Positions 1-56,490 of a DNA stretch of 56,490 nucleotides are shown piece after piece. Origin of the DNA: Deltaproteobacteria bacterium (GTDB lineage: Bacteria > Myxococcota_A > Polyangia > Polyangiales > Houyiibacteriaceae); contig SHLP01000009.1 of the NCBI GenBank assembly GCA_004283055.1, forward strand, positions 1 through 56,490, given 5' to 3'. The first letter of the stretch is position 1. Each line of letters begins with the position of its first letter. The notes under the pieces were generated by a model. It did not search any database. It saw nothing but the letters and a program-made list of their open reading frames with translations, and was not told the origin of the DNA. Made by a program: the position numbers and the translations under genes.

Positions 1-56
1 ATTTCAACGCTTTGCGGGTGCTCCCCTCACGGATACCATCAAGTGCGGCGGCGGCC

Positions 57-96
57 GCCAACCAGGGTGGGGTTGTGCCAACCAGGGTGGGGTTGT
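57..96. repeat. Two tandem copies of a 20-bp unit
   Basis: The 20-bp unit at 57-76 is repeated without change at 77-96. Each copy contains a CAACC...GGTTG inverted pair, so each could form a small hairpin. The repeat lies 17 bases beyond the stop codon of the minus-strand aminotransferase gene, where it might act in 3' end formation. No T-run follows on that strand, so a classical terminator is not supported. Positions 1-112 hold no gene I can support. Confidence 0.7.
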
Positions 97-112
97 TGGT
101 TGTTGTTGGGTT

Positions 113-1207
113 CTACCGAAGCGCTTCTCGGAGCGCCCCGAGGCAGAGCTCCACGTGGCGGGGGGTCGCCGAGGCGCCCATCAGTCCGATGCGCCAGGCC
201 TTGCCCTTGAAGTCTCCGAGGCCTCCGCCGATTTCGAGGCCGTGATCGGCGAGGAGCTTCGCGCGCACCGCGCGGTCGTCCACGCCGTCGGGAATCCGAA
301 CCAGGGTGAGGGGAGGGAGACGGTCGGTCGGGGCGACCGGAAGCTCGAGGCCGAGCGCTTCGAGGCCCTGGCGCAGCGCCTCCGCCTGCTGACGATGGCG
401 CGCGTAGCGGGCCGTGAGGCCCTCTTCGAGGACGAGTCGAAGGGCTTCGTGGAGCGCAAAGATCATGTTCACGGGTGCGGTGTGGTGGTAGACGCGCTCC
501 CCGCCGAAGTACTGGCCGATCAGATTCAAATCGAGGTACCAGCTCTGCACCGGTGTATCGCGCGTCGATAGGACGTGTCGTGCGCGCTCCGAGAACGACA
601 CCGGGGAGAGGCCCGGCGGGCAGGACAGGCATTTCTGCGTCCCCGAGTAGACGGCGTCGATGCCCATGCGGTCGACGTCGACCGGAACGCCCGCGAGCGA
701 GGTCACCGTATCGACGAGAAGCAGCGCGCCACAGGAATCGGCAATGGCGCGGAAGGGGCTCAAGTCCTGCAGGACACCGGTCGAGGTTTCGGCGTGTACG
801 ATCGCGAGCACTTTAAACGCGCGGCTCTTCGCGGCCTTGGCGACGTCGTCGGGATCGATGGCCTGTCCCCAGGGCGCATCGACGAGGGTGACCTCGGCGC
901 CGCAGCGTCTCGCCACTTCGGCCATCCGCCCACCAAAGACCCCGTGCCTGCAGATCAGCGCGTGGTCACCCGGCTCGAGCAAATTCACGAAGCACGTTTC
1001 CATTCCGGCCGAGCCGGTCGCCGACATCGGAAGCGTCAGAGCGTTCGCGGTACCGAACACCTCGCGAAGCATCGCCTGAGTCTCGTCCAGAGCTTGGAGA
1101 AATACGGGGTCGAGATGTCCGATCGTGGGACGCGCGAGAGCTTCCAACACGCGCGACGGCACGTCCGAGGGGCCGGGCCCCATCAACACTCGGTGGGTCG
1201 AAGTCAT
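113..1207 (-). CDS. Class V pyridoxal-phosphate aminotransferase (alanine/serine-glyoxylate type)
   Basis: The 364-residue product matches the alanine-glyoxylate/serine-pyruvate aminotransferase group of fold-type I PLP enzymes. These move an amino group from alanine or serine to glyoxylate or pyruvate in the cytoplasm. The N-terminus carries the family signature [12 protein letters not shown], followed by a TIGHLDP segment. The likely PLP-binding lysine is in [12 protein letters not shown], and VDTVTSLAG is the aspartate motif that contacts the cofactor. I placed the start at the ATG giving [12 protein letters not shown]; an ATG 18 codons upstream would run into the lexA terminator hairpin and adds no family sequence. 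Phosphonate or other substrates cannot be excluded, because the subfamilies are close. The gene stands alone downstream of lexA. Confidence 0.9.
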
Positions 1208-1227
1208 GCGCGCACCATACAAGACAA

Positions 1228-1258
1228 AACCCCTCGAAAAAGACCTTTTCGAGGGGTT
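1228..1258 (-). terminator. Intrinsic terminator of lexA
   Basis: A perfect 13-bp inverted repeat (1228-1240 against 1246-1258) has a 5-base loop. On the minus strand it is followed by TTTTGTCTT, the arrangement expected of a rho-independent terminator. It lies about 50 bases beyond the lexA stop codon and 20 bases before the aminotransferase start, so the two genes are probably separate transcription units. The plus strand has no T-run after the stem. Confidence 0.8.
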
Positions 1259-1262
1259 CATC

Positions 1263-1294
1263 CGCAGAAAATGGGGACTGTCCCCTTTTCTGCG
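1263..1294. repeat. REP-like imperfect palindrome with GGGGACTGTCCCC core
   Basis: Nine bases at 1263-1271 pair with 1286-1294. After one bulged T, GGGGAC at 1273-1278 pairs with GTCCCC at 1280-1285 around a single central T. Palindromes with a GGGGACwGTCCCC core flanked by A- and T-runs are known as dispersed intergenic repeats in several proteobacteria, some of them linked to RAYT/IS200-like transposases. Only one copy is visible here. It sits between the lexA stop codon and the lexA terminator. Confidence 0.55.
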
Positions 1295-1309
1295 CGGCCG
1301 GGGTCGGCT

Positions 1310-1960
1310 CTAGTTGAGGCGGCGGTAGACGCCGACGACCACGCCGAGCACTTGGGTGGTGCGCCAGTCGTTCTTCGGAATGAGGATTGGCGCCATGTCC
1401 TTGTTGGCGGGCTGGAGGCGAATGTGCTCGCGCTCCGGGAAGTAGTATTTGCACGTGGCTTCGTCGCCGACGAGGGCGATGATGACCTCGCCGCGGTTGG
1501 CGGTGAGTTGCTTACGAACGAAGACGAAGTCGCCGTCGAAGATGCCTGCTTCGATCATCGATTCGCCGGTGACGCGAAGACCAAAGACATCGCGCTGGCC
1601 GCCGATGAGCATCCGGTCGATGTGCACGGTGTCCTCAGGGCTCTCGATCGCCTCGCTGAGGGCGCCCGCCGCGACGCGGCCGATAATCGGGATCTCGATC
1701 AGGTCGTCGTTCGAGGCCGGCGGACGGCTGCTCGGCCTGCCGTCCGGCGTCTTCATCAGGCGGAGGGTCCGCGACTTCATGTCTTCCCGGGTGAGGTAGC
1801 CCTTGCGCTCGAGTGCGCGCAGGTGATCGTTTACTCCGTTGGTGCTGCGAATGCCGAGATGATTGCCGATTTCACGTAGGGTGGGTGGGTACCCACGCGA
1901 ATGAATCGAATCCGATATGTACTCGAGCACCGCCTTTTGGCGCGCCGTCAACTTATGCAT
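1310..1960 (-). CDS. lexA: LexA repressor, SOS regulator
   Basis: The 216-residue product represses DNA-damage genes until RecA filaments trigger its self-cleavage. The N-terminal winged helix-turn-helix starts [15 protein letters not shown] and includes the recognition region [13 protein letters not shown]. The cleavage site is the Ala-Gly pair in [11 protein letters not shown]. The catalytic serine is in [10 protein letters not shown], and the general-base lysine is in [10 protein letters not shown] used the ATG at 1960 because LexA proteins usually begin at MxxLTxRQ; a start six codons upstream is possible. The promoter upstream carries a LexA-box-like palindrome, which fits autoregulation. 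A strong terminator follows the gene. Confidence 0.96.
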
Positions 1961-2024
1961 GCTTTCCCCCGCTCGCATCTCTCACCGCCTTATGATTAGC
2001 CTCTAATTGCTGCACAAACGTACC

Positions 2025-2041
2025 CTGCATCGTTGAGCAGG
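2025..2041. promoter_or_regulatory. Candidate LexA operator
   Basis: The CTGC...GCAG palindrome at 2025-2040 resembles the outer half-sites of the myxobacterial LexA motif as I recall it (CTRHAMRYBYGTTCAGS): 12 of 17 positions agree and the central ones differ. It overlaps the predicted transcription start of lexA, just downstream of the candidate -10, where a bound repressor would block initiation. The assignment is inferred from position and partial motif only. Confidence 0.4.
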
Positions 2042-2048
2042 TGGGACA

Positions 2049-2077
2049 AAGGTACATATTGTCGCCAATTTTGTCAA
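2049..2077 (-). promoter_or_regulatory. Candidate lexA promoter
   Basis: On the minus strand a perfect -35 hexamer TTGACA (2077-2072) is followed, after 17 bases, by TACCTT (2054-2049), which matches three of six -10 positions. The predicted transcript starts near 2042, leaving a leader of about 80 bases before the lexA ATG. The stretch is AT-rich compared with its surroundings. Confidence 0.5.
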
Positions 2078-2103
2078 AGAAGCGACGATCCGTGCAGGGC
2101 TGC

Positions 2104-3240
2104 TCAGTTGAGCTGGTCCGATTCATCGTCGCCGGAGGGCACAGGAGACGCCTCCTCTTCGCTTGGCGGCGGCCTGTTCGTTCGCTGGCGCACGGCCTCG
2201 GCGAGAGCCTGGCCTGGCGAGAAGCCGAACAGGCCTTCGAGGCCCTTGCCGTCGGTGAGGCCTCGCCAAAAGCCCTGCGCGATGGTGACGAGCTCTTCGC
2301 CGTCGATGCCTTCGAGCGCTTGCAGCACGTACTTGGCAGCACCCCCGAACACGTCTACTCCGAGTCCGGCAGCGGCGGACGCGGGCAGTGGATGGAGGAT
2401 CATCTCGCGCGTCGCATAGGCCGTCGCCCATTCCCCGGCCTCGGCGCCTGTGAGCAAAGCGCGGGCGGTGATTCGCTCCATGAACAGGCCGACGTGGATC
2501 GGCCCGAGCTCGCGCTCGACGGCTCGGACCAGGACACGGTGGTCGCGGCGCCAGGCACCGCCGAGCGGACCGGCCCAGCGCGAAATCGCCTCGGGCCCGG
2601 CCAAGACGTCCAGGCTGCCCGACTTCCTTCGAAGGATAGCCCCCGTCCAAAGGGCGCCTTCGTCAAAGACACCGAGCAGGACGCTCATTCCGTCCGGTAA
2701 GAAAAAGTCGATCGCGGGTTTCGCCGCGGGTGCGGCGGCAATCAAGAGATGGGGCAGGGGGTTGGGCCACACGCGAAGCCAGTTTCCATTGCCAAGCTCG
2801 CGCAAGACATGCGCAAAACGCATGACCCGTGTGACGAAGTCCTGATCGGGATCCAATGGTTCGGCGAGGTAGTCTGCCAGGTCCGCCATCGCGCGTTCGC
2901 GCATGAGAATGCATGCGCCGGCCGAGGTCGTCGCGCAGAGCGCTTCGAGGTCGACGAGCGGTGGCAGCGTCGCGGGGTCGAGCGAGCCCGTCGCGGTGTG
3001 AAAGCTGGCCACCGGCGCGCGGCTGCGGTCGACCACCACGACGAGGACACCGTTGGCCCCCGGGCGGTCTTCCTCACGAAAGAGGTCGACGAGCCGATTC
3101 CAGGACGTCTCGTCAAAGCCATAGAAGGCGAAGTCCTCGCTGATCACGGCGCGGACTCTAGCACGCGCGAGTCGGTCGCGGGCTGCGACCGCGGCCACGA
3201 TCGTCGAGCGCCGGCGCAAACCTTGCATAAGCGCAAACAT
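2104..3240 (-). CDS. Conserved-looking protein of unknown function
   Basis: I do not recognise the family. The product is about 378 residues, acidic and soluble-looking, with no signal peptide or clear membrane segment. An early basic stretch (QGLRRRSTIVAAVAARDRLA) is followed by alternating strand and helix regions and a disordered acidic tail (PPPSEEEASPVPSGDDESDQ). The open frame continues to an ATG at 3351, but that would overlap crcB on the other strand by over 90 bases. I therefore prefer the ATG at 3240, which gives MFALMQGL. The gene is divergent from crcB, with about 18 bases between the starts. It is followed by lexA on the same strand, but lexA has its own promoter. Confidence 0.7.
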   Translation of the reverse strand: MFALMQGLRRRSTIVAAVAARDRLARARVRAVISEDFAFYGFDETSWNRLVDLFREEDRPGANGVLVVVVDRSRAPVASFHTATGSLDPATLPPLVDLEALCATTSAGACILMRERAMADLADYLAEPLDPDQDFVTRVMRFAHVLRELGNGNWLRVWPNPLPHLLIAAAPAAKPAIDFFLPDGMSVLLGVFDEGALWTGAILRRKSGSLDVLAGPEAISRWAGPLGGAWRRDHRVLVRAVERELGPIHVGLFMERITARALLTGAEAGEWATAYATREMILHPLPASAAAGLGVDVFGGAAKYVLQALEGIDGEELVTIAQGFWRGLTDGKGLEGLFGFSPGQALAEAVRQRTNRPPPSEEEASPVPSGDDESDQLN

Positions 3241-3258
3241 GTCGTTTACAACCCGTAC

Positions 3259-3639
3259 GTGGGCTTCGTTTTGGTTGCGGTCGGGGGTGCGGCGGGGTCT
3301 TGTCTTCGATACTGGGTCTCCTTGTTGCTTGGGCCGTTCGTCCTTGGGCATGGGTTCCCATGGGCGACATTCGCCGTGAATGCGCTCGGCTCGCTGGGGC
3401 TCGGTCTGGTGTTCATACTCGCCGAGGACCGATCCTGGTTTGGAGCCGACCTCCGCTTGCTCCTCGGCACCGGACTCATGGGCGGCTTCACGACCTATTC
3501 CGCGTTCAATCTCGAGAGCATCGGCCTCGTGCAGAACGAAGCCTTCGGGCGCGCCGCCCTCTACATGGCCGGCACCGTAGCGGTGTGTCTGGTTGCGGGT
3601 GCGCTAGGCCTCATCCTCGGACGCGCGATTCGCGGCTAG
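3259..3639 (+). CDS. crcB: Fluoride ion channel CrcB/Fluc
   Basis: The 126-residue membrane protein has the expected four hydrophobic segments of a Fluc/CrcB channel, which exports fluoride as an antiparallel dimer. Family motifs are GGAAGSCLRYW near the N-terminus, ATFAVNALGSLGLG in the second helix region, and GLMGGFTTYSAF with the conserved Phe/Thr/Ser residues lining the pore. I chose the GTG at 3259 (MGFVLVAVGGAAG); a TTG at about 3220 would add 13 basic residues. No fluoride riboswitch is visible upstream, where the divergent gene leaves almost no room. The 3' end abuts the convergent UbiB-like gene. Confidence 0.93.
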   Translation: MGFVLVAVGGAAGSCLRYWVSLLLGPFVLGHGFPWATFAVNALGSLGLGLVFILAEDRSWFGADLRLLLGTGLMGGFTTYSAFNLESIGLVQNEAFGRAALYMAGTVAVCLVAGALGLILGRAIRG

Positions 3640-3640
3640 C

Positions 3641-5284
3641 TCAGGGTGCCGGGTTGCCCATCAACCAGACGCGCGCGCTATGGCCGATTGCGTACAGGGC
3701 GCCGCCGCCGACGGCAATGCCGCCGAGCCAATAGCTCTCTTGGGACAGCAGAATCGCTCCGGCGATGATCAGCGAGCCCACCACGATTCCGCTGAACGTG
3801 CGACGTCCGAGACGATCGGCCGCCGATTCCAGCTGAGCTTGCTGCGTCCGAACGGTGAACGCGCCCTTGCGCAGGTCCTCGAGAATCTCCTCGAGCTGCA
3901 GGGGCATCTCGGAGGTGGCGGCACCGAGCCTGCGCAAACCTCGAAGCGCATCCTGGGTCATGCGCTCCGGCGAAAAACGCTGCTGGAAGAGCGTCAGGAA
4001 ATAGGGGCGCACTTCATCGAGAAGATCGAGCTCCGGGTAGATTTCCTTTCCGACGCCCTCGACCGTCATCAGGCTCTTGCCGAGCATCAGGAATTCCGGA
4101 GGAATCTCGACGCCAAACTTCCGCGACGCCATCACGAGATCCCGGATCAAGGAGCCAAGCTGGATTTCCGCGAGTCGCTTGCCGAGGTAGCGCTGAGCCA
4201 AAGTCGTGACCTCGGCATCGTAGGCGTCGCGGTCGATTTTGCGTACGGGCCGACCGATGGCATAGAGCGCGTCCGCCATGCCGCCGTAGTCCTCGCGAAC
4301 CGCCGCGAGCATCAGATCGATCGTGCGATCCCGCATCTTCGGCGAAAGCCGGCCCACCATGCCGACGTCGATCATGCCGATGACGGGGTCATCGTCCGTG
4401 CCGAGGATGATGATGTTCCCGGGATGCGGGTCGGCGTGAAAGAAACCGTCTTCGAAGATCTGCTGGATGATGATTTCGACAGCGCGCTTCGCGATCAGCT
4501 CGCCGCTCACTCCGGCACGCTGCGCGGCGTAGACCTTTCGCCCTTCGAGGTACTCGAGGGTCAAGACCCGTTTGGCGCTCGCGTTTCGATACACCTTAGG
4601 GAACTTCGCGTGCAGGTTTTGCCCGAAGTTCTGGGTAAAGCGCTCGTGGTTATCGGCCTCGAGCGAGAAATCGAGCTCGGCGGACACCGAGCGGTCGAAC
4701 TCCTCGACGAGGCTAATCGGCCGGTAGAGATGCGACTCCGGCATCGAGCGAACGATGGCCTTGGCAAGCCAGTAAAGCAGGTCGACATCCCTCGCCATCA
4801 CGGCCTGCACCTGCGGGCGCTGCACCTTCACGACGACTTCTGCGCTGTGATCGCCAGGGCGAAGACGCGCCCGATGAACCTGCGCGATGGAAGCCGAGGC
4901 GAGTGGAGCCTCTTCGAACGACTCGTAGACGTCCGAGAGCGAACAGCCGAGCTCATGCTCGACTTGGCCTCGGATGACTTCAAAAGGCTCCGGCGGCACC
5001 TCATCCTGCAGCTTCTTGAGCTCGACCAAAATGTCCTCGGGAATCAGGTCTGGGCGCGTGGACATGATCTGACCGAGCTTCACGAACGACGGCCCGAGAT
5101 CCTCGAGGACCTTCCGGAGCCGAATGCCGGTCGGCGTTCGCGCGCCATCGCCGCGCTTGCGTCCGGGGATCAAGGTGCTGAGGCCCGTCCGCTCGACCAC
5201 CTCGCCGAAGCCATGGACCGCCAAGACACCTGCGATCTGTCGGAGCCGCTCGAGGTCCCGCACCGTAGTGAGAATCGATGCCAT
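3641..5284 (-). CDS. AarF/ABC1/UbiB family atypical kinase
   Basis: The 547-residue protein belongs to the UbiB/AarF (ADCK-like) family of membrane-associated atypical kinases or ATPases linked to quinone biosynthesis. The KxGQ motif is in PSFVKLGQIMSTRPDLIP (around residues 65-80). An ExD motif lies in SAELDFSLEADNHERF, the catalytic-loop equivalent is FFHADPHPGNI, and the metal-binding motif is IDVGMVGRL. The C-terminus has two hydrophobic helices, GIVVGSLIIAGAILL and YWLGGIAVGGGALYAIGH, that should anchor it to the membrane, as in UbiB. Whether it serves ubiquinone or menaquinone synthesis, or lipid handling, is not shown by neighbours. The convergent crcB stops two bases away. Confidence 0.9.
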   Translation of the reverse strand: MASILTTVRDLERLRQIAGVLAVHGFGEVVERTGLSTLIPGRKRGDGARTPTGIRLRKVLEDLGPSFVKLGQIMSTRPDLIPEDILVELKKLQDEVPPEPFEVIRGQVEHELGCSLSDVYESFEEAPLASASIAQVHRARLRPGDHSAEVVVKVQRPQVQAVMARDVDLLYWLAKAIVRSMPESHLYRPISLVEEFDRSVSAELDFSLEADNHERFTQNFGQNLHAKFPKVYRNASAKRVLTLEYLEGRKVYAAQRAGVSGELIAKRAVEIIIQQIFEDGFFHADPHPGNIIILGTDDDPVIGMIDVGMVGRLSPKMRDRTIDLMLAAVREDYGGMADALYAIGRPVRKIDRDAYDAEVTTLAQRYLGKRLAEIQLGSLIRDLVMASRKFGVEIPPEFLMLGKSLMTVEGVGKEIYPELDLLDEVRPYFLTLFQQRFSPERMTQDALRGLRRLGAATSEMPLQLEEILEDLRKGAFTVRTQQAQLESAADRLGRRTFSGIVVGSLIIAGAILLSQESYWLGGIAVGGGALYAIGHSARVWLMGNPAP

Positions 5285-5933
<649 letters not shown>

Positions 5934-6045
5934 CCCCATCTCAGAGACTGCGAGTGCCTCGTTGGGGTCCACCCCTCGACGGGGCATTCTCGCGTTTCAG
6001 AAGCAGAAATCTTCGGGATCTCGTGGGCTTGGGGGTCGCGGAGGT

Positions 6046-6075
6046 TTGACGCAGCCGCGCGCGGTCAGATACCAT
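6046..6075 (+). promoter_or_regulatory. Candidate psd promoter
   Basis: TTGACG (6046-6051) and TACCAT (6070-6075) are separated by 18 bases; they match the sigma-70 consensus at five and four of six positions. Transcription would begin near 6082, only 10-17 bases before the psd start codons. Confidence 0.4.
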
Positions 6076-6092
6076 TTCCGAACTGCACCGGT

Positions 6093-6953
6093 ATGGGGAT
6101 GAGTGCTTCAAGGCTGGCCGCTCAAACGCTCCGTGCTCTGCCGCGCAAGCGATTGAGCAGGGCGCTCGGCTGGCTTGCGTCGTCCAAAGCTCCCCAGCCG
6201 CTGGTGGACGCCGCGGTGGCTGCCTTCGTGCGCGCCTACGACGTGGACATGAGCGAAGTCGACCTGCCGCCGGGGGGGTTCCGCACGTTTGACGACTTCT
6301 TCACCCGACGGCTCCGCCAGGGGTCGAGGCAGGTGGACCCCGACCCAAGCGCTCTCGTCTCCCCAGCGGACGGGCGGATCGAAGACCTCGGCGCGATTTC
6401 GGCAGAGGGCGAGCTCATCGTCAAAGGGCAGGCCTACACGGTCGGGGCGCTTCTCGGCGATCCGGAAGCCGCAAGAGCATACGAAGGCGGGCACTACTTC
6501 ATCGTCTACCTTTCGCCGCGCGACTACCACCGCGTACACGCGCCGACCTGCGGAAGCGTCCAGTGCATGCGCTACGTCCCGGGCACTTTGTTCCCGGTGA
6601 ATCGAATTGGGACCGAGTTCATCCCTCAGCTTTTCGCAAGAAACGAACGTCTTGCTATTGTGCAAGAGAGCGCCGTCCACGGAATTGTGACGACGGTCAT
6701 GGTGGGAGCGATTGGAGTGGGACGCATCGGCTTGAGCTTTGATGATGTGCAGACGAATCGGGGGGACACCCCGGGTCTGCGAAGCTACGTCGATTCGCCG
6801 ATTCCGCGTGACCGCGGCGACGAGCTCGGTGTGTTCCACATGGGCTCGACCGCGATCGTGATGACGCCGCCGGCCTGTGCGCTCGAGGTGCTTGCACGAG
6901 CGGGTTCGTCGATTCGGATGGGCGAGGTGATGGCCAAGGGGGAGAAGCGGTGA
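6093..6953 (+). CDS. psd: Phosphatidylserine decarboxylase proenzyme
   Basis: The 286-residue protein converts phosphatidylserine to phosphatidylethanolamine at the membrane. The self-cleavage site is the GST of FHMGSTAIVM, whose serine becomes the pyruvoyl group of the alpha chain. The Asp and His of the charge-relay triad are in SPADGRIEDL and SPRDYHRVHAP. Length and motifs fit the type I, proteobacterial form. The ATG at 6099 is an alternative start two codons in. The stop overlaps the GTG of the next gene, suggesting translational coupling. Confidence 0.94.
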   Translation: MGMSASRLAAQTLRALPRKRLSRALGWLASSKAPQPLVDAAVAAFVRAYDVDMSEVDLPPGGFRTFDDFFTRRLRQGSRQVDPDPSALVSPADGRIEDLGAISAEGELIVKGQAYTVGALLGDPEAARAYEGGHYFIVYLSPRDYHRVHAPTCGSVQCMRYVPGTLFPVNRIGTEFIPQLFARNERLAIVQESAVHGIVTTVMVGAIGVGRIGLSFDDVQTNRGDTPGLRSYVDSPIPRDRGDELGVFHMGSTAIVMTPPACALEVLARAGSSIRMGEVMAKGEKR

Positions 6954-8413
6954 GCGGTGAGCCAGCCGACGAAGCGGACGTAGTCTCGTCGCGGGCTCCC
7001 CGGAAGCGGCGCGCGCTTCGAGTCCCAATCACGGAAATCCCTCGGGCAACCGTCCGCGATTACACCCCTCGGTCCGAAACGCATGGGAATGGCGCTTCGT
7101 CCTCCGCCTCGAACGTGCTCGAGCTCGACCCTCCGAGCGGCGTCACGTTTGCGGTCGAGCCGAGCGATGACCGGGAGCCCACCGAGCCTTCGTTCATGAC
7201 GATTCCAGATCCTCTCTTCGAAAGAGAGCGGCCGCCCGACGATGGGGAGCTGTCGGCGCCGTCGATCGACGTGCATTTCAGCGAGCCTCCCAAAATACGG
7301 GCCTCGACGATGCCGCCCAGCGCGGCGCGGTACAGCGATCCGCCAGAAGAGCTTTTCCTCGACGATGCGGATGTGCTTTCTCGAAGCGACATTGCACCGC
7401 CCCTCGACTCTGGCCCGGATATCTTGATCCCGATCCCCAAACCACCGCCCCCTCCAGCCGGTTCGATGGAGTCTGTGCCGCCCGAGGTCGAATCGGACGA
7501 AGCCGGACCCTGGCACGAGCACTTCTTCGGCGAGGCGTATCTGCGGACCGTGCGAACCTCGACGCCAAAGGAAGTCGCCGTCGAATGCGGCTTCATCGAA
7601 CGCGCCATGCGCGTGCCCGTCGGGTCCCGCATTCTGGACGTCGGCTGCGGACTTGGCGTGCAGACCGTCGAGCTTGCCTCGCGTGGCTATCACATGGTTG
7701 GCCTGGACATTTCCTCCACGATGATTTCACGAGCCTATGACGAGGCGGAGGACCGCGGCCTGCAAATCGACTTCGTTCGAGGCGACATGCGCGACGTCAC
7801 CTTTGAAGCTCCGTTCGACGCGATGCTCTGCTGGGGCACGACCTTCGGCTACTTCAGCGAAGAGGAAAACGAGGGCGCGATTCGGATGTTCCACCGAGCG
7901 ATCCGACCGCACGGCACGCTCTTGCTCGAGGTCGTCAACCGCGATTTCATGATCGGCTCGCAGCCAAACCAGGTTTGGTTCGAGGTGGACGGCGCGGTCT
8001 GCATGGAAGAGACCGACTTCGACTACGCGACGTCGCGCCTCCGTGTGAAGCGTCGGGTGGCCAACCAAAGCGGTCAGCAGCACGACCGGCTCTACTCGAT
8101 CCGCCTCTATGCGCTCCACGAAATCTGCGCGCTCCTCGAGCAGAACGGTTTCCGGGTCGACGAGATCAGCGGCCGGGAGGCCACGCTTGGCATCTTCTTC
8201 GGGGTTCACTCGCCCAAGATGATCATTCGCGCAGAGCGTATGCCGGGTTCGCTCCCGCGAGCGAGCAGCGTTCCGCCGGTACGGCCCTCGGCCGCTCCGT
8301 CCACGCCTCCCTCCGTGCGCCCGCCGGTCCCCCTCGGGGCGCTTAGGCCCTCGGAGTTCCCACCGGATTCCTCCGACACCGCTGACACGGCCGACACCAG
8401 CGAAGAGGACTGA
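6950..8413 (+). CDS. SAM-dependent methyltransferase with long disordered arms
   Basis: The 487-residue product has a class I SAM methyltransferase domain at about residues 205-430. Motif I is ILDVGCGLGVQTVELA, the acidic residue that binds the SAM ribose is in MVGLDISSTMI, and the later strands read FVRGDMRDV and LLLEVVNRDFM. Around it lie roughly 180 N-terminal and 55 C-terminal residues rich in Pro, Ser, Asp and Glu that look disordered. The substrate is unknown. The GTG start overlaps the psd stop, so a role in phospholipid modification (for example PE N-methylation) is conceivable, but only from position. The gene ends eight bases from a convergent lipoprotein gene. Confidence 0.8.
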   Translation: MSGEPADEADVVSSRAPRKRRALRVPITEIPRATVRDYTPRSETHGNGASSSASNVLELDPPSGVTFAVEPSDDREPTEPSFMTIPDPLFERERPPDDGELSAPSIDVHFSEPPKIRASTMPPSAARYSDPPEELFLDDADVLSRSDIAPPLDSGPDILIPIPKPPPPPAGSMESVPPEVESDEAGPWHEHFFGEAYLRTVRTSTPKEVAVECGFIERAMRVPVGSRILDVGCGLGVQTVELASRGYHMVGLDISSTMISRAYDEAEDRGLQIDFVRGDMRDVTFEAPFDAMLCWGTTFGYFSEEENEGAIRMFHRAIRPHGTLLLEVVNRDFMIGSQPNQVWFEVDGAVCMEETDFDYATSRLRVKRRVANQSGQQHDRLYSIRLYALHEICALLEQNGFRVDEISGREATLGIFFGVHSPKMIIRAERMPGSLPRASSVPPVRPSAAPSTPPSVRPPVPLGALRPSEFPPDSSDTADTADTSEED

Positions 8414-8421
8414 CCCTCCGG

Positions 8422-9012
8422 CTATTCGGGACCGATGCCGTTGCCGCTGAGGACGTACTCGACGCGGCAGGGCAGGGAGAGAAAGGGTCCGCCGAGCGCC
8501 GCCACCGCGGGCGTGCAGTCCGCCCCGGTGAGCGGTACGATATCCGTGGTCTGCGAGCCGGTGATCAGAACCAGGTTCGGATCGACCCAGCTCTCGTCTT
8601 CGACCCCGGCGTCGTCTTCGACCCCCGCGTCGAGGTCGGGCACGGCCTCTGGGACGGACACCTCGAAGGTGAACACGTCGCGTTGGGTGACGGAACAGCC
8701 GACGTAGCCGCGGAACCGATCGGGCTCGACGACCATCCAGCTCTGGCTCGTCTGAAAGGTGTAGGTGTCGTTCTGCTCGAGCCCCGCGAACATGGCGCCA
8801 CCCCATAGCCGCCAGTAGGCGCGGCCGTTGGACTCCGATCGTAGATCGAACTTGAGGTCGAGGGGATCGGGAGCGGGCACCGCCGCGCCGCAGCTCTGCT
8901 CGACCATCAGCCCGAGAGCCTGGAAGCTCCCGACGAGCTCTCCCGGCGGCTCTTCGTCCTCGCCCCAGCAGCCAAAAGCGAGCGCCATGAGGCCCAGCAG
9001 AATCCACCGCAT
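8422..9012 (-). CDS. Predicted lipoprotein of unknown function
   Basis: The 196-residue product starts with a short lipoprotein signal peptide, MRWILLGLMALAFGC, whose lipobox LAFG-C places the mature N-terminal cysteine at residue 15. The next residues are acidic (WGEDEEPPGE). The body looks beta-rich, with cysteines that could pair, and I recognise no domain. A DAGVED hexapeptide is duplicated in tandem. The open frame extends upstream, but only this ATG gives a signal peptide. It lies about 100 bases downstream of the tonB-like gene on the same strand and may be its last partner. Confidence 0.72.
   Translation of the reverse strand: MRWILLGLMALAFGCWGEDEEPPGELVGSFQALGLMVEQSCGAAVPAPDPLDLKFDLRSESNGRAYWRLWGGAMFAGLEQNDTYTFQTSQSWMVVEPDRFRGYVGCSVTQRDVFTFEVSVPEAVPDLDAGVEDDAGVEDESWVDPNLVLITGSQTTDIVPLTGADCTPAVAALGGPFLSLPCRVEYVLSGNGIGPE
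8596..8631. repeat. 18-bp tandem duplication inside the lipoprotein gene
   Basis: Units 8596-8613 and 8614-8631 differ at one base. The duplication is in frame and gives the repeated DAGVED hexapeptide in the lipoprotein. It looks like replication slippage. Confidence 0.8.
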
Positions 9013-9113
9013 GGATCCGAGGTACCGTTCCGCGGCGGCGGGAGTCAAAAAACGCGGGTGCTCGGGTGCGGCCAAGATGTGCTCGCCGCGCCCCACCGCA
9101 TCCGTGCGATGGC

Positions 9114-9932
9114 CTAGAAGCGAATCTCGAAGCCGCAGGTGAAGGTGACCCGGGTGGTGACGGGCTTGCCGTCTTTGTCGAGCGGAGGCTTCCACTTTCC
9201 GCCCTGCAGCGCCTGTTTGCAGATCTGGCCGAACCTGTAGTTGACCGGGTCTTCGGAGATGAGTCGGAGCTTGCTCGGCGAGCCATCGGGGCCGATCTGC
9301 AGCCGCACGACCGCTTGGCCCTCGACCCCCTCTTGCTTGGCCTTCTTGGGGTAGAGCCGTTCTAGCTTTTGTTTCAAACTAGGCGGAATCGGACGTCTCG
9401 AGAGGTCGCCCACATCGACGACTACCCCGATGCCGGTGCCGCCGATAATCCCGCCGAGCACACCCTCGCGGCTCCTGCCGGTCACGACGGCGTCGGGTTT
9501 GCCCATCGGGCCGTCGCGGCTCTCACCAGAGCCGGGGTCCATGGCCCAGGAGGACGGCTCGTCCCCTTCGTTGGTCAAGACGATGTTGTCGAACGTGACG
9601 GGGGTCTCGGGCGCCGCGGCGGGCGGCTCTTCGGGTGCCTTGGGCGGCTCCTTCGGGGCCCTGAACGTCTTGGCCTTCTTGGGGGGCTCAACCGGTTCGG
9701 GCTCTTGCGGCTCGGGGGGCGCTTCTTCGACCGGCTGCTCCTCCTCGATCTCGGGCTCGGGAAGCTCCTCCTCGACGATCGCGACCGCCACGGCATCGAG
9801 GGGCTCGACAGGCCCTTCGCCAGCCCCGACGCTGGGGGTCAGGGCCAAGAAGGCTGCGTGCGTTGCGACGGCCAGGACGACCCAGGCCGAGTCGAGCGCC
9901 CAGGGGGCCACATTCTCGAGAGGGTTGGTCAT
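9114..9932 (-). CDS. TonB-like energy transducer
   Basis: The 272-residue protein has one N-terminal membrane helix (WVVLAVATHAAFLALT), then a long Glu/Pro/Lys spacer (residues about 45-110), then a C-terminal TonB/TolA-type domain containing KQEGVEGQAVVRLQIGPDGS and KQALQGGKWKPPL. Such proteins span the periplasm and pass proton-motive energy from an ExbB-ExbD motor to outer-membrane receptors. It follows exbD by 20 bases in the same operon. The middle has a glycine-rich stretch (GVLGGIIGGTGIGVVV). No TonB-dependent receptor is in the window, so the substrate is unknown. A role in motility or cell-envelope function instead of uptake is possible. Confidence 0.82.
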   Translation of the reverse strand: MTNPLENVAPWALDSAWVVLAVATHAAFLALTPSVGAGEGPVEPLDAVAVAIVEEELPEPEIEEEQPVEEAPPEPQEPEPVEPPKKAKTFRAPKEPPKAPEEPPAAAPETPVTFDNIVLTNEGDEPSSWAMDPGSGESRDGPMGKPDAVVTGRSREGVLGGIIGGTGIGVVVDVGDLSRRPIPPSLKQKLERLYPKKAKQEGVEGQAVVRLQIGPDGSPSKLRLISEDPVNYRFGQICKQALQGGKWKPPLDKDGKPVTTRVTFTCGFEIRF

Positions 9933-9952
9933 CGGGTCAGCAACAGCGTCGC

Positions 9953-10372
9953 TCAGCGTCCGATCTCCTCGGGCCGGACGTTGATGGCAAACTTCGTGAT
10001 CCGTTCCTGACGCAGAATGTCGATCACCTGGACGACTTTCGCGTGCGCAATCCTCCCGTCGGCTGCGATGACGGCGCGCAGGTCCTCGTCGTTCTCACGC
10101 GCTGCGCGCACCCGGGTTCGAAGCTCGTCGGGGTCGACGGGAATCGTGTCCAGGAAGAGCTGACCATTTTGGTCGATCGACACCGCAAGGGTCGAAGGTG
10201 TCTGCTCTCCGGTGGCGGCCTTTGGGAGCTCCATCGGGATCGTCTTGGAGACGATGGCTGTCGCCGTGACCATCAAGATGATCAACAGAACGAGCACCAC
10301 ATCGACCAACGGTGTGACGTTGATGTCTGTGATGAGGTCGTCGTCATCCCCGGAGCGTGCGCCACCGGCCAT
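9953..10372 (-). CDS. exbD: ExbD/TolR biopolymer transport protein
   Basis: The 139-residue protein has the ExbD/TolR layout: a short acidic cytoplasmic tail, one membrane helix, and a periplasmic domain. The membrane-proximal motif DINVTPLVDVVLVLLI carries the conserved aspartate essential for proton flow. The periplasmic part (residues about 55-139) ends ITKFAINVRPEEIG. I used the ATG at 10372, one base after the exbB stop; an in-frame ATG nine codons earlier would overlap exbB. The assignment to ExbD over TolR is by the TonB-like neighbour. Confidence 0.9.
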   Translation of the reverse strand: MAGGARSGDDDDLITDINVTPLVDVVLVLLIILMVTATAIVSKTIPMELPKAATGEQTPSTLAVSIDQNGQLFLDTIPVDPDELRTRVRAARENDEDLRAVIAADGRIAHAKVVQVIDILRQERITKFAINVRPEEIGR

Positions 10373-10373
10373 T

Positions 10374-11018
10374 TCACTTGCTCCCGTTCTGGGCGCCACC
10401 CTTGAGGTACGCGAGTAAGTCCCGGCCTAGCGCGTCGGCCCAGGTGAGCCGGTATCGAATCAAGCGCTGGAAGTAGTTGTAGAAGGCAACGGCCGGCAGG
10501 GCGACGAGCAGGCCGATCGCCGTTGCGACGAGTGCTTCGCCCACCTCGGTCATCAGGCCGCTCGTCACCTTGCCAGCGCTCTCGTCGAGCACGTGGAACG
10601 CCTTGATGACGCCGATGACCGTTCCGAGAAGACCGACGAAAGGCGCGTTGTTGCCGACGGTTCCGAGGAAGCCCAGATTTCGCTCCATTTGGGTGCGCGC
10701 CACGGCGGTCTCGCCGGCGAGCCGTTCTTCGACCGCATCGGAACCCTCCTCGGCCACCTCGATGCCGGAGTGCACGATCTTGGCCTGAAATGAGCGGGAC
10801 TGGGCGAGACGATCGCGCGCGCCGAGGATGTCGTTCTTTGCCAAGAACAGTCGAAGGTCCTCTTGAAGGGCCCGCACGTCATCGCGGGAGGCGAAGAAGT
10901 AGTAGATGCGTTCGAAAATGATCGCCACGCCAATGATGGAAAGAATAATCAGAAGCCACATGACCCAGGTCGCGCCGAGCATGGCGAACGCGGTCAATCT
11001 CTCTTGAATGTCGAGCAT
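10374..11018 (-). CDS. exbB: ExbB/TolQ/MotA family proton channel
   Basis: The 214-residue inner-membrane protein has three predicted helices: one near residues 15-38 (MWLLIILSIIGVAIIFERIYY) and two in the C-terminal half. The MotA/TolQ/ExbB motif GTVGNNAPFVGLLGTVIGVI and the third helix GEALVATAIGLLVALPAVAF with its polar residues mark the proton path. It works as a pentameric motor with ExbD. The gene starts 26 bases after truD and leads the exbB-exbD-tonB set. TolQ is an alternative, but no tolA, tolB or pal follows. Confidence 0.9.
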   Translation of the reverse strand: MLDIQERLTAFAMLGATWVMWLLIILSIIGVAIIFERIYYFFASRDDVRALQEDLRLFLAKNDILGARDRLAQSRSFQAKIVHSGIEVAEEGSDAVEERLAGETAVARTQMERNLGFLGTVGNNAPFVGLLGTVIGVIKAFHVLDESAGKVTSGLMTEVGEALVATAIGLLVALPAVAFYNYFQRLIRYRLTWADALGRDLLAYLKGGAQNGSK

Positions 11019-11044
11019 ACTTTTCCTCTGGTAGAAGCGCGCTC

Positions 11045-12082
11045 TTAGCCGGTCTTGGGCGGCTGCGCATCCCGCTTGAGAATCTCCCGAATCACTATGG
11101 TCGCGTAGGAGCCAGCGGGTAGGGTGAAATCGAGCACCACCGTATGGTCACTCACAGTCAGCTCCAGATTTGACACCGGAACACGGACGAAACGCCTGGT
11201 TCCGGGGGCGACGCGCTTCCACTTGGCCAAGCGGTCCAGCGTCAGGCCCGATTCCTCGAGCAGTGCCTCTTCGCGTTGGCGGGCATCGCCCTCGGGCCAG
11301 CGCATCTTGGCCCCGAAGATCGGACCCGTTGAGCTGATCTCCCACGCGTCGGCCCGCACCTGGGTGCCCTCGACGTCGGGCGCAACGAACAAGCCGCCCG
11401 ACTCGTGCTTCTTGACGAGGTCGCCCGGGTAAACCTTTCCGAGCGTCGAGCTTTGCACCCGTTCGGCAACGCAACGGTTGAAGATCTGGGATTGGAGCGC
11501 GGACATCTGGAGCTTTCGCTGAAACCTTGCTCGAGGTGCTCTGGCCTCGCCGCGGACCCAACGAAGCGCCCGCTGGGCATTGTTGCCGTCGCGTCCGAAT
11601 CGCTGCTCTCCGTAGTAGTTGGGAAGGCCCTGCTGTTCGATCTCCGCCAACAGCCGGCGAAGCTCTTCTATTCTCGATCGCTCGAATTGCCGCAGCCGAA
11701 TCCGAAATCGATTCGCTCGAAGATGGCCCGTTCGAAGCTTCTGCGGATGCAGGGTCGCCTCTAGGACCCGAACGCCGTCGAGGTCTGCTTGCAGCAGAGC
11801 GTCGGGGGAGGCGCCAAAGAGGCTGATCCACTGCCGGGTTACGGCGTGGCGATCCTTGAGACCGGCCCATCCTGCAGCGTCAGGGTCGGCGCCGACCCGC
11901 TCGCAAAGCGCCCGAACCGCATCCTTGGTCGTCAGCCCACGCTTTTCGATGAATGCGAAGGCATGCTCTCCGGTACCCGTCGCTCGATACGCCGCGATCT
12001 CTTCGACCTCGAAATCCTCAGGTGTCGTCCGAAAATCGGCTTCGAATGGAGCGAACGAACGCGTGAGGTACGGCAGCATCAT
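11045..12082 (-). CDS. truD: tRNA pseudouridine(13) synthase TruD
   Basis: The roughly 345-residue enzyme converts U13 of tRNA-Glu to pseudouridine. The catalytic aspartate is in GLKDRHAVTRQW (the AGxKDRxAxTxQ signature). A second family motif is NYYGEQRFGRDGNNAQRAL, and TTPEDFEVEEI near the N-terminus is also typical. The first ATGs are at 12106, 12082 and 12079; I took 12082 (MMLPYLTRSF). The open frame runs much further upstream but only as the antisense of the next gene. It is followed closely by exbB, an unusual partner that suggests simple co-transcription. Confidence 0.92.
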   Translation of the reverse strand: MMLPYLTRSFAPFEADFRTTPEDFEVEEIAAYRATGTGEHAFAFIEKRGLTTKDAVRALCERVGADPDAAGWAGLKDRHAVTRQWISLFGASPDALLQADLDGVRVLEATLHPQKLRTGHLRANRFRIRLRQFERSRIEELRRLLAEIEQQGLPNYYGEQRFGRDGNNAQRALRWVRGEARAPRARFQRKLQMSALQSQIFNRCVAERVQSSTLGKVYPGDLVKKHESGGLFVAPDVEGTQVRADAWEISSTGPIFGAKMRWPEGDARQREEALLEESGLTLDRLAKWKRVAPGTRRFVRVPVSNLELTVSDHTVVLDFTLPAGSYATIVIREILKRDAQPPKTG

Positions 12083-12133
12083 GGTCGGCCGCTTCCTGTA
12101 GACCATCGCGGGGCGATTGGGTAGACAGCGGAT

Positions 12134-13237
12134 GTGACGTCCAAGCTCGCGAGCCGGATCGAGCGCACATTGCAGCAGCAGCTCGCCGAGGGGTGCGCAG
12201 CCAAGGTTTTTCCTGGAGCGAGTGCCTCGATTGCGTTTTGGGGCGGAGGCGAATGGAATTACGTCGAAGAAGTCGCCGGGCTGCGCGCCGAGGGGTCGTC
12301 GTCGGTCACGGCGGACACTTTCTATGACTTGGCTTCGCTCACCAAACCCTGGGTGGCGATCGCGGCGCTGCGCTTGCATCAGGCTGGGGTCTTCGATCTC
12401 GGCGAGCCGGTCGAGAAGCTGATCCCCGAAGCGCAGGGCCTGCCCGTCGGTGAACGCAGCTGGGAAGAGGTGTTCAGCCATCGTTCCGGCTTGGAGGCCT
12501 GGGTTCCCTTCTACGAGCGGCTCCCGGACGAGCCGGGGACCGAACGCGCGCGCGAATGGATTTTGGCGCAGCTCTTGCCGCATTGGGACGAGGGCACGGT
12601 TGGCACCGCCGTGTACAGCGACCTTGGCTACATCCTTGCAGGCCTCGCGATGAGTCGCGCAGCGGGCAAGCCCCTGAACGAAATCGTGGCCGCGCGCGTC
12701 GCTCTCGGGCTCGGGGTCCAGGACAGCGTCTTTTTCGGGGCGAGCCGGGTCGAGCAGACATGGAAGACCCGCTGCGCGCCGACCGGCTGGTCCCCATGGC
12801 GGGGGCGAGCTCTGACGGGCGAGGTTCATGACGACAACTGCGCTGCGCTCGGTGGCGTCGCCGGTCATGCCGGCATGTTCGGGCTCTCAAAAAGCGTCGC
12901 GCGCTTTGGCGCTGCATGCGTGGCGGCCTGGCACGGACGCCGGGGCGCCGAGGAGGAGGCGCTCGTTCGGCACGCGACGGCGTCGCGGCCAGGCGGAACA
13001 CATCGACTCGGCTGGGATGGCAAAGCCGAGGCAGGGAGCTCCGCCGGCACGTCGATCGACGCAGACGCGTTCGGCCACCTCGGATTTACAGGCACCTCCC
13101 TTTGGTGCGACCCGCGTCGTCAGCTCGTGATGGTGCTCTTGACCAATCGCGTCGCCGTTTCAGGTGACAACGCCGCGATTCGTCGGTTTCGGCCGGAATT
13201 CCACGAGGCCATCGTGCGCGCCTTCGATGGAGCTTAG
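12134..13237 (+). CDS. Beta-lactamase-fold serine hydrolase (class C/DD-peptidase-like family)
   Basis: The 367-residue protein belongs to the beta-lactamase-related (Pfam Beta-lactamase) serine hydrolases, which include esterases, DD-peptidases and amidases. The nucleophile motif SxxK is SLTK at residues 68-71. The Tyr motif is YSD at 161-163 where YxN is usual, and the third motif is HLGFTG near the C-terminus. No signal peptide is seen, so it is likely cytoplasmic and not an antibiotic-inactivating enzyme. The start is a GTG about 50 bases from the divergent truD start. The substrate cannot be told from sequence. Confidence 0.85.
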   Translation: MTSKLASRIERTLQQQLAEGCAAKVFPGASASIAFWGGGEWNYVEEVAGLRAEGSSSVTADTFYDLASLTKPWVAIAALRLHQAGVFDLGEPVEKLIPEAQGLPVGERSWEEVFSHRSGLEAWVPFYERLPDEPGTERAREWILAQLLPHWDEGTVGTAVYSDLGYILAGLAMSRAAGKPLNEIVAARVALGLGVQDSVFFGASRVEQTWKTRCAPTGWSPWRGRALTGEVHDDNCAALGGVAGHAGMFGLSKSVARFGAACVAAWHGRRGAEEEALVRHATASRPGGTHRLGWDGKAEAGSSAGTSIDADAFGHLGFTGTSLWCDPRRQLVMVLLTNRVAVSGDNAAIRRFRPEFHEAIVRAFDGA

Positions 13238-13250
13238 ACCCGTCGGGGAG

Positions 13251-15449
13251 TCAGGCCGTGAGTGTGCGGAGCCTATCGAGCAGCCTAGAGTTGGTCTCAT
13301 ACGAGAGCGCGTTCCGCGCTGCACGCGCCATGGCACGCGGGTCGCCCACCAGGACGACGAGCTTCTTCGCGCGCGTGAGCGCGGTATAGAGGAGAGCGCG
13401 ATTGAGCAGCATGAAATGAGCATTGTGCAAAACGATGACGGCGGCCGGAAACTCGCTGCCCTGGACCTTGTGGACGGTGCACGCGTACGCGAGTGAGATC
13501 GCGTCGAGCTCGTCGGCTTGGTACTGGACGTCGCGCCCATCGAAACGAACGTAGGTCACGCCACCTTCAATCCTGTGCACCTCGCCGAGGTCCCCGTTGT
13601 ACACCTCCTTGTCGTAGTCGTTCCGGAGCTGCATCACCTTGTCACCTCGACGAAACGAGCCGGCAAGGGCGCCTTCCGGCTTCCCCGGGTTGAAGGCTTC
13701 CTGAAGCACCTCGTTGAGCCTAATCGTACCAAGCGGACCGCGTCGCATCGGCGTCATGACCTGAACGTCGTCTAGCGGGTCGAATCCATAGGCCGCCGAC
13801 ATGCGACGCAGCGTTTGGATGAGGCGCTCGGTGATCGTCTCGGGGTCGGTCACGGAGATCAGGAACAAGTCCCCATCGCCCTTGGTTCCGCTCGGCGTCG
13901 GCTCTGGCATGCCGCCTTCGAGAACGGAATGGGCTCCTCGCACGATCGCGCTCTGCTGGGCCTGGCGAAACACCTCGTGGAGTCGAATCGTCCGGCAAAC
14001 CCTGGATGCGATCAGGTCGCGCAAGGGCTGCCCGGGCCCGACCGGCGGCAGCTGATCGATGTCGCCGACGAGCACCAGAGTCGCAGCTCGGGGAATGGCG
14101 GCCAGGAGCTGTGAGGCCAGTCGGATGTCGAGCATCGATGCTTCGTCGACGAGGATCAGGTCGGCGTCGAGCGGCGAGCGCTGGTTGCGATTGAAGTGGC
14201 CCGTGGCCGGATTCCACTCGAGGAGCCGATGGATGGTCTTCGCTTCGATGCCGGCGGCTTCGGAGAGGCGCTTGGCGGCTCGCCCGGTTGGCGCGCACAG
14301 CGCAGTGCGGCGATCGAGAGCCGCATGTGCTTGCACGATCGCGCGGACGGTCGTCGTCTTGCCGGTGCCTGGTCCACCGGTGAGCACGAGCAGGTGAGTC
14401 CCGAGCGACGCGTCGACCGCGCTGCGCTGCGTATCGCTTAGGTTCGAGTCATACGTCTTGACGGGCTGTTGGACCTTCGGGCGCTCGGCGAGGGCGCTCA
14501 GTGCCTCGGCGACGAGAGTTTCAGCGCGATGCAGGACGGGAGGGTAGATGGCGTCGTCTTCGATCGTGACGAGCTCGCGGGCCCGAAGAGCGAGGAGGGC
14601 TTCGTCGAGCTTCTCGGACGGCACGTCGATTTGCTCGAGCCCATTGCGGAGCTGTTCTCGTGTCGCAAAGACGTGGCCGTCGTCGACTGCTTTTCCGATC
14701 AAATGGAGTGCTCCGCCCTGCACACGCCTCAAGTCATCGCCCGCGATTCCAAGCGCGCCTGCGATGCGATCGGCGGTTCGAAACCCAATGCCGCGGATCT
14801 GCTCCGCAACGATGTATGGATCGTCTCTGACGATCCGTGGGGCATCGCCGCCGTACCTACGAACGATCTCTCGCGCCGTTGCCGGGCCCATGCCGAGCGC
14901 ATGCAGAAAGCTCATCGTCTCGGCCTCGGCGCGGCGTTGCCGGACCGCGTTTGCAATCGACTCGGCGCGCTGTTTGCCAATGCCCGAGACCTCGCGAAGC
15001 CGAGCGGACTGTGTCGCGATCACATCCAACGTGTCGGTGCCAAAGCGGCCGACGAGTCGGGCCGCCAGGGCAGGGCCGATGCCCGGGATGAGCCCCGAGC
15101 CGAGATATCGCGTCATCCCCTGTTCGGTCGCCGGAATCGTCGGGGTAAACGAGGTGACCCGAAACCGCGGGCCGTACACGGCGTGCTGGGTCCATCGCCC
15201 GATCAGCCGCACGCTCTCGCCCGGTTCGACCTGACCTAGATCCCCGACGACGGTCCGAGGCAGGCCGAGCGTTTCCTTCTCGTCGGGCGCAAGACGAATC
15301 ACCGCGAATGTTCCATCATCGCTGCGGAAAATCACGTCCTCGACCACGCCCTCGAGGACCTCCTCTGACTCTTTGGACCCCACGATTCGGTGCGAATCTA
15401 ACAGTCTTGTGCAGCGAACGCCCTGCTGTTGTGCTTTCTTCGCAAACAT
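13251..15449 (-). CDS. recD2: RecD2-type (RecD/TraA family) ATP-dependent DNA helicase
   Basis: The 732-residue protein is a 5'-3' superfamily 1B helicase of the RecD2 type that acts without RecBC. An N-terminal OB-like region (residues about 30-100) precedes helix-hairpin-helix elements (GLIPGIGPALAARL, EVSGIGKQRAESIANAV). Walker A is GGPGTGKTT at 358-366 and Walker B is LILVDEASMLD. Further motifs are VLVGDIDQLPPVGPG and the C-terminal ACTVHKVQGSEFPAAV and YTALTRAKK. The full length and intact motifs point to a functional enzyme. The ATG at 15449 lies 41 bases from a divergent small ORF. Confidence 0.94.
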   Translation of the reverse strand: MFAKKAQQQGVRCTRLLDSHRIVGSKESEEVLEGVVEDVIFRSDDGTFAVIRLAPDEKETLGLPRTVVGDLGQVEPGESVRLIGRWTQHAVYGPRFRVTSFTPTIPATEQGMTRYLGSGLIPGIGPALAARLVGRFGTDTLDVIATQSARLREVSGIGKQRAESIANAVRQRRAEAETMSFLHALGMGPATAREIVRRYGGDAPRIVRDDPYIVAEQIRGIGFRTADRIAGALGIAGDDLRRVQGGALHLIGKAVDDGHVFATREQLRNGLEQIDVPSEKLDEALLALRARELVTIEDDAIYPPVLHRAETLVAEALSALAERPKVQQPVKTYDSNLSDTQRSAVDASLGTHLLVLTGGPGTGKTTTVRAIVQAHAALDRRTALCAPTGRAAKRLSEAAGIEAKTIHRLLEWNPATGHFNRNQRSPLDADLILVDEASMLDIRLASQLLAAIPRAATLVLVGDIDQLPPVGPGQPLRDLIASRVCRTIRLHEVFRQAQQSAIVRGAHSVLEGGMPEPTPSGTKGDGDLFLISVTDPETITERLIQTLRRMSAAYGFDPLDDVQVMTPMRRGPLGTIRLNEVLQEAFNPGKPEGALAGSFRRGDKVMQLRNDYDKEVYNGDLGEVHRIEGGVTYVRFDGRDVQYQADELDAISLAYACTVHKVQGSEFPAAVIVLHNAHFMLLNRALLYTALTRAKKLVVLVGDPRAMARAARNALSYETNSRLLDRLRTLTA

Positions 15450-15490
15450 CCGTTAGGGTTAAAGTCCGCACGCTTTTGGATCAGAGGGGA

Positions 15491-15703
15491 ATGAGCACAC
15501 AGCCACGGATGAGCGCGCCCATTGGCAGACTGGATATTCGGACCTCGGCGAGGAAGAGGGCCTCTTCTTCGGTCGCTCTGGCCCAGGCCTCCGAGCCCCC
15601 GTGTGACGCGAAAGCAGACGGAACGGGCGCGGCCGAGGAGGAGAGCGCCCTGCCGCACTACTATCCGTTCGCGCCCAGCCGCTCGGACGGCGGCGACGAC
15701 TGA
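15491..15703 (+). CDS. Small hypothetical protein, 70 residues
   Basis: An ATG right after an AGAGGGGA ribosome site opens a 70-codon frame. The peptide begins MSTQPRMSAPIGRLDIRTSA, has an Ala/Glu-rich middle and ends with LPHYYPFAPSRSDGGDD. It has no signal peptide or membrane segment and no family I recognise. It lies between divergent recD2 and the ParA-like gene, 52 bases before the latter, and could be co-transcribed with it. The spacing of the ribosome site is short, and coding status is uncertain. Confidence 0.4.
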   Translation: MSTQPRMSAPIGRLDIRTSARKRASSSVALAQASEPPCDAKADGTGAAEEESALPHYYPFAPSRSDGGDD

Positions 15704-15755
15704 GCGCGAAGTCGACTTGATTGCGTCGCAATCGAGCGATTGGTAAGAGCGCTCG

Positions 15756-17309
15756 ATGCCCCCAACGACGATCGCCATTCTTGGGGCAAAAGGAGGGGTC
15801 GGCACCTCTCTGTTCAGCGCCAACCTCGCGATCTATCTCGCGACGATTGGCAAGCGTGTCCTCGCCGTCGATGCGGACTCATCGGGCGCCGACCTTCATG
15901 CGATGCTGGGGATGGGGCCTCGTGTCGCACCGTACATCGCGCCCACCCCCGCATTCGGCGCGGAGCGCAGCCTGACCAGCCTGGCCACCGCGCTCGACCA
16001 CGATGCGGCCAACACCCTGCCGTTGCGCACGCCGGTCGATGGACCGATTCCCGGCCTGCAGTTGATGGACGGAGGCTTGAGCGAGCCGCATCGGGGCAGC
16101 GCACGCCGAAGCTCCTTGCGCGAGCTCCAGGGCCGACTCGCCAAGCAAGAGGTCGATTTCGCGGTCGTCGATCTCGGCTCGTCGGGGAGCGAGGCAGCGA
16201 TCCGCTTCTGGTGCTCGGCGGAGCATCGCCTGGCCTTGACGATGCCGGAGCCCAACGCCGTGAGCGGGCTGTATAGGCTCGTTCGAAAAGCGTTTGCCGC
16301 CGTGGCTCAGCAGCGACTGACCGACGAAAGACAGCAGGCTGCGCTTCACGCCGCGTTCGCAAGAGCTGGTCAGACACCGGCTCCGTCCGATATCGCGGCT
16401 CTGTTGAGGCGCGAGTGGCCGGAGCTCGGAGCAGCCTTGCAGGACTGCATGGACGAGCTTCAGTTCCCCTTCATCGTCAACCAGGCGAGACTGCGCGCCG
16501 ATCTGGAGCTCGGCGATCAAATTTCGGTGGCGGTACGCAGGCGGTATGGAGTTCACTTGAAGTACCTGGGCTACGTCGAGCACGACGACGTGGTTCGAGG
16601 ATGCTCGCGAAAGCGACGACCGCTCCTGCTCGAAAGCCCTGGCAGCAGAGCGAGTCGCAACATCGAGAAGATCGCGCGGCGACTGTTTGCCTCGAAAGAA
16701 ACCCAGAGGGACCGCGCGCCCTGGCGCGAAGTGCCCGAGAGCTCCCATCACGACATCCTCGAAGTCGAGCGCGGCGCCACCGATGAGGAGATTCGGCGCG
16801 CCTACAAGCGTATGTGCGCGGTCTTCGACGCCGAGAATCTCGTCACGTTCGGCCTCTTCGATGACGACGGGCTCGCGGTCGCCCGCAGTCGAATCGACGA
16901 GGCCTTTGACGTGCTCCTCGATCCAGCGCGTCGCCGTCCTTATGAGATTTCGGTCTTTCCGGAGGCAGAGGAGGCCAAGGCCGAGACTGCTAGGGAGCTG
17001 ACGCCAAGCGGCGAGCTACCCCCGGCGCCCAGCATCACGCCGGACACCGAATTCAGCGGCGCCTTGCTGCGCGCTGTGCGCGAATCACAAGGAACCAGCC
17101 TCGAACAGATCAGCGAACGGACCAAGGTCGGAACCAACTATCTGCGGTGCATCGAGGAGGACGACTTCGAGCGACTGCCGGCGGCGGTCTACGTGCGCGG
17201 TTTCGTCACCGAAGTTGCCAAATGTCTGAGGCTCGACCCCGAGCAGGTGAGCCAGAGCTATCTCCGTCGGCACAGAGCCCGCATGGAAGCAAAGGGGGAG
17301 GGCCTGTGA
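15756..17309 (+). CDS. ParA/MinD-like ATPase fused to a J-like and a RodZ-like helix-turn-helix domain
   Basis: The 517-residue protein joins three modules. Residues 1-300 are a ParA/MinD/FlhG-type ATPase with the deviant Walker A motif KGGVGTS at 12-18 and VLAVDADSSGADLH after it. Residues about 328-395 resemble a DnaJ J-domain (HDILEVERGATDEEIRRAYK ... LLDPARRRPYE), but the HPD tripeptide needed to stimulate Hsp70 is missing; FDAEN stands near its place. Residues about 430-517 match the helix-turn-helix of RodZ (HTH_25): LLRAVRESQGTSLEQISERT, then LRCIEEDDFERLPAAVYVRG. No membrane helix follows. A role in positioning a polar or cytoskeletal structure is inferred. The stop overlaps the maf GTG start. 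Confidence 0.85.
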   Translation: MPPTTIAILGAKGGVGTSLFSANLAIYLATIGKRVLAVDADSSGADLHAMLGMGPRVAPYIAPTPAFGAERSLTSLATALDHDAANTLPLRTPVDGPIPGLQLMDGGLSEPHRGSARRSSLRELQGRLAKQEVDFAVVDLGSSGSEAAIRFWCSAEHRLALTMPEPNAVSGLYRLVRKAFAAVAQQRLTDERQQAALHAAFARAGQTPAPSDIAALLRREWPELGAALQDCMDELQFPFIVNQARLRADLELGDQISVAVRRRYGVHLKYLGYVEHDDVVRGCSRKRRPLLLESPGSRASRNIEKIARRLFASKETQRDRAPWREVPESSHHDILEVERGATDEEIRRAYKRMCAVFDAENLVTFGLFDDDGLAVARSRIDEAFDVLLDPARRRPYEISVFPEAEEAKAETARELTPSGELPPAPSITPDTEFSGALLRAVRESQGTSLEQISERTKVGTNYLRCIEEDDFERLPAAVYVRGFVTEVAKCLRLDPEQVSQSYLRRHRARMEAKGEGL

Positions 17310-17905
17310 GCGCACCGCCCGAGTCGATCATTTTGGCGTCGGCCTCGCCCCGACGACGCGAGATCTTGTCCCGGCTCGGCATCCCGTTCGAGGTGCAGCC
17401 CAGCGGCGCCGACGAAGCGAGCTTGTCCATGGAAGATCACCTGGAGTTCGTCCGCGCCGCGGCGCTGGTCAAGCTCGAGACGGTCATGTCGAGCAGCGCC
17501 CGTCGAGGAGCGTTCGTCCTCGGGGCGGACACCATCGTCTGCGTCGGACGAGAGCGATTGGGAAAACCCGTCGATGAGACGGATGCGGTGCGGATGTTGG
17601 AGCTGCTCGTCGGGCGCGCGCACCTGGTTCGAACCGCGATCGCGCTCGGGAAAGTCGGGGAGGGCCCGCTCGACTGTCGCATCGTCGAGACGCGCGTGTG
17701 GTTTGGACCGGCGACGCGCGAGCAGCTGACGCGCTATGTCGCCGCGGGTGAGAGCCTCGACAAAGCGGGCGCCTATGGGGTGCAAGGGCTTGCGAGCGGC
17801 TTCGTCACCCGCATCGAAGGGTCCTACAGCAATGTCGTCGGCCTCCCGGCTGCCGAGGTGGTCGCGCTCCTTCTCGAGCACGATGCGCTGGATCGATGGC
17901 CATGA
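17306..17905 (+). CDS. maf: Maf-family nucleoside triphosphate pyrophosphatase
   Basis: The 199-residue protein belongs to the Maf/HAM1-like house-cleaning pyrophosphatases, which hydrolyse dTTP/UTP or modified nucleotides to monophosphates. The start motif is ILASASPRRREIL. The catalytic region is LGADTIVCVGRERLGKPVDE, and the third motif is ARMLELLVGRAHLV-like with His. The VQGLASGFVTRIEGSYSNVVGLP stretch is typical of the C-terminal half. The GTG start overlaps the preceding TGA, and its own TGA overlaps the yggS ATG, so all three genes form a coupled operon. The exact substrate class (YhdE or YceF type) is not certain. Confidence 0.92.
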   Translation: MSAPPESIILASASPRRREILSRLGIPFEVQPSGADEASLSMEDHLEFVRAAALVKLETVMSSSARRGAFVLGADTIVCVGRERLGKPVDETDAVRMLELLVGRAHLVRTAIALGKVGEGPLDCRIVETRVWFGPATREQLTRYVAAGESLDKAGAYGVQGLASGFVTRIEGSYSNVVGLPAAEVVALLLEHDALDRWP

Positions 17906-18588
17906 GTCATGACGTCGCCGCTGCCCTCGATCGGGTCCGTGAACGCATCGCGCTAGCCTGCCAGCGTTCGGGCCGGGAGCCGGGCTCGGTGCAGCTCGTG
18001 GCCGTCTCGAAGGGGCATTCCGAAGAGCTGATCCGCGTCGCCTATGATCACGGCATGCGGTTGTTCGGCGAGAACTACGCCCAGGAGCTCGCACAAAAGG
18101 CGGCTGCGCTGAGCGACCTGCCCGACATCCGCTGGCGCTTCATCGGCCACCTGCAGCGAAACAAGATCAAGCTCGTCGAGCGTGCCCGCGCGACGGTCGA
18201 CACGGTGGACTCGTCGAAGCTGGCCGAAGCGATTTCCGCGCGGGCAGCGACGAGAGGGGCGACCGTGGAGGTCTTGGTCCAGGTCAACATCGGGGAAGAG
18301 CGACAGAAATCCGGATGCAAGCCCGACGAGGTCCCCGCACTCATCGACGCGGCGCGCGCGTTGCCGAACGTATCGCTGCGCGGTCTGATGACCGTGGCCC
18401 CCCACTTCGAGGACCCCGAAGCCACGAGGCCGATTTTCGCAGACCTCCGCCGGCTCGCCGAAGCGCACGGGCTCAGCGAGCTCTCCATGGGGATGACGCA
18501 CGACCTCGAGCAGGCCGTCGAGGAGGGCTCGACGATGCTGCGAATCGGAACGGCGATCTTCGGGCCGCGGCCCGCGAGGCAGCCTTAG
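17902..18588 (+). CDS. YggS/PROSC-family PLP homeostasis protein
   Basis: The 228-residue protein is the one-domain TIM-barrel PLP-binding protein (COG0325) that buffers pyridoxal phosphate and affects amino-acid pools. The PLP lysine is in LVAVSKGH. Other marks are [49 protein letters not shown] and [18 protein letters not shown]. The ATG at 17902 overlaps the maf stop as ATGA; another ATG lies two codons upstream. YggS is often encoded next to proC, and here proC is the convergent neighbour, their stops overlapping. Confidence 0.94.
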
Positions 18589-19418
18589 CTCCCGGCGTCC
18601 TCCGCGTTCTTGCCGAGCTCCGCCGAGCGACGAGTTGCCGCTCGGACAGCCCCCTGAACGGCGTCTGCGAAGCCCGCCTCGGACAGAGCGTCCAGGCCCG
18701 CACGCGTGGTTCCGCCCGGGCTGGTGACTCGCTCCCGCAGCACTTCGGGGGATTCGTTCTCGTCTTGCAGAAGACGAGCGGCGCCGAACACGGTTTGCGA
18801 TGCGAGTTGGAGCGCCGTCTCTTCCGGTAGGCCTTCCCGCACTCCAGCGTCCCTGAGTGCCTCGACCATCGCGAACACGTAGGCGGGTCCCGATCCGCTG
18901 AGTCCGGTCACCGCGTCGAGTTGGTCCTCCGGAACTCGGACGGAAATCCCGACGCTGCGGAACAGGATCTCCGCGAGCGCGAGGTCCTCCTCGGTCGCCT
19001 GACGGCCTGCGGCGATCGCGGTGGCGCCGGCGCCGACCAGGGCCGGGGTGTTCGGCATCGTCCGAACCACTCGCGTGCCCGTCGGCAGCGCACGTTCGAT
19101 GACAGCGGTTGGAATCCCGGCAGCGACCGAAATCAGGACCGTGTCCTTGCCGAGCGCAGCGGCGACACCGGGAAGGAGCTGAGCGAACACCTGGGGCTTG
19201 GTTGCCAAAACCACGACATCTGCGTCGCGAACCGCTTCGGCATTGTCGCTGGTGCATCGAATGCCGAGCTCTTGCTCCAAGGTGCTGAGCTTCGCCCCGT
19301 CGGGGTCGGCCGCGATGATTTGGTCGGCGCGAACCGTGGCGGTGCCCACCAGGCCCCGGATGAGGGCGCGCGCCATGTTGCCGCTACCCACGAAGGCGAT
19401 CGTATGCTCCACGGACAT
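18585..19418 (-). CDS. proC: Pyrroline-5-carboxylate reductase
   Basis: The 277-residue enzyme makes proline from pyrroline-5-carboxylate with NAD(P)H. The N-terminal Rossmann motif is IAFVGSGNMARALI. Further motifs are VVLATKPQV, RTMPNTPALVG, TGLSGSGPAYVF and the active-site RVTSPGGTTRAGL. The ATG at 19418 (MSVEHTIAFVG) was chosen because the seven residues upstream fall outside the fold. The gene converges on yggS, sharing three bases, and follows the peptidase gene by 51 bases on the same strand, so the two may be co-transcribed. Confidence 0.95.
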   Translation of the reverse strand: MSVEHTIAFVGSGNMARALIRGLVGTATVRADQIIAADPDGAKLSTLEQELGIRCTSDNAEAVRDADVVVLATKPQVFAQLLPGVAAALGKDTVLISVAAGIPTAVIERALPTGTRVVRTMPNTPALVGAGATAIAAGRQATEEDLALAEILFRSVGISVRVPEDQLDAVTGLSGSGPAYVFAMVEALRDAGVREGLPEETALQLASQTVFGAARLLQDENESPEVLRERVTSPGGTTRAGLDALSEAGFADAVQGAVRAATRRSAELGKNAEDAGS

Positions 19419-19469
19419 CTCGGGCGGCATACCACACAAGGCGCGCCAAGGACACGCCGCAGGCGACCT

Positions 19470-20765
19470 CTACGCGCAGGCCGCTTCGACTTCGTCGATC
19501 TCTTTCGGAATCCCCTCGCTGAGCACGTCCGCAGCGCCCGCGGTGACCAGGACGTCGTCCTCGATTCTCACGCCGATGCCGCGCCAGCGCTCGTCTACGC
19601 TCTCCGCGTCGGTCGCGATATAGATCCCGGGTTCGACCGTCAGCACGAAGCCTGGCTCGAGGGGACGCTGCTCCCCGGCCACGAAGTAGTGACCGACGTC
19701 GTGCACGTCCATGCCAAGCCAGTGCGAGGTTCGGTGCATGTAAAACGGCTCGTACTTCTTCTCTTCGATCAGCGTATCGCACTCGCCATCGAGCAAGCCG
19801 AGATCGACCAGGCCCTCGGTGATCGAGCGGACGGCCCGCTGGTGAATTTCGTCGAGCGTCGCTCCGGTCGTCACCGCGTCGATGCTCGCCTTCTGTGCGC
19901 GCAGCACGATTGCGTAGATCGCCCGTTGCTCGGCGGAAAACGTCCCGTTTACCGGGAAGGTGCGGGTCACGTCGCTTGCGTAGTAGTCGTACTCGCAGCC
20001 CGCGTCGATCAGGAGCAGCTCGCCGTCGTCGAGCACGCGGTTCCCCGCCCTGTAGTGAAGGATCGTCGCGTTCGGCCCGGAGCCCACGATGCTCTCGTAG
20101 GCGGCGCGCTCGCTCCCGTGTTTGCGAAAGACGTGAAGGAGCTCGGCGTCGATTTCGTACTCGTGAATGCCCGGCCGCGCGAGCTGCATCGCGCGCAGGT
20201 GAGCCTCCCTGGTGATCGCGGCGGCCTTGCGCATCGTTGCGATTTCGTCGGCGCTCTTGCGGAGTCGCATCTCGTGCAGGTGCATGGCGGAGTCGATGAC
20301 CGTCTCGGGTGCGTTTACACCGCGGCGACCGCCGCGGCGCAGATGGTTCAGGCAATCGAACACGATCGCGTCCGCTTCGCGGTTTTGCGCGAGGCGGTAG
20401 TGAAGTCGCTCGACGTTGCCGAGGTAGTCCGGAAGCTTCTCGGCGAGCTCCTCGATCGGAAAGGCGACGTCGGCGCCGAAGTCTGCAACGGCGCCTTCGA
20501 GCCCGGCGCGCGGCCCGTCCCAGATTTCGCGCTCGCGCTTCTTTGGGCGAACGAAGAGGACCACCCGGTGCTCCTCGTGTTGATTGGTGAGCAAGAGCAG
20601 GCTCTCCGGCTCGTCGAGCCCGGTGAGGTAGTAGAGGTCGCTGTCTTGCCGGTACGGGTGTCCGACGTCGTGGTTGCGCAGCGCGACCGGAGCCGATGGA
20701 AATAGCGCAACGCCCTCGCCCATGGCTTGGAGAAGCTGCTCTCGACGTGCGGCGAACTCCGACAC
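19470..20765 (-). CDS. pepP: Xaa-Pro aminopeptidase (M24B)
   Basis: The 431-residue cytoplasmic metallopeptidase removes N-terminal residues that precede proline. Residues 1-130 form the AMP_N domain (QDSDLYYLTGLDEPESLLLL). The pita-bread catalytic domain follows. Its metal ligands are the Asp pair in LIDAGCEYDYYASDVTRTF, the His in TSHWLGMDVHDVGH, and the Glu residues in LTVEPGIYI and GVRIEDDVLV. All five ligands are present. Length and motifs match E. coli PepP. Proline released by the enzyme links loosely to neighbouring proC. Confidence 0.94.
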   Translation of the reverse strand: MSEFAARREQLLQAMGEGVALFPSAPVALRNHDVGHPYRQDSDLYYLTGLDEPESLLLLTNQHEEHRVVLFVRPKKREREIWDGPRAGLEGAVADFGADVAFPIEELAEKLPDYLGNVERLHYRLAQNREADAIVFDCLNHLRRGGRRGVNAPETVIDSAMHLHEMRLRKSADEIATMRKAAAITREAHLRAMQLARPGIHEYEIDAELLHVFRKHGSERAAYESIVGSGPNATILHYRAGNRVLDDGELLLIDAGCEYDYYASDVTRTFPVNGTFSAEQRAIYAIVLRAQKASIDAVTTGATLDEIHQRAVRSITEGLVDLGLLDGECDTLIEEKKYEPFYMHRTSHWLGMDVHDVGHYFVAGEQRPLEPGFVLTVEPGIYIATDAESVDERWRGIGVRIEDDVLVTAGAADVLSEGIPKEIDEVEAACA

Positions 20766-20781
20766 CGCCTCAGCCTAGCAG

Positions 20782-22329
20782 CTAGCCCCGAGGCTGCATC
20801 TGGCCGCTCTTGTATCGGCCCCAATAGTCCGTCAGCGCTTGCCGAACTTTCCCGCTCAGCAAGACCGCGCCGAGAATGTTCGGAAAGGACATACCGAGGA
20901 TCATCAGGTCGGAGAAGTCGATGACGTTCCCCAGCTTCAAGACCGAGCCGAACACGACGAAGACGAGGAAAAGCAGTTTGTAGAGCATCGAGAACTGCGC
21001 GCCGAAGAGGAAAGTCCAACAGCGTTCGCCGTAATAGCTCCACGAGATCATCGTCGAGAATGCGAAAAGGAAGACCGCGAGGCTGAGCACCTTGGGAAAC
21101 CAAGGCAGAACCGTAGCAAAGGCTTTGGACGTCATGAGGACGCCCTGTTGACCGCCCTCTTCGTACGCGCCCGTGATCACCACGACGAGACCGGTCATCG
21201 TGCAGACCAGAATCGTGTCGATGAAAGGCTCGAGAAGGGCCACGATGCCCTCGCGGACGGGTTCGTCGGTTGCGGCGGCGGAGTGCGCGATGGACGCCGA
21301 ACCTACGCCGGCTTCGTTCGAAAAGGCCGCACGCCGAAACCCCGTGACGAGGACGCCCAGCGCTCCGCCAAAGCCCGCCTCGGGGGTGAACGCCTGATCG
21401 AAAATCTTACCGAACGCCGGCCCGACCTGGTCGAGGTTCGTGAGGATGATGAAGAGCCCGGCGACCAGGTAGATGCCGCACATGACCGGGACGATGAAGC
21501 CCGCGACCTGACCGATGCGGCGGATGCCTCCGATGATGACGACGCCGACCAAGAAGGCCAGCATCACACCGTACGCGAGCGCGCCCCAGCCACCCGCGAA
21601 GAAGGGCAGCACGTCTGCGACCTGCGCGTAGCTCTGGTTCGCTTGGAACATGTTGCCGCCGCCAAAGCTTCCGCCGATGCACATCAAGGCGAAAAGAATC
21701 GCGAGGAGCCTGCCAAGTCGGGGAAGACCGAGCTCCGCGAGACCGCCCTGAAGGTATCGCATCGGTCCGCCCAGAATGTGTCCGTCCTCGCCGACTTCGC
21801 GGTACATCTGCCCGAGGGTGCACTCGGTGAATTTCGAGGACATGCCGAGGAAGCCCGCGACGATCATCCAGAAAATCGCGCCTGGGCCGCCCATGGCGAC
21901 CGCGACGGCAACGCCGGCAATGTTGCCGAGCCCAACCGTCGCCGAGAGGGCAGAGGAGAGCGCTTGGAAGTGGGTGACTTCACCCGGGTCGTCGGGATCG
22001 TCGTAGTGCCCGGTCGTCACGACCCAGGCGTGACGAAACGCCCGGATGTTGATGAAGCCAAACCGGAGCGTGAAAAAGACGGCCCCCGCGATGAGCCAGA
22101 AGACGATAAAGGGGAGCCGCAGATCGTGCTCGCTGCCGTTGTCCCAGAAGATCAGGTCGAAAAAGAGAACCTGCGCCATCGGGCCGACGACGTTGGCCCC
22201 GAACCACGTATCGACCGACTTGAGAAGGTCGCCGATGCTGGACGACTTTGCTGGCTCAGCCTCGGCGAACGCCACCCCCGGCCACAAATACACCCATAAG
22301 GCCGCAATCGTTCTCAGGCGTTTCCCCAT
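20782..22329 (-). CDS. Sodium:alanine/glycine symporter, AGCS family
   Basis: The 515-residue membrane protein imports alanine or glycine with sodium or protons. It begins with a hydrophobic N-terminus resembling a signal peptide (LWVYLWPGVAFAEAEPA), then has about ten helices. Family signatures include SATVGLGNIAGVAVAV, GGPGAIFWMIVAGFLGM, NEAGVGSASIAHSAA and FAFSTMISWSYYGERCW. I placed the start at the ATG at 22329; the open frame runs 71 codons further, but that part is not membrane-like. The gene is divergent from the CarH-like gene, and its leader of about 215 bases is unusually rich in TGGAG/CTCCA motifs. Confidence 0.92.
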   Translation of the reverse strand: MGKRLRTIAALWVYLWPGVAFAEAEPAKSSSIGDLLKSVDTWFGANVVGPMAQVLFFDLIFWDNGSEHDLRLPFIVFWLIAGAVFFTLRFGFINIRAFRHAWVVTTGHYDDPDDPGEVTHFQALSSALSATVGLGNIAGVAVAVAMGGPGAIFWMIVAGFLGMSSKFTECTLGQMYREVGEDGHILGGPMRYLQGGLAELGLPRLGRLLAILFALMCIGGSFGGGNMFQANQSYAQVADVLPFFAGGWGALAYGVMLAFLVGVVIIGGIRRIGQVAGFIVPVMCGIYLVAGLFIILTNLDQVGPAFGKIFDQAFTPEAGFGGALGVLVTGFRRAAFSNEAGVGSASIAHSAAATDEPVREGIVALLEPFIDTILVCTMTGLVVVITGAYEEGGQQGVLMTSKAFATVLPWFPKVLSLAVFLFAFSTMISWSYYGERCWTFLFGAQFSMLYKLLFLVFVVFGSVLKLGNVIDFSDLMILGMSFPNILGAVLLSGKVRQALTDYWGRYKSGQMQPRG

Positions 22330-22352
22330 GCCGGAGCCGAAACATGGCACAG

Positions 22353-22369
22353 TGGAGTGGATCACTCCA
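22353..22369. promoter_or_regulatory. Perfect 7-bp inverted repeat before the AGCS start
   Basis: TGGAGTG and CACTCCA flank GAT, about 24 bases upstream of the symporter ATG. In the transcript it would form a short hairpin just before the start codon. It could be an operator or a translation-control element; the sequence alone does not decide. Confidence 0.45.
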
Positions 22370-22545
22370 GTTTTGTCGGGCGTAGAAATTTCCTCAAATA
22401 TTGGAGTCCGCAGGCGGGAAAACGGCTCTCTGGTTTGGAGAACCGTCGCAGAGATCCCCTGGAGGCCCTGGAGCGGTGCGGATTCGGCGCGAACAGCCCG
22501 GAAACCAGACCTCTGGAGTCGCTTTGTTCGCCACTCAAACATAAG

Positions 22546-22573
22546 GCTTTATTGATGTTTTGTTCAATAAAGC
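22546..22573. promoter_or_regulatory. 10-bp inverted repeat in the AGCS/carH divergent promoter region
   Basis: GCTTTATTGA (22546-22555) and TCAATAAAGC (22564-22573) are perfect arms around an 8-base AT-rich spacer. The repeat lies about 55 bases before the CarH-like gene and overlaps the -10 of a candidate symporter promoter. It is a good candidate binding site for the adjacent MerR/CarH-type regulator, but that link is inference. Confidence 0.55.
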
Positions 22574-22595
22574 GATCTATCATTCTTATTGTAAA
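22566..22595 (-). promoter_or_regulatory. Candidate AGCS promoter
   Basis: On the minus strand TTTACA (22595-22590) and TTTATT (22571-22566) are 18 bases apart, matching consensus at five and four of six positions. The -10 falls inside the right arm of the inverted repeat. The implied leader before the symporter is more than 200 bases. Confidence 0.35.
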
Positions 22596-22627
22596 TCGAC
22601 CAATTCGACCGTAGTCTTCATGTAGTG

Positions 22628-23443
22628 ATGGAGCTGCTGAGTACATCCGATGCTGCCCGCATCATCGGAGTGGGGACGACCAGCGTAAAACGCTGGGCGG
22701 ATACCGGGCTCTTGGACTGCGTGCGAACAGCCGGAGGCCACCGACGTTTCACTCGTGATTCGCTGGATCGCTTCATCCGGCTGCAGTCCCACGAAGAGCC
22801 CGTGGCGACGGAGGTCGACCGCTGGCTCGATGCGCTGAGCTCCGACATGAGCCACGAGCTCGCCTTGGTGCGGGCGCGGAGTCGGCTGGGCTCCTGGCGG
22901 CGCGTTGCGGACGAGCTCGACCCCGTCCTGGCCGAGGTCGGCCGTCGCTGGTCCGACGGCGAGATGAGCATTGCGGAAGAGCACATCCTCACCGAGCGCT
23001 TGTCGCGCGCGCTGGCCCGCGTTTCCGAATCGCTTCCGCTGGCCCCGAATGCGCCCAGCTGCCTGCTCGCCTGCGTCGAATCGGAGGAACACACCCTCGG
23101 GCTCTCGCTCGCCGAGCTTTGCCTTCGTGAGATCGGCTGGGCGTCGGTCTGGATGGGCGCTCGCTCGCCGATCGAGGCGATCGCCGAGCGAGTGCGCGCG
23201 GACAGTCGTATTCGGCTGGTGGGTCTCTCCGCCACCGAAGCCTGCCGCGACCCGGCGCTGCTTCGCAGAGTCGTAGCGACCGTAGGGCTGGTCTGCAGCG
23301 AGAGAGACGTTGCTCTGATCTTGGGAGGCCGAGGGCCGTGGCCCGATGAGCCCCGCTACGGAGCGCGATGCGGGGTGATGGAAGGCTTTGCGGATTTGCA
23401 CAAGCAGCTGCGCGGAGCGCGCGAAGAACGGTCAGCGCTGTGA
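22628..23443 (+). CDS. CarH/LitR-type MerR-family regulator with B12-binding photoreceptor domain
   Basis: The 271-residue protein has an N-terminal MerR helix-turn-helix (STSDAARIIGVGTTSVKRW, then AGGHRRFTRDSLDRF). A four-helix bundle follows, with the CarH signature W-x9-EH in RRWSDGEMSIAEEHILTERL. The C-terminal cobalamin domain has the ExHxxG motif (ESEEHTLGLSL), an SxT-type segment (LVGLSATEAC) and the GG element (LILGGRGPW). CarH proteins repress transcription as adenosylcobalamin-bound tetramers in the dark and release DNA on light exposure. ATG at 22628 or the preceding GTG may start it. It leads an apparent operon with the sensor-phosphatase genes, and a 10-bp palindrome lies upstream. 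Confidence 0.9.
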   Translation: MELLSTSDAARIIGVGTTSVKRWADTGLLDCVRTAGGHRRFTRDSLDRFIRLQSHEEPVATEVDRWLDALSSDMSHELALVRARSRLGSWRRVADELDPVLAEVGRRWSDGEMSIAEEHILTERLSRALARVSESLPLAPNAPSCLLACVESEEHTLGLSLAELCLREIGWASVWMGARSPIEAIAERVRADSRIRLVGLSATEACRDPALLRRVVATVGLVCSERDVALILGGRGPWPDEPRYGARCGVMEGFADLHKQLRGAREERSAL

Positions 23444-23476
23444 TTCGCATCTCGAACAGTTGAAAGGAGGAACACT

Positions 23477-23590
23477 TTGGCGGCTCGCTCTTTCATCGCT
23501 AGCGATGCTGTAGCGGTATTCAGCAGCGTCGATTTCCTCCATGAGCCGAGGGGGGTGCTCACCAAGGTTGCGCCAGGCGGGAGCGTATGA
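23477..23590 (+). CDS. 37-codon ORF with a perfect ribosome binding site, coupled to the sensor-phosphatase gene
   Basis: AAAGGAGG lies six bases before a TTG start, an ideal Shine-Dalgarno arrangement rare in this window. The frame codes for 37 residues, beginning MAARSFIASDAVAVFSSVDF, and its TGA overlaps the ATG of the downstream 908-codon gene as ATGA. It is in a different frame from that gene, so it is not an N-terminal extension. It begins 33 bases after the carH-like stop. It may be a leader or coupling peptide that sets translation of the large protein, or a true small protein. I do not recognise its sequence. Confidence 0.55.
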   Translation: MAARSFIASDAVAVFSSVDFLHEPRGVLTKVAPGGSV

Positions 23591-26313
23591 CCCAGCCCGA
23601 ACCCATGCAAAGCACGCTTGAAGTGGAGACGCTCGCGGGGGAGCGCGTGTCTTTCGACGACTCGCGACGTCAGACGAACGTCCAGGGGCTCAAGGCTGCG
23701 AGCATCGTGGCATTCATCCTTCTGGCATCGTTTGCGCCGGTCGAGTACTACGTCGTTCCCGAGCACTTCCCTTTGCTTCAGGGGTTGCGCGCGGCCTGTC
23801 TGCTCGTTCTCGCGATGATCGCAGTAGTGGCATTTCGCGGCGAAGCTTGGACCCGCCGCCACGTCGACGTGCTCACCGTTGGAGCCTTCCTGATCGTCGG
23901 TTGGTACAGCATCGTCCTCATGTCGCTGCACGACGGCTACGAGTCGCCGTTCTTCCTCACGCTCGTCTTCAGCATCGTAGGAGTCAGCGCAGTCACCCTG
24001 TGGCCTCTGAGGACCGCATTGATTTTCATGGCGCTGATGATTGGATCATACCTCACGCCGCTTGTGGCCGGATGGGTCGAGTTGACCCATCCGGATACGT
24101 TCCTCATTCAACTAAGCTTCCTGCTCGGAATGGCGATCATCGGCGTCGTCGCGCAGCAGCTCCGCTACCGAATCGAACAAAGAGAGTTCAGAACGAATCA
24201 ACGCCTCGGGCGGACGAAGGCAACGTTGGAAAACGCCTACACTCGGCTCAAAGAGCTCGATGAACAGAAGTCGGATTTCTTCGCCAACGTCTCACACGAG
24301 CTTCGCACGCCGTTGACGCTGTCCTTGGGGCCCTTGGAATCGCTGCTCAAGATGGAGCACAGGGCAGAGGAGCAGGAGCATCTGCACGCGCTTCATCGCA
24401 ATCAGCTGCGGCTTCTTCGCTTGATCAATCAGCTTCTCGACGTCGCCAAAGTCGAGTCGGGGAACGCCCAGGCCGAATACAGCAAGGAGGACGTGGTCTT
24501 GGTCGTCCGCGAGCTCGTCGGCGAGATCGAGGAGGCCACGCGTGCCAAAGGCATCCGCCTGGATGTCATCGTCCCGTCAGAGCCCGTTTGCCTCTACATC
24601 GATCGCGAAAAATTCGAGCAGCTGCTGCTCAACCTCCTCTCGAACGCATTCAAGTTCACGGAGACCGGAGGGCGGATCGAAGTGTCGCTGATGCGCGGGA
24701 CCGAATCCAGTGAGATCGCCGTACGCGACACCGGAATCGGAATCCCGGAATCCAAGCTTCACACCATTTTCGACCGCTTCACCCAGGCCGACTCCTCCGA
24801 GACGCGTCAATACCCAGGAACCGGAATCGGTCTGGCGCTAGTCCAAAGCTATGTCGAGCTTCACGGTGGCACGATTGGGGTCGAGAGCACGGTCGGTGTT
24901 GGAACGACGTTTGCCGTCTCATTGCGTCACGGCAAGGCGCATCTGCCCGCCGAACAGATCCGAAGCGCCTCCAGGCCTGTGTCGATGACGAGCGTACGGC
25001 CGCCGCAGCTGACCGATTTCGACGTCGACGAGGGAGACGAGGCTGTCGTCGAGCGCGCTCCCGCGGGGGCGCCGGAGCCCCAGCGCGAGACGACGGAACG
25101 CCCCGAAGAAGCGGACTGGCTGCCTGATTCGACCGAGTCCGACGGCGAAGAACCACGGGTGCTCATAGTGGACGATACAGCGGACATGCGAAGGTACTTG
25201 CTGTCCCTTCTCCGGGAGGAATACGACGTCAAGACGGCCAAGAACGGGGCCGAAGGCTTGGCCCTCGCCAAAGACTGGGACCCCGATCTCGTCATCTCCG
25301 ATGTCATGATGCCGCTCATGTCCGGCTCCGAGCTGTGCAGGGCGATCAAAGCTGGAGGCGGGCGTCTCTCACGGACGCCCGTGATGCTCGTGACCGCTCG
25401 AACGGAAGAACAAACCAAGCTGCGCGGGCTCGACTACGGCGCGGACGACTATCTTCTCAAGCCGTTCCTTCAAGAAGAGCTCTTGCTTCGGGTTCGAAAC
25501 TTGGTGAGCAAGCGTCGTCAAGAGAGAGCGCTGTTCGATGCCCATTTGGTGCTCCGGGCCCAGCACCAGTACGTCCAGTCCGACCTCGAGCTCGCCCGTG
25601 ATTTTCAAAACGATTTGCTGCCCAAGCTCGAGATGCCGGCGCCCCTCACGGCACATGTCGAGTTCCACCCAGCCGATTTGGTGGGTGGGGATTTCTACCA
25701 CATCACACCGCTTGGCCCCGGCCGCGTCCGCTTGTTCCTCGCCGACATGGTCGACCATGGAGTCAAAGCGGCAGTACGCGCCGCTGCGGCCTTGCCTGAG
25801 TACACCGGGCTCGATCATACCGCCCTCGATGCTGGCGGAGTCCTCGAGAGTCTCAACGAGGTGGCCACGTCCAAGTACGCGGACCTGGCGGGAAGCTTCC
25901 TGTGCCTCGACCTCGATGCCAGCCGCGAGGGACATGTGTCGATCCGGTACGCGAGGGCAGGGGAAATGCCTTTCGTCGTCATCTCGGAGGCGGGCCCCAC
26001 CGAACCCCCCGCCGCAGCAGGGTTCATGGTCGGCCTCTTTCCCAATATGAGCTACCGGTCGCGGGCGCTCACGCTTTCCCCCGGGACCCGGTTGTTTCTC
26101 TACTCCGATGGGCTCTATACTCAAACGAATGGGTCGGGAAGGACGTTCCGCGACGAAGGCGGGCTGATGGAGGCGTGGGCGATGACGCGAGATTGTTCAA
26201 CTCTTCAAGCGGCGACCGAGAGCGTCATGGAATCACTCACGCGGTTTCGCGGCACGACGCCACAGTTGGACGACGTCACTTTGATTGGCATCGAGATTCC
26301 AGGACCGAGGTAA
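23587..26313 (+). CDS. Membrane hybrid histidine kinase with receiver and PP2C-type phosphatase domains
   Basis: The 908-residue protein has about six N-terminal membrane helices (residues 36-190) and a short coiled-coil linker. The HisKA domain carries the phospho-acceptor His237 in FFANVSHELRTPL. The HATPase domain has its N-box in LLNLLSNAFKFTE and G-boxes DTGIGIPE and GTGIGLALV. A disordered acidic linker leads to a receiver domain with Asp572 in VISDVMMPLMSG and the lysine in LLKPF. The C-terminus is a SpoIIE/RsbU-type phosphatase with Asp702 (GGDFYH), Asp720/Asp723 (LADMVDHG), Asp841 (YSDGLYTQ) and Asp896 (DDVTLIGIEI). One polypeptide can therefore sense, phosphorylate, receive and dephosphorylate. 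The two following small genes look like its partner-switch targets. Confidence 0.93.
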   Translation: MTQPEPMQSTLEVETLAGERVSFDDSRRQTNVQGLKAASIVAFILLASFAPVEYYVVPEHFPLLQGLRAACLLVLAMIAVVAFRGEAWTRRHVDVLTVGAFLIVGWYSIVLMSLHDGYESPFFLTLVFSIVGVSAVTLWPLRTALIFMALMIGSYLTPLVAGWVELTHPDTFLIQLSFLLGMAIIGVVAQQLRYRIEQREFRTNQRLGRTKATLENAYTRLKELDEQKSDFFANVSHELRTPLTLSLGPLESLLKMEHRAEEQEHLHALHRNQLRLLRLINQLLDVAKVESGNAQAEYSKEDVVLVVRELVGEIEEATRAKGIRLDVIVPSEPVCLYIDREKFEQLLLNLLSNAFKFTETGGRIEVSLMRGTESSEIAVRDTGIGIPESKLHTIFDRFTQADSSETRQYPGTGIGLALVQSYVELHGGTIGVESTVGVGTTFAVSLRHGKAHLPAEQIRSASRPVSMTSVRPPQLTDFDVDEGDEAVVERAPAGAPEPQRETTERPEEADWLPDSTESDGEEPRVLIVDDTADMRRYLLSLLREEYDVKTAKNGAEGLALAKDWDPDLVISDVMMPLMSGSELCRAIKAGGGRLSRTPVMLVTARTEEQTKLRGLDYGADDYLLKPFLQEELLLRVRNLVSKRRQERALFDAHLVLRAQHQYVQSDLELARDFQNDLLPKLEMPAPLTAHVEFHPADLVGGDFYHITPLGPGRVRLFLADMVDHGVKAAVRAAAALPEYTGLDHTALDAGGVLESLNEVATSKYADLAGSFLCLDLDASREGHVSIRYARAGEMPFVVISEAGPTEPPAAAGFMVGLFPNMSYRSRALTLSPGTRLFLYSDGLYTQTNGSGRTFRDEGGLMEAWAMTRDCSTLQAATESVMESLTRFRGTTPQLDDVTLIGIEIPGPR

Positions 26314-26317
26314 GCAA

Positions 26318-26737
26318 GTGCAGGACAGCGGCACATTCAAGTTGGACGACGGCAAGGACTTCGTCATCGAACATCGGCTCGACGACGAGGGCGGGCTCTC
26401 GATTTGGTTCCATGGGGGCCTGGTCGCTCGGCATGGGGGCCGTTTCGAACGCTATCTGAGCCACTTGGAGCAGCTTGCGCAGATCGCGGACGAGGCCAAC
26501 GTCGCCCACGTTCACTGCCATTTGGAAGATCTCGGAGAGGTGCTTTCCCGGGCGCAGCACGCGATTTACAGAATGCTGCATGCCATGCGCTCGCACGGGC
26601 GCTCCGTCACGATCTACGCAACGGGCGAAGCGCCCGAGCAATCCGAACACCTACGGATGTCTCGGCTCTTCGTTGAAGGTGTTTCTAAACAACCAGGCGC
26701 TCCGGTAAAGCTGACGGAAACTCGGCGGGCCTCATGA
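26318..26737 (+). CDS. Small STAS-like or SiaC-like partner-switch protein
   Basis: The 139-residue soluble protein starts at a GTG preceded by GAGG. It shows alternating strands and helices (LSIWFHGGLVA, VAHVHCHLEDLGEVL, RSVTIYATGEA) that would fit a STAS or SiaC (DUF1987) fold, but the classical DSxG phospho-serine motif is absent. LSRAQ, after the strand HCHLEDLGEV, is a candidate site. Assignment rests mostly on context: a PP2C phosphatase lies upstream and a HATPase-like switch kinase downstream, the usual trio of Rsb, SpoII, Hsb or Sia partner switches. Its TGA overlaps the next ATG as ATGA. Confidence 0.6.
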   Translation: MQDSGTFKLDDGKDFVIEHRLDDEGGLSIWFHGGLVARHGGRFERYLSHLEQLAQIADEANVAHVHCHLEDLGEVLSRAQHAIYRMLHAMRSHGRSVTIYATGEAPEQSEHLRMSRLFVEGVSKQPGAPVKLTETRRAS

Positions 26738-27285
26738 ACAATCACACTGACATCAAATATCAACTTGAAATTAGCCCTCTTCGCTTCAGTCCCGAGCTCG
26801 CGGAGTCCATCATTTTTGGCTTAAAGTGGACGCTCGGTGCGATGTTTGAGGATCCGTTCCCGGTCCGGGACGTGGTTGTCGCGGTGCGCGAAATCGTGGA
26901 CAACATCGTCACCCACGCCGACTGGGACCAGAACCCCGCGCCGTCGCTTCTCGTCAGCTATCGGTTGCAAAAGGGGCAACCCAAAATCCATGTGTCGTCG
27001 ACAAACGTCGCCAAAGACATCGACCAGGCGAAGCGCGCCGTGCGGTTCATCGACCAGCACGTCTCGAGCAAGACCTCGAACGTGCTCTGGCACGAATTGA
27101 CCAATCATCTGATCAGCTCGACCGACATTCGAAGCAATGGCGGCATCGGGCTCCTGCAGGTCGCCTCCTCCCCGCGATGCCGGCTCGACGTGAGCCTCGA
27201 AGGGACCCTGTTCTGCGTCCGGGTCGAAGTGGATATGCCCGACCTACACGCGACGGCAGCGTTGCCGAAGCGAACGGGCTCCTGA
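26734..27285 (+). CDS. RsbW/SpoIIAB/SiaB-like ATPase-fold protein
   Basis: The 183-residue protein looks like a one-domain GHKL ATPase. The N-box is in AVREIVDNIVTHA, with Glu53 and Asn57, and the late glycine motif is SNGGIGLLQVA (residues 134-144). The region between the two is divergent, as in SiaB (DUF6272) proteins, so nucleotide binding cannot be assumed. In partner switches such proteins phosphorylate a STAS-like antagonist and bind a sigma factor or other target. No sigma factor is next to it. ATGA coupling to the preceding gene argues for a complex of the two. Confidence 0.72.
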   Translation: MNNHTDIKYQLEISPLRFSPELAESIIFGLKWTLGAMFEDPFPVRDVVVAVREIVDNIVTHADWDQNPAPSLLVSYRLQKGQPKIHVSSTNVAKDIDQAKRAVRFIDQHVSSKTSNVLWHELTNHLISSTDIRSNGGIGLLQVASSPRCRLDVSLEGTLFCVRVEVDMPDLHATAALPKRTGS

Positions 27286-27470
27286 AGAATCGGGCCTGAG
27301 CCCTTCGGAATGGCGAGCGGCTCGGTTCTGGCCGTCGATGGGCGGGCCTGGGCTCATCGAGGTCGAGGCGCCACCCCCCGCGCGCGCGGGCCGGAGGAGT
27401 GCGCAGCTGCTAATTCCAATCATACTGAACATTTTGCACTTCAACATAAAATCTGTCAGAGTTTCTTGGG

Positions 27471-30400
27471 ATGGCAGTCGACTTGGTCGTTTTACCCCCT
27501 CGAACCGACTCGAACAGCCCCCTCAATCGCGAGGGGAGCAGGCTGGCAGCGCTGTTCATCGGTTTAGTTGTTTTATGCGCTTCGGCCGAGGTGCTGGCCC
27601 AATGCTCGACGGGAGACCTCGACCGGGACGGCGTCCCAGACGTGTGTCCCGCTGGCTCGAACTACATCGGCGGCTCCAGCGGGGACGACAAGCTTCGCGG
27701 CACCAACGGCGTGGACTGTCTCTTCGGCTTCGGAGGCGACGACCAGATCGACGGTCGTAAAGGCGACGACTACATCTGCGCTGGATCCGGGGACGACAAG
27801 ATCAAAGGCGGAAATGGCAACGACCAGCTCTACGGAGAGGGCGGCGACGACAAAATCGATGCTGGAAAGGGTGACGATCTGATATCGGGAGGGGACGGCG
27901 ACGACAAAATCGATGGCAAGGACGGCGACGACATTCTCATGGGCGGCGCCGGGGACGACGTTCTCATCGGCGACAAGGGTGCCGACACGCTCAGCGGAGA
28001 AGATGGCAACGACACGCTCGAGGGCGAGGGCGGCAATGATGCCCTGAGCGGGGGCGAGGGCTACGATATGCTCGACGGCGGCAGTGGCACCGACTCCTGC
28101 GTCGAAGAAATCCCCGGCACTTCGCTGGGGCTTTCGAACTGCAGCTTCGTGACGTACGCCGCAGTCAACGGATTCGAAGTGTCGCGAGAGGGCGGTTCAG
28201 TGACCGTCAGCTGGGAGACCAGCACCGAGGTGGGTACGGCCGCGTTTCGCCTTTGGCGCGTGGAGACGAACGGCGGCCTGGCATGGGTCGGCGAGCTCGC
28301 CGCCTCACCGGAGGGTTCTCCACACGGCGCCAGCTACTCGATGCGCGATGACTCTGCCCCGGCGAATGGAGCGCTCGAATACCTGCTCGAGGAGCGCACG
28401 GTCTCGGGGGGAAGCGTTCAGTACGGCCCTTACACCCGAGCGGTCCGATGGGACAGTCCGCGCGATGACCTGCCCCGCGCTAGGAGCCGTCTCGGTCGTA
28501 CTCCGCATCCGGTGGTGCTCCGACGTCGTTTGCGGCCGGCGAAGGCTCGCGCTGCGCTCGGGTTTGCGAGCAAGAGAGCTGCGCTCGATTCCGTCGCGGA
28601 GCTCCGAGTGGAGCGGGCGGGCCTCATCGAGGTGGACGCATCGGTCCTCGCGAGCGCGCTGGGCCTCACCCCGAGTGCCGTCGCGGCGTTGATTCGGTCG
28701 GGCGAGCTCGACCTTCGCCTGCGCGGCGCTTCGGTCGCCTGGCACGCCGCGCAGAACGGCGCCGCGATTCGCTTCGTCGCGCCCGTGATCGACTCGCCGT
28801 TTTCCTCCCATCATCGATACCTCGTCTCGATTGGGAAAGGGCTGACGATGCGGACGCGGACGCTGATCGAACGTATGCCGACCGAACCCCACCGGTTTGT
28901 CGAAACGAAGCGCTTCGAGGAGAATGTCTTCCCCGGCCCGACCGGTGCCCCCGACCCGCGGCAGGATCTGTTTTTCTGGCATGCGCTCTCGTCCGCGGCG
29001 AAGGCGGTGATTCCGGTTTCCTTGCCCGCTCTCGAAGCCCAAGGGGCCCGGGAGCTGCGCGTCGTGGTCCACGGGGCAACCGCCCACCCGGATCAGCCGC
29101 ACCGCGTCGAGCTCCACTGGAACGGCGAGAGCCTAGGCGTCTTCGATCTATTCGGACGCAGGCGTCACACGATGCACGTGTCTCTCGCGGAGCGCGAGGC
29201 CGATGTCGAGAACGAGCTGATCGTCGAGCAGCACGTGGCGGGCGAAGCTCCTCCAGCCCTCTACGTCGATGCCGTCGAAGTCGACTACCTCAGGCGCGCC
29301 GAAGCAGACGAGCCGCTGTTCCGCTTCGGAGGCGCCGATGACGGAGCGCAGTCGGTGACGGGTTTGCCTTCGAAGACCGTGCACCTCTACGACGTGACCA
29401 CGCCCGAGGAGCCCATCTACTACGGCGAGGCTCTTCTCGGGGCCTCCGGCGACCTGAGCTTCACAGCCGACGGCCCCGACCTTCGCTTCCTCGCCGCCGC
29501 GCCGGACAGCATTGCTGCGCCGAGCCTGGTACAGGCGCACGTTCCAACCGACCTTCGCTCGACGGATCGGAACGTGGACTACCTGGTCATCAGCGCCTCG
29601 CATTTGGTCGACGACGCACGCGCACTAGCGGACTATCGAACGGCGGACGGCTACCGCGTGCTTCTCGTCGATGTCGACGATATCTACTGGGCCTTCAGCG
29701 GCGGGGTGTCCGACCCGCAGGCGATTCGCGATTTCCTAGCATTCGCGTGGCAGCACTGGCAGACCGCGCCGCGCTTCGCGACGCTGGTGGGCAAGGGCAG
29801 CCTCGACTATCGCGACCTCATGGGCGTCGGGGGCAATTGGCTCCCGCCCGCGCTCGCCAACACCGACGGCGGATCGTTTCCTTCAGACTCGATGTTCGGC
29901 GACGTCATCGGGGACGACGGCGTTCCCGAGATCGCGATCGGCCGGTTGCCGATTGCAAACGGAGAAGAGCTCGGCCGCATCCTCGCTGCGATCGAAGCCT
30001 TTGAACGGGATCAGGCGTCGATGGACGCCTTGTTCGTCGCCGACGATTCCGGGCGCGATGAGTTCGCTGCCGCGGCGCGTGTTTTGGCCGATTGGGTAGA
30101 GCCCGAGCGAAGGCGACAGATCGATCTGAACACCGAGAGCCTCGAAGCCGCCCGCGATCGACTCTTCTCCATGTGGAACGGGCAGCTCGGCTGGCTGAGC
30201 TACGTCGGGCACGGCGGGCTCGACCGGCTGGCCGACGAGGGATTGCTGACACAGGCCGACATCGGGGAGCTCGTCGCGCTGCAGAGCCAGCCGTTCGTCC
30301 TCAGCTGGAGCTGCAACGTGGTCCGCTTCGATATGCCGGGCTTCTCGTCGCTCGGGGAAGAGCTGCTCACCAAGGGCACGACCGCAGGCGTCTTCGGCGC

Positions 30401-30821
30401 GACCGGCTGGTCGAATCACGTGGATGCCGACGCCCTCCGACGGGGCTTCACCGAGGCGGCCTTTGCCTCGGATGCGGAGACCGTTGGGGAGGCCGTGCTC
30501 GCCGCACATCGGGCCGCCGCCGGCGAGCCGGTGCAGCTGCATCAGGTGTACATGCTCCTCGGCGATCCGGCGCTTCGCCTTCGCGTCGCGCCGTCGGAGT
30601 CGAATCCAGCCGTCGACCAGGACGACGATTCCCCACTGGACGAGGTGTCCGATGCACGAGGTCCGGTCGCCGAACGGAGGCCGGGCTCGGCTTACGGCTG
30701 CGAAATCGCGCCATCGGGCGGCGCTGGGGGACCGCTCGGGCCAGCGGCGCTGCTCTTGGGCTTGACGCTCATGATCCGCGGGCGCCGCGGATCGCGAAAA
30801 CGCTGCCGCTGCCTTCATTGA
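27471..30821 (+). CDS. Secreted RTX-repeat, C25 (gingipain-type) cysteine peptidase with MYXO-CTERM-like tail
   Basis: The 1116-residue protein has a signal peptide (LAALFIGLVVLCASAEVLAQC) after a long n-region, and a calcium-binding DLDRDGVPDVCP motif. Sixteen nonapeptide RTX repeats of GxGxDxLxG type (residues about 69-212) follow and should bind calcium. A beta-rich middle precedes a C25/clan CD peptidase domain (about 700-1040). Its catalytic His914 is in SYVGHGG and Cys948 in LSWSCNVVR. The C-terminus has a small Gly/Pro stretch with one Cys, a hydrophobic helix (LGPAALLLGLTLMI) and an Arg-rich end, as in MYXO-CTERM sorting tails. A TAAAAT box at 27447 is a possible -10 element. Confidence 0.85.
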   Translation: MAVDLVVLPPRTDSNSPLNREGSRLAALFIGLVVLCASAEVLAQCSTGDLDRDGVPDVCPAGSNYIGGSSGDDKLRGTNGVDCLFGFGGDDQIDGRKGDDYICAGSGDDKIKGGNGNDQLYGEGGDDKIDAGKGDDLISGGDGDDKIDGKDGDDILMGGAGDDVLIGDKGADTLSGEDGNDTLEGEGGNDALSGGEGYDMLDGGSGTDSCVEEIPGTSLGLSNCSFVTYAAVNGFEVSREGGSVTVSWETSTEVGTAAFRLWRVETNGGLAWVGELAASPEGSPHGASYSMRDDSAPANGALEYLLEERTVSGGSVQYGPYTRAVRWDSPRDDLPRARSRLGRTPHPVVLRRRLRPAKARAALGFASKRAALDSVAELRVERAGLIEVDASVLASALGLTPSAVAALIRSGELDLRLRGASVAWHAAQNGAAIRFVAPVIDSPFSSHHRYLVSIGKGLTMRTRTLIERMPTEPHRFVETKRFEENVFPGPTGAPDPRQDLFFWHALSSAAKAVIPVSLPALEAQGARELRVVVHGATAHPDQPHRVELHWNGESLGVFDLFGRRRHTMHVSLAEREADVENELIVEQHVAGEAPPALYVDAVEVDYLRRAEADEPLFRFGGADDGAQSVTGLPSKTVHLYDVTTPEEPIYYGEALLGASGDLSFTADGPDLRFLAAAPDSIAAPSLVQAHVPTDLRSTDRNVDYLVISASHLVDDARALADYRTADGYRVLLVDVDDIYWAFSGGVSDPQAIRDFLAFAWQHWQTAPRFATLVGKGSLDYRDLMGVGGNWLPPALANTDGGSFPSDSMFGDVIGDDGVPEIAIGRLPIANGEELGRILAAIEAFERDQASMDALFVADDSGRDEFAAAARVLADWVEPERRRQIDLNTESLEAARDRLFSMWNGQLGWLSYVGHGGLDRLADEGLLTQADIGELVALQSQPFVLSWSCNVVRFDMPGFSSLGEELLTKGTTAGVFGATGWSNHVDADALRRGFTEAAFASDAETVGEAVLAAHRAAAGEPVQLHQVYMLLGDPALRLRVAPSESNPAVDQDDDSPLDEVSDARGPVAERRPGSAYGCEIAPSGGAGGPLGPAALLLGLTLMIRGRRGSRKRCRCLH

Positions 30822-30891
30822 CACCCCCTGGGGCTGATACTAAGCATTGTCGGACGGGCGCTATCCGCCGCGTCCCGGAGTCCGACCCTCT

Positions 30892-31251
30892 ATGTTTTCG
30901 GCTTATTTCCCGGTCTTTCTGATGCTCGGCGTCGCCCTCCTGGTCGCGCTGGGTGTCTTTGGCCTCACCACCGTGCTGGGGCCGAAGAACATGACGGCCG
31001 AGAAGGCCATTCCCTACGAGTCGGGGTCGGAGACGACCGGCGCCAGCCACATCCGCCTGAGCATCAAGTTCTACCTCACGGCGATCTTATTCGTGGTCTT
31101 CGACATCGAAGCGGTGTTTCTCTACCCCTGGGCTAGCCTCTTCACCGAGCTCGGCCTCCTCGGATTCGCGGAGATGGTCCTCTTCCTCGTCGTGCTGGGG
31201 ATCACGCTGGTCTACGCGTGGAGAAAGGGAGCGCTCGAATGGGAGAGCTGA
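30892..31251 (+). CDS. nuoA: NADH-quinone oxidoreductase subunit A
   Basis: The 119-residue membrane subunit of complex I has three predicted helices. Family motifs are the loop segment KNMTAEKAIPYESGSETTG, with the conserved YE(S/C)G, and KFYLTAILFVVFDIEAVFLY with the conserved Asp/Glu pair. The ATG at 30892 (MFSAYFPVFL) is preferred over an upstream in-frame start that adds a basic stretch. It overlaps nuoB by 13 bases. A perfect TTGACA lies at 30818-30823 across the upstream stop codon, but no good -10 is at the right distance. Confidence 0.95.
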   Translation: MFSAYFPVFLMLGVALLVALGVFGLTTVLGPKNMTAEKAIPYESGSETTGASHIRLSIKFYLTAILFVVFDIEAVFLYPWASLFTELGLLGFAEMVLFLVVLGITLVYAWRKGALEWES

Positions 31252-31784
31252 AAGTTCTCAACGGCGGCGGCGAGGTCGCGGTGACCACTCGCCTGAGCGA
31301 CTTGCTGCAGTGGGCGAGGAAGTGGTCGCTGTTTCAGTACCCGTTCGTCACGGCCTGCTGCGGCATGGAGTTCATGGCCACGGCCGCCCCGCGCTACGAC
31401 ATCGCGCGCTTCGGCGCCGAGGCGCCACGCTTCAGTCCGCGTCAGTCGGACGTGCTCTGGGTCGTCGGCACGATCAGCCAGCGACAGGGCCCGGTCATCC
31501 GTCGTATCTGGGAGCAGATGGCAGACCCCAAGTGGGTCGTCGCCTTCGGCACCTGTGCCTCCTGCGGTGGGTTCTACGACAACTACACCACGATCCCGGG
31601 GGTCGACAAAGTCATCCCCGTCGACGTCTACATTCCGGGCTGCCCGCCTCGCCCAGAGGCCGTGCTCGATGCCCTGATGCTTCTGCAAGAAAAGATCCAG
31701 GCGAACGACCGCAAGCCCGTCGTCGTGCCGCCCCATCAGGTGCCCGAGCGTGCGCCGGGCCGAACGGGGAAGGGCAAGTCATGA
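31239..31784 (+). CDS. nuoB: NADH-quinone oxidoreductase subunit B
   Basis: The 181-residue subunit carries the terminal [4Fe-4S] cluster N2, which reduces quinone. The four cysteines are the tandem pair in VTACCGMEFMA and one each in FGTCASCGG and IPGCPPRPE. PRYDIARFGAEAPRFSPRQ is the typical helix/loop that meets NuoD. The start at 31239 has AGAAAGGGA upstream and overlaps the nuoA end. The stop overlaps the nuoC ATG (ATGA). Confidence 0.97.
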   Translation: MGELKVLNGGGEVAVTTRLSDLLQWARKWSLFQYPFVTACCGMEFMATAAPRYDIARFGAEAPRFSPRQSDVLWVVGTISQRQGPVIRRIWEQMADPKWVVAFGTCASCGGFYDNYTTIPGVDKVIPVDVYIPGCPPRPEAVLDALMLLQEKIQANDRKPVVVPPHQVPERAPGRTGKGKS

Positions 31785-32515
31785 GCCAGGCGGTCGTCGA
31801 CCGGCTCAGCACACAGTTCGGCGAACGCGTACTCGAGACGAGCGATGCGTTTGGCGACTACGAGGCGAGGTTCGCTCTCGACGATTGGGTCGAGGCCGCA
31901 CAGTTCGTCAAAGAGGACGCCGAGCTGCAGATGGACCATTTCATCGACGTCACGGCGATCGATTATCCAGAGCGAGCGTCCGCCCGCTTCGACCTGACGC
32001 TCATCGTGCGTTCCTCGGTCAACGGAGCGCGCATTCGACTCCGTACTCGAGTAGCGGAGGGCGAAGAACCAGGGACACTCAGCGGGCTTTGGGCCGGCGC
32101 GAACTGGGCCGAGCGCGAGGTCTGGGACATGTTCGGGATCAAGTTCAAAGGACACCCCGACATGCGCCGCATTCTTTTGTATGAAGAGTTCGTGGGGCAT
32201 CCCCTTCGCAAGGACTACCCGATCGACAAGGCGCAGCCCCTGGTGCCGTACCGTGAGGTCGGTGAAATCGAAAAGCTCGCGCCGTTCGGCATCGAAGAGG
32301 GCCAGCCGTTCGCACGCATCGACTGGGAGTCGCGCCTGGCGGGTCGTGACGAGCAGGTCTCTCCGTCGATCGGCGTCCAGCACGGCCAGAGGCGTGCCTT
32401 GAGCGATTCGGAGGCAGCCGAGCAGATTCAAGCACGCATCGAAGCGCGGATGGCGGCGGAAGCCGAGGCGGAAACTGCGTCCGACGCGGCGCCCAAAGAA
32501 GGCTCGGAGTCGTAG
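31781..32515 (+). CDS. nuoC: NADH-quinone oxidoreductase subunit C
   Basis: The 244-residue peripheral-arm subunit (30-kDa family) has the signature REVWDMFGIKFKGHPDMRRI, then LRKDYPIDKA. It supports the hydrophilic connecting module with NuoD and NuoB. The C-terminal 60 residues are Ala/Glu-rich and look disordered. It is separate from NuoD, unlike the fused NuoCD of E. coli; the nuoD ATG follows its TAG directly. Confidence 0.96.
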   Translation: MSQAVVDRLSTQFGERVLETSDAFGDYEARFALDDWVEAAQFVKEDAELQMDHFIDVTAIDYPERASARFDLTLIVRSSVNGARIRLRTRVAEGEEPGTLSGLWAGANWAEREVWDMFGIKFKGHPDMRRILLYEEFVGHPLRKDYPIDKAQPLVPYREVGEIEKLAPFGIEEGQPFARIDWESRLAGRDEQVSPSIGVQHGQRRALSDSEAAEQIQARIEARMAAEAEAETASDAAPKEGSES

Positions 32516-33733
32516 ATGGAACCCGCAGACGAGCTATTGAACGACGAGGCGGCGCTCGAGCTCTCCGAAGACCCGATGCGCCTGAACATGGGGCCGTCGC
32601 ACCCGGCGATGCACGGCACGATTCGCATGGTGATGGACCTCGACGGGGAGACCCTGGTCAACCTCGACGTCCAACCAGGCTACCTGCACCGTGGCTTTGA
32701 GAAATCGTGCGAACGCGGCACCTGGGCGCAGGTATTTCCGTACGCCGATCGCCTCAACTACGTGTCGCCCATGCTCAACAACGTGGGCTGGTCGCTTGCG
32801 GTCGAGAAGCTGCTCGAAATCGAAGTTCCGGAACGCTGCCAGTACTACCGGGTCATCCTCGGCGAGCTCTCGCGAATCTCGGACCACTTCACCTGCAATG
32901 GCGCCTCGGCGATGGAGCTCGGCGCGTTTACGCCCTTCCTCTGGCTGCTCAAAGTGAGGGATTGGGTTTGGGACATTCTCGAGCGCGAAACCGGCGCCCG
33001 TATGACGCACAGCTTCGGGCGAATCGGGGGCATGGCGGAACCGCCGACACCAACCTTCAAAGACGACGTGCTGCGCGTGATTCCCGAGCTTCACAAGGTC
33101 GTCAAAGAAACCGAGACGATGCTGCTCGGAAACCGCATCTTCCTCGACCGAATGCAGGGTGTCGGCGTCTTGACGAAAGAGCAGGCCCTCTCCTACGGGG
33201 TCACCGGCCCGGTGGCCCGCTCGACCGGCATCCCGTACGACGTTCGCAAGGATCATCCCTACCTCGTCTACGACCGCTTCGACTTCGACGTGCCCGTCGG
33301 CGAGGACGGCGACAACTGGGACCGCTTCATGGTCCGCCTCGAAGAGATCCGGCAGTCTGTCCGCATCATCGAGCAGGCCGTCGAGCAGATGCCGGACGAC
33401 GGCCCGGTCAACGTCGATGATCCGCGAATCGTCTACCCAGAAAAAGACGCCGTCTACACGACGATCGAGGCCACGATCGCACACTTCAAGCTCGTGATGG
33501 AAGGGCTGCGAACGCCGAAGGGCGAGGTCTACAGCTTCACCGAGGGCGGCAACGGAGAGCTGGGCTTCCACATCGTCTCGGACGGCAGCGGTACACCCTA
33601 CCGGGTGCGAGTTCGCCCGCCGTGCTGGTACAACCTCGCATCGGCTCGCGAGATGCTGCTTGGCGGAATGATCGCCGACATCATTCCGACGTTCGGGTCA
33701 GTCAACATGATCGGTGGAGAATGCGACCGATAA
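32516..33733 (+). CDS. nuoD: NADH-quinone oxidoreductase subunit D
   Basis: The 405-residue 49-kDa-family subunit forms the quinone pocket with NuoB. The N-terminal quinone-site loop is MGPSHPAMHGTIRMV, where the usual form is GPQHPAxHG, with the conserved His. Later signatures are DRLNYVSPMLNNVGW, ILGELSRISDHF and PYDVRKDHPYLVYD. The C-terminus ends SVNMIGGECDR, the position of the canonical GEVDR. Three bases separate it from nuoG, with no nuoE or nuoF between them. Confidence 0.97.
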   Translation: MEPADELLNDEAALELSEDPMRLNMGPSHPAMHGTIRMVMDLDGETLVNLDVQPGYLHRGFEKSCERGTWAQVFPYADRLNYVSPMLNNVGWSLAVEKLLEIEVPERCQYYRVILGELSRISDHFTCNGASAMELGAFTPFLWLLKVRDWVWDILERETGARMTHSFGRIGGMAEPPTPTFKDDVLRVIPELHKVVKETETMLLGNRIFLDRMQGVGVLTKEQALSYGVTGPVARSTGIPYDVRKDHPYLVYDRFDFDVPVGEDGDNWDRFMVRLEEIRQSVRIIEQAVEQMPDDGPVNVDDPRIVYPEKDAVYTTIEATIAHFKLVMEGLRTPKGEVYSFTEGGNGELGFHIVSDGSGTPYRVRVRPPCWYNLASAREMLLGGMIADIIPTFGSVNMIGGECDR

Positions 33734-33736
33734 GCG

Positions 33737-35311
33737 ATGCCTAAGTTCACCTTAGATGGCAAAGAGATTGGCTTCGAGCCGGGCGAGACCGTGATGCAGG
33801 CGGCCTGGCGGGAAGGCATCGAGATCCCCCATTACTGCTGGCACCCCGGGCTGTCGGTCGCGGCAAACTGCAGGATGTGCCTCGTGCACATCGAGAGCGG
33901 CCGTCAGATGGCGATGCCGCAGCTGGTACTCGACCAAGCCACGGGCGAGTACGTCCCGGCCACCAAGCCCAAGCTTCAGCCGGCGTGCCAGCTCGAAGCG
34001 GCGGAGGGCATGGTCATTTCCTCCACCAACGACGAGGTCAAGACGGCTCAGGCCGCCGTGCAGGAATTCCTGCTCCTCAATCACCCGGTCGATTGCCCCA
34101 TCTGTGACCAGGCCGGCGAATGCAAGCTGCAAGACTACTACTACGAGCACCAGGGCACGCTGAAGCGAAAACTCACCGAGCCCGTGCACAAGCCCAAGGG
34201 TGTTCGGTTTGGGCCGACCATCGTTTATGACGCCGAGCGCTGCATCATGTGCACGCGCTGCATTCGAGTCTGCGACGAAGTAGCCAAGGATCATGTCCTC
34301 GACATGCGGGAGCGCGGGAACCGAAACGAAATCATTCTCGCGCCGGGCCGAGAGCTCGATCACAAGTACACGCTGATGACCGAGCACGTGTGTCCTGTTG
34401 GTGCGCTGACAAGCCAAGATTTCCGCTTCAAGGCGAGGGTTTGGTTTCTGAAGTCCGCTCCCAGCGTCTGCCCTGGATGCGCCACAGGCTGCAACAGCCA
34501 CGCAGACTACGACCCGAGAAACGGCAAGATCTATCGCCTCCGCCCCCGCGACAACGCTGAAGTCAACAAATTCTGGATGTGCGACGACGGAATGATGACC
34601 TATACGCGTCACGATACAGACCGGCTCTTGATGCCGACGGTAGGCCGCGGCGACGGGCGCATGCCGGTTGGAGAACGCGAAGCGCTGATCTTGGGCGCCG
34701 AGAAGCTGCAAGGCGTCGATGGCGCCAAGCTTGCTGTCATCCTCAGCGCGCAGCACAGCACCGAGGACAATCTCGCCATGGCCAAGCTCGCGTCCGCTCT
34801 AGGCGCCGAGCGGCTCTACCTCGCGGCGCTTCCAAACTGGGAGGGCGACGACATTCTTCGAAGCGAGGACCAGAACCCGAACCGCGCGGGGGCGACCCTT
34901 GCAGCAGGTGAAAGCACATTGAGGCCGCTCTCTGAGCTGCTCACCGATGTGCAATCGGGCGCGGTGGAAGCGGTGATTGCCCTCGGCTGGGCCACGGAAC
35001 AAGGGCTCGACGAGCTCGCGCCTCTGTTGGCCTTGGACCAGATCGTGTCCCTGACCAGTCACGTCGGCGCACTCCCCGCCGCAGCGTCGGTCGCCATCCC
35101 CGTCGGCGACATCACCGAAATTCACGGAAGCTTCATCAACGCCAAGGGCATGTCGCAGTCTTTCCGACCCGTAGTGCCCGTGCCCGCGGGCGTGGAGCCG
35201 GCCTGGAAGACGATTTCCGAGCTCGCACGACGGCTCGGCAAGGACCTGGGCTTCGACAGCATCGAGAGCCTGCGCGAGGGGCTGGTCGACGCGGCGGAGG
35301 CGGCTCAATGA
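33737..35311 (+). CDS. nuoG: NADH-quinone oxidoreductase subunit G, short form
   Basis: The 524-residue electron-wiring subunit keeps its cluster ligands. The N1b 2Fe-2S ligands are in PHYCWHP, ANCRMCLV and QPACQL. The N5 motif is HPVDCPICDQAGEC. The N6-type ligands are CIMCTRCIRVC and HVCPVGAL. A CxxCxxxCx29C set starting VCPGCATGC fits cluster N7. The molybdopterin-like C-terminal region is much shorter than the roughly 900 residues of E. coli NuoG; from about residue 300 it keeps only a reduced Rossmann-like part. The stop overlaps the nuoH ATG. Confidence 0.94.
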   Translation: MPKFTLDGKEIGFEPGETVMQAAWREGIEIPHYCWHPGLSVAANCRMCLVHIESGRQMAMPQLVLDQATGEYVPATKPKLQPACQLEAAEGMVISSTNDEVKTAQAAVQEFLLLNHPVDCPICDQAGECKLQDYYYEHQGTLKRKLTEPVHKPKGVRFGPTIVYDAERCIMCTRCIRVCDEVAKDHVLDMRERGNRNEIILAPGRELDHKYTLMTEHVCPVGALTSQDFRFKARVWFLKSAPSVCPGCATGCNSHADYDPRNGKIYRLRPRDNAEVNKFWMCDDGMMTYTRHDTDRLLMPTVGRGDGRMPVGEREALILGAEKLQGVDGAKLAVILSAQHSTEDNLAMAKLASALGAERLYLAALPNWEGDDILRSEDQNPNRAGATLAAGESTLRPLSELLTDVQSGAVEAVIALGWATEQGLDELAPLLALDQIVSLTSHVGALPAAASVAIPVGDITEIHGSFINAKGMSQSFRPVVPVPAGVEPAWKTISELARRLGKDLGFDSIESLREGLVDAAEAAQ

Positions 35312-36723
35312 CCACGACGTTTCTCGTCGTTTCATCGCTCGTGAAGGTGGTGGTCGTGCTCGTGATCACCGTGGGCACCTTTGCTCCGGTCATCATTTGG
35401 GCCGAGCGGCGCCAGAGCGCGATGATTCAGGACAGACTCGGGCCGAGTCGCGCCGCGATCACCTTGCCGGCTTCGGCGGTAGGGTTCATCGACCGCGCGC
35501 GCCTTCCCATGTGGCGCCTGGCCGCTCTCACCGGCATCACCGCGATCGTCGCTCTGCTCGCGCTGACCTTCGTTGCCGTCAAAGGCAGCAATCCGCTCCC
35601 GCTCTCGACCTCCGCGTTGACCGCCACCCTCGTCGGATTCGGCGCGGCGTCCGTCTTGCTCCGCGTGGGCTACGGCGTGCACGGAACGATCGTCCGCAAC
35701 GGCGGCAAGATCATGCTTCTCGGTCTTCTGCACCCCTTGGCCGACGCCCTGAAGTTCATCTTCAAAGAAGACTTCGTCCCGCCCAAGTCCGACAAGCTTC
35801 TATTCTCCGCAGGTCCGATCATCGCGCTCATCCCGGCGATCGCGGCCTTCGCCGTCGTGCCGTTCGCAAGCAGCCTGCACTGGGACTATCTCAATCAGGT
35901 GCTCCCGCGCACCGGTGAAATCGCCGGCCCCGTGGTGCCGATGCAGGTCGCCAGCATCAACGTGGGCATCCTCTTCATCTTCGCCATCGCGAGCACCGGA
36001 ATCATCGGCGCCGCCATCTCCGGCTACGCCTCCGACAACAAGTATTCCTTACTCGGGGGGATTCGGGCCGCCAGCCAGATGGTGAGCTACGAGGTCGTGC
36101 TCGGCCTCACGCTCGTTCCTCCATTCATGGTGTACGCCTCTCTCCGACTCGAGAACATGGCGACTTGGCAGTACGATCACATCTGGGGGATCTTCATCCC
36201 GCCTCTGACCCTCGCCGCCATCAATTTCTTCGTCGCAGCCATCGCCGAGACCAAGCGCGTGCCCTTCGACCTTCCCGAGGGCGAGAGCGAGCTCGTTGGC
36301 GGCTACCTCACCGAGTATTCCGGCATGAAGTTCGGCATGTTCTTCATGGGAGAGTTCGTCGAGGTGGTTTCCCTGGCTGCGCTCGCTTCGGTGATCTTCC
36401 TCGGCGGTTGGGACGTTCCGTTTCTCTACCGCGACGGCTTCGAATTTTCGCTGCCCTTCGTTGCCACGGGCTTCTCGGTGCCTCTGGTCCACTGGCTCGT
36501 CGTGGCGATTCAGTTCCTGTTCTTCCTCTTCAAGATCATCGTCTTGATCTGGTTCCAGCTCATGATTCGCTGGTCCCTTCCGCGGTTCCGCTACGACCAG
36601 CTCATGTCCCTGTGCTGGAAGGGTCTGTTGCCCGTCTCCCTGCTCAACATCCTGGTGGCTGGCGCTTTCATCCTGTCGGGCTGGCTGGACGGCTGGGTTG
36701 CTTTCTTCGAAAAAATCTTCTGA
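35308..36723 (+). CDS. nuoH: NADH-quinone oxidoreductase subunit H, enlarged
   Basis: The 471-residue membrane subunit joins the peripheral arm to the membrane arm and roofs the quinone channel. Canonical parts are APVIIWAERRQSAMIQDRLG, HPLADALKFIFKEDFVPPKS, AETKRVPFDLPEGESELVGG and EYSGMKFGMFFMGEF. The usual length is near 330-350. Here about 85 extra residues (49-136), with two predicted membrane helices, stand between GPSR and LLGLLHPLADA, where other NuoH proteins have only a few residues. The rest is intact, so the insertion is probably tolerated or functional. The C-terminus is also somewhat extended. Confidence 0.95.
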   Translation: MTTTFLVVSSLVKVVVVLVITVGTFAPVIIWAERRQSAMIQDRLGPSRAAITLPASAVGFIDRARLPMWRLAALTGITAIVALLALTFVAVKGSNPLPLSTSALTATLVGFGAASVLLRVGYGVHGTIVRNGGKIMLLGLLHPLADALKFIFKEDFVPPKSDKLLFSAGPIIALIPAIAAFAVVPFASSLHWDYLNQVLPRTGEIAGPVVPMQVASINVGILFIFAIASTGIIGAAISGYASDNKYSLLGGIRAASQMVSYEVVLGLTLVPPFMVYASLRLENMATWQYDHIWGIFIPPLTLAAINFFVAAIAETKRVPFDLPEGESELVGGYLTEYSGMKFGMFFMGEFVEVVSLAALASVIFLGGWDVPFLYRDGFEFSLPFVATGFSVPLVHWLVVAIQFLFFLFKIIVLIWFQLMIRWSLPRFRYDQLMSLCWKGLLPVSLLNILVAGAFILSGWLDGWVAFFEKIF

Positions 36724-36731
36724 GGTTCCGC

Positions 36732-37325
36732 ATGGCAGTTGAAGTCAAAGTCATCAAGAAACCCGAGCGTACCGTCGCCGAGCAGGTCTACCTCCCCGAG
36801 ATCGCAAAAGGACTCGGCCTGGCGATGAGCCGCTTCTTCAAGAACACCTTCGGCCCCAAGGCCAGCAAGGAAATCGCCACGGTGAAATACCCCGAGGAGA
36901 CGGTCGAGTATCCCGAACGCTTCCGCGGCATTCATCGTCTCACTCAGCGGACCGACGGCTCTCCCAGGTGCGTGGCCTGCCTGTGCTGCAGCACCGCCTG
37001 TCCGGCGCAGTGCATTCACATCGAGGCGGCCGAGTACGAGCCCGACGACCCTCGCTACGGCTACGAGCGCTTCCCGGCGGTGTTCACCATCGACGAGCTC
37101 CGCTGCATCTTCTGCGGCTACTGTGTGGAAGCCTGCCCATGCGACGCCATTCGAATGGACACCGGCATGCACATGCCGCCGTCGACCCGTCGGGAGCACT
37201 TCATCTTCGACAAAGCCACGCTGCTCTCGATTCCTGGCCGCGATGGTTCCTATCTGACCGCCAACCCACGCCACGAGCCGGGCGACCCGAGTCATCCGGG
37301 CGTCGATCGCGAGCGCGGGCACTAG
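36732..37325 (+). CDS. nuoI: NADH-quinone oxidoreductase subunit I
   Basis: The 197-residue ferredoxin-like subunit carries clusters N6a and N6b. The two CxxCxxCxxxCP motifs are CVACLCCSTACP and CIFCGYCVEACP. The N-terminal helix region (LPEIAKGLGLAMSRFFKNTF) attaches it to the membrane, and KYPEETVEYPERFRGIHRL is typical. The C-terminus ends with a His- and Asp-rich tail. It starts eight bases after the nuoH stop with GAGG upstream. No nuoJ follows; the next frame is a methyltransferase. Confidence 0.96.
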   Translation: MAVEVKVIKKPERTVAEQVYLPEIAKGLGLAMSRFFKNTFGPKASKEIATVKYPEETVEYPERFRGIHRLTQRTDGSPRCVACLCCSTACPAQCIHIEAAEYEPDDPRYGYERFPAVFTIDELRCIFCGYCVEACPCDAIRMDTGMHMPPSTRREHFIFDKATLLSIPGRDGSYLTANPRHEPGDPSHPGVDRERGH

Positions 37326-37327
37326 GC

Positions 37328-38176
37328 GTGACCCCGTCGCGCGCCGCGAGCCAGACGGCGATCATGGTCGCCGCCTACCGCGGACGTGCCTCGGCCGAGG
37401 CGACCCCGGTCTGCGAAGACCCCTGGGCACTCGGCCTCGCTGGGGCCGAGGGAGAAGCGCTGTCGCGTCGTTGGGACGCGCACTCGCCCTCGATGGAGCT
37501 CTGGGTCGGGCTTCGAACACGCTATCTCGACGACACCGTGACGCGGGCCCTCGATCGCGGCATGCGGCAAGTGGTGATTCTCGGCGCTGGGCTCGATACG
37601 CGCGCCGCGCGCCTGCGCCGTCCGGGAGCTCGATTTTTCGAAGTGGATCAGCCTGCCAGCCAAGCTGACAAACGCGAGCGCCTTTCGAGGTTTGCAAGCT
37701 ATCCAATCGAAGCTGCTACGTTTGTTCCCTGCGACTTCGAGCGAGACGACTTCGTTCAGCTCCTCGAAGCCGCCGGGCTCGATCGAAGCGCGCCGTCCTG
37801 CTTCGTCTGGGAGGGCGTCGTGTACTACCTGCGCGAGGCGGCCGCCCGCTCGACGCTCGAGCGTCTGGCGTCGGAGTTCGACCCAGGCTCGCTCCTGGTC
37901 TTCGACTACCTCAACAGCAAGATGGCCAAGTCAAGTCCGCGCCTCCGGCAAGAGGACCGAGCGATGAAGGGCATCATCGAGGAGCTCGGGGAGCCCATGC
38001 AATTCGGAATCGACGACCCTACGCCCTTGATGTCCGAGTGCGGCTACCGCTTCGTTCGCACGGTGAGCTTCGACGAGCTGGCATTGCAGTACACGGGTAC
38101 GTACGCGCGCGAGCGTTTCTTTCGCTTCCAAGCCGTGGGATTGGCCAGTGCAAGCGAGAGCCTGTCTCTGTGGTAG
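37328..38176 (+). CDS. Class I SAM-dependent methyltransferase (TIGR00027/LCM-like)
   Basis: The 282-residue protein resembles the leucine-carboxyl-methyltransferase-like family. Signatures are SQTAIMVAAYRGRASA at the N-terminus, RQVVILGAGLDTRAARL as the SAM-binding motif, FFEVDQPASQADKRERL with the acidic residue, and FVWEGVVYYLREA. The substrate is unknown. The GTG start lies two bases after the nuoI stop, so it may be co-transcribed with complex I. Its 3' end overlaps the hydrolase start by seven bases. It occupies the place where nuoJ would normally follow. Confidence 0.85.
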   Translation: MTPSRAASQTAIMVAAYRGRASAEATPVCEDPWALGLAGAEGEALSRRWDAHSPSMELWVGLRTRYLDDTVTRALDRGMRQVVILGAGLDTRAARLRRPGARFFEVDQPASQADKRERLSRFASYPIEAATFVPCDFERDDFVQLLEAAGLDRSAPSCFVWEGVVYYLREAAARSTLERLASEFDPGSLLVFDYLNSKMAKSSPRLRQEDRAMKGIIEELGEPMQFGIDDPTPLMSECGYRFVRTVSFDELALQYTGTYARERFFRFQAVGLASASESLSLW

Positions 38177-38928
38177 AGACCCGGCAGATCGCTGGACGCG
38201 CCGTTGCCTTCCGACACGAGTCAGGCGCGGGGCCGAGCCTCGTCTGCGTCCACGGCTCTGCGGACAATCACCACGTCTACGATCGGCTCCTCGACGCCAT
38301 GCCTGGCCGCGATCGCTACGCGATCAACCTCCCGGGACGAGCGGGGACCGACGGGCCTGCACTCGGCACAGCCGCCGAGATGGAGGCGTTTCTATCGCGA
38401 TTTGTGGAATCGGAGCTGGACGGCAACTACCTGGTCGTTGGCCACTCCCTAGGCGGCGCCGTGGCGATCGAGCATGCCCTCTCATCGAGGTCCGCAGGCC
38501 TCGTGGGCATCGTGCTGCTCGCCACCGGCGCCCGGCTCCGAGTTCACCCCATGATCCTCCAGCTCTTCGAGCAGGTCGCCAAGTCGGGCGCCGCCATTCC
38601 ACCGCTGCCTCCCGGGCTCTACCAGCAGGGCACCGATCCCGAGCTCGTCGAAGAAGCCTCGAAGCACCGCGAGCTCACGCCGATTGAAACGGCCGGCACC
38701 GACTGGAGAGCCGCGAACAGCTTCGATCGGATGCAAGACCTCCCGAAGATCCGAGTCCCCGCCCTCATCGTCGCGGGGACTCAGGACGCGCTCACTCCAG
38801 CGAAGTACGCCCATTACCTCGCCGCCGAGATCCCAAACAGCGACCTCCACATCCTCGGGGGCGCAGGCCACATGCTCGTCATGGAGCGGGCCGCCGAGCT
38901 TGCAGAGCTACTCTCTCAGCGAGTCTGA
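38170..38928 (+). CDS. Alpha/beta hydrolase
   Basis: The 252-residue protein has the alpha/beta-hydrolase fold. The oxyanion region is VCVHGSADNHHVYDRLL, the nucleophile elbow is VVGHSLGGAVAIEHA, the acid is probably the Asp in VAGTQDALTP, and the catalytic His is in LGGAGHMLVMERA. No signal peptide is visible. The GTG start overlaps the methyltransferase stop, and the two genes may act on the same small molecule, although nothing shows which. Esterase, lactonase or thioesterase activity is possible. Confidence 0.87.
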   Translation: MVETRQIAGRAVAFRHESGAGPSLVCVHGSADNHHVYDRLLDAMPGRDRYAINLPGRAGTDGPALGTAAEMEAFLSRFVESELDGNYLVVGHSLGGAVAIEHALSSRSAGLVGIVLLATGARLRVHPMILQLFEQVAKSGAAIPPLPPGLYQQGTDPELVEEASKHRELTPIETAGTDWRAANSFDRMQDLPKIRVPALIVAGTQDALTPAKYAHYLAAEIPNSDLHILGGAGHMLVMERAAELAELLSQRV

Positions 38929-39001
38929 CGTGCAACTTCGGTGATGCGTGTCCGATAAGTCTGGCATGCCGTCACTCGCAGCACTACGGTGCCTTTCGTC
39001 C

Positions 39002-40906
39002 ATGACCGACATCGACGTGGCTTTGCGGGAGCGTTTCGGGCTTTCGTCGTTTCATCCCTGGCAGCGCGAGGCCATCGAGGAGCTGCTCGGAGGGCGGCGT
39101 CGGGTGATCGTCATTGCCCCCACGGGCGGAGGCAAGTCGCTTTGCTACCAGCTTCCGGCTGCCGTCCTCGAAGGTACGTCCATCGTCATCTCACCTCTCA
39201 TCGCGCTGATGGAAGACCAGGTGCGCGCTCTGACGGAGCGCGGGGTGGCGGCGACGTTTCTCGCCTCGACGCTCGAGCCCGAGGAATTGAGGCGTCGCGA
39301 GCGTGAGATCTTCGAGGGCTGCTATCAACTCGTCTACGTGGCGCCCGAGCGTCTGGAGTCGCCCTGGCTGGTGGACAAGCTCGCGGCGCTCCGGCCCGGG
39401 CTGCTCGCCATCGACGAGGCGCACTGCATCTCGCAATGGGGCCACGATTTTCGCCCCTCGTACTTGAGGCTCGGCCAGGTCATCGAGCGTTTGAAGCCTC
39501 CGCGGGTCCTCGCCTGCACGGCGACAGCGACTCCGATCGTCCGTCGCGAGATTCAGGAGCGGCTCGGGCTGCGTTCCGAACAGAGCGCGGTCATCTTGCG
39601 CGGTTTCTCCAGACCGAATCTTCATCTTACCGTCGTCGAGAGCGACAGCTCCACGCAGCGGCGTAAGCGTATGCTTCACGCGCTGGCTGAGGCGCTCGGC
39701 AGTCCCGATCAGCCCCGGGGTGGAGCGATCGTCTACGCGGCGACCCGTCGAAACACCGAAACGGTCGCCGAGGCCGTGGTCAGAGCAGGCTGGCGCGCAG
39801 CCCCGTACCACGCTGGGCTTGCCGCTTCATTGCGCGAGGACGTGAACCGGCGTTTTGCAAATCGTTCGCTCGATGTGGTCGTCGCTACCAACGCGTTTGG
39901 GATGGGAATCGATCGGGCCGACATTCGGACGGTCATTCACGTTCAGGCGCCGGGCTCGGTAGAGGCGTACTACCAAGAGGTCGGGCGCGCGGGTCGCGAC
40001 GGGCAACCGGCGCACGGGCTCTTGCTGACCAGCTCCGGCGACCTTGCGCTTCGACGGCGCCTGATCGGGTTCAGCGGTGGACGAGACTCGGACGGCGTTC
40101 AAGACCCCGCGCACGTGCAGCAGCAGTGGGCGCTCTTTCTCGATCTGATGCGGTACGTCGAAGCAGGGAGCTGCCGGCACGACTTCATCCTGCGGTACTT
40201 CGGCGACGAGCAAGAGACCCTCGGCGGCTGTGGTCACTGCGACGTGTGCGAGCGTCTCGAAGAGGCAGGAGAGGAGGGCGGGCCGCGGTCCGCCTCCGAC
40301 GAAGAAGCGCTCCTGGTGCGCAAGGCCCTGGCCGGTGTCGCCCGCAACCAGGGGCGCGCGGGGCTTACGGCCGTGTCCGATATGCTGCATGGCACCGACA
40401 ACGAAAGGCTGCGCCGGCTGGGCCTCACCGAGCTCAGCACGCACGGTCTGCTCGAGGATCGCCCCAAGGCGTGGGTTCTAGCGCTCCTGAGGCGAATGAT
40501 CACCGCAGGCCTGATCGACCTGAGCGCGGGCGAGTTTCCGATTCCCCATTTGACGCGCCTTGGCATCGCTACGATGAAAGACGAAGAGCCGGTGCGCATG
40601 CTGGTCCCTCCTCCTGACGCCGGTCAAGCGCGGACGCGAAAAAAGGAGCGCCGGCCTTCCAATCGGGAGCTTCCAGACGATGTCGACCCCTCGCTCTTCG
40701 AGAGACTACGCGCGACTCGGCTCGATCTCGCTCGAGCGAAAGGCGTTCCCGCGTACGTGGTCTGCCACGACCGCACGCTTCTCGAAATCGCCGCTTACAA
40801 GCCGACCTCGATGGAGGCGCTCGCCGGCATCCATGGGATGGGGCCAGCTCGGATCGAGCGCTACGGCGAGCCATTCTTGGCGACGGTGAGCTCCCACGCT
40901 CCATAG
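39002..40906 (+). CDS. recQ: ATP-dependent DNA helicase RecQ
   Basis: The 634-residue 3'-5' helicase has all parts of a full RecQ: motif 0 and Walker A (FHPWQREAIEEL, APTGGGKSLCYQLP), the DEAH box with aromatic-rich loop (IDEAHCISQWGHDFRP), motif VI (YYQEVGRAGRDGQPA), the zinc-binding cysteines (CRHDF and CGHCDVC), a winged helix, and an HRDC domain at the C-terminus (VPAYVVCHDRTLLEIA). I used the ATG at 39002; GTG at 38948 or ATG at 38966 would add 18 or 12 residues. The 3' end overlaps the convergent MEMO gene by 46 bases, an unusually long antisense overlap here. Confidence 0.95.
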   Translation: MTDIDVALRERFGLSSFHPWQREAIEELLGGRRRVIVIAPTGGGKSLCYQLPAAVLEGTSIVISPLIALMEDQVRALTERGVAATFLASTLEPEELRRREREIFEGCYQLVYVAPERLESPWLVDKLAALRPGLLAIDEAHCISQWGHDFRPSYLRLGQVIERLKPPRVLACTATATPIVRREIQERLGLRSEQSAVILRGFSRPNLHLTVVESDSSTQRRKRMLHALAEALGSPDQPRGGAIVYAATRRNTETVAEAVVRAGWRAAPYHAGLAASLREDVNRRFANRSLDVVVATNAFGMGIDRADIRTVIHVQAPGSVEAYYQEVGRAGRDGQPAHGLLLTSSGDLALRRRLIGFSGGRDSDGVQDPAHVQQQWALFLDLMRYVEAGSCRHDFILRYFGDEQETLGGCGHCDVCERLEEAGEEGGPRSASDEEALLVRKALAGVARNQGRAGLTAVSDMLHGTDNERLRRLGLTELSTHGLLEDRPKAWVLALLRRMITAGLIDLSAGEFPIPHLTRLGIATMKDEEPVRMLVPPPDAGQARTRKKERRPSNRELPDDVDPSLFERLRATRLDLARAKGVPAYVVCHDRTLLEIAAYKPTSMEALAGIHGMGPARIERYGEPFLATVSSHAP

Positions 40907-41679
40907 CCGACGACCTCAGAACGGCCGCCCGCCGTGTCGCCCGAGCTTCGTAGAGCCAAGGTGCGTGCCTCGAGCTCGTGCCGCCGCGCGGCGGTCAACA
41001 GACCCCCGACCCCGGTGCGTCCGCAGGCGCCCTCCGGACCGATCCCTTCGGGCTCCAAGGATTCGATCGCGGATGCGGTCGCGGCATCCATGCGCCTCGC
41101 AGTGTCGTAGTCGAAATAGTGGCTCAAGTCCGAGCTGACGACGATCAGGGTTTCGTCGCCGCCCCAGAGGGCCTCCAAGACCTGTTCCACCTGTGCCGAT
41201 GACGCATGGCCGACCGCAATCGGAAGGACGGCAAACGCACCGAGCACCTCCTGAAGAAAGGGCAACTGCACTTCGAGCGAGTGCTCGGAGTGGTGCGCAT
41301 CGTCGAGAACATCGACGAAAGAAAACGTGAGGATTTGCCGGCGCGCGGTTTCATCGACATCGACCGAGCCCAGTGGCGTCGCGAAGGCCGTGCTGCTTGG
41401 CACCGCGAGTCCTGCGAACCGAACGTGATGACTGGGCCCGATCAACACGACGCGAGAAACCAGCTCACGCGCAGCTTCGACTCGCACGAAGGCCGCCGCC
41501 GCAACCTGACCGGAATACACGTAGCCTGCGTGGGGCACGATCAGCGCCTTGGGCCAAGGATCGGGCGCCGGCGGCGTTTCGCGCGCCGCATCGAGGTATC
41601 CGCGAATCAATGAGCATAGTGCGTGCGAATCCGCCGGATAAAACGAACCTGCTACCGCCGCTGGTCGCACTGCCGCCAC
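40861..41679 (-). CDS. amrB: MEMO1 family protein, AmmeMemoRadiSam system protein B
   Basis: The 272-residue protein matches the MEMO family, related to class III extradiol dioxygenases. It starts RPAAVAGSFYPADSHAL. The likely metal ligands, by analogy with human MEMO1, are the His in VPHAGYVYSG, the His in IGPSHHVRF and the Cys in GACGRTGVGG. SSDLSHYFDYDTARR and HSEHSLEVQLPF are further family marks. It is divergent from the radical SAM gene of the same system, 86 bases apart. The third usual partner, an AMMECR1-type protein, is not in this window. The cellular role is unclear in bacteria. Confidence 0.9.
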   Translation of the reverse strand: MAAVRPAAVAGSFYPADSHALCSLIRGYLDAARETPPAPDPWPKALIVPHAGYVYSGQVAAAAFVRVEAARELVSRVVLIGPSHHVRFAGLAVPSSTAFATPLGSVDVDETARRQILTFSFVDVLDDAHHSEHSLEVQLPFLQEVLGAFAVLPIAVGHASSAQVEQVLEALWGGDETLIVVSSDLSHYFDYDTARRMDAATASAIESLEPEGIGPEGACGRTGVGGLLTAARRHELEARTLALRSSGDTAGGRSEVVGYGAWELTVAKNGSP

Positions 41680-41765
41680 ACGGTCAGCCTGGGCACTACA
41701 GAGCCCTTGTCAACGCGATCTGCTCGGACTTGCGCCCCGCCCACTGGATGCGCACTCTGTTTCTG

Positions 41766-42866
41766 ATGGTGCGTCCACCCGGATCGACGGTATCGACCGA
41801 GTACTGGAGCCGGCTCGATGATGGCCGCCTTCTCTGCGAGCTCTGCCCGCGAGCTTGCAAGCTGAGTGCAGGGCAGCGCGGGCTTTGCTTCGTTCGGGCG
41901 CGCGAGGACGACGCCATCGTGCTCACGAGCTACGCGCGCTCGAGCGGATTCGCGGTCGATCCGATCGAGAAGAAGCCGCTGCATCACTTTCTCCCCGGGA
42001 CGCCGGTGCTTTCCTTCGGCACGGCCGGCTGCAACCTGACCTGCAAGTTCTGTCAGAACTGGGACATCTCCAAGTCCCGTCAGATGGACACGCTCGCCGA
42101 GGCGGCAGGGCCCGAGCAAATCGTTCAGGCGGCGGAGCGCCTCGGCTGCCGAAGCGTGGCCTTTACGTACAACGACCCGGTTATCTTTCTCGAGTATGCG
42201 CGGGACGTGGCGGCGGCGTGCAAAGACGCGGGCATTCGAAGCGTGGCGGTCACCGCCGGCTACATCAACCCAAGACCGAGGTCCGAGTTCTTCTCTTTCA
42301 TCGACGCGGCCAACATCGATCTAAAAGCCTTCGACGAGGCTTTCTATCGGCGCATTGCCGGCGGTCAGCTTGCGCCGGTACTCGACACTCTTCGCTACCT
42401 CCGAAACGAAACCGACGTATGGTTCGAGATCACCAACCTCGTCATACCCGATCACAACGACAGCGATGACGAGCTCCGGCGGATGAGTGCGTGGATTGTC
42501 GATGAGCTCGGCCCCGACGTACCTCTGCATTTCTCGGCCTTCCACCCCAATTACAAGATGTTGAATGTGTCCCCGACTTCACGTGCGACGTTGCGCAGGG
42601 CGAGACAGATCGCGACTGAAGAGGGTATTCATCACGTCTACACGGGCAATATCCACGATCGTGAAGGTGACACCACGTGCTGCGCCGCCTGCGGTACGTC
42701 GCTGATCGTCAGAGACTGGTATGAGATCCTCGAATGGAACCTCCGGGACGGGCGCTGTCCGACGTGCGGTACGCCCTGCGCCGGCGTTTTCGAGCCGTCC
42801 TCTGGGGAATGGGGAGCGCGGCGCCTCGCCGTGAAGATGGGGGCGGACGGAATCGCGCTCTATTAG
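41766..42866 (+). CDS. amrS: Radical SAM protein of the AmmeMemoRadiSam system
   Basis: The 366-residue enzyme has the radical SAM motif CxxxCxxC in CNLTCKFCQNW and an N-terminal cysteine set, LCELCPRACKLSAGQRGLC, as in pyruvate-formate-lyase-activase-like members. It ends with a zinc-finger-like tail: CCAACGTSLIVRDW and CPTCGTPC. SVAFTYNDPVIFLEYARD and DLKAFDEAFYRRI are typical of the family. I chose the ATG at 41766 (MVRPPGSTVST); upstream methionines lead into the divergent gene. The product of the reaction is not known. Pairing with MEMO supports the assignment. Confidence 0.9.
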   Translation: MVRPPGSTVSTEYWSRLDDGRLLCELCPRACKLSAGQRGLCFVRAREDDAIVLTSYARSSGFAVDPIEKKPLHHFLPGTPVLSFGTAGCNLTCKFCQNWDISKSRQMDTLAEAAGPEQIVQAAERLGCRSVAFTYNDPVIFLEYARDVAAACKDAGIRSVAVTAGYINPRPRSEFFSFIDAANIDLKAFDEAFYRRIAGGQLAPVLDTLRYLRNETDVWFEITNLVIPDHNDSDDELRRMSAWIVDELGPDVPLHFSAFHPNYKMLNVSPTSRATLRRARQIATEEGIHHVYTGNIHDREGDTTCCAACGTSLIVRDWYEILEWNLRDGRCPTCGTPCAGVFEPSSGEWGARRLAVKMGADGIALY

Positions 42867-42878
42867 CGCCGCTCCTCG

Positions 42879-43766
42879 CTAGGCCGCAGACGCGCTGTCG
42901 ACCGGGACGGCCAAGATCCTACCCAGGAAATCGAGAACGGCGCGGATGCGTGCGCTGTCTCGAAGGTCCTTGTGGACCGCTTGCCAGATCTGTCGAGGCT
43001 CGGGCGCACCTTCGAGCGGCACGCGCACCAGGTGCTGGTCGTAGTCGGCCACGAGGCAGGGGAGCAACCCAATTCCGGTGCCGGCCGCGATTGCGGAAAA
43101 CGCTGCCGACACGCTGTCCGACCGCAGTGCAACCCGTGCCCCATCCATGCGAGCCTCAACCCAATCATTCTCTCGGCGAAACGGACGGACGTCGGTGAAA
43201 AGGATGACCTGATGTCCCGCCAGGGAGTCCTTGGGCAAAGCAAAGCGATCGACGTAGTCCCGCGATGCGTAAAGCCCGAGGTGAATGAACGAGAGCCGCT
43301 TGATGATCAAATCGTCTTGGGTCGGGCGGGCCAGGCGCAGCGCGATGTCCGCTTCGCGCCGGGCAAGGTTCACTTGGAGGTTGGTGCAGTTGAGCTCGAG
43401 CTGGATTTCCGGATATCGCTCGCGAAAGCGTCGCAGATGCGGCGCGATGAACCGGGTCGTCAGCATTTCGGTTGCAGTGAGTCGGACGACGCCCTCGAGC
43501 TTCTGATCTTCGCCTGCGACGTCGCGCTCGACCCCTAGGGCCTCCCGCTCGATCCGCTCGGCGCGTGGCAGGAGGCGATGGCCGGCATCGGTCAAAACGT
43601 ATCCGGTGGGCGTTCGATCGAAGAGGCGCGCCCCCAGCTCCTCCTCGAGCTTCAGCAAGCGTCGCCCCACGGTCGTCGGGTCCAGCGACAGGGCAGCGCC
43701 GGCTGCCGCCAGGGTCGCGTGGCGCTGAAGGGTCAGGAAGTAGCGCACGTCGTCCCAGTTGAACAT
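42879..43766 (-). CDS. LysR-family transcriptional regulator
   Basis: The 295-residue protein has the LysR winged helix at its N-terminus: WDDVRYFLTLQRHATLAAAG, then DPTTVGRRLLKLEEELGARL and FDRTPTGYVLTDAG. The effector domain follows, with DIALRLARPTQDDLIIKRLS and the GTGIGLLPCL segment typical of the PBP2-like lobe. The ATG at 43766 gives MFNWDDVRYF, as in the family; three more methionines lie upstream. It is divergent from the large lipoprotein gene, a possible target, with 158 bases between. The ligand is unknown. Confidence 0.9.
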   Translation of the reverse strand: MFNWDDVRYFLTLQRHATLAAAGAALSLDPTTVGRRLLKLEEELGARLFDRTPTGYVLTDAGHRLLPRAERIEREALGVERDVAGEDQKLEGVVRLTATEMLTTRFIAPHLRRFRERYPEIQLELNCTNLQVNLARREADIALRLARPTQDDLIIKRLSFIHLGLYASRDYVDRFALPKDSLAGHQVILFTDVRPFRRENDWVEARMDGARVALRSDSVSAAFSAIAAGTGIGLLPCLVADYDQHLVRVPLEGAPEPRQIWQAVHKDLRDSARIRAVLDFLGRILAVPVDSASAA

Positions 43767-43867
43767 GGCCTGCATCATCGCAGCGCATATCGCCGTGCGC
43801 AACTGCAGAACTGCGTCCGCTTCCGGCTACCGTGAGCTCGTAGCTGCGATCCGTCAGCCCTCTGCTT

Positions 43868-43894
43868 TTGACGTTGCAGACATAATAATATGCT
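43868..43894 (+). promoter_or_regulatory. Candidate promoter of the large lipoprotein gene
   Basis: TTGACG (43868-43873) and TATGCT (43889-43894) are 15 bases apart in a strongly AT-rich island (CATAATAATATGCTAAAG). The match is partial and the spacing is shorter than the optimum, but the AT-rich block stands out from the surrounding GC-rich DNA. Confidence 0.35.
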
Positions 43895-43924
43895 AAAGTA
43901 GTAATTCGGGCAGACGAGAACTGA

Positions 43925-46900
43925 ATGATTCGACCCATGCGTACATGGCTTGCCGCATATGCGGCTGTTTGCGTCGCAGCTGCGGGCTGCGGCGGAGGAT
44001 CCACGCCCAACCCGCGCGTCGCTCCGACGATCACCACGACGCCACCGGGGACCGCCGTCGTCGGCGTGCCCTTCAACTACACGGTCGTCGCAGACGGAAT
44101 GACGCCGCTTCGCTTTTCCCTGGTGTCCGGTCCGCAGGGGTTCGCGATCCATCCCGCCTCCGGGATTGTGACTTGGACTCCGCAAAGCAGGGGCACCGTC
44201 TCGGTCGAGGTGAGCGTGACGAATCTGGCTGGCTCCGCCGCGCAGGCGTTCGATGTGGAGGTCAGCGGATTGAGCGGACCGGTGTTTGTCACCGAGCCGC
44301 CCACGGAGGCCACCGTGGCTGCGCCGTACGCGTACGATCCAGACGTCGTTTCGAGCGGTCCCATCGCCTGGAGCGCGACCGTCGCACCGGAAGGCCTGAG
44401 CGTCGACTCGGAGACCGGAGCGGTCCGATGGACGCCCACGGCCGATCAAGCGGGCAACCAGGACGTCGTCCTTCGTGCCACGGAGGTCGAAAGTGGCGTC
44501 TTCGGCGATCAGGCCTTTACCATCGCGGTCGTCGACACCGGCGGCCCTGCCGTCATTACTTCGGCGCCGCCGGAGCGTGTCTACGCTGGGGAAGTGCTTC
44601 GCTACGATGCGACCGCCGCGGGCGCTCCTACGATTCAATGGTCGGTGGAAGAACCGTCGGTGGGCACACCGGCCGCCGGGGTGGTGATCGTCACCGATCC
44701 GCCCGAGGGGGAGGCCGTGACTCTGACCTGGGACGCGGCCGGCGCTGCGCCGGGCGACTACCAAATCGCGCTGCAGGCGGACAATGGGCTCGGCGAACCG
44801 AATGTGCAGGAGTTCACAGTCACCGTGGATGGGCGGCCGCCGGTCCCAGAAATCGACCTAGTGACCGTACCCCCGCCGGCAACCATGTTCGTCGGAACCA
44901 CGTACCGGTACGACGTGAACATCACTCCGGAGAGTGAAAGTCCGTCGGTCGTTTGGAGCCTCGTCGGCGCGACCGTTCCGACGGACTTGGCGATCACGAT
45001 CGATCCGAGCAGCGGCGAGGTCAGCTTCACCGCGTCACCGTCCGACGGCGAGCTCGAGTACAGTTACACGGTTCGGGCACAGAACGTGCTCGGCGACGCC
45101 GACGAGGCGACCATCGCGGTGGACGCGGTCTATCCACCCGCAGCACCGATCCTCACCGTCACGCCACAAACCGTATTCGCGCTAATCGTCGGACAGGGTT
45201 TCCCTGGCGCATCGGCGGTGGCTACCGGCAACCCGGCGCCCGCTCTGAGCATCTCAGGCAGTCTTCCGGATTTCCTCACGTTCGATCCCCTAACCGGGCT
45301 CTTGTCGGCCTCGCCGAGCAAGCCAGAGCCCGAGAACGCCGACATAGGGGGCTATTCCTTTGATATCGTCGCGACCAATCTTGAAGGTTCGGACCGTACG
45401 ACCATCGACATCAGCGTGATCGCTGCTCCGCCGACGGTCGCCTCGATCACGCCGGCGGCCGGCCGTCGTCAGTCTGATGTCCCAGTCCTCGTTCGCGGCG
45501 CCGGCTTTGTTGCTGCGGCCGCGCCGACCATACGCCTCGAGCTCGGCGCATACAGCGAGACGCTCAGCACGACGTTCGTCGACGATTCGACGTTGACGGC
45601 GGTCGTGCCCATCGATGCGGCGAGGCCTTCGGGTGTCTACGACATCGTCGTGGATCAGGGATCGACGAAGACGCTCGCGAAGCGTTTCACCGTGACAGAG
45701 GGCAATGGCACCACCCTGGGTGGCAGCGTGGGCGTGGACATCACGCTCCGTGCGGTCGACAGCCCACACGTAATCACCAGCGATTTGCTCATCGAGAATG
45801 GGGCGACCCTGACGGTCGAGGCGGGCGCGGTCGTCATGCTGGATGGTGGAACCAACCGGCGCATCGACGTGGGGACCGGCACCGCAGGCGCATTGGTCGC
45901 CGACGGAGGAGAACCAGGCGTCGACGATCAGATCGTGTTCACGCGCTTCCAGAGCATCGCCGGCCCGCCGCCGAGCAGTCACTATCGGGGCCTCCGATTC
46001 GGTGCAAACATCATTTCTGGAACGACCGCGCTTCGCAATGCCGTCGTCGAATTCGGCGGAAGAGTGAACGCGGACACCAACCGCGGCGCGATCGAAGTCC
46101 TCGGAGGCTCCGCGCCGGTCATCGTCGACTCCATCGTTCGAGAGAGCCTGAACTACGGACTCTACGCGCAGGCAGGAGCGGGCTCAGACAGCCTGAGCTG
46201 GTTCGACGGTAATCAGCTCACCTCCAACGGAAGGGCTCCCATCAACATCGGCTCCGACGACGTTTCGACACTGGGGCCCGACCTCGACCTCATCGGCAAC
46301 GGACAGGATCGGGTCTTCGTGCGCGGCTCGCTCATCAGCCGGGCAGACGCTTCATGGGCAAACTACGGTGTCCCGTTCTATCTGAGCAGCGACATCAGTG
46401 TTCGTGCCGGAAGCACGATGACCCTCGCACCTGGAACTGAGATGCGGTTCGCCTCCGGCCGGCAGCTGACGGTCTCTACGAATGCAGAGGAAGGAACGCT
46501 GGTTGCCGCGGGCAGCCCGGAAGCGCCGATTCGAATGCTGCCCGACAGCGGAACCTGGAACGGCATCCTTTTCGATGATCGCATTGGACCGGGCACGGTG
46601 CTCCGAAACCTCCGCGTCGAGGGCTTCGCCGCAGGAGCCAACGGGGGTCTCCGGGTCGACAATCCTGCCGCGCCGGGCGCCCGTATCGCCATCGTCGAGA
46701 ATTGCCTGTTTCAGAGCGACGAGGGCGGTGCGCTCGGGGTCCGCGTTTGGGATGACGCCCGGCTGAGCTCGTTCGAGAACAACGTGATCGACGTGAGGGG
46801 CAGCTCGGTCAGCGCGGCGATGCTGGGCTTCGACGACGTTCTCGGTCCTTCAAACCGCTACGAGGCCCCGCTCGAGGTTCGTTCCGGGTCGATCGTAGGC

Positions 46901-48064
46901 GCCAACATGGTTTGGGACAGGCCGGAAGCGAGCGACGGAACGACGCAGCCGATTCGTCCTACTGGCACGCTTGCCATCACCGACGGCTCGCTGAACATCC
47001 ACGCGGGCAACCGCATTGAGATGCCGCTGGACGGCTCAATCACGATGACAGACAGCCAAATCGTGGTCGACGGAACCGCAAGCTCGCCGGTTGTATTCGA
47101 GCCGGCTGCTGGAGCGGACTATTGGAACCGAATCCGTCTTCGTGGTCGCGCCGCGGGTGTCACCAGAATCGCGAACGCGGTACTGCGGTCGGCGGGCTCG
47201 AGCCCAACGGCCGGCGCGGCGACCACGCGCGCAGCGATCACGGTCGAGCACAACGACGGCGTTCCGGCGACACCGGCTATCGATAATACCGTGATCATGG
47301 GCAGCAATGGTTATGGAATCACGTTTGCCGATACGACGCACTGCGGCGGCGCCTGCACGGACAACACGGTCATCGGCTCGCGTTTCTCGGCGATTCGAAT
47401 GTACGGGAACTTCGTCGGACGCTTCGGCACGGGCAACTCCTTGGTTGGAAACAACACGACGGGGACCTTCGGCCACGACGGCTTCTGGGTCGTTGGCGAC
47501 GCCGTCGACGCGAGCGCAACCTGGCCTCGAAATGACGTTCCCTACATGATGCACGGCGTTTTCAAGCTCCGGCAGGCGAATCCGTTCGATCCCGTACCGA
47601 TCTGGACCATCGAGCCCGGGAGCGAGCTTCGCTTCTCGAGTGACGGTCGCGTTCGGGTAGGCGACGGCAACGATGGTGTTCTCGATGCTCGGGGCACGAG
47701 CTCAGATTCGATCCTATTTACGAGCATGGACCTCGCCACGCCTGCGTTCTGGCGTGGCATCGACTTCGCGCAGGGCTCGGACGGATCGACGCTCGACCAT
47801 GTGATCGTTTCTTACGGCGGAGAGAGCGCGGACACGGGCAACGTCAACTTCAGAAGCGGCTCGATCGTGACTGTCGGGGTTGCCACGTTCACGCACTCGG
47901 CGGAGTTCGCCGCGGTGATCTACGCAGGGTCTGCTCCGATGTTCATCGGCCCGTCTACCGATCGACTCTACGTCCGCAACGGGCAGGCTTCGGTCCCGGG
48001 CGCCGGCGACCCGTCTTTCGACTGCGTACGCGATGCGAGCACGGGAACCTGCACGCAGCTCTAG
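43925..48064 (+). CDS. Very large surface lipoprotein with Ig-like repeats and parallel beta-helix
   Basis: The 1379-residue protein has a lipoprotein signal peptide (MRTWLAAYAAVCVAAAGCGG, lipobox AAAG-C). Residues about 30-500 hold several Ig-like/cadherin-like (He_PIG) repeats, recognisable by the recurring pattern ASGIVTWTP, ETGAVRWTP, SSGEVSFTA, LTGLLSASP. An IPT/TIG-like segment (PTVASITPAAGRRQSDVPVL) follows. The C-terminal half (about 590-1370) looks like right-handed parallel beta-helix with recurring GAxLTVEAGAxV and PAPVIVDS-like stretches. Such proteins are exposed on the cell surface and often bind polysaccharide or other cells. No catalytic motif is recognised. An alternative start is the ATG at 43940. 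Confidence 0.85.
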   Translation: MIRPMRTWLAAYAAVCVAAAGCGGGSTPNPRVAPTITTTPPGTAVVGVPFNYTVVADGMTPLRFSLVSGPQGFAIHPASGIVTWTPQSRGTVSVEVSVTNLAGSAAQAFDVEVSGLSGPVFVTEPPTEATVAAPYAYDPDVVSSGPIAWSATVAPEGLSVDSETGAVRWTPTADQAGNQDVVLRATEVESGVFGDQAFTIAVVDTGGPAVITSAPPERVYAGEVLRYDATAAGAPTIQWSVEEPSVGTPAAGVVIVTDPPEGEAVTLTWDAAGAAPGDYQIALQADNGLGEPNVQEFTVTVDGRPPVPEIDLVTVPPPATMFVGTTYRYDVNITPESESPSVVWSLVGATVPTDLAITIDPSSGEVSFTASPSDGELEYSYTVRAQNVLGDADEATIAVDAVYPPAAPILTVTPQTVFALIVGQGFPGASAVATGNPAPALSISGSLPDFLTFDPLTGLLSASPSKPEPENADIGGYSFDIVATNLEGSDRTTIDISVIAAPPTVASITPAAGRRQSDVPVLVRGAGFVAAAAPTIRLELGAYSETLSTTFVDDSTLTAVVPIDAARPSGVYDIVVDQGSTKTLAKRFTVTEGNGTTLGGSVGVDITLRAVDSPHVITSDLLIENGATLTVEAGAVVMLDGGTNRRIDVGTGTAGALVADGGEPGVDDQIVFTRFQSIAGPPPSSHYRGLRFGANIISGTTALRNAVVEFGGRVNADTNRGAIEVLGGSAPVIVDSIVRESLNYGLYAQAGAGSDSLSWFDGNQLTSNGRAPINIGSDDVSTLGPDLDLIGNGQDRVFVRGSLISRADASWANYGVPFYLSSDISVRAGSTMTLAPGTEMRFASGRQLTVSTNAEEGTLVAAGSPEAPIRMLPDSGTWNGILFDDRIGPGTVLRNLRVEGFAAGANGGLRVDNPAAPGARIAIVENCLFQSDEGGALGVRVWDDARLSSFENNVIDVRGSSVSAAMLGFDDVLGPSNRYEAPLEVRSGSIVGANMVWDRPEASDGTTQPIRPTGTLAITDGSLNIHAGNRIEMPLDGSITMTDSQIVVDGTASSPVVFEPAAGADYWNRIRLRGRAAGVTRIANAVLRSAGSSPTAGAATTRAAITVEHNDGVPATPAIDNTVIMGSNGYGITFADTTHCGGACTDNTVIGSRFSAIRMYGNFVGRFGTGNSLVGNNTTGTFGHDGFWVVGDAVDASATWPRNDVPYMMHGVFKLRQANPFDPVPIWTIEPGSELRFSSDGRVRVGDGNDGVLDARGTSSDSILFTSMDLATPAFWRGIDFAQGSDGSTLDHVIVSYGGESADTGNVNFRSGSIVTVGVATFTHSAEFAAVIYAGSAPMFIGPSTDRLYVRNGQASVPGAGDPSFDCVRDASTGTCTQL

Positions 48065-48145
48065 CGCTCGTGAAGGTAGCGCGGGCCGGTCGCGTGTTCC
48101 GAGCTGGCGCTTGCGCCCGTAGATCCGCTCACCTAGGCTCCGGCC

Positions 48146-49336
48146 TTGGTGCCTGACGAAAAGGACATCTCCCAAAAGACGCTGGCGGTTCATGGCGGTG
48201 AGCCGCGAACGTATCCCTACGACGCGCTGATCGCCCCGATTACGCAGACGGCGACGTATTCGTTCGCCGATACAGCGGAGCTCATCGCGTATTTCGAAGG
48301 GCACAAAGATCGCGAGGAGTACGGGCGCTACGGGAACCCCTCGGTACGCCTGGTGGAGGAGAAGGTCGCCGCGCTCGAGGACACCCAGGATGCGGCCGCG
48401 TTTGCGAGCGGGATGGCGGCGATGACCTCGACGATTCTCGCGCTGGTCAAGTCCGGGTCTCACGTGATCCTCTTCGCCGACTGCTACCGTCGAACGCGTC
48501 AGTTCGTCACGACGTTCCTCGACCGTTTTGGGGTCTCGAGCACCCTCATCCCCCCCGCGGACATGGGTGCTTTGCGGGCCGCCATCCGGGACGAGACCCG
48601 TTTGGTCATCGCGGAGGCGCCAACCAATCCCTACCAGACGGTTCCCGACCTCGAACAGCTCGTGGAGATCTGCCGAGAAAAAAAGGTGAAGACGCTCGTC
48701 GACAGCACCTTCGCCACGCCGGTGAACTTCCGGCCGGCAAGCTTCGGAATCGACATCGTGGTGCACAGCGCGACCAAGTATCTGGCGGGACACAACGATG
48801 TGCTCGGCGGTGTCGTGGCAGGGAAGGCCGCGCTCGTTTCTCTTGCCCGAGACCTGCGGAGCGTCTTTGGCGCGTGTCTCGATCCGCACGCGGCCTATCT
48901 GGTTCACCGAGGCATCAAGACCTTGGCGCTTCGCGTCGAGCAGCAAAATGCCTCTGCCCAGGCGCTCGCTGAGCGCTTGGAGCAGCACCCGAGAGTGAGC
49001 CGGGTCTGGTACCCCGGACTACCCTCTCACCCCAACCACGAGACGGCCAAGCGCTTGATGACCGGCTTCGGCGGCGTCGTCACCTTCGAAGTCGACGCCG
49101 ATCTCGACGGTACGAGTCGCGTCGTCGACGCGTGCCAGATCCCGCGAATCGCGCCGAGTCTTGGCGGGGTCGAGTCCTTGATCGAGCAGCCCGCGCTGAT
49201 GAGTTACTTCGAGCTGAGCACCGAAGACCGGGAGGCGATCGGCATACGAAACAACCTCATTCGCTACGCGGTGGGCATCGAGGATAGCGGCGAGCTGATC
49301 GAGGATATGGTGGCCGCGCTGGACCGAACGGCCTGA
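48146..49336 (+). CDS. Transsulfuration-type PLP enzyme (cystathionine gamma-synthase/lyase family)
   Basis: The 396-residue fold-type I PLP enzyme has the Cys/Met metabolism signature. The PLP lysine is in VVHSATKYLAGHNDVLGG. Other marks are TQTATYSF, EYGRYGNPSVRLVEEKVA, FASGMAAM, EAPTNPYQTVPD and the C-terminal PSLGGVESLIEQPA. The family holds synthases, lyases and sulfhydrylases that cannot be told apart safely here. No met or cys genes are next to it. It starts at TTG 48146 or GTG 48149. The 81 bases before it show no clear promoter. Confidence 0.9.
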   Translation: MVPDEKDISQKTLAVHGGEPRTYPYDALIAPITQTATYSFADTAELIAYFEGHKDREEYGRYGNPSVRLVEEKVAALEDTQDAAAFASGMAAMTSTILALVKSGSHVILFADCYRRTRQFVTTFLDRFGVSSTLIPPADMGALRAAIRDETRLVIAEAPTNPYQTVPDLEQLVEICREKKVKTLVDSTFATPVNFRPASFGIDIVVHSATKYLAGHNDVLGGVVAGKAALVSLARDLRSVFGACLDPHAAYLVHRGIKTLALRVEQQNASAQALAERLEQHPRVSRVWYPGLPSHPNHETAKRLMTGFGGVVTFEVDADLDGTSRVVDACQIPRIAPSLGGVESLIEQPALMSYFELSTEDREAIGIRNNLIRYAVGIEDSGELIEDMVAALDRTA

Positions 49337-49453
49337 GACATCGCACTCGACACTGCGATTCGCCTCACAAAACCGCACTGCAACTCTCCTGCCTGACCGG
49401 CACCCTTCGGGCCCCGGCCTGTGGATGAAGTGCGCAAGTACCCGAAATTGCTG

Positions 49454-49481
49454 TTGACGCGCCGAAGGCCGTAGATATACT
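49454..49481 (+). promoter_or_regulatory. Candidate ihfB promoter
   Basis: TTGACG (49454-49459) and TATACT (49476-49481) are 16 bases apart and match the sigma-70 consensus at five of six positions each. Transcription would start near 49488. A GGGGAAAG ribosome site at 49493-49500 then precedes the ATG at 49506. Confidence 0.6.
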
Positions 49482-49505
49482 CAGCGGCCAATGGGGAAAG
49501 AATCG

Positions 49506-49811
49506 ATGACGAAGTCGGAGCTCATCGACGCTGTGGCCCAGCGGACGAAGATCACCAAGAGCCGAGCTGAACAAGTTGTAAACTGCGTCTTCAACTCGAT
49601 GACGTCGGCGCTCGAGCAGGGGGAGGGGATCGAAATCCGCGGCTTCGGTAGCTTCACGGTTCGTGAGTACAAATCGTACAGCGGGCGAAACCCGCGTACG
49701 GGAAGGCCGGTCCCGGTTCCGGAAAAGCGATTGCCGTTTTTCAAGGTCGGCAAAGAGCTCAAGGAGCTCGTCAACGGCGGGGTCTCCGACACTGCCAACG
49801 TCGGCGAATAG
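49506..49811 (+). CDS. ihfB: Integration host factor beta-like DNA-bending protein
   Basis: The 101-residue protein belongs to the HU/IHF family. It starts MTKSELIDAVAQRTKITKS and has the DNA-intercalating arm GRNPRTGRPVPVPEKRLPFF with the critical proline in GRNPRTG. The hallmark IEIRGFGSFTVREY precedes the arm. The arm sequence resembles IHF-beta more than HU. Two ATGs are available: 49491 would leave almost no leader, while 49506 has a good ribosome site and the canonical N-terminus, so I prefer 49506. The acidic C-terminal tail is longer than in E. coli. tyrS follows nine bases after the stop. Confidence 0.92.
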   Translation: MTKSELIDAVAQRTKITKSRAEQVVNCVFNSMTSALEQGEGIEIRGFGSFTVREYKSYSGRNPRTGRPVPVPEKRLPFFKVGKELKELVNGGVSDTANVGE

Positions 49812-49820
49812 GGGCTGAGG

Positions 49821-51041
49821 ATGAAGCCCGAAGCGCAGCTCGCCGAGCTCAAGCGCGGTGTCGTCGACGTGCACGTCGAATCTGAGCTCCTCGAGCGTCT
49901 CAGTGCGGGAAAGCCTCTCAAGATCAAAGCCGGGTTCGATCCGACGCGACCGGATTTGCACCTGGGTCACACCGTGCTCCTCAACAAGATGCGCCAGTTC
50001 CAAGAGCTGGGACATGAGGTCATCTTCATCGTCGGGGACTTCACGGCTCAAATTGGCGACCCATCAGGCCGGAGCAGCACACGCCCCGTCCCCACGCGCG
50101 ACGAGATCCTCGAAGGCGCGCGCAGCTACGCCGATCAGGCGTTCAAGATCCTCGACGAGGATCGTACGACGATCGTCTACAACAGCGAGTGGCTCGGCAA
50201 GATGGCCTTCGACGACGTAATTCGGCTCGCCGGCAAGTACACGCTCGCGCGCATGATGGAGCGAGATGATTTCAAGCGGCGTTGGGCGGAGCACCAAAGC
50301 ATTTCGATTCATGAGCTCTTGTACCCGCTCGCGCAGGCGTACGATTCGGTGATCCTCGAATGCGATGTCGAGCTCGGTGGAACCGACCAGCTTTTCAATC
50401 TGCTCGTCGGTCGGGAGATCATGCGCGAGATGGGGAAGCGACCACAAATCGTGATGACGACTCCGATCCTGGAAGGCATCAACGCACGCTCCGAAGCCGG
50501 CAAGATCGTCGGTGCGAAGATGAGCAAGTCGCTCGACAACTACGTCGGCGTCGCCGAGGCTCCGAAAGAGCAGTTTGGAAAGTTGATGAGCGTTTCCGAC
50601 GACCTGATGTGGCGCTACTTCGAGCTGCTTTCGTCGAAGCCGAGCATCGAAGTCGAACGAACGAAGCGCGCCTGCGCGGAGGGAGACATGAACCCGCGCG
50701 ACGCGAAAATCGCGCTCGCCACGGAGGTCGTGACCCGCTACCATGATGCCGAGCAGGCCAAGGTGGCCGAAGCGTCTTGGCTCGCCCAGTTCTCGAAGCG
50801 CCAGGTTCCGGACGATCTGCCCGAGCACGAGGTTACGCTCGACGCGGAGTCGGTCTGGGTACCGAAGCTCCTGAGCGACCTCGGTCTGGTTAGGAGCTCG
50901 AGCGACGGCCGTCGCCGAATCCAACAAGGCGGCGTCGAGATCGACGGCCACCGCGTCACCGACCCACAGGCCAAGCTCCCGAGAGGCCGGTACATCATCA
51001 AGGCGGGCAAACGCAGCTGGGCCGCCGTGACCCTCAAATAG
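49821..51041 (+). CDS. tyrS: Tyrosyl-tRNA synthetase
   Basis: The 406-residue class I synthetase charges tRNA-Tyr. The HIGH motif is DLHLGHTVLLNKM and the KMSKS motif is GAKMSKSLDNYVGV. IVGDFTAQIGDPSGRSSTRP and SIHELLYPLAQAYDSV are typical of the TyrZ/TyrS2-like lineage. A C-terminal S4 RNA-binding domain (SDGRRRIQQGGVEIDGHRV) is present. It follows the ihfB-like gene closely and may share its promoter. GGAGG right after its stop belongs to the next region, not to this gene. Confidence 0.96.
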   Translation: MKPEAQLAELKRGVVDVHVESELLERLSAGKPLKIKAGFDPTRPDLHLGHTVLLNKMRQFQELGHEVIFIVGDFTAQIGDPSGRSSTRPVPTRDEILEGARSYADQAFKILDEDRTTIVYNSEWLGKMAFDDVIRLAGKYTLARMMERDDFKRRWAEHQSISIHELLYPLAQAYDSVILECDVELGGTDQLFNLLVGREIMREMGKRPQIVMTTPILEGINARSEAGKIVGAKMSKSLDNYVGVAEAPKEQFGKLMSVSDDLMWRYFELLSSKPSIEVERTKRACAEGDMNPRDAKIALATEVVTRYHDAEQAKVAEASWLAQFSKRQVPDDLPEHEVTLDAESVWVPKLLSDLGLVRSSSDGRRRIQQGGVEIDGHRVTDPQAKLPRGRYIIKAGKRSWAAVTLK

Positions 51042-51049
51042 GAGGCTGC

Positions 51050-51078
51050 TTGACCCAATAAGATTTACAGCGTAAATC
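51050..51078 (+). promoter_or_regulatory. Candidate promoter of the TetR gene
   Basis: TTGACC (51050-51055) and TAAATC (51073-51078) are 17 bases apart. The -10 match is weak (three of six), but the block is AT-rich and is overlapped by the palindrome. Transcription would start at about 51085, which is the ATG itself, so the message could be leaderless. Confidence 0.4.
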
Positions 51079-51079
51079 T
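51061..51079. promoter_or_regulatory. Perfect 8-bp-arm palindrome, likely TetR operator
   Basis: AGATTTAC and GTAAATCT flank AGC, a perfect 19-bp inverted repeat five bases before the TetR-family start codon. Its size and position are typical of TetR operators. It overlaps the candidate -10, so the repressor would control itself and the oxidoreductase genes behind it. Confidence 0.75.
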
Positions 51080-51084
51080 AATGA

Positions 51085-51678
51085 ATGGCGAGGGCGGCTT
51101 TGACGACGGAAGAGCTCGGCGCGTTTCGCAGTCGGGCAGTGGCCGCCGCTGCGAAGCTGTTTGCGGAGCAAGGGTACGCAGGGGTGACGCTCCGGTCCTT
51201 GGCCAAGGCGCTCGGCGTGAGCCCGATGACGCCGTACCGCTACTTCGAGAACAAGGAAGAGCTCTTCGCGAGGGTGCGAACCGAAGCGCTGCGGAGGTTT
51301 GCCGACGTCCAGCGCGATGCGGTCGCGGGCGTCGACGACCCCGAGGAAGCGCTGCGGACACTGGGCAGGGTGTACGTTCGTTTCGCGCTGGATGCTCCTG
51401 ACGCGTACCACACGATCTTCGACAGCCTGCAGGCTCAGTCTGGGAAGTATCCGGAGCTCGAATCCGAGCAGGCGCGGGCGTTCTCCTACCTTCAGGCCGC
51501 GGTTGCCGCCGCGGTAGACGCGGGCCTGATGCAAGGCGAGCCGCTGCAGCGCGCACACATGCTTTGGGCCCAGGTCCACGGGCTCGTCTCGCTGCACCTC
51601 GCGGGCAAGCTGGTGATGGGCTGCACCTTGGACGAGCTGATTTCATTGGTCTTCGAACGTCCGGAGGCTGCGCGGTGA
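51085..51678 (+). CDS. TetR/AcrR-family transcriptional regulator
   Basis: The 197-residue repressor has the TetR helix-turn-helix at residues 15-60 (AAAAKLFAEQGYAGVTLRSL, then GVSPMTPYRYFENKEELFA). The C-terminal ligand/dimer region resembles TetR_C members with YHTIFDSLQ. The palindrome directly upstream is its likely operator. An ATG at 51081 is out of frame. The FAD oxidoreductase gene follows by 20 bases on the same strand, and it and the next genes are probable targets. The ligand is unknown. Confidence 0.9.
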   Translation: MARAALTTEELGAFRSRAVAAAAKLFAEQGYAGVTLRSLAKALGVSPMTPYRYFENKEELFARVRTEALRRFADVQRDAVAGVDDPEEALRTLGRVYVRFALDAPDAYHTIFDSLQAQSGKYPELESEQARAFSYLQAAVAAAVDAGLMQGEPLQRAHMLWAQVHGLVSLHLAGKLVMGCTLDELISLVFERPEAAR

Positions 51679-51698
51679 AACGCGGGTAGGAGAAAGAA

Positions 51699-53348
51699 AT
51701 GCGCATAGGCACATCGTACAAACAGCACCCGGGTCTCGCCGAGAATTGGGATGCCATCGTGATCGGGTCGGGCATCGGCGGTATGGCGGCGGCCGCTACG
51801 CTGTCCAAGCTGGCCGGCAAGCGTGTCCTCGTCCTCGAGAGGCACTACACCGCGGGTGGATTCACCCACACCTTCCGCAGGCCCGGCTACGAGTGGGATG
51901 TCGGGGTTCACTACATCGGAGACGTGAACCACCCGCGCGCGACCTCGCGTCGCCTATTCGACTTCATCACCGACGGGGAGCTCGACTGGGCCGACCTGGG
52001 CGAGGTGTACGACCGAATCATTCTCGGCGAAAACGCGTACGACCTGGTGAAGGGTTTCGAGAGCTTCCGCGCTCAGATGCACGAGTACTTCCCGCGAGAC
52101 AAAGACGCGATCGACCAGTACCTCGAGAAAGTGATCAGCACCGCCAAGAAGGCGCAGATGTTCTTCGCGGAAAAGGCGATGCCGCCCCTCGTCTCGAAGC
52201 TGTTCGGAGGGATGATGCGCAGGGGCGTCACCAAGGAGGCGCTCCGGACGACCCGGGAGGTCCTCGAAGACATCACCCAAAATCAGGAGCTGATCGCGGT
52301 GCTCACCGGCCAGTTTGGGGACTACGGACTGGTCCCTGCAGAGAGCTGTTTCTACATTCACGCGATGGTCGTAGCCCACTACCTGCGCGGCGCGGCCTAT
52401 CCGGTAGGGGGCGCATCCCGAATCGCCGAGACGATCGTTCCGGTCATCGAACGCTCCGGCGGCGAGATGCTGACCAACGCCGAGGTCACTGAGATCATCA
52501 TCGAGAACGAACGAGCCGTCGGCGTCCGGCTCGTCGACGGGCGCGAGCTGCGCGCTCCCGTGATCATCAGCAATGCCGGCGTCATCAACACATTCGAGCA
52601 GCTGGTGCCCGCCCCATTGGCGCAATCGATTGGATACGCGACCAAAGCCAGAGAGATCGGCGCATCGGTCGCACATCTGTCGCTCTACGTTGGGTTGAAG
52701 GGGACGACGGAGGAGTTCCAGCTCGAAAGAACCAACCTCTGGATCTATCCCGACCAGCACCACGAAAAGAATTTCCAGCGCTTCCTCGGGGACGTCAACG
52801 CGCCGTTTCCGATGGTCTACCTCTCGTTTCCGTCGGCCAAGGACCCGGACTTCGAACGTCGGTACCCGGGGAAATCGACCATCGAAGCGATCACGATGGG
52901 TTCCTATGATTCGTTCCGTCGTTGGGAAAACACCTCGTGGAAGAAGCGCGGCTCGGAGTATGACGAGCTCAAAGCGAGCCTTACCGAGCGCCTCCTCGAC
53001 AAAATCTACGAGCACGCTCCGGCGACCCGGGGCCGGGTCGAGGTTGCAGAGCTCTCGACGCCGCTCTCGACGCGGAATTTCGCCGCCCACCCCGAGGGCG
53101 CGATTTACGGCTTGTCGCACGACGCGCACCGGTACGAGCAGCGATGGCTCCGGCCGCAGACACCGATCAAGGGGCTCTATCTCAGTGGCGCGGACGTGGT
53201 GTCGGCGGGCGTCGTGGGCGCGATGATGGGCGGTTTCATCTGCAGTTCCGCCGTGCTCAGAGGCAATGTTCTCGGTCAGGTGCTGAAACACCAGGCGCAA
53301 ACCTTGCGCGACAATCCCCCAAGCACGCACAAAGCTGCGCCCGCGTAG
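51699..53348 (+). CDS. FAD-dependent oxidoreductase of the phytoene desaturase/retinol saturase type
   Basis: The 549-residue protein belongs to the CrtI/RetSat-like flavoproteins. The ADP-binding motif is IVIGSGIGGMAAAATLSKLA, followed by VLVLERHYTAGGFTHTFRR and the dimer or substrate segment YEWDVGVHYIGDV. The C-terminal FAD motif is GLYLSGADVVSAGVVGAMMGG. Members saturate or desaturate carotenoids and retinol-like polyenes. No carotenoid genes lie around it, so another polyene or fatty substrate is possible. An AGGAG site lies before the ATG. It is downstream of the TetR gene and probably under its control. Confidence 0.9.
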   Translation: MRIGTSYKQHPGLAENWDAIVIGSGIGGMAAAATLSKLAGKRVLVLERHYTAGGFTHTFRRPGYEWDVGVHYIGDVNHPRATSRRLFDFITDGELDWADLGEVYDRIILGENAYDLVKGFESFRAQMHEYFPRDKDAIDQYLEKVISTAKKAQMFFAEKAMPPLVSKLFGGMMRRGVTKEALRTTREVLEDITQNQELIAVLTGQFGDYGLVPAESCFYIHAMVVAHYLRGAAYPVGGASRIAETIVPVIERSGGEMLTNAEVTEIIIENERAVGVRLVDGRELRAPVIISNAGVINTFEQLVPAPLAQSIGYATKAREIGASVAHLSLYVGLKGTTEEFQLERTNLWIYPDQHHEKNFQRFLGDVNAPFPMVYLSFPSAKDPDFERRYPGKSTIEAITMGSYDSFRRWENTSWKKRGSEYDELKASLTERLLDKIYEHAPATRGRVEVAELSTPLSTRNFAAHPEGAIYGLSHDAHRYEQRWLRPQTPIKGLYLSGADVVSAGVVGAMMGGFICSSAVLRGNVLGQVLKHQAQTLRDNPPSTHKAAPA

Positions 53349-53398
53349 CGCGGCATTCGTCTCGCGGCATCCACCGGATTCGGTATGCTACGCGGGCT

Positions 53399-53983
53399 AT
53401 GATTCCACTCGAGCTCGAGCACGCGGTTTGGGAGCAGGTCTACATGGTCGCTCCACTCACTATCGTCGGGACGCGCGAGCCAGACGGCACGTACGACTTG
53501 GCGCCCAAGCACCTGGCGATTCCGATGAGTTGGCAAGACCACTACGGCTTCGTCTGTACGCCATCCCATGCGACGTATGCGAACGCCATGCGAGAGCGCT
53601 GCTTCACCGTGAGCTTCCCGAGGCCGGAGCAAATCCTGCTCACGAGTCTAGCGGCTGCCCCCCGGTGCGACGACGACCAGAAGTACGCGCTGCAGGCCAT
53701 CCCAACGGTCGCGGCGACGAAGATCGACGGTGTCCTATTGGACAATGCGTATCTCCACTTCGAATGCGAGCTCGACCGCGTCGTCGATGACCTCGGCGAA
53801 AACAGCCTCATCATCGGCCGAATCGTCGCCGCCGCCGTCGCCGAGGATGCATTGCGAGACTCGGACCGGGACGCGCAGGAGATGATTGCCCATTCGCCGA
53901 TGCTTGCGTATTTGCATCCCGGGCGGTTCGCCGAAATCGTTCAAACCAACGCCTTCCCTTACCACGTTGGCTTCAAGCGCTGA
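53399..53983 (+). CDS. Flavin-reductase-like FMN-binding protein
   Basis: The 194-residue protein looks like a split-barrel flavin reductase (DIM6/NTAB family). The segments MVAPLTIVGTREPDGTYDLA, KHLAIPMSWQDHYGFVCTPS and RERCFTVSFPRPEQI fit the family's FMN-binding part. The C-terminal half has IDGVLLDNAYLHFECELDRV and NSLIIGRIVAAAV, both typical. I set the start at the ATG 50 bases after the oxidoreductase gene. It may supply reduced flavin to a partner or act alone. The next gene starts ten bases after its stop. Confidence 0.8.
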   Translation: MIPLELEHAVWEQVYMVAPLTIVGTREPDGTYDLAPKHLAIPMSWQDHYGFVCTPSHATYANAMRERCFTVSFPRPEQILLTSLAAAPRCDDDQKYALQAIPTVAATKIDGVLLDNAYLHFECELDRVVDDLGENSLIIGRIVAAAVAEDALRDSDRDAQEMIAHSPMLAYLHPGRFAEIVQTNAFPYHVGFKR

Positions 53984-53993
53984 GGTCGCGACC

Positions 53994-55178
53994 GTGTCCC
54001 AAGATCTTCCCAAGCAGATTCTCGACTACCTCGATCGGCATCGCCACGCGATGGCCGAGCTCTTGGAGCGATTGGTCCTCTGCGAATCTCCGTCGGGAGA
54101 CAAAGAGTCGCTGTTGCGCGTCCTCGATGTCCTGTCGGAGGCATTCACGGAGCGGCGCTTCCGACCCAATATTCTCGCGGGCAACGAGAGCGGAGGGATG
54201 CTCGTGGCGATGCCCGAGGATCGCCCACGCCATCGCCCCCACCAGCTTCTGCTAGGCCACTGCGACACCGTCTGGCCGCTTGGAACCCTCGAAACCATGC
54301 CGGCGAGGACCGCAGAGGGCGTTTTCTGGGGGCCGGGCTCCTACGACATGAAGGCAGGGCTCACCCAGGGGCTGTTTGCAATCCAGGCGCTTGCCGCGGC
54401 CGGCGCTGAGACCCTTCCTGTGACTCCGGTGTTCTTCATCAACTCCGATGAAGAGATCGGCAGCCACGAATCGACGCGCTTGATCACCCGCTTTGCGCGG
54501 AGCGCCGACCGATGTTTCGTCTTGGAGCCCTCTTTGGGCCCGAGCGGCGATCTGAAGACCGCGCGCAAAGGAGTCGGGAGCTTCACGATTACCGTCCGCG
54601 GCAAGGCCGCGCACGCTGGGCTCGACCCAGGGAAGGGAGCAAGCGCGATTCTGGAGCTGTCGCTCGTCATCCAGAAGCTCTTCGCGCTCAACGACGCCGA
54701 AAAGGGAATCACGGTCAACGTGGGTACGATCGACGGCGGACTGAGCGCGAACGTAGTGGCGCCGGAGAGCAAAGCCTCCGTCGACGTAAGGGTGCCGAGC
54801 ATGGAAGACGCCGAGCGAATCGAGAGGGTCATTCACGGAATCGAGGCCGAGACCCCGGGAACCGAAGTCCTCATCGAAGGTTCGGTGCGCCGTCCGCCCA
54901 TGGAACGCACCCCCGGCAACCAGCGGCTCTGGCAACTCGCGCAGAGGGGGGCCGAAGAGCTTGGCATCTCCATCGAACAGGCGGCGGCCGGGGGTGGCTC
55001 GGACGGCAATACGACCAGCCAGCTCGTGCCGACGCTGGACGGCCTCGGCGCAGTCGGCGCCGGCGCCCACGCGGTCAACGAGCACATGGTTCTCGACAAG
55101 ATGGTGGAGCGTTCGGCGCTACTGGCGAGACTTCTCTCGTTTCCGCCGCTCGACGACGTGATCCCCGCGTCGGACTAA
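53994..55178 (+). CDS. M20-family metallopeptidase, carboxypeptidase G2-like
   Basis: The 394-residue enzyme is a two-zinc M20 peptidase. Metal ligands and catalytic residues are the His in LLLGHCDTVWP, the Asp in GSYDMKAGL, the Glu pair in FINSDEEIGS, the Glu in VLEPSLGPSG and the His in GAGAHAVNEHM. The dimer domain (FTITVRGKAAHAGLDP ... NVGTIDGGLSANVVAP) is intact. The sequence order resembles glutamate carboxypeptidase (CPG2-type), which cleaves C-terminal glutamate or similar acyl amino acids. The GTG at 53994 has GAGG upstream. It converges on gshA with stops sharing two bases. Confidence 0.9.
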   Translation: MSQDLPKQILDYLDRHRHAMAELLERLVLCESPSGDKESLLRVLDVLSEAFTERRFRPNILAGNESGGMLVAMPEDRPRHRPHQLLLGHCDTVWPLGTLETMPARTAEGVFWGPGSYDMKAGLTQGLFAIQALAAAGAETLPVTPVFFINSDEEIGSHESTRLITRFARSADRCFVLEPSLGPSGDLKTARKGVGSFTITVRGKAAHAGLDPGKGASAILELSLVIQKLFALNDAEKGITVNVGTIDGGLSANVVAPESKASVDVRVPSMEDAERIERVIHGIEAETPGTEVLIEGSVRRPPMERTPGNQRLWQLAQRGAEELGISIEQAAAGGGSDGNTTSQLVPTLDGLGAVGAGAHAVNEHMVLDKMVERSALLARLLSFPPLDDVIPASD

Positions 55179-56490
55179 ATCCCGGCAGCCCCAATCACGG
55201 CGTCGCGCGACGGGCGATCGCCGGGAACCTGCTCGAGCAACACGTCCGCGGGGCATTGCGATGCTTCGAGAAGCTTGCGCAGCGGCCGGAGCAGGATCGA
55301 CTCGTCCCGGCCCTCGTCGTCGAGGTCACCGATGCGACGGAGGCCGGACTCTGCGAGCTCGAGGACATCACCAGCCCAGTCTACGGCCTCTCGATTCATG
55401 AACTTGCTGCGGACCCCGTGTCTCGCGAGCGTCTCGCGCTGCATTTGGACCTCGGGAAAGGACCAGGAGTCGACCAGCCCCTCGAGCCCGCGAAAGCTGT
55501 CCTCGTCGTACAAGAGCCCCTTCCAAAGCGCTGGCAGGGCAAACAGCATGTCCGGTCGCTGCACGTCGGCGCCGCGGCACTCGAGCGTGTTCTTGAGCCT
55601 TGCCTCGGGAAAGAGCGTGCTCAGATGTACGACCCAATCTCCGTAGTTCGCCCGAATGCCCTGGAAGCCGTCCTGCATGAACGAGCGGAACGTTTGACCC
55701 GTATTGTAGTACGCCTTGCCGTCGCGCTTCACGAGGAACATCGGCACATCGAGCGCCCAGTCGACGTACTCTTGGTAGCTCGAGCGATCTTTCCAAGCGA
55801 ACGGCAGGAGCCCGGAGCGGTCCGGGTCCATGTGGAGCCAAACCAGGGCGCGATACGAGCGGTACCCGCTTCGCTTGCCGCCCTCCCAAGGGCTGTTGGC
55901 AAACATGGCGGTTACGATCGGCTGCGCCCGTAGGCTCACCCGGAGCTTGCGCATTGCATCCTCTTCGGACGCGTAGTCGAGATTGGCCTGCACGGTGCAG
56001 GTCTTGGTCATCATGTCAGCGGCCAGCGCACCGCGCGTCGGCATGTAGTCGCGCATGACGTCGTATCGCATCTTCGGCACCCAGCCGAGGTCTTCAACCG
56101 ACGCAAAAGGGTGACAGCCGAGCGCGAGCCAGACGAGGCCGAGATCGTCGATGACCGGTTGAAGGTCCGCCCAGTGCCGATCCGACTCCGCCTTGCCGGC
56201 GTGAACCGTCCGATAGGGTGCGCCCGAAAGCTCGATCTGAGAGCCGGGCTCGAGAGTCACCGAAGCATCGTCACGGCGGAGGGCGATGATCGGTCCCGCC
56301 TCCGTTTCGCGCACCGGCGTCCAACCGTGCTCCGCAACGAGCTGCTCGAAGATCGAAACCACGCTGATGGAACCCTGGTAAGGCAGGTGCGCGCCGTCAG
56401 CTTCTTGCACGGCGATTCGCTCGGCTTCCGTACCAATCCGCCAACGCTCCCGCGGCTTCTCCGCGTCGTGAAACAGCACGAGCAAGTCAT
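55175..56490 (-). CDS. gshA: Glutamate-cysteine ligase, 5' end outside the window
   Basis: At least 438 residues of a GCS2-type (plant and alphaproteobacterial style) glutamate-cysteine ligase are visible. It makes gamma-glutamylcysteine, the first step of glutathione synthesis. Typical segments are KPRERWRIGTEAER at the visible N-terminus, VTLEPGSQIELSGAP, GCHPFASVEDLGWVPKMRY, MMTKTCTVQANLDYASEED and LKNTLECRGADVQR. The frame stays open to the right edge (ASP-Leu-Leu-Val...), so the true start lies beyond 56490. A TTG at 56485 is not the start, since family members have 20 or more residues before this point. No gshB is seen. Confidence 0.93.
   Translation of the reverse strand, partial: DLLVLFHDAEKPRERWRIGTEAERIAVQEADGAHLPYQGSISVVSIFEQLVAEHGWTPVRETEAGPIIALRRDDASVTLEPGSQIELSGAPYRTVHAGKAESDRHWADLQPVIDDLGLVWLALGCHPFASVEDLGWVPKMRYDVMRDYMPTRGALAADMMTKTCTVQANLDYASEEDAMRKLRVSLRAQPIVTAMFANSPWEGGKRSGYRSYRALVWLHMDPDRSGLLPFAWKDRSSYQEYVDWALDVPMFLVKRDGKAYYNTGQTFRSFMQDGFQGIRANYGDWVVHLSTLFPEARLKNTLECRGADVQRPDMLFALPALWKGLLYDEDSFRGLEGLVDSWSFPEVQMQRETLARHGVRSKFMNREAVDWAGDVLELAESGLRRIGDLDDEGRDESILLRPLRKLLEASQCPADVLLEQVPGDRPSRDAVIGAAGI

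Follow-up and report, generated by a model that had tools for sequence, protein, structure and literature searches.

Why would the gene for a B12-binding, possibly light-sensing repressor stand directly before the genes of a membrane-gated partner switch? CarH-type photoreceptors are known for carotenoid control. At positions 22628-27285 of the window (the whole 56,490-nucleotide stretch that was analysed, on contig C149 of G000, a 4.3-Mb draft genome of 293 contigs from the Myxococcota), the first-pass annotation had proposed one operon in which such a repressor sets the amount of the switch. Our comparison with related genomes suggests another answer, to which we assign a probability of roughly 0.7: what remains here is the regulatory part of an operon in which a photoreceptor governed a polyene synthase and a partner switch.

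Gene content of the locus

The five reading frames, their domains and the catalytic residues named for them were all found where they had first been placed. They share one strand and have ATGA or near-ATGA junctions, which bears out the coupling claimed for them. Shine-Dalgarno-like sequences precede the short ORF (AAAGGAGG) and the 139-aa ORF (GAGG). The features are as follows.

20782..22542, minus strand: sodium/alanine-type symporter (named from sequence); divergent neighbour of carH, outside the operon
22589..22613, plus strand: conserved block TTGTAAATCGACCAATTCGACCGTA, directly upstream of carH
22625..23443 (also read from 22628), plus strand: carH-like regulator, 272 aa; HTH_17/BldC-type domain and cobalamin-binding domain
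23477-23589, plus strand: short TTG ORF with ATGA overlap with the kinase start, made of the two parts below
23477..23518, plus strand: 5' stub of a polyketide synthase (PKS) gene; TTG start, Shine-Dalgarno AAAGGAGG; matches the start of the G011 (L113) PKS
23519..23589, plus strand: rest of the short ORF, in frame with the stub; probable thioesterase-end remnant of the same PKS (weak match)
23587..26313, plus strand: hybrid sensor kinase, 908 aa; six membrane helices, HisKA, HATPase, REC, PP2C/SpoIIE
26318..26737, plus strand: STAS-like antagonist (predicted fold), 139 aa; GTG start, Ser77
26734..27285, plus strand: SiaB (DUF6272)/RsbW-like GHKL switch kinase, 183 aa; ATGA overlap with the STAS-like gene
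27471..30821, plus strand: C25-family peptidase with RTX repeats; downstream neighbour

The orthologous start of the carH-like gene is the GTG at 22625, and the symporter beside carH is conserved in G006, G010 and G011. The C25 peptidase is of the gingipain/PorU type, has calcium-binding RTX repeats and matches MYXO-CTERM weakly. It is probably a gene separate from the operon; G010 has it whole, and G005 and G011 retain only its 3' end after the switch. On the same strand, 24 kb downstream, an ORF at 51699-53345 has a start resembling a CrtI/carotenoid-isomerase-type FAD oxidoreductase, a name taken from sequence only.

The photoreceptor homologue and its upstream block

By its motifs and profile scores, the regulator is a homologue of photoreceptors of the CtMerR type and carries a DNA-binding domain like that of BldC; it is not a CarH orthologue. 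In Pfam, it matches HTH_17 (41 bits) and B12-binding_2 (30 bits) and just misses B12-binding (29 bits, cut-off 32.1). The BldC/excisionase-type model NF033787 matches at 2.7e-11, under its cut-off, and the CarH equivalog NF052513 scores 54.6 bits against a cut-off of 400 bits. The adenosyl-capping motif Wx9EH is present (W108, E118, H119) and is kept in G006 and G011, with VH for EH in G010; the lower-ligand motif D/ExHx2G (E153-H155-G158), SxT (S201-T203) and GG (G233-G234) are present too. TSVKRWADTG replaces the RxWERRY recognition helix. The light-responsive cobalamin signature (SignatureFinder; GxxW, EH, GxxH, GxxxP) is incomplete, with GRRW, EH and GARSP found and SEEH in place of GxxH. 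Among solved structures, CtMerR is the closest (8JBS, 6.7e-24) and Thermus CarH comes after it; where Thermus CarH has its second histidine, the window protein has a Ser. CtMerR itself passes from a dark tetramer to a monomer in the light without the second histidine of TtCarH, having Arg there (PMC11796333). Of the earlier designation as a CarH-type light sensor, the assignment to the CarH superfamily of photoreceptors stands, while CarH orthology falls with the NF052513 score and the missing RxWERRY helix.

Directly upstream, the block TTGTAAATCGACCAATTCGACCGTA comprises a -35-like TTGTAA, a 17-nt spacer and the start of a -10-like TAGTCT, and we infer that it is a candidate promoter/operator of the operon. 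In a scan of 19 genomes, each of the 4 that possess this carH has a single block of this type, and no further block turned up (reversed control 0). One block per genome is consistent with one autoregulated operon, the operator role being putative; as the mark of a wider regulon the block was rejected on the same count. A sigma-70 promoter scan of the region stayed at chance level and did not flag it.

The kinase and the two small switch proteins

The hybrid kinase is recognised by Pfam throughout (HisKA 3.5e-15, HATPase 2.9e-27, REC 6.1e-26, SpoIIE/PP2C 7.4e-27 or 95 bits). Its six hydrophobic segments (34-189), His237, Asp572 and the PP2C metal-binding residues D702, D720, D723, D841 and D896 are intact and lie exactly at the positions first given for them.

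The 139-aa protein matches no Pfam family, STAS included, and its STAS-like identity comes from the predicted fold alone. Foldseek ranks SpoIIAA, RsbV and RsfB first for its AlphaFold model (pLDDT 69), with RsbS among the matches and SiaC at rank 50; the E-values are modest, the best being 1.7e-3. Ser77, invariant in 6 sequences, sits at the N-terminus of the second helix, which corresponds to the helix bearing the phosphorylated Ser in SpoIIAA. From the model, we infer a STAS-like antagonist with Ser77 as its predicted phosphosite. The SiaC model (PF09345) found no match in this protein at E up to 10, nor elsewhere in the genome, so that of the initial label "STAS/SiaC-like" the SpoIIAA/RsbV-like half is retained, as a predicted fold, and the SiaC half is dropped.

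For the 183-aa protein, the best fold matches of the model (pLDDT 74) are UsfX and SpoIIAB, and the best NCBIfam matches are RsbW models (4.8e-5). Its N-box VREIVDN and GGIGL are kept, with no obvious DxGxG G1 box. The SiaB model (DUF6272, PF19788; gathering score 26.6) matched neither this protein nor, directly, anything else in the genome, and the homologues in congeners reach 15.5 to 24.8 bits (up to 1.9e-5). Because these scores lie under the cut-off, we call the protein SiaB/RsbW-like rather than a member of the family; the name first given to it, "RsbW/SiaB-like", fits the predicted GHKL fold and the RsbW matches, short of full DUF6272 membership. A plain SiaB/SiaC label was rejected, as the PF19788 and PF09345 searches of the genome were without match. 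Neither small protein yielded a useful match when solved structures were searched by sequence profile. The close SiaB/RsbW-like family appears to be rare, since a profile scan of GTDB contigs returned the same six loci only, all in Myxococcota MAGs, and a 379-genome sample of the phylum yielded only weak further matches. As the first-pass annotation had remarked of the window, no sigma factor or other output gene was found near the locus.

A deletion scar between carH and the kinase gene

The genomes compared are drafts in many pieces, and most if not all are MAGs. In none of them does a single contig span the complete ancestral locus, and in G011 the carH-PKS part and the kinase trio lie on separate contigs, their joining being deduced from synteny. 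In G011, whose carH is 83% identical to that of the window, a TTG-started PKS begins ~30 nt after carH and runs off the contig as a 1120-aa KS-AT-ACP frame. The first 42 nt of the short ORF in the window agree with the start of this PKS at 32/42 positions. None of 200,000 random 42-mers from the window reached that value (best 26), and the identity between the two genomes collapses after about position 23518. Taken alone, the 3' half of the short ORF resembles the thioesterase weakly (score 30, 57/2000 shuffles; score 31, 176/10,000). In the equivalent ORF of G006, the start of the PKS runs into a fragment of the thioesterase (score 109 against the G010 thioesterase, 0/2000 shuffles), and on contig C237 of G010 carH is followed by ~60 aa of KS, the thioesterase end and then the kinase. 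To judge from these alignments, the short ORF is a deletion scar, a PKS start left between the carH and kinase genes, and carH and the switch genes are adjacent in the window because the PKS between them was deleted. The alternative of a small gene conserved in its own right was discarded, because what the genomes have is a stub that breaks off at a different point in each.

On contig C109 of G010, the whole thioesterase precedes the kinase. The two G010 loci (L019/L114, on C109 and C237) are 95.9% identical over 341 bp, one with and one without most of the PKS/thioesterase; apparently they are two strains or copies in one bin, and the deletion may be polymorphic within the species. In G005, carH, the kinase gene and most of the STAS gene are lost, leaving the last 20 STAS codons and the SiaB-like gene beside the symporter. 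This SiaB/RsbW-like gene (L017, G005:C11, 7128-7742) is intact, with 83% identity to that of the window, inside what is otherwise a deletion of the whole locus. The differently placed scars in G006 and G010 and the larger deletion in G005 indicate that the PKS was lost repeatedly while regulators were kept. Since the dS between G006 and G011 is smaller than that of either to G000, the losses in G000 and G006 are independent. For all four genes and all pairs dN/dS is 0.09-0.27, in pairwise values that mix the time before and after loss; this indicates purifying selection, and therefore regulators that have not decayed.

Related synthase loci

A PKS-thioesterase followed by this kinase family occurs in G002, G005, G006, G010, G011, G015, G043 and G048, and the kinase gene stands after PKS/thioesterase in G010, G043 and probably G048. 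In G043, from another family, a 2885-aa KS-AT-ACP-KR-DH-thioesterase protein is followed, with an overlap, by the kinase, STAS and SiaB-like genes in one run. As the trio occurs there without carH, carH is by this comparison a genus-level addition to it. The KS-AT-ACP-KR-DH PKS with a CalE7-type thioesterase was found in G043, G015 and G010, and as a 5' half in G011; the window holds the stub only. The thioesterase resembles CalE7, SgcE10 (an ACP-polyene thioesterase) and DynE7 (2.5e-11 to 3e-8), the PfaA model gives the PKS 476/1010 bits, and the product would naturally be taken to be a polyene.

A second, commoner locus type exists in the genus, in which the PKS-thioesterase is followed by a kinase-receiver-kinase of the same kinase family (about 36%), a receiver-ATPase and a 156-aa protein (L129, G005:C8, 6261-10728; L130, G006:C115, 1574-6029; L131, G010:C67, 1014-11541). 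The 156-aa protein, clear in L129 and L130, matches nothing in Pfam or NCBIfam and could be another small switch protein. The window genome retains a PKS of this second type on C251, 53% identical to the G011 PKS. In another family, a related PKS lies beside FAD-dependent oxidoreductase/halogenase-like genes (L134, G041:C236, 3404-15594), with no kinase in that stretch.

The proposed operon and its alternatives

To judge from these loci, the ancestral order in this genus was most likely carH-like gene, iterative type I PKS (KS-AT-ACP-KR-DH), enediyne-type thioesterase, kinase/receiver/PP2C, STAS-like gene and SiaB/RsbW-like gene. In the dark, the AdoCbl-bound repressor would occupy a single promoter upstream of its own gene; green or blue light would cleave the Co-C bond and release it, and synthase and switch would then be made together from one transcript. 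The membrane kinase may sense an envelope or lipid cue, phosphorylate its own receiver and so gate the fused PP2C. By analogy of fold, the SiaB/RsbW-like kinase would phosphorylate Ser77 of the STAS-like protein and the PP2C would remove the phosphate, the state of the switch deciding whether a target is released or sequestered. In the window genome, light, if sensed, would set only the amount of the switch, because the PKS is gone, and the target would lie elsewhere.

An operon built from the outset for carH and the membrane-gated switch, with light and B12 setting the amount of the switch and no synthase involved, was the design first proposed for this locus. In G000 and G006 the genes do lie side by side in one direction, are intact and are under purifying selection, and a second target in trans would make such a reading true of the present-day strain. 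Gene set, strand and coupling thus stand; direct adjacency as a design does not, as the carH-kinase junction is the scar of the PKS deletion, and PKS or thioesterase adjoins carH or the kinase in G011, G010, G043 and probably G048. Conservation of gene order, named with that proposal as a check, is likewise partial: the order recurs in G006 on one contig and in G010 and G011 on split contigs, but carH is followed by the PKS in G011 and the trio of G043 has no carH. We therefore regard a purpose-built operon as quite unlikely. A PKS gained by G011 through insertion between the carH and kinase genes, instead of lost by the others, might be argued from the absence of an intact PKS there in four of the five congeneric genomes that have the locus. 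Such an insertion is barely credible and was rejected, since pieces of the PKS or the thioesterase survive at the junction in G006, G010 and the window, with differing break points, and the kinase family follows PKS-thioesterase at other loci and in another family.

Two further alternatives concern the ends of the proposed pathway. The carH-like protein might respond to B12 status or act free of ligand, leaving the locus outside light control; the B12-binding score under the Pfam cut-off, the missing GxxH and the absence of a His after the Trp would fit, as would the canonical RxWERRY-type CarH homologues encoded elsewhere in the genome, on C124 and C207. Against this, Wx9EH and ExHxxG are intact, and CtMerR is photoactive though without the same His (PMC11796333). 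Moreover, close homologues (41-49% identity) in four other genera adjoin light-related genes: a photolyase (G027), a CrtI-like FAD oxidase (G181, G054) and lipocalin, SDR and RPE65-type genes (G165). This neighbourhood argues for a light role independently of the motifs, and we hold a regulator blind to light to be doubtful, if worth keeping in sight. At the other end, the 183-aa protein could act in the classical manner as anti-sigma factor of a SigB/SigF-type sigma whose gene lies elsewhere, as its SpoIIAB and UsfX folds and its RsbW matches would allow. A search of the genome for sigma factors with region 3 turned up three RpoD-like proteins and RpoH, with SigB/F/G models scoring at most 131/234 bits; no SigB/SigF/SigG-type sigma was found in this draft, in which a contig may be missing. 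A classical SigB circuit is disfavoured for that reason, and the DUF6272 matches of the congeners, though under the cut-off, also speak against it, which makes this assignment unlikely. As a separate observation, the two canonical CarH-like genes (L144, G000:C124, 3638-6319; L146, G000:C207, 3205-4830) each lie beside what their sequences suggest is a fasciclin-domain gene, perhaps another light- or B12-linked pairing.

Returning to the deleted polyene-synthase operon, a fuller version of it can be put forward tentatively, at somewhat less than even odds: a polyene-type PKS and its own kinase/PP2C/STAS/SiaB-like switch are jointly controlled by a B12 photoreceptor, the PKS was lost at least four times in one genus, and the switch has a second target in trans, for example the paralogous PKS-kinase locus of the window genome or an RpoD-like sigma. 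Such a target would be needed because the switch is under purifying selection although the PKS has been stripped out.

Implications

A carH-like clade heading a PKS operon would, if true, extend B12 light control to polyketides and provide a light-controlled counterpart of carotenoid operons, as well as a pointer to new, possibly light-protective polyenes. The steady pairing of these synthases with one hybrid-kinase family, and with a partner switch in one subtype, offers a new and testable mode of PKS control, and the repeated loss of the PKS with its regulators retained is a natural experiment on the roles of the switch beyond the PKS. The locus also illustrates that gene adjacency seen in a single genome can be a deletion scar.

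Comparison with known systems

The combination of photoreceptor, polyene PKS and partner switch points to an undescribed bacterial operon, with precedents for each half. In the open-access literature, we found no paper that joins CarH to a PKS or a partner switch, in agreement with the earlier statement that no described system with CarH driving such an operon is known. CtMerR (PDB 8JBS/8JBT; PMC11796333) shares with the regulator the BldC-type SVKRW...GGHRRF helix and a B12 domain with GxxW, EH and GxxxP and no His after the Trp; the window protein differs in having SEEH for GxxH, its light response is predicted, and the operon context of CtMerR is not described in the accessible part of that report. 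The CarH proteins of Myxococcales share Wx9EH and D/ExHxxG, and in Cystobacterineae carH lies within the carotenogenic operon that it controls (PMC9304148). Here, the carH-like gene similarly heads its own putative operon, but the RxWERRY helix is missing, NF052513 is far under its cut-off, and the partners are a PKS and a switch instead of carotenoid genes. The PKS of the relatives recalls iterative synthases of the enediyne/PUFA type in its KS-AT-ACP-KR-DH order and its hotdog polyene thioesterase like CalE7/SgcE10/DynE7, whereas the PfaA score is partial and the PKS is deleted in the window.

For the switch, SiaABC(D) (PMC7647112) likewise encodes a PP2C, a STAS-like protein and a DUF6272-like kinase together as separate proteins, whereas here histidine kinase, receiver and phosphatase share one chain, there is no SiaD cyclase, and the SiaC Pfam model is unmatched. 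The Bacillus cereus RsbKY-RsbV-RsbW-SigB pathway (PMC4574943, PMC9912610) offers the same succession of hybrid kinase, receiver-PP2C, STAS antagonist and GHKL kinase; in our locus kinase and receiver-PP2C form one polypeptide, and no SigB-type sigma was found in the genome. TciKR, which controls indigoidine in Vogesella (PMC12826045), couples a two-component system and an RsbW-like output to a secondary-metabolite pigment, but its RsbW-like domain is fused to the receiver and it has no PP2C, STAS or photoreceptor. HsbR-HsbA (PMC6482189) provides a further precedent for the switch half.
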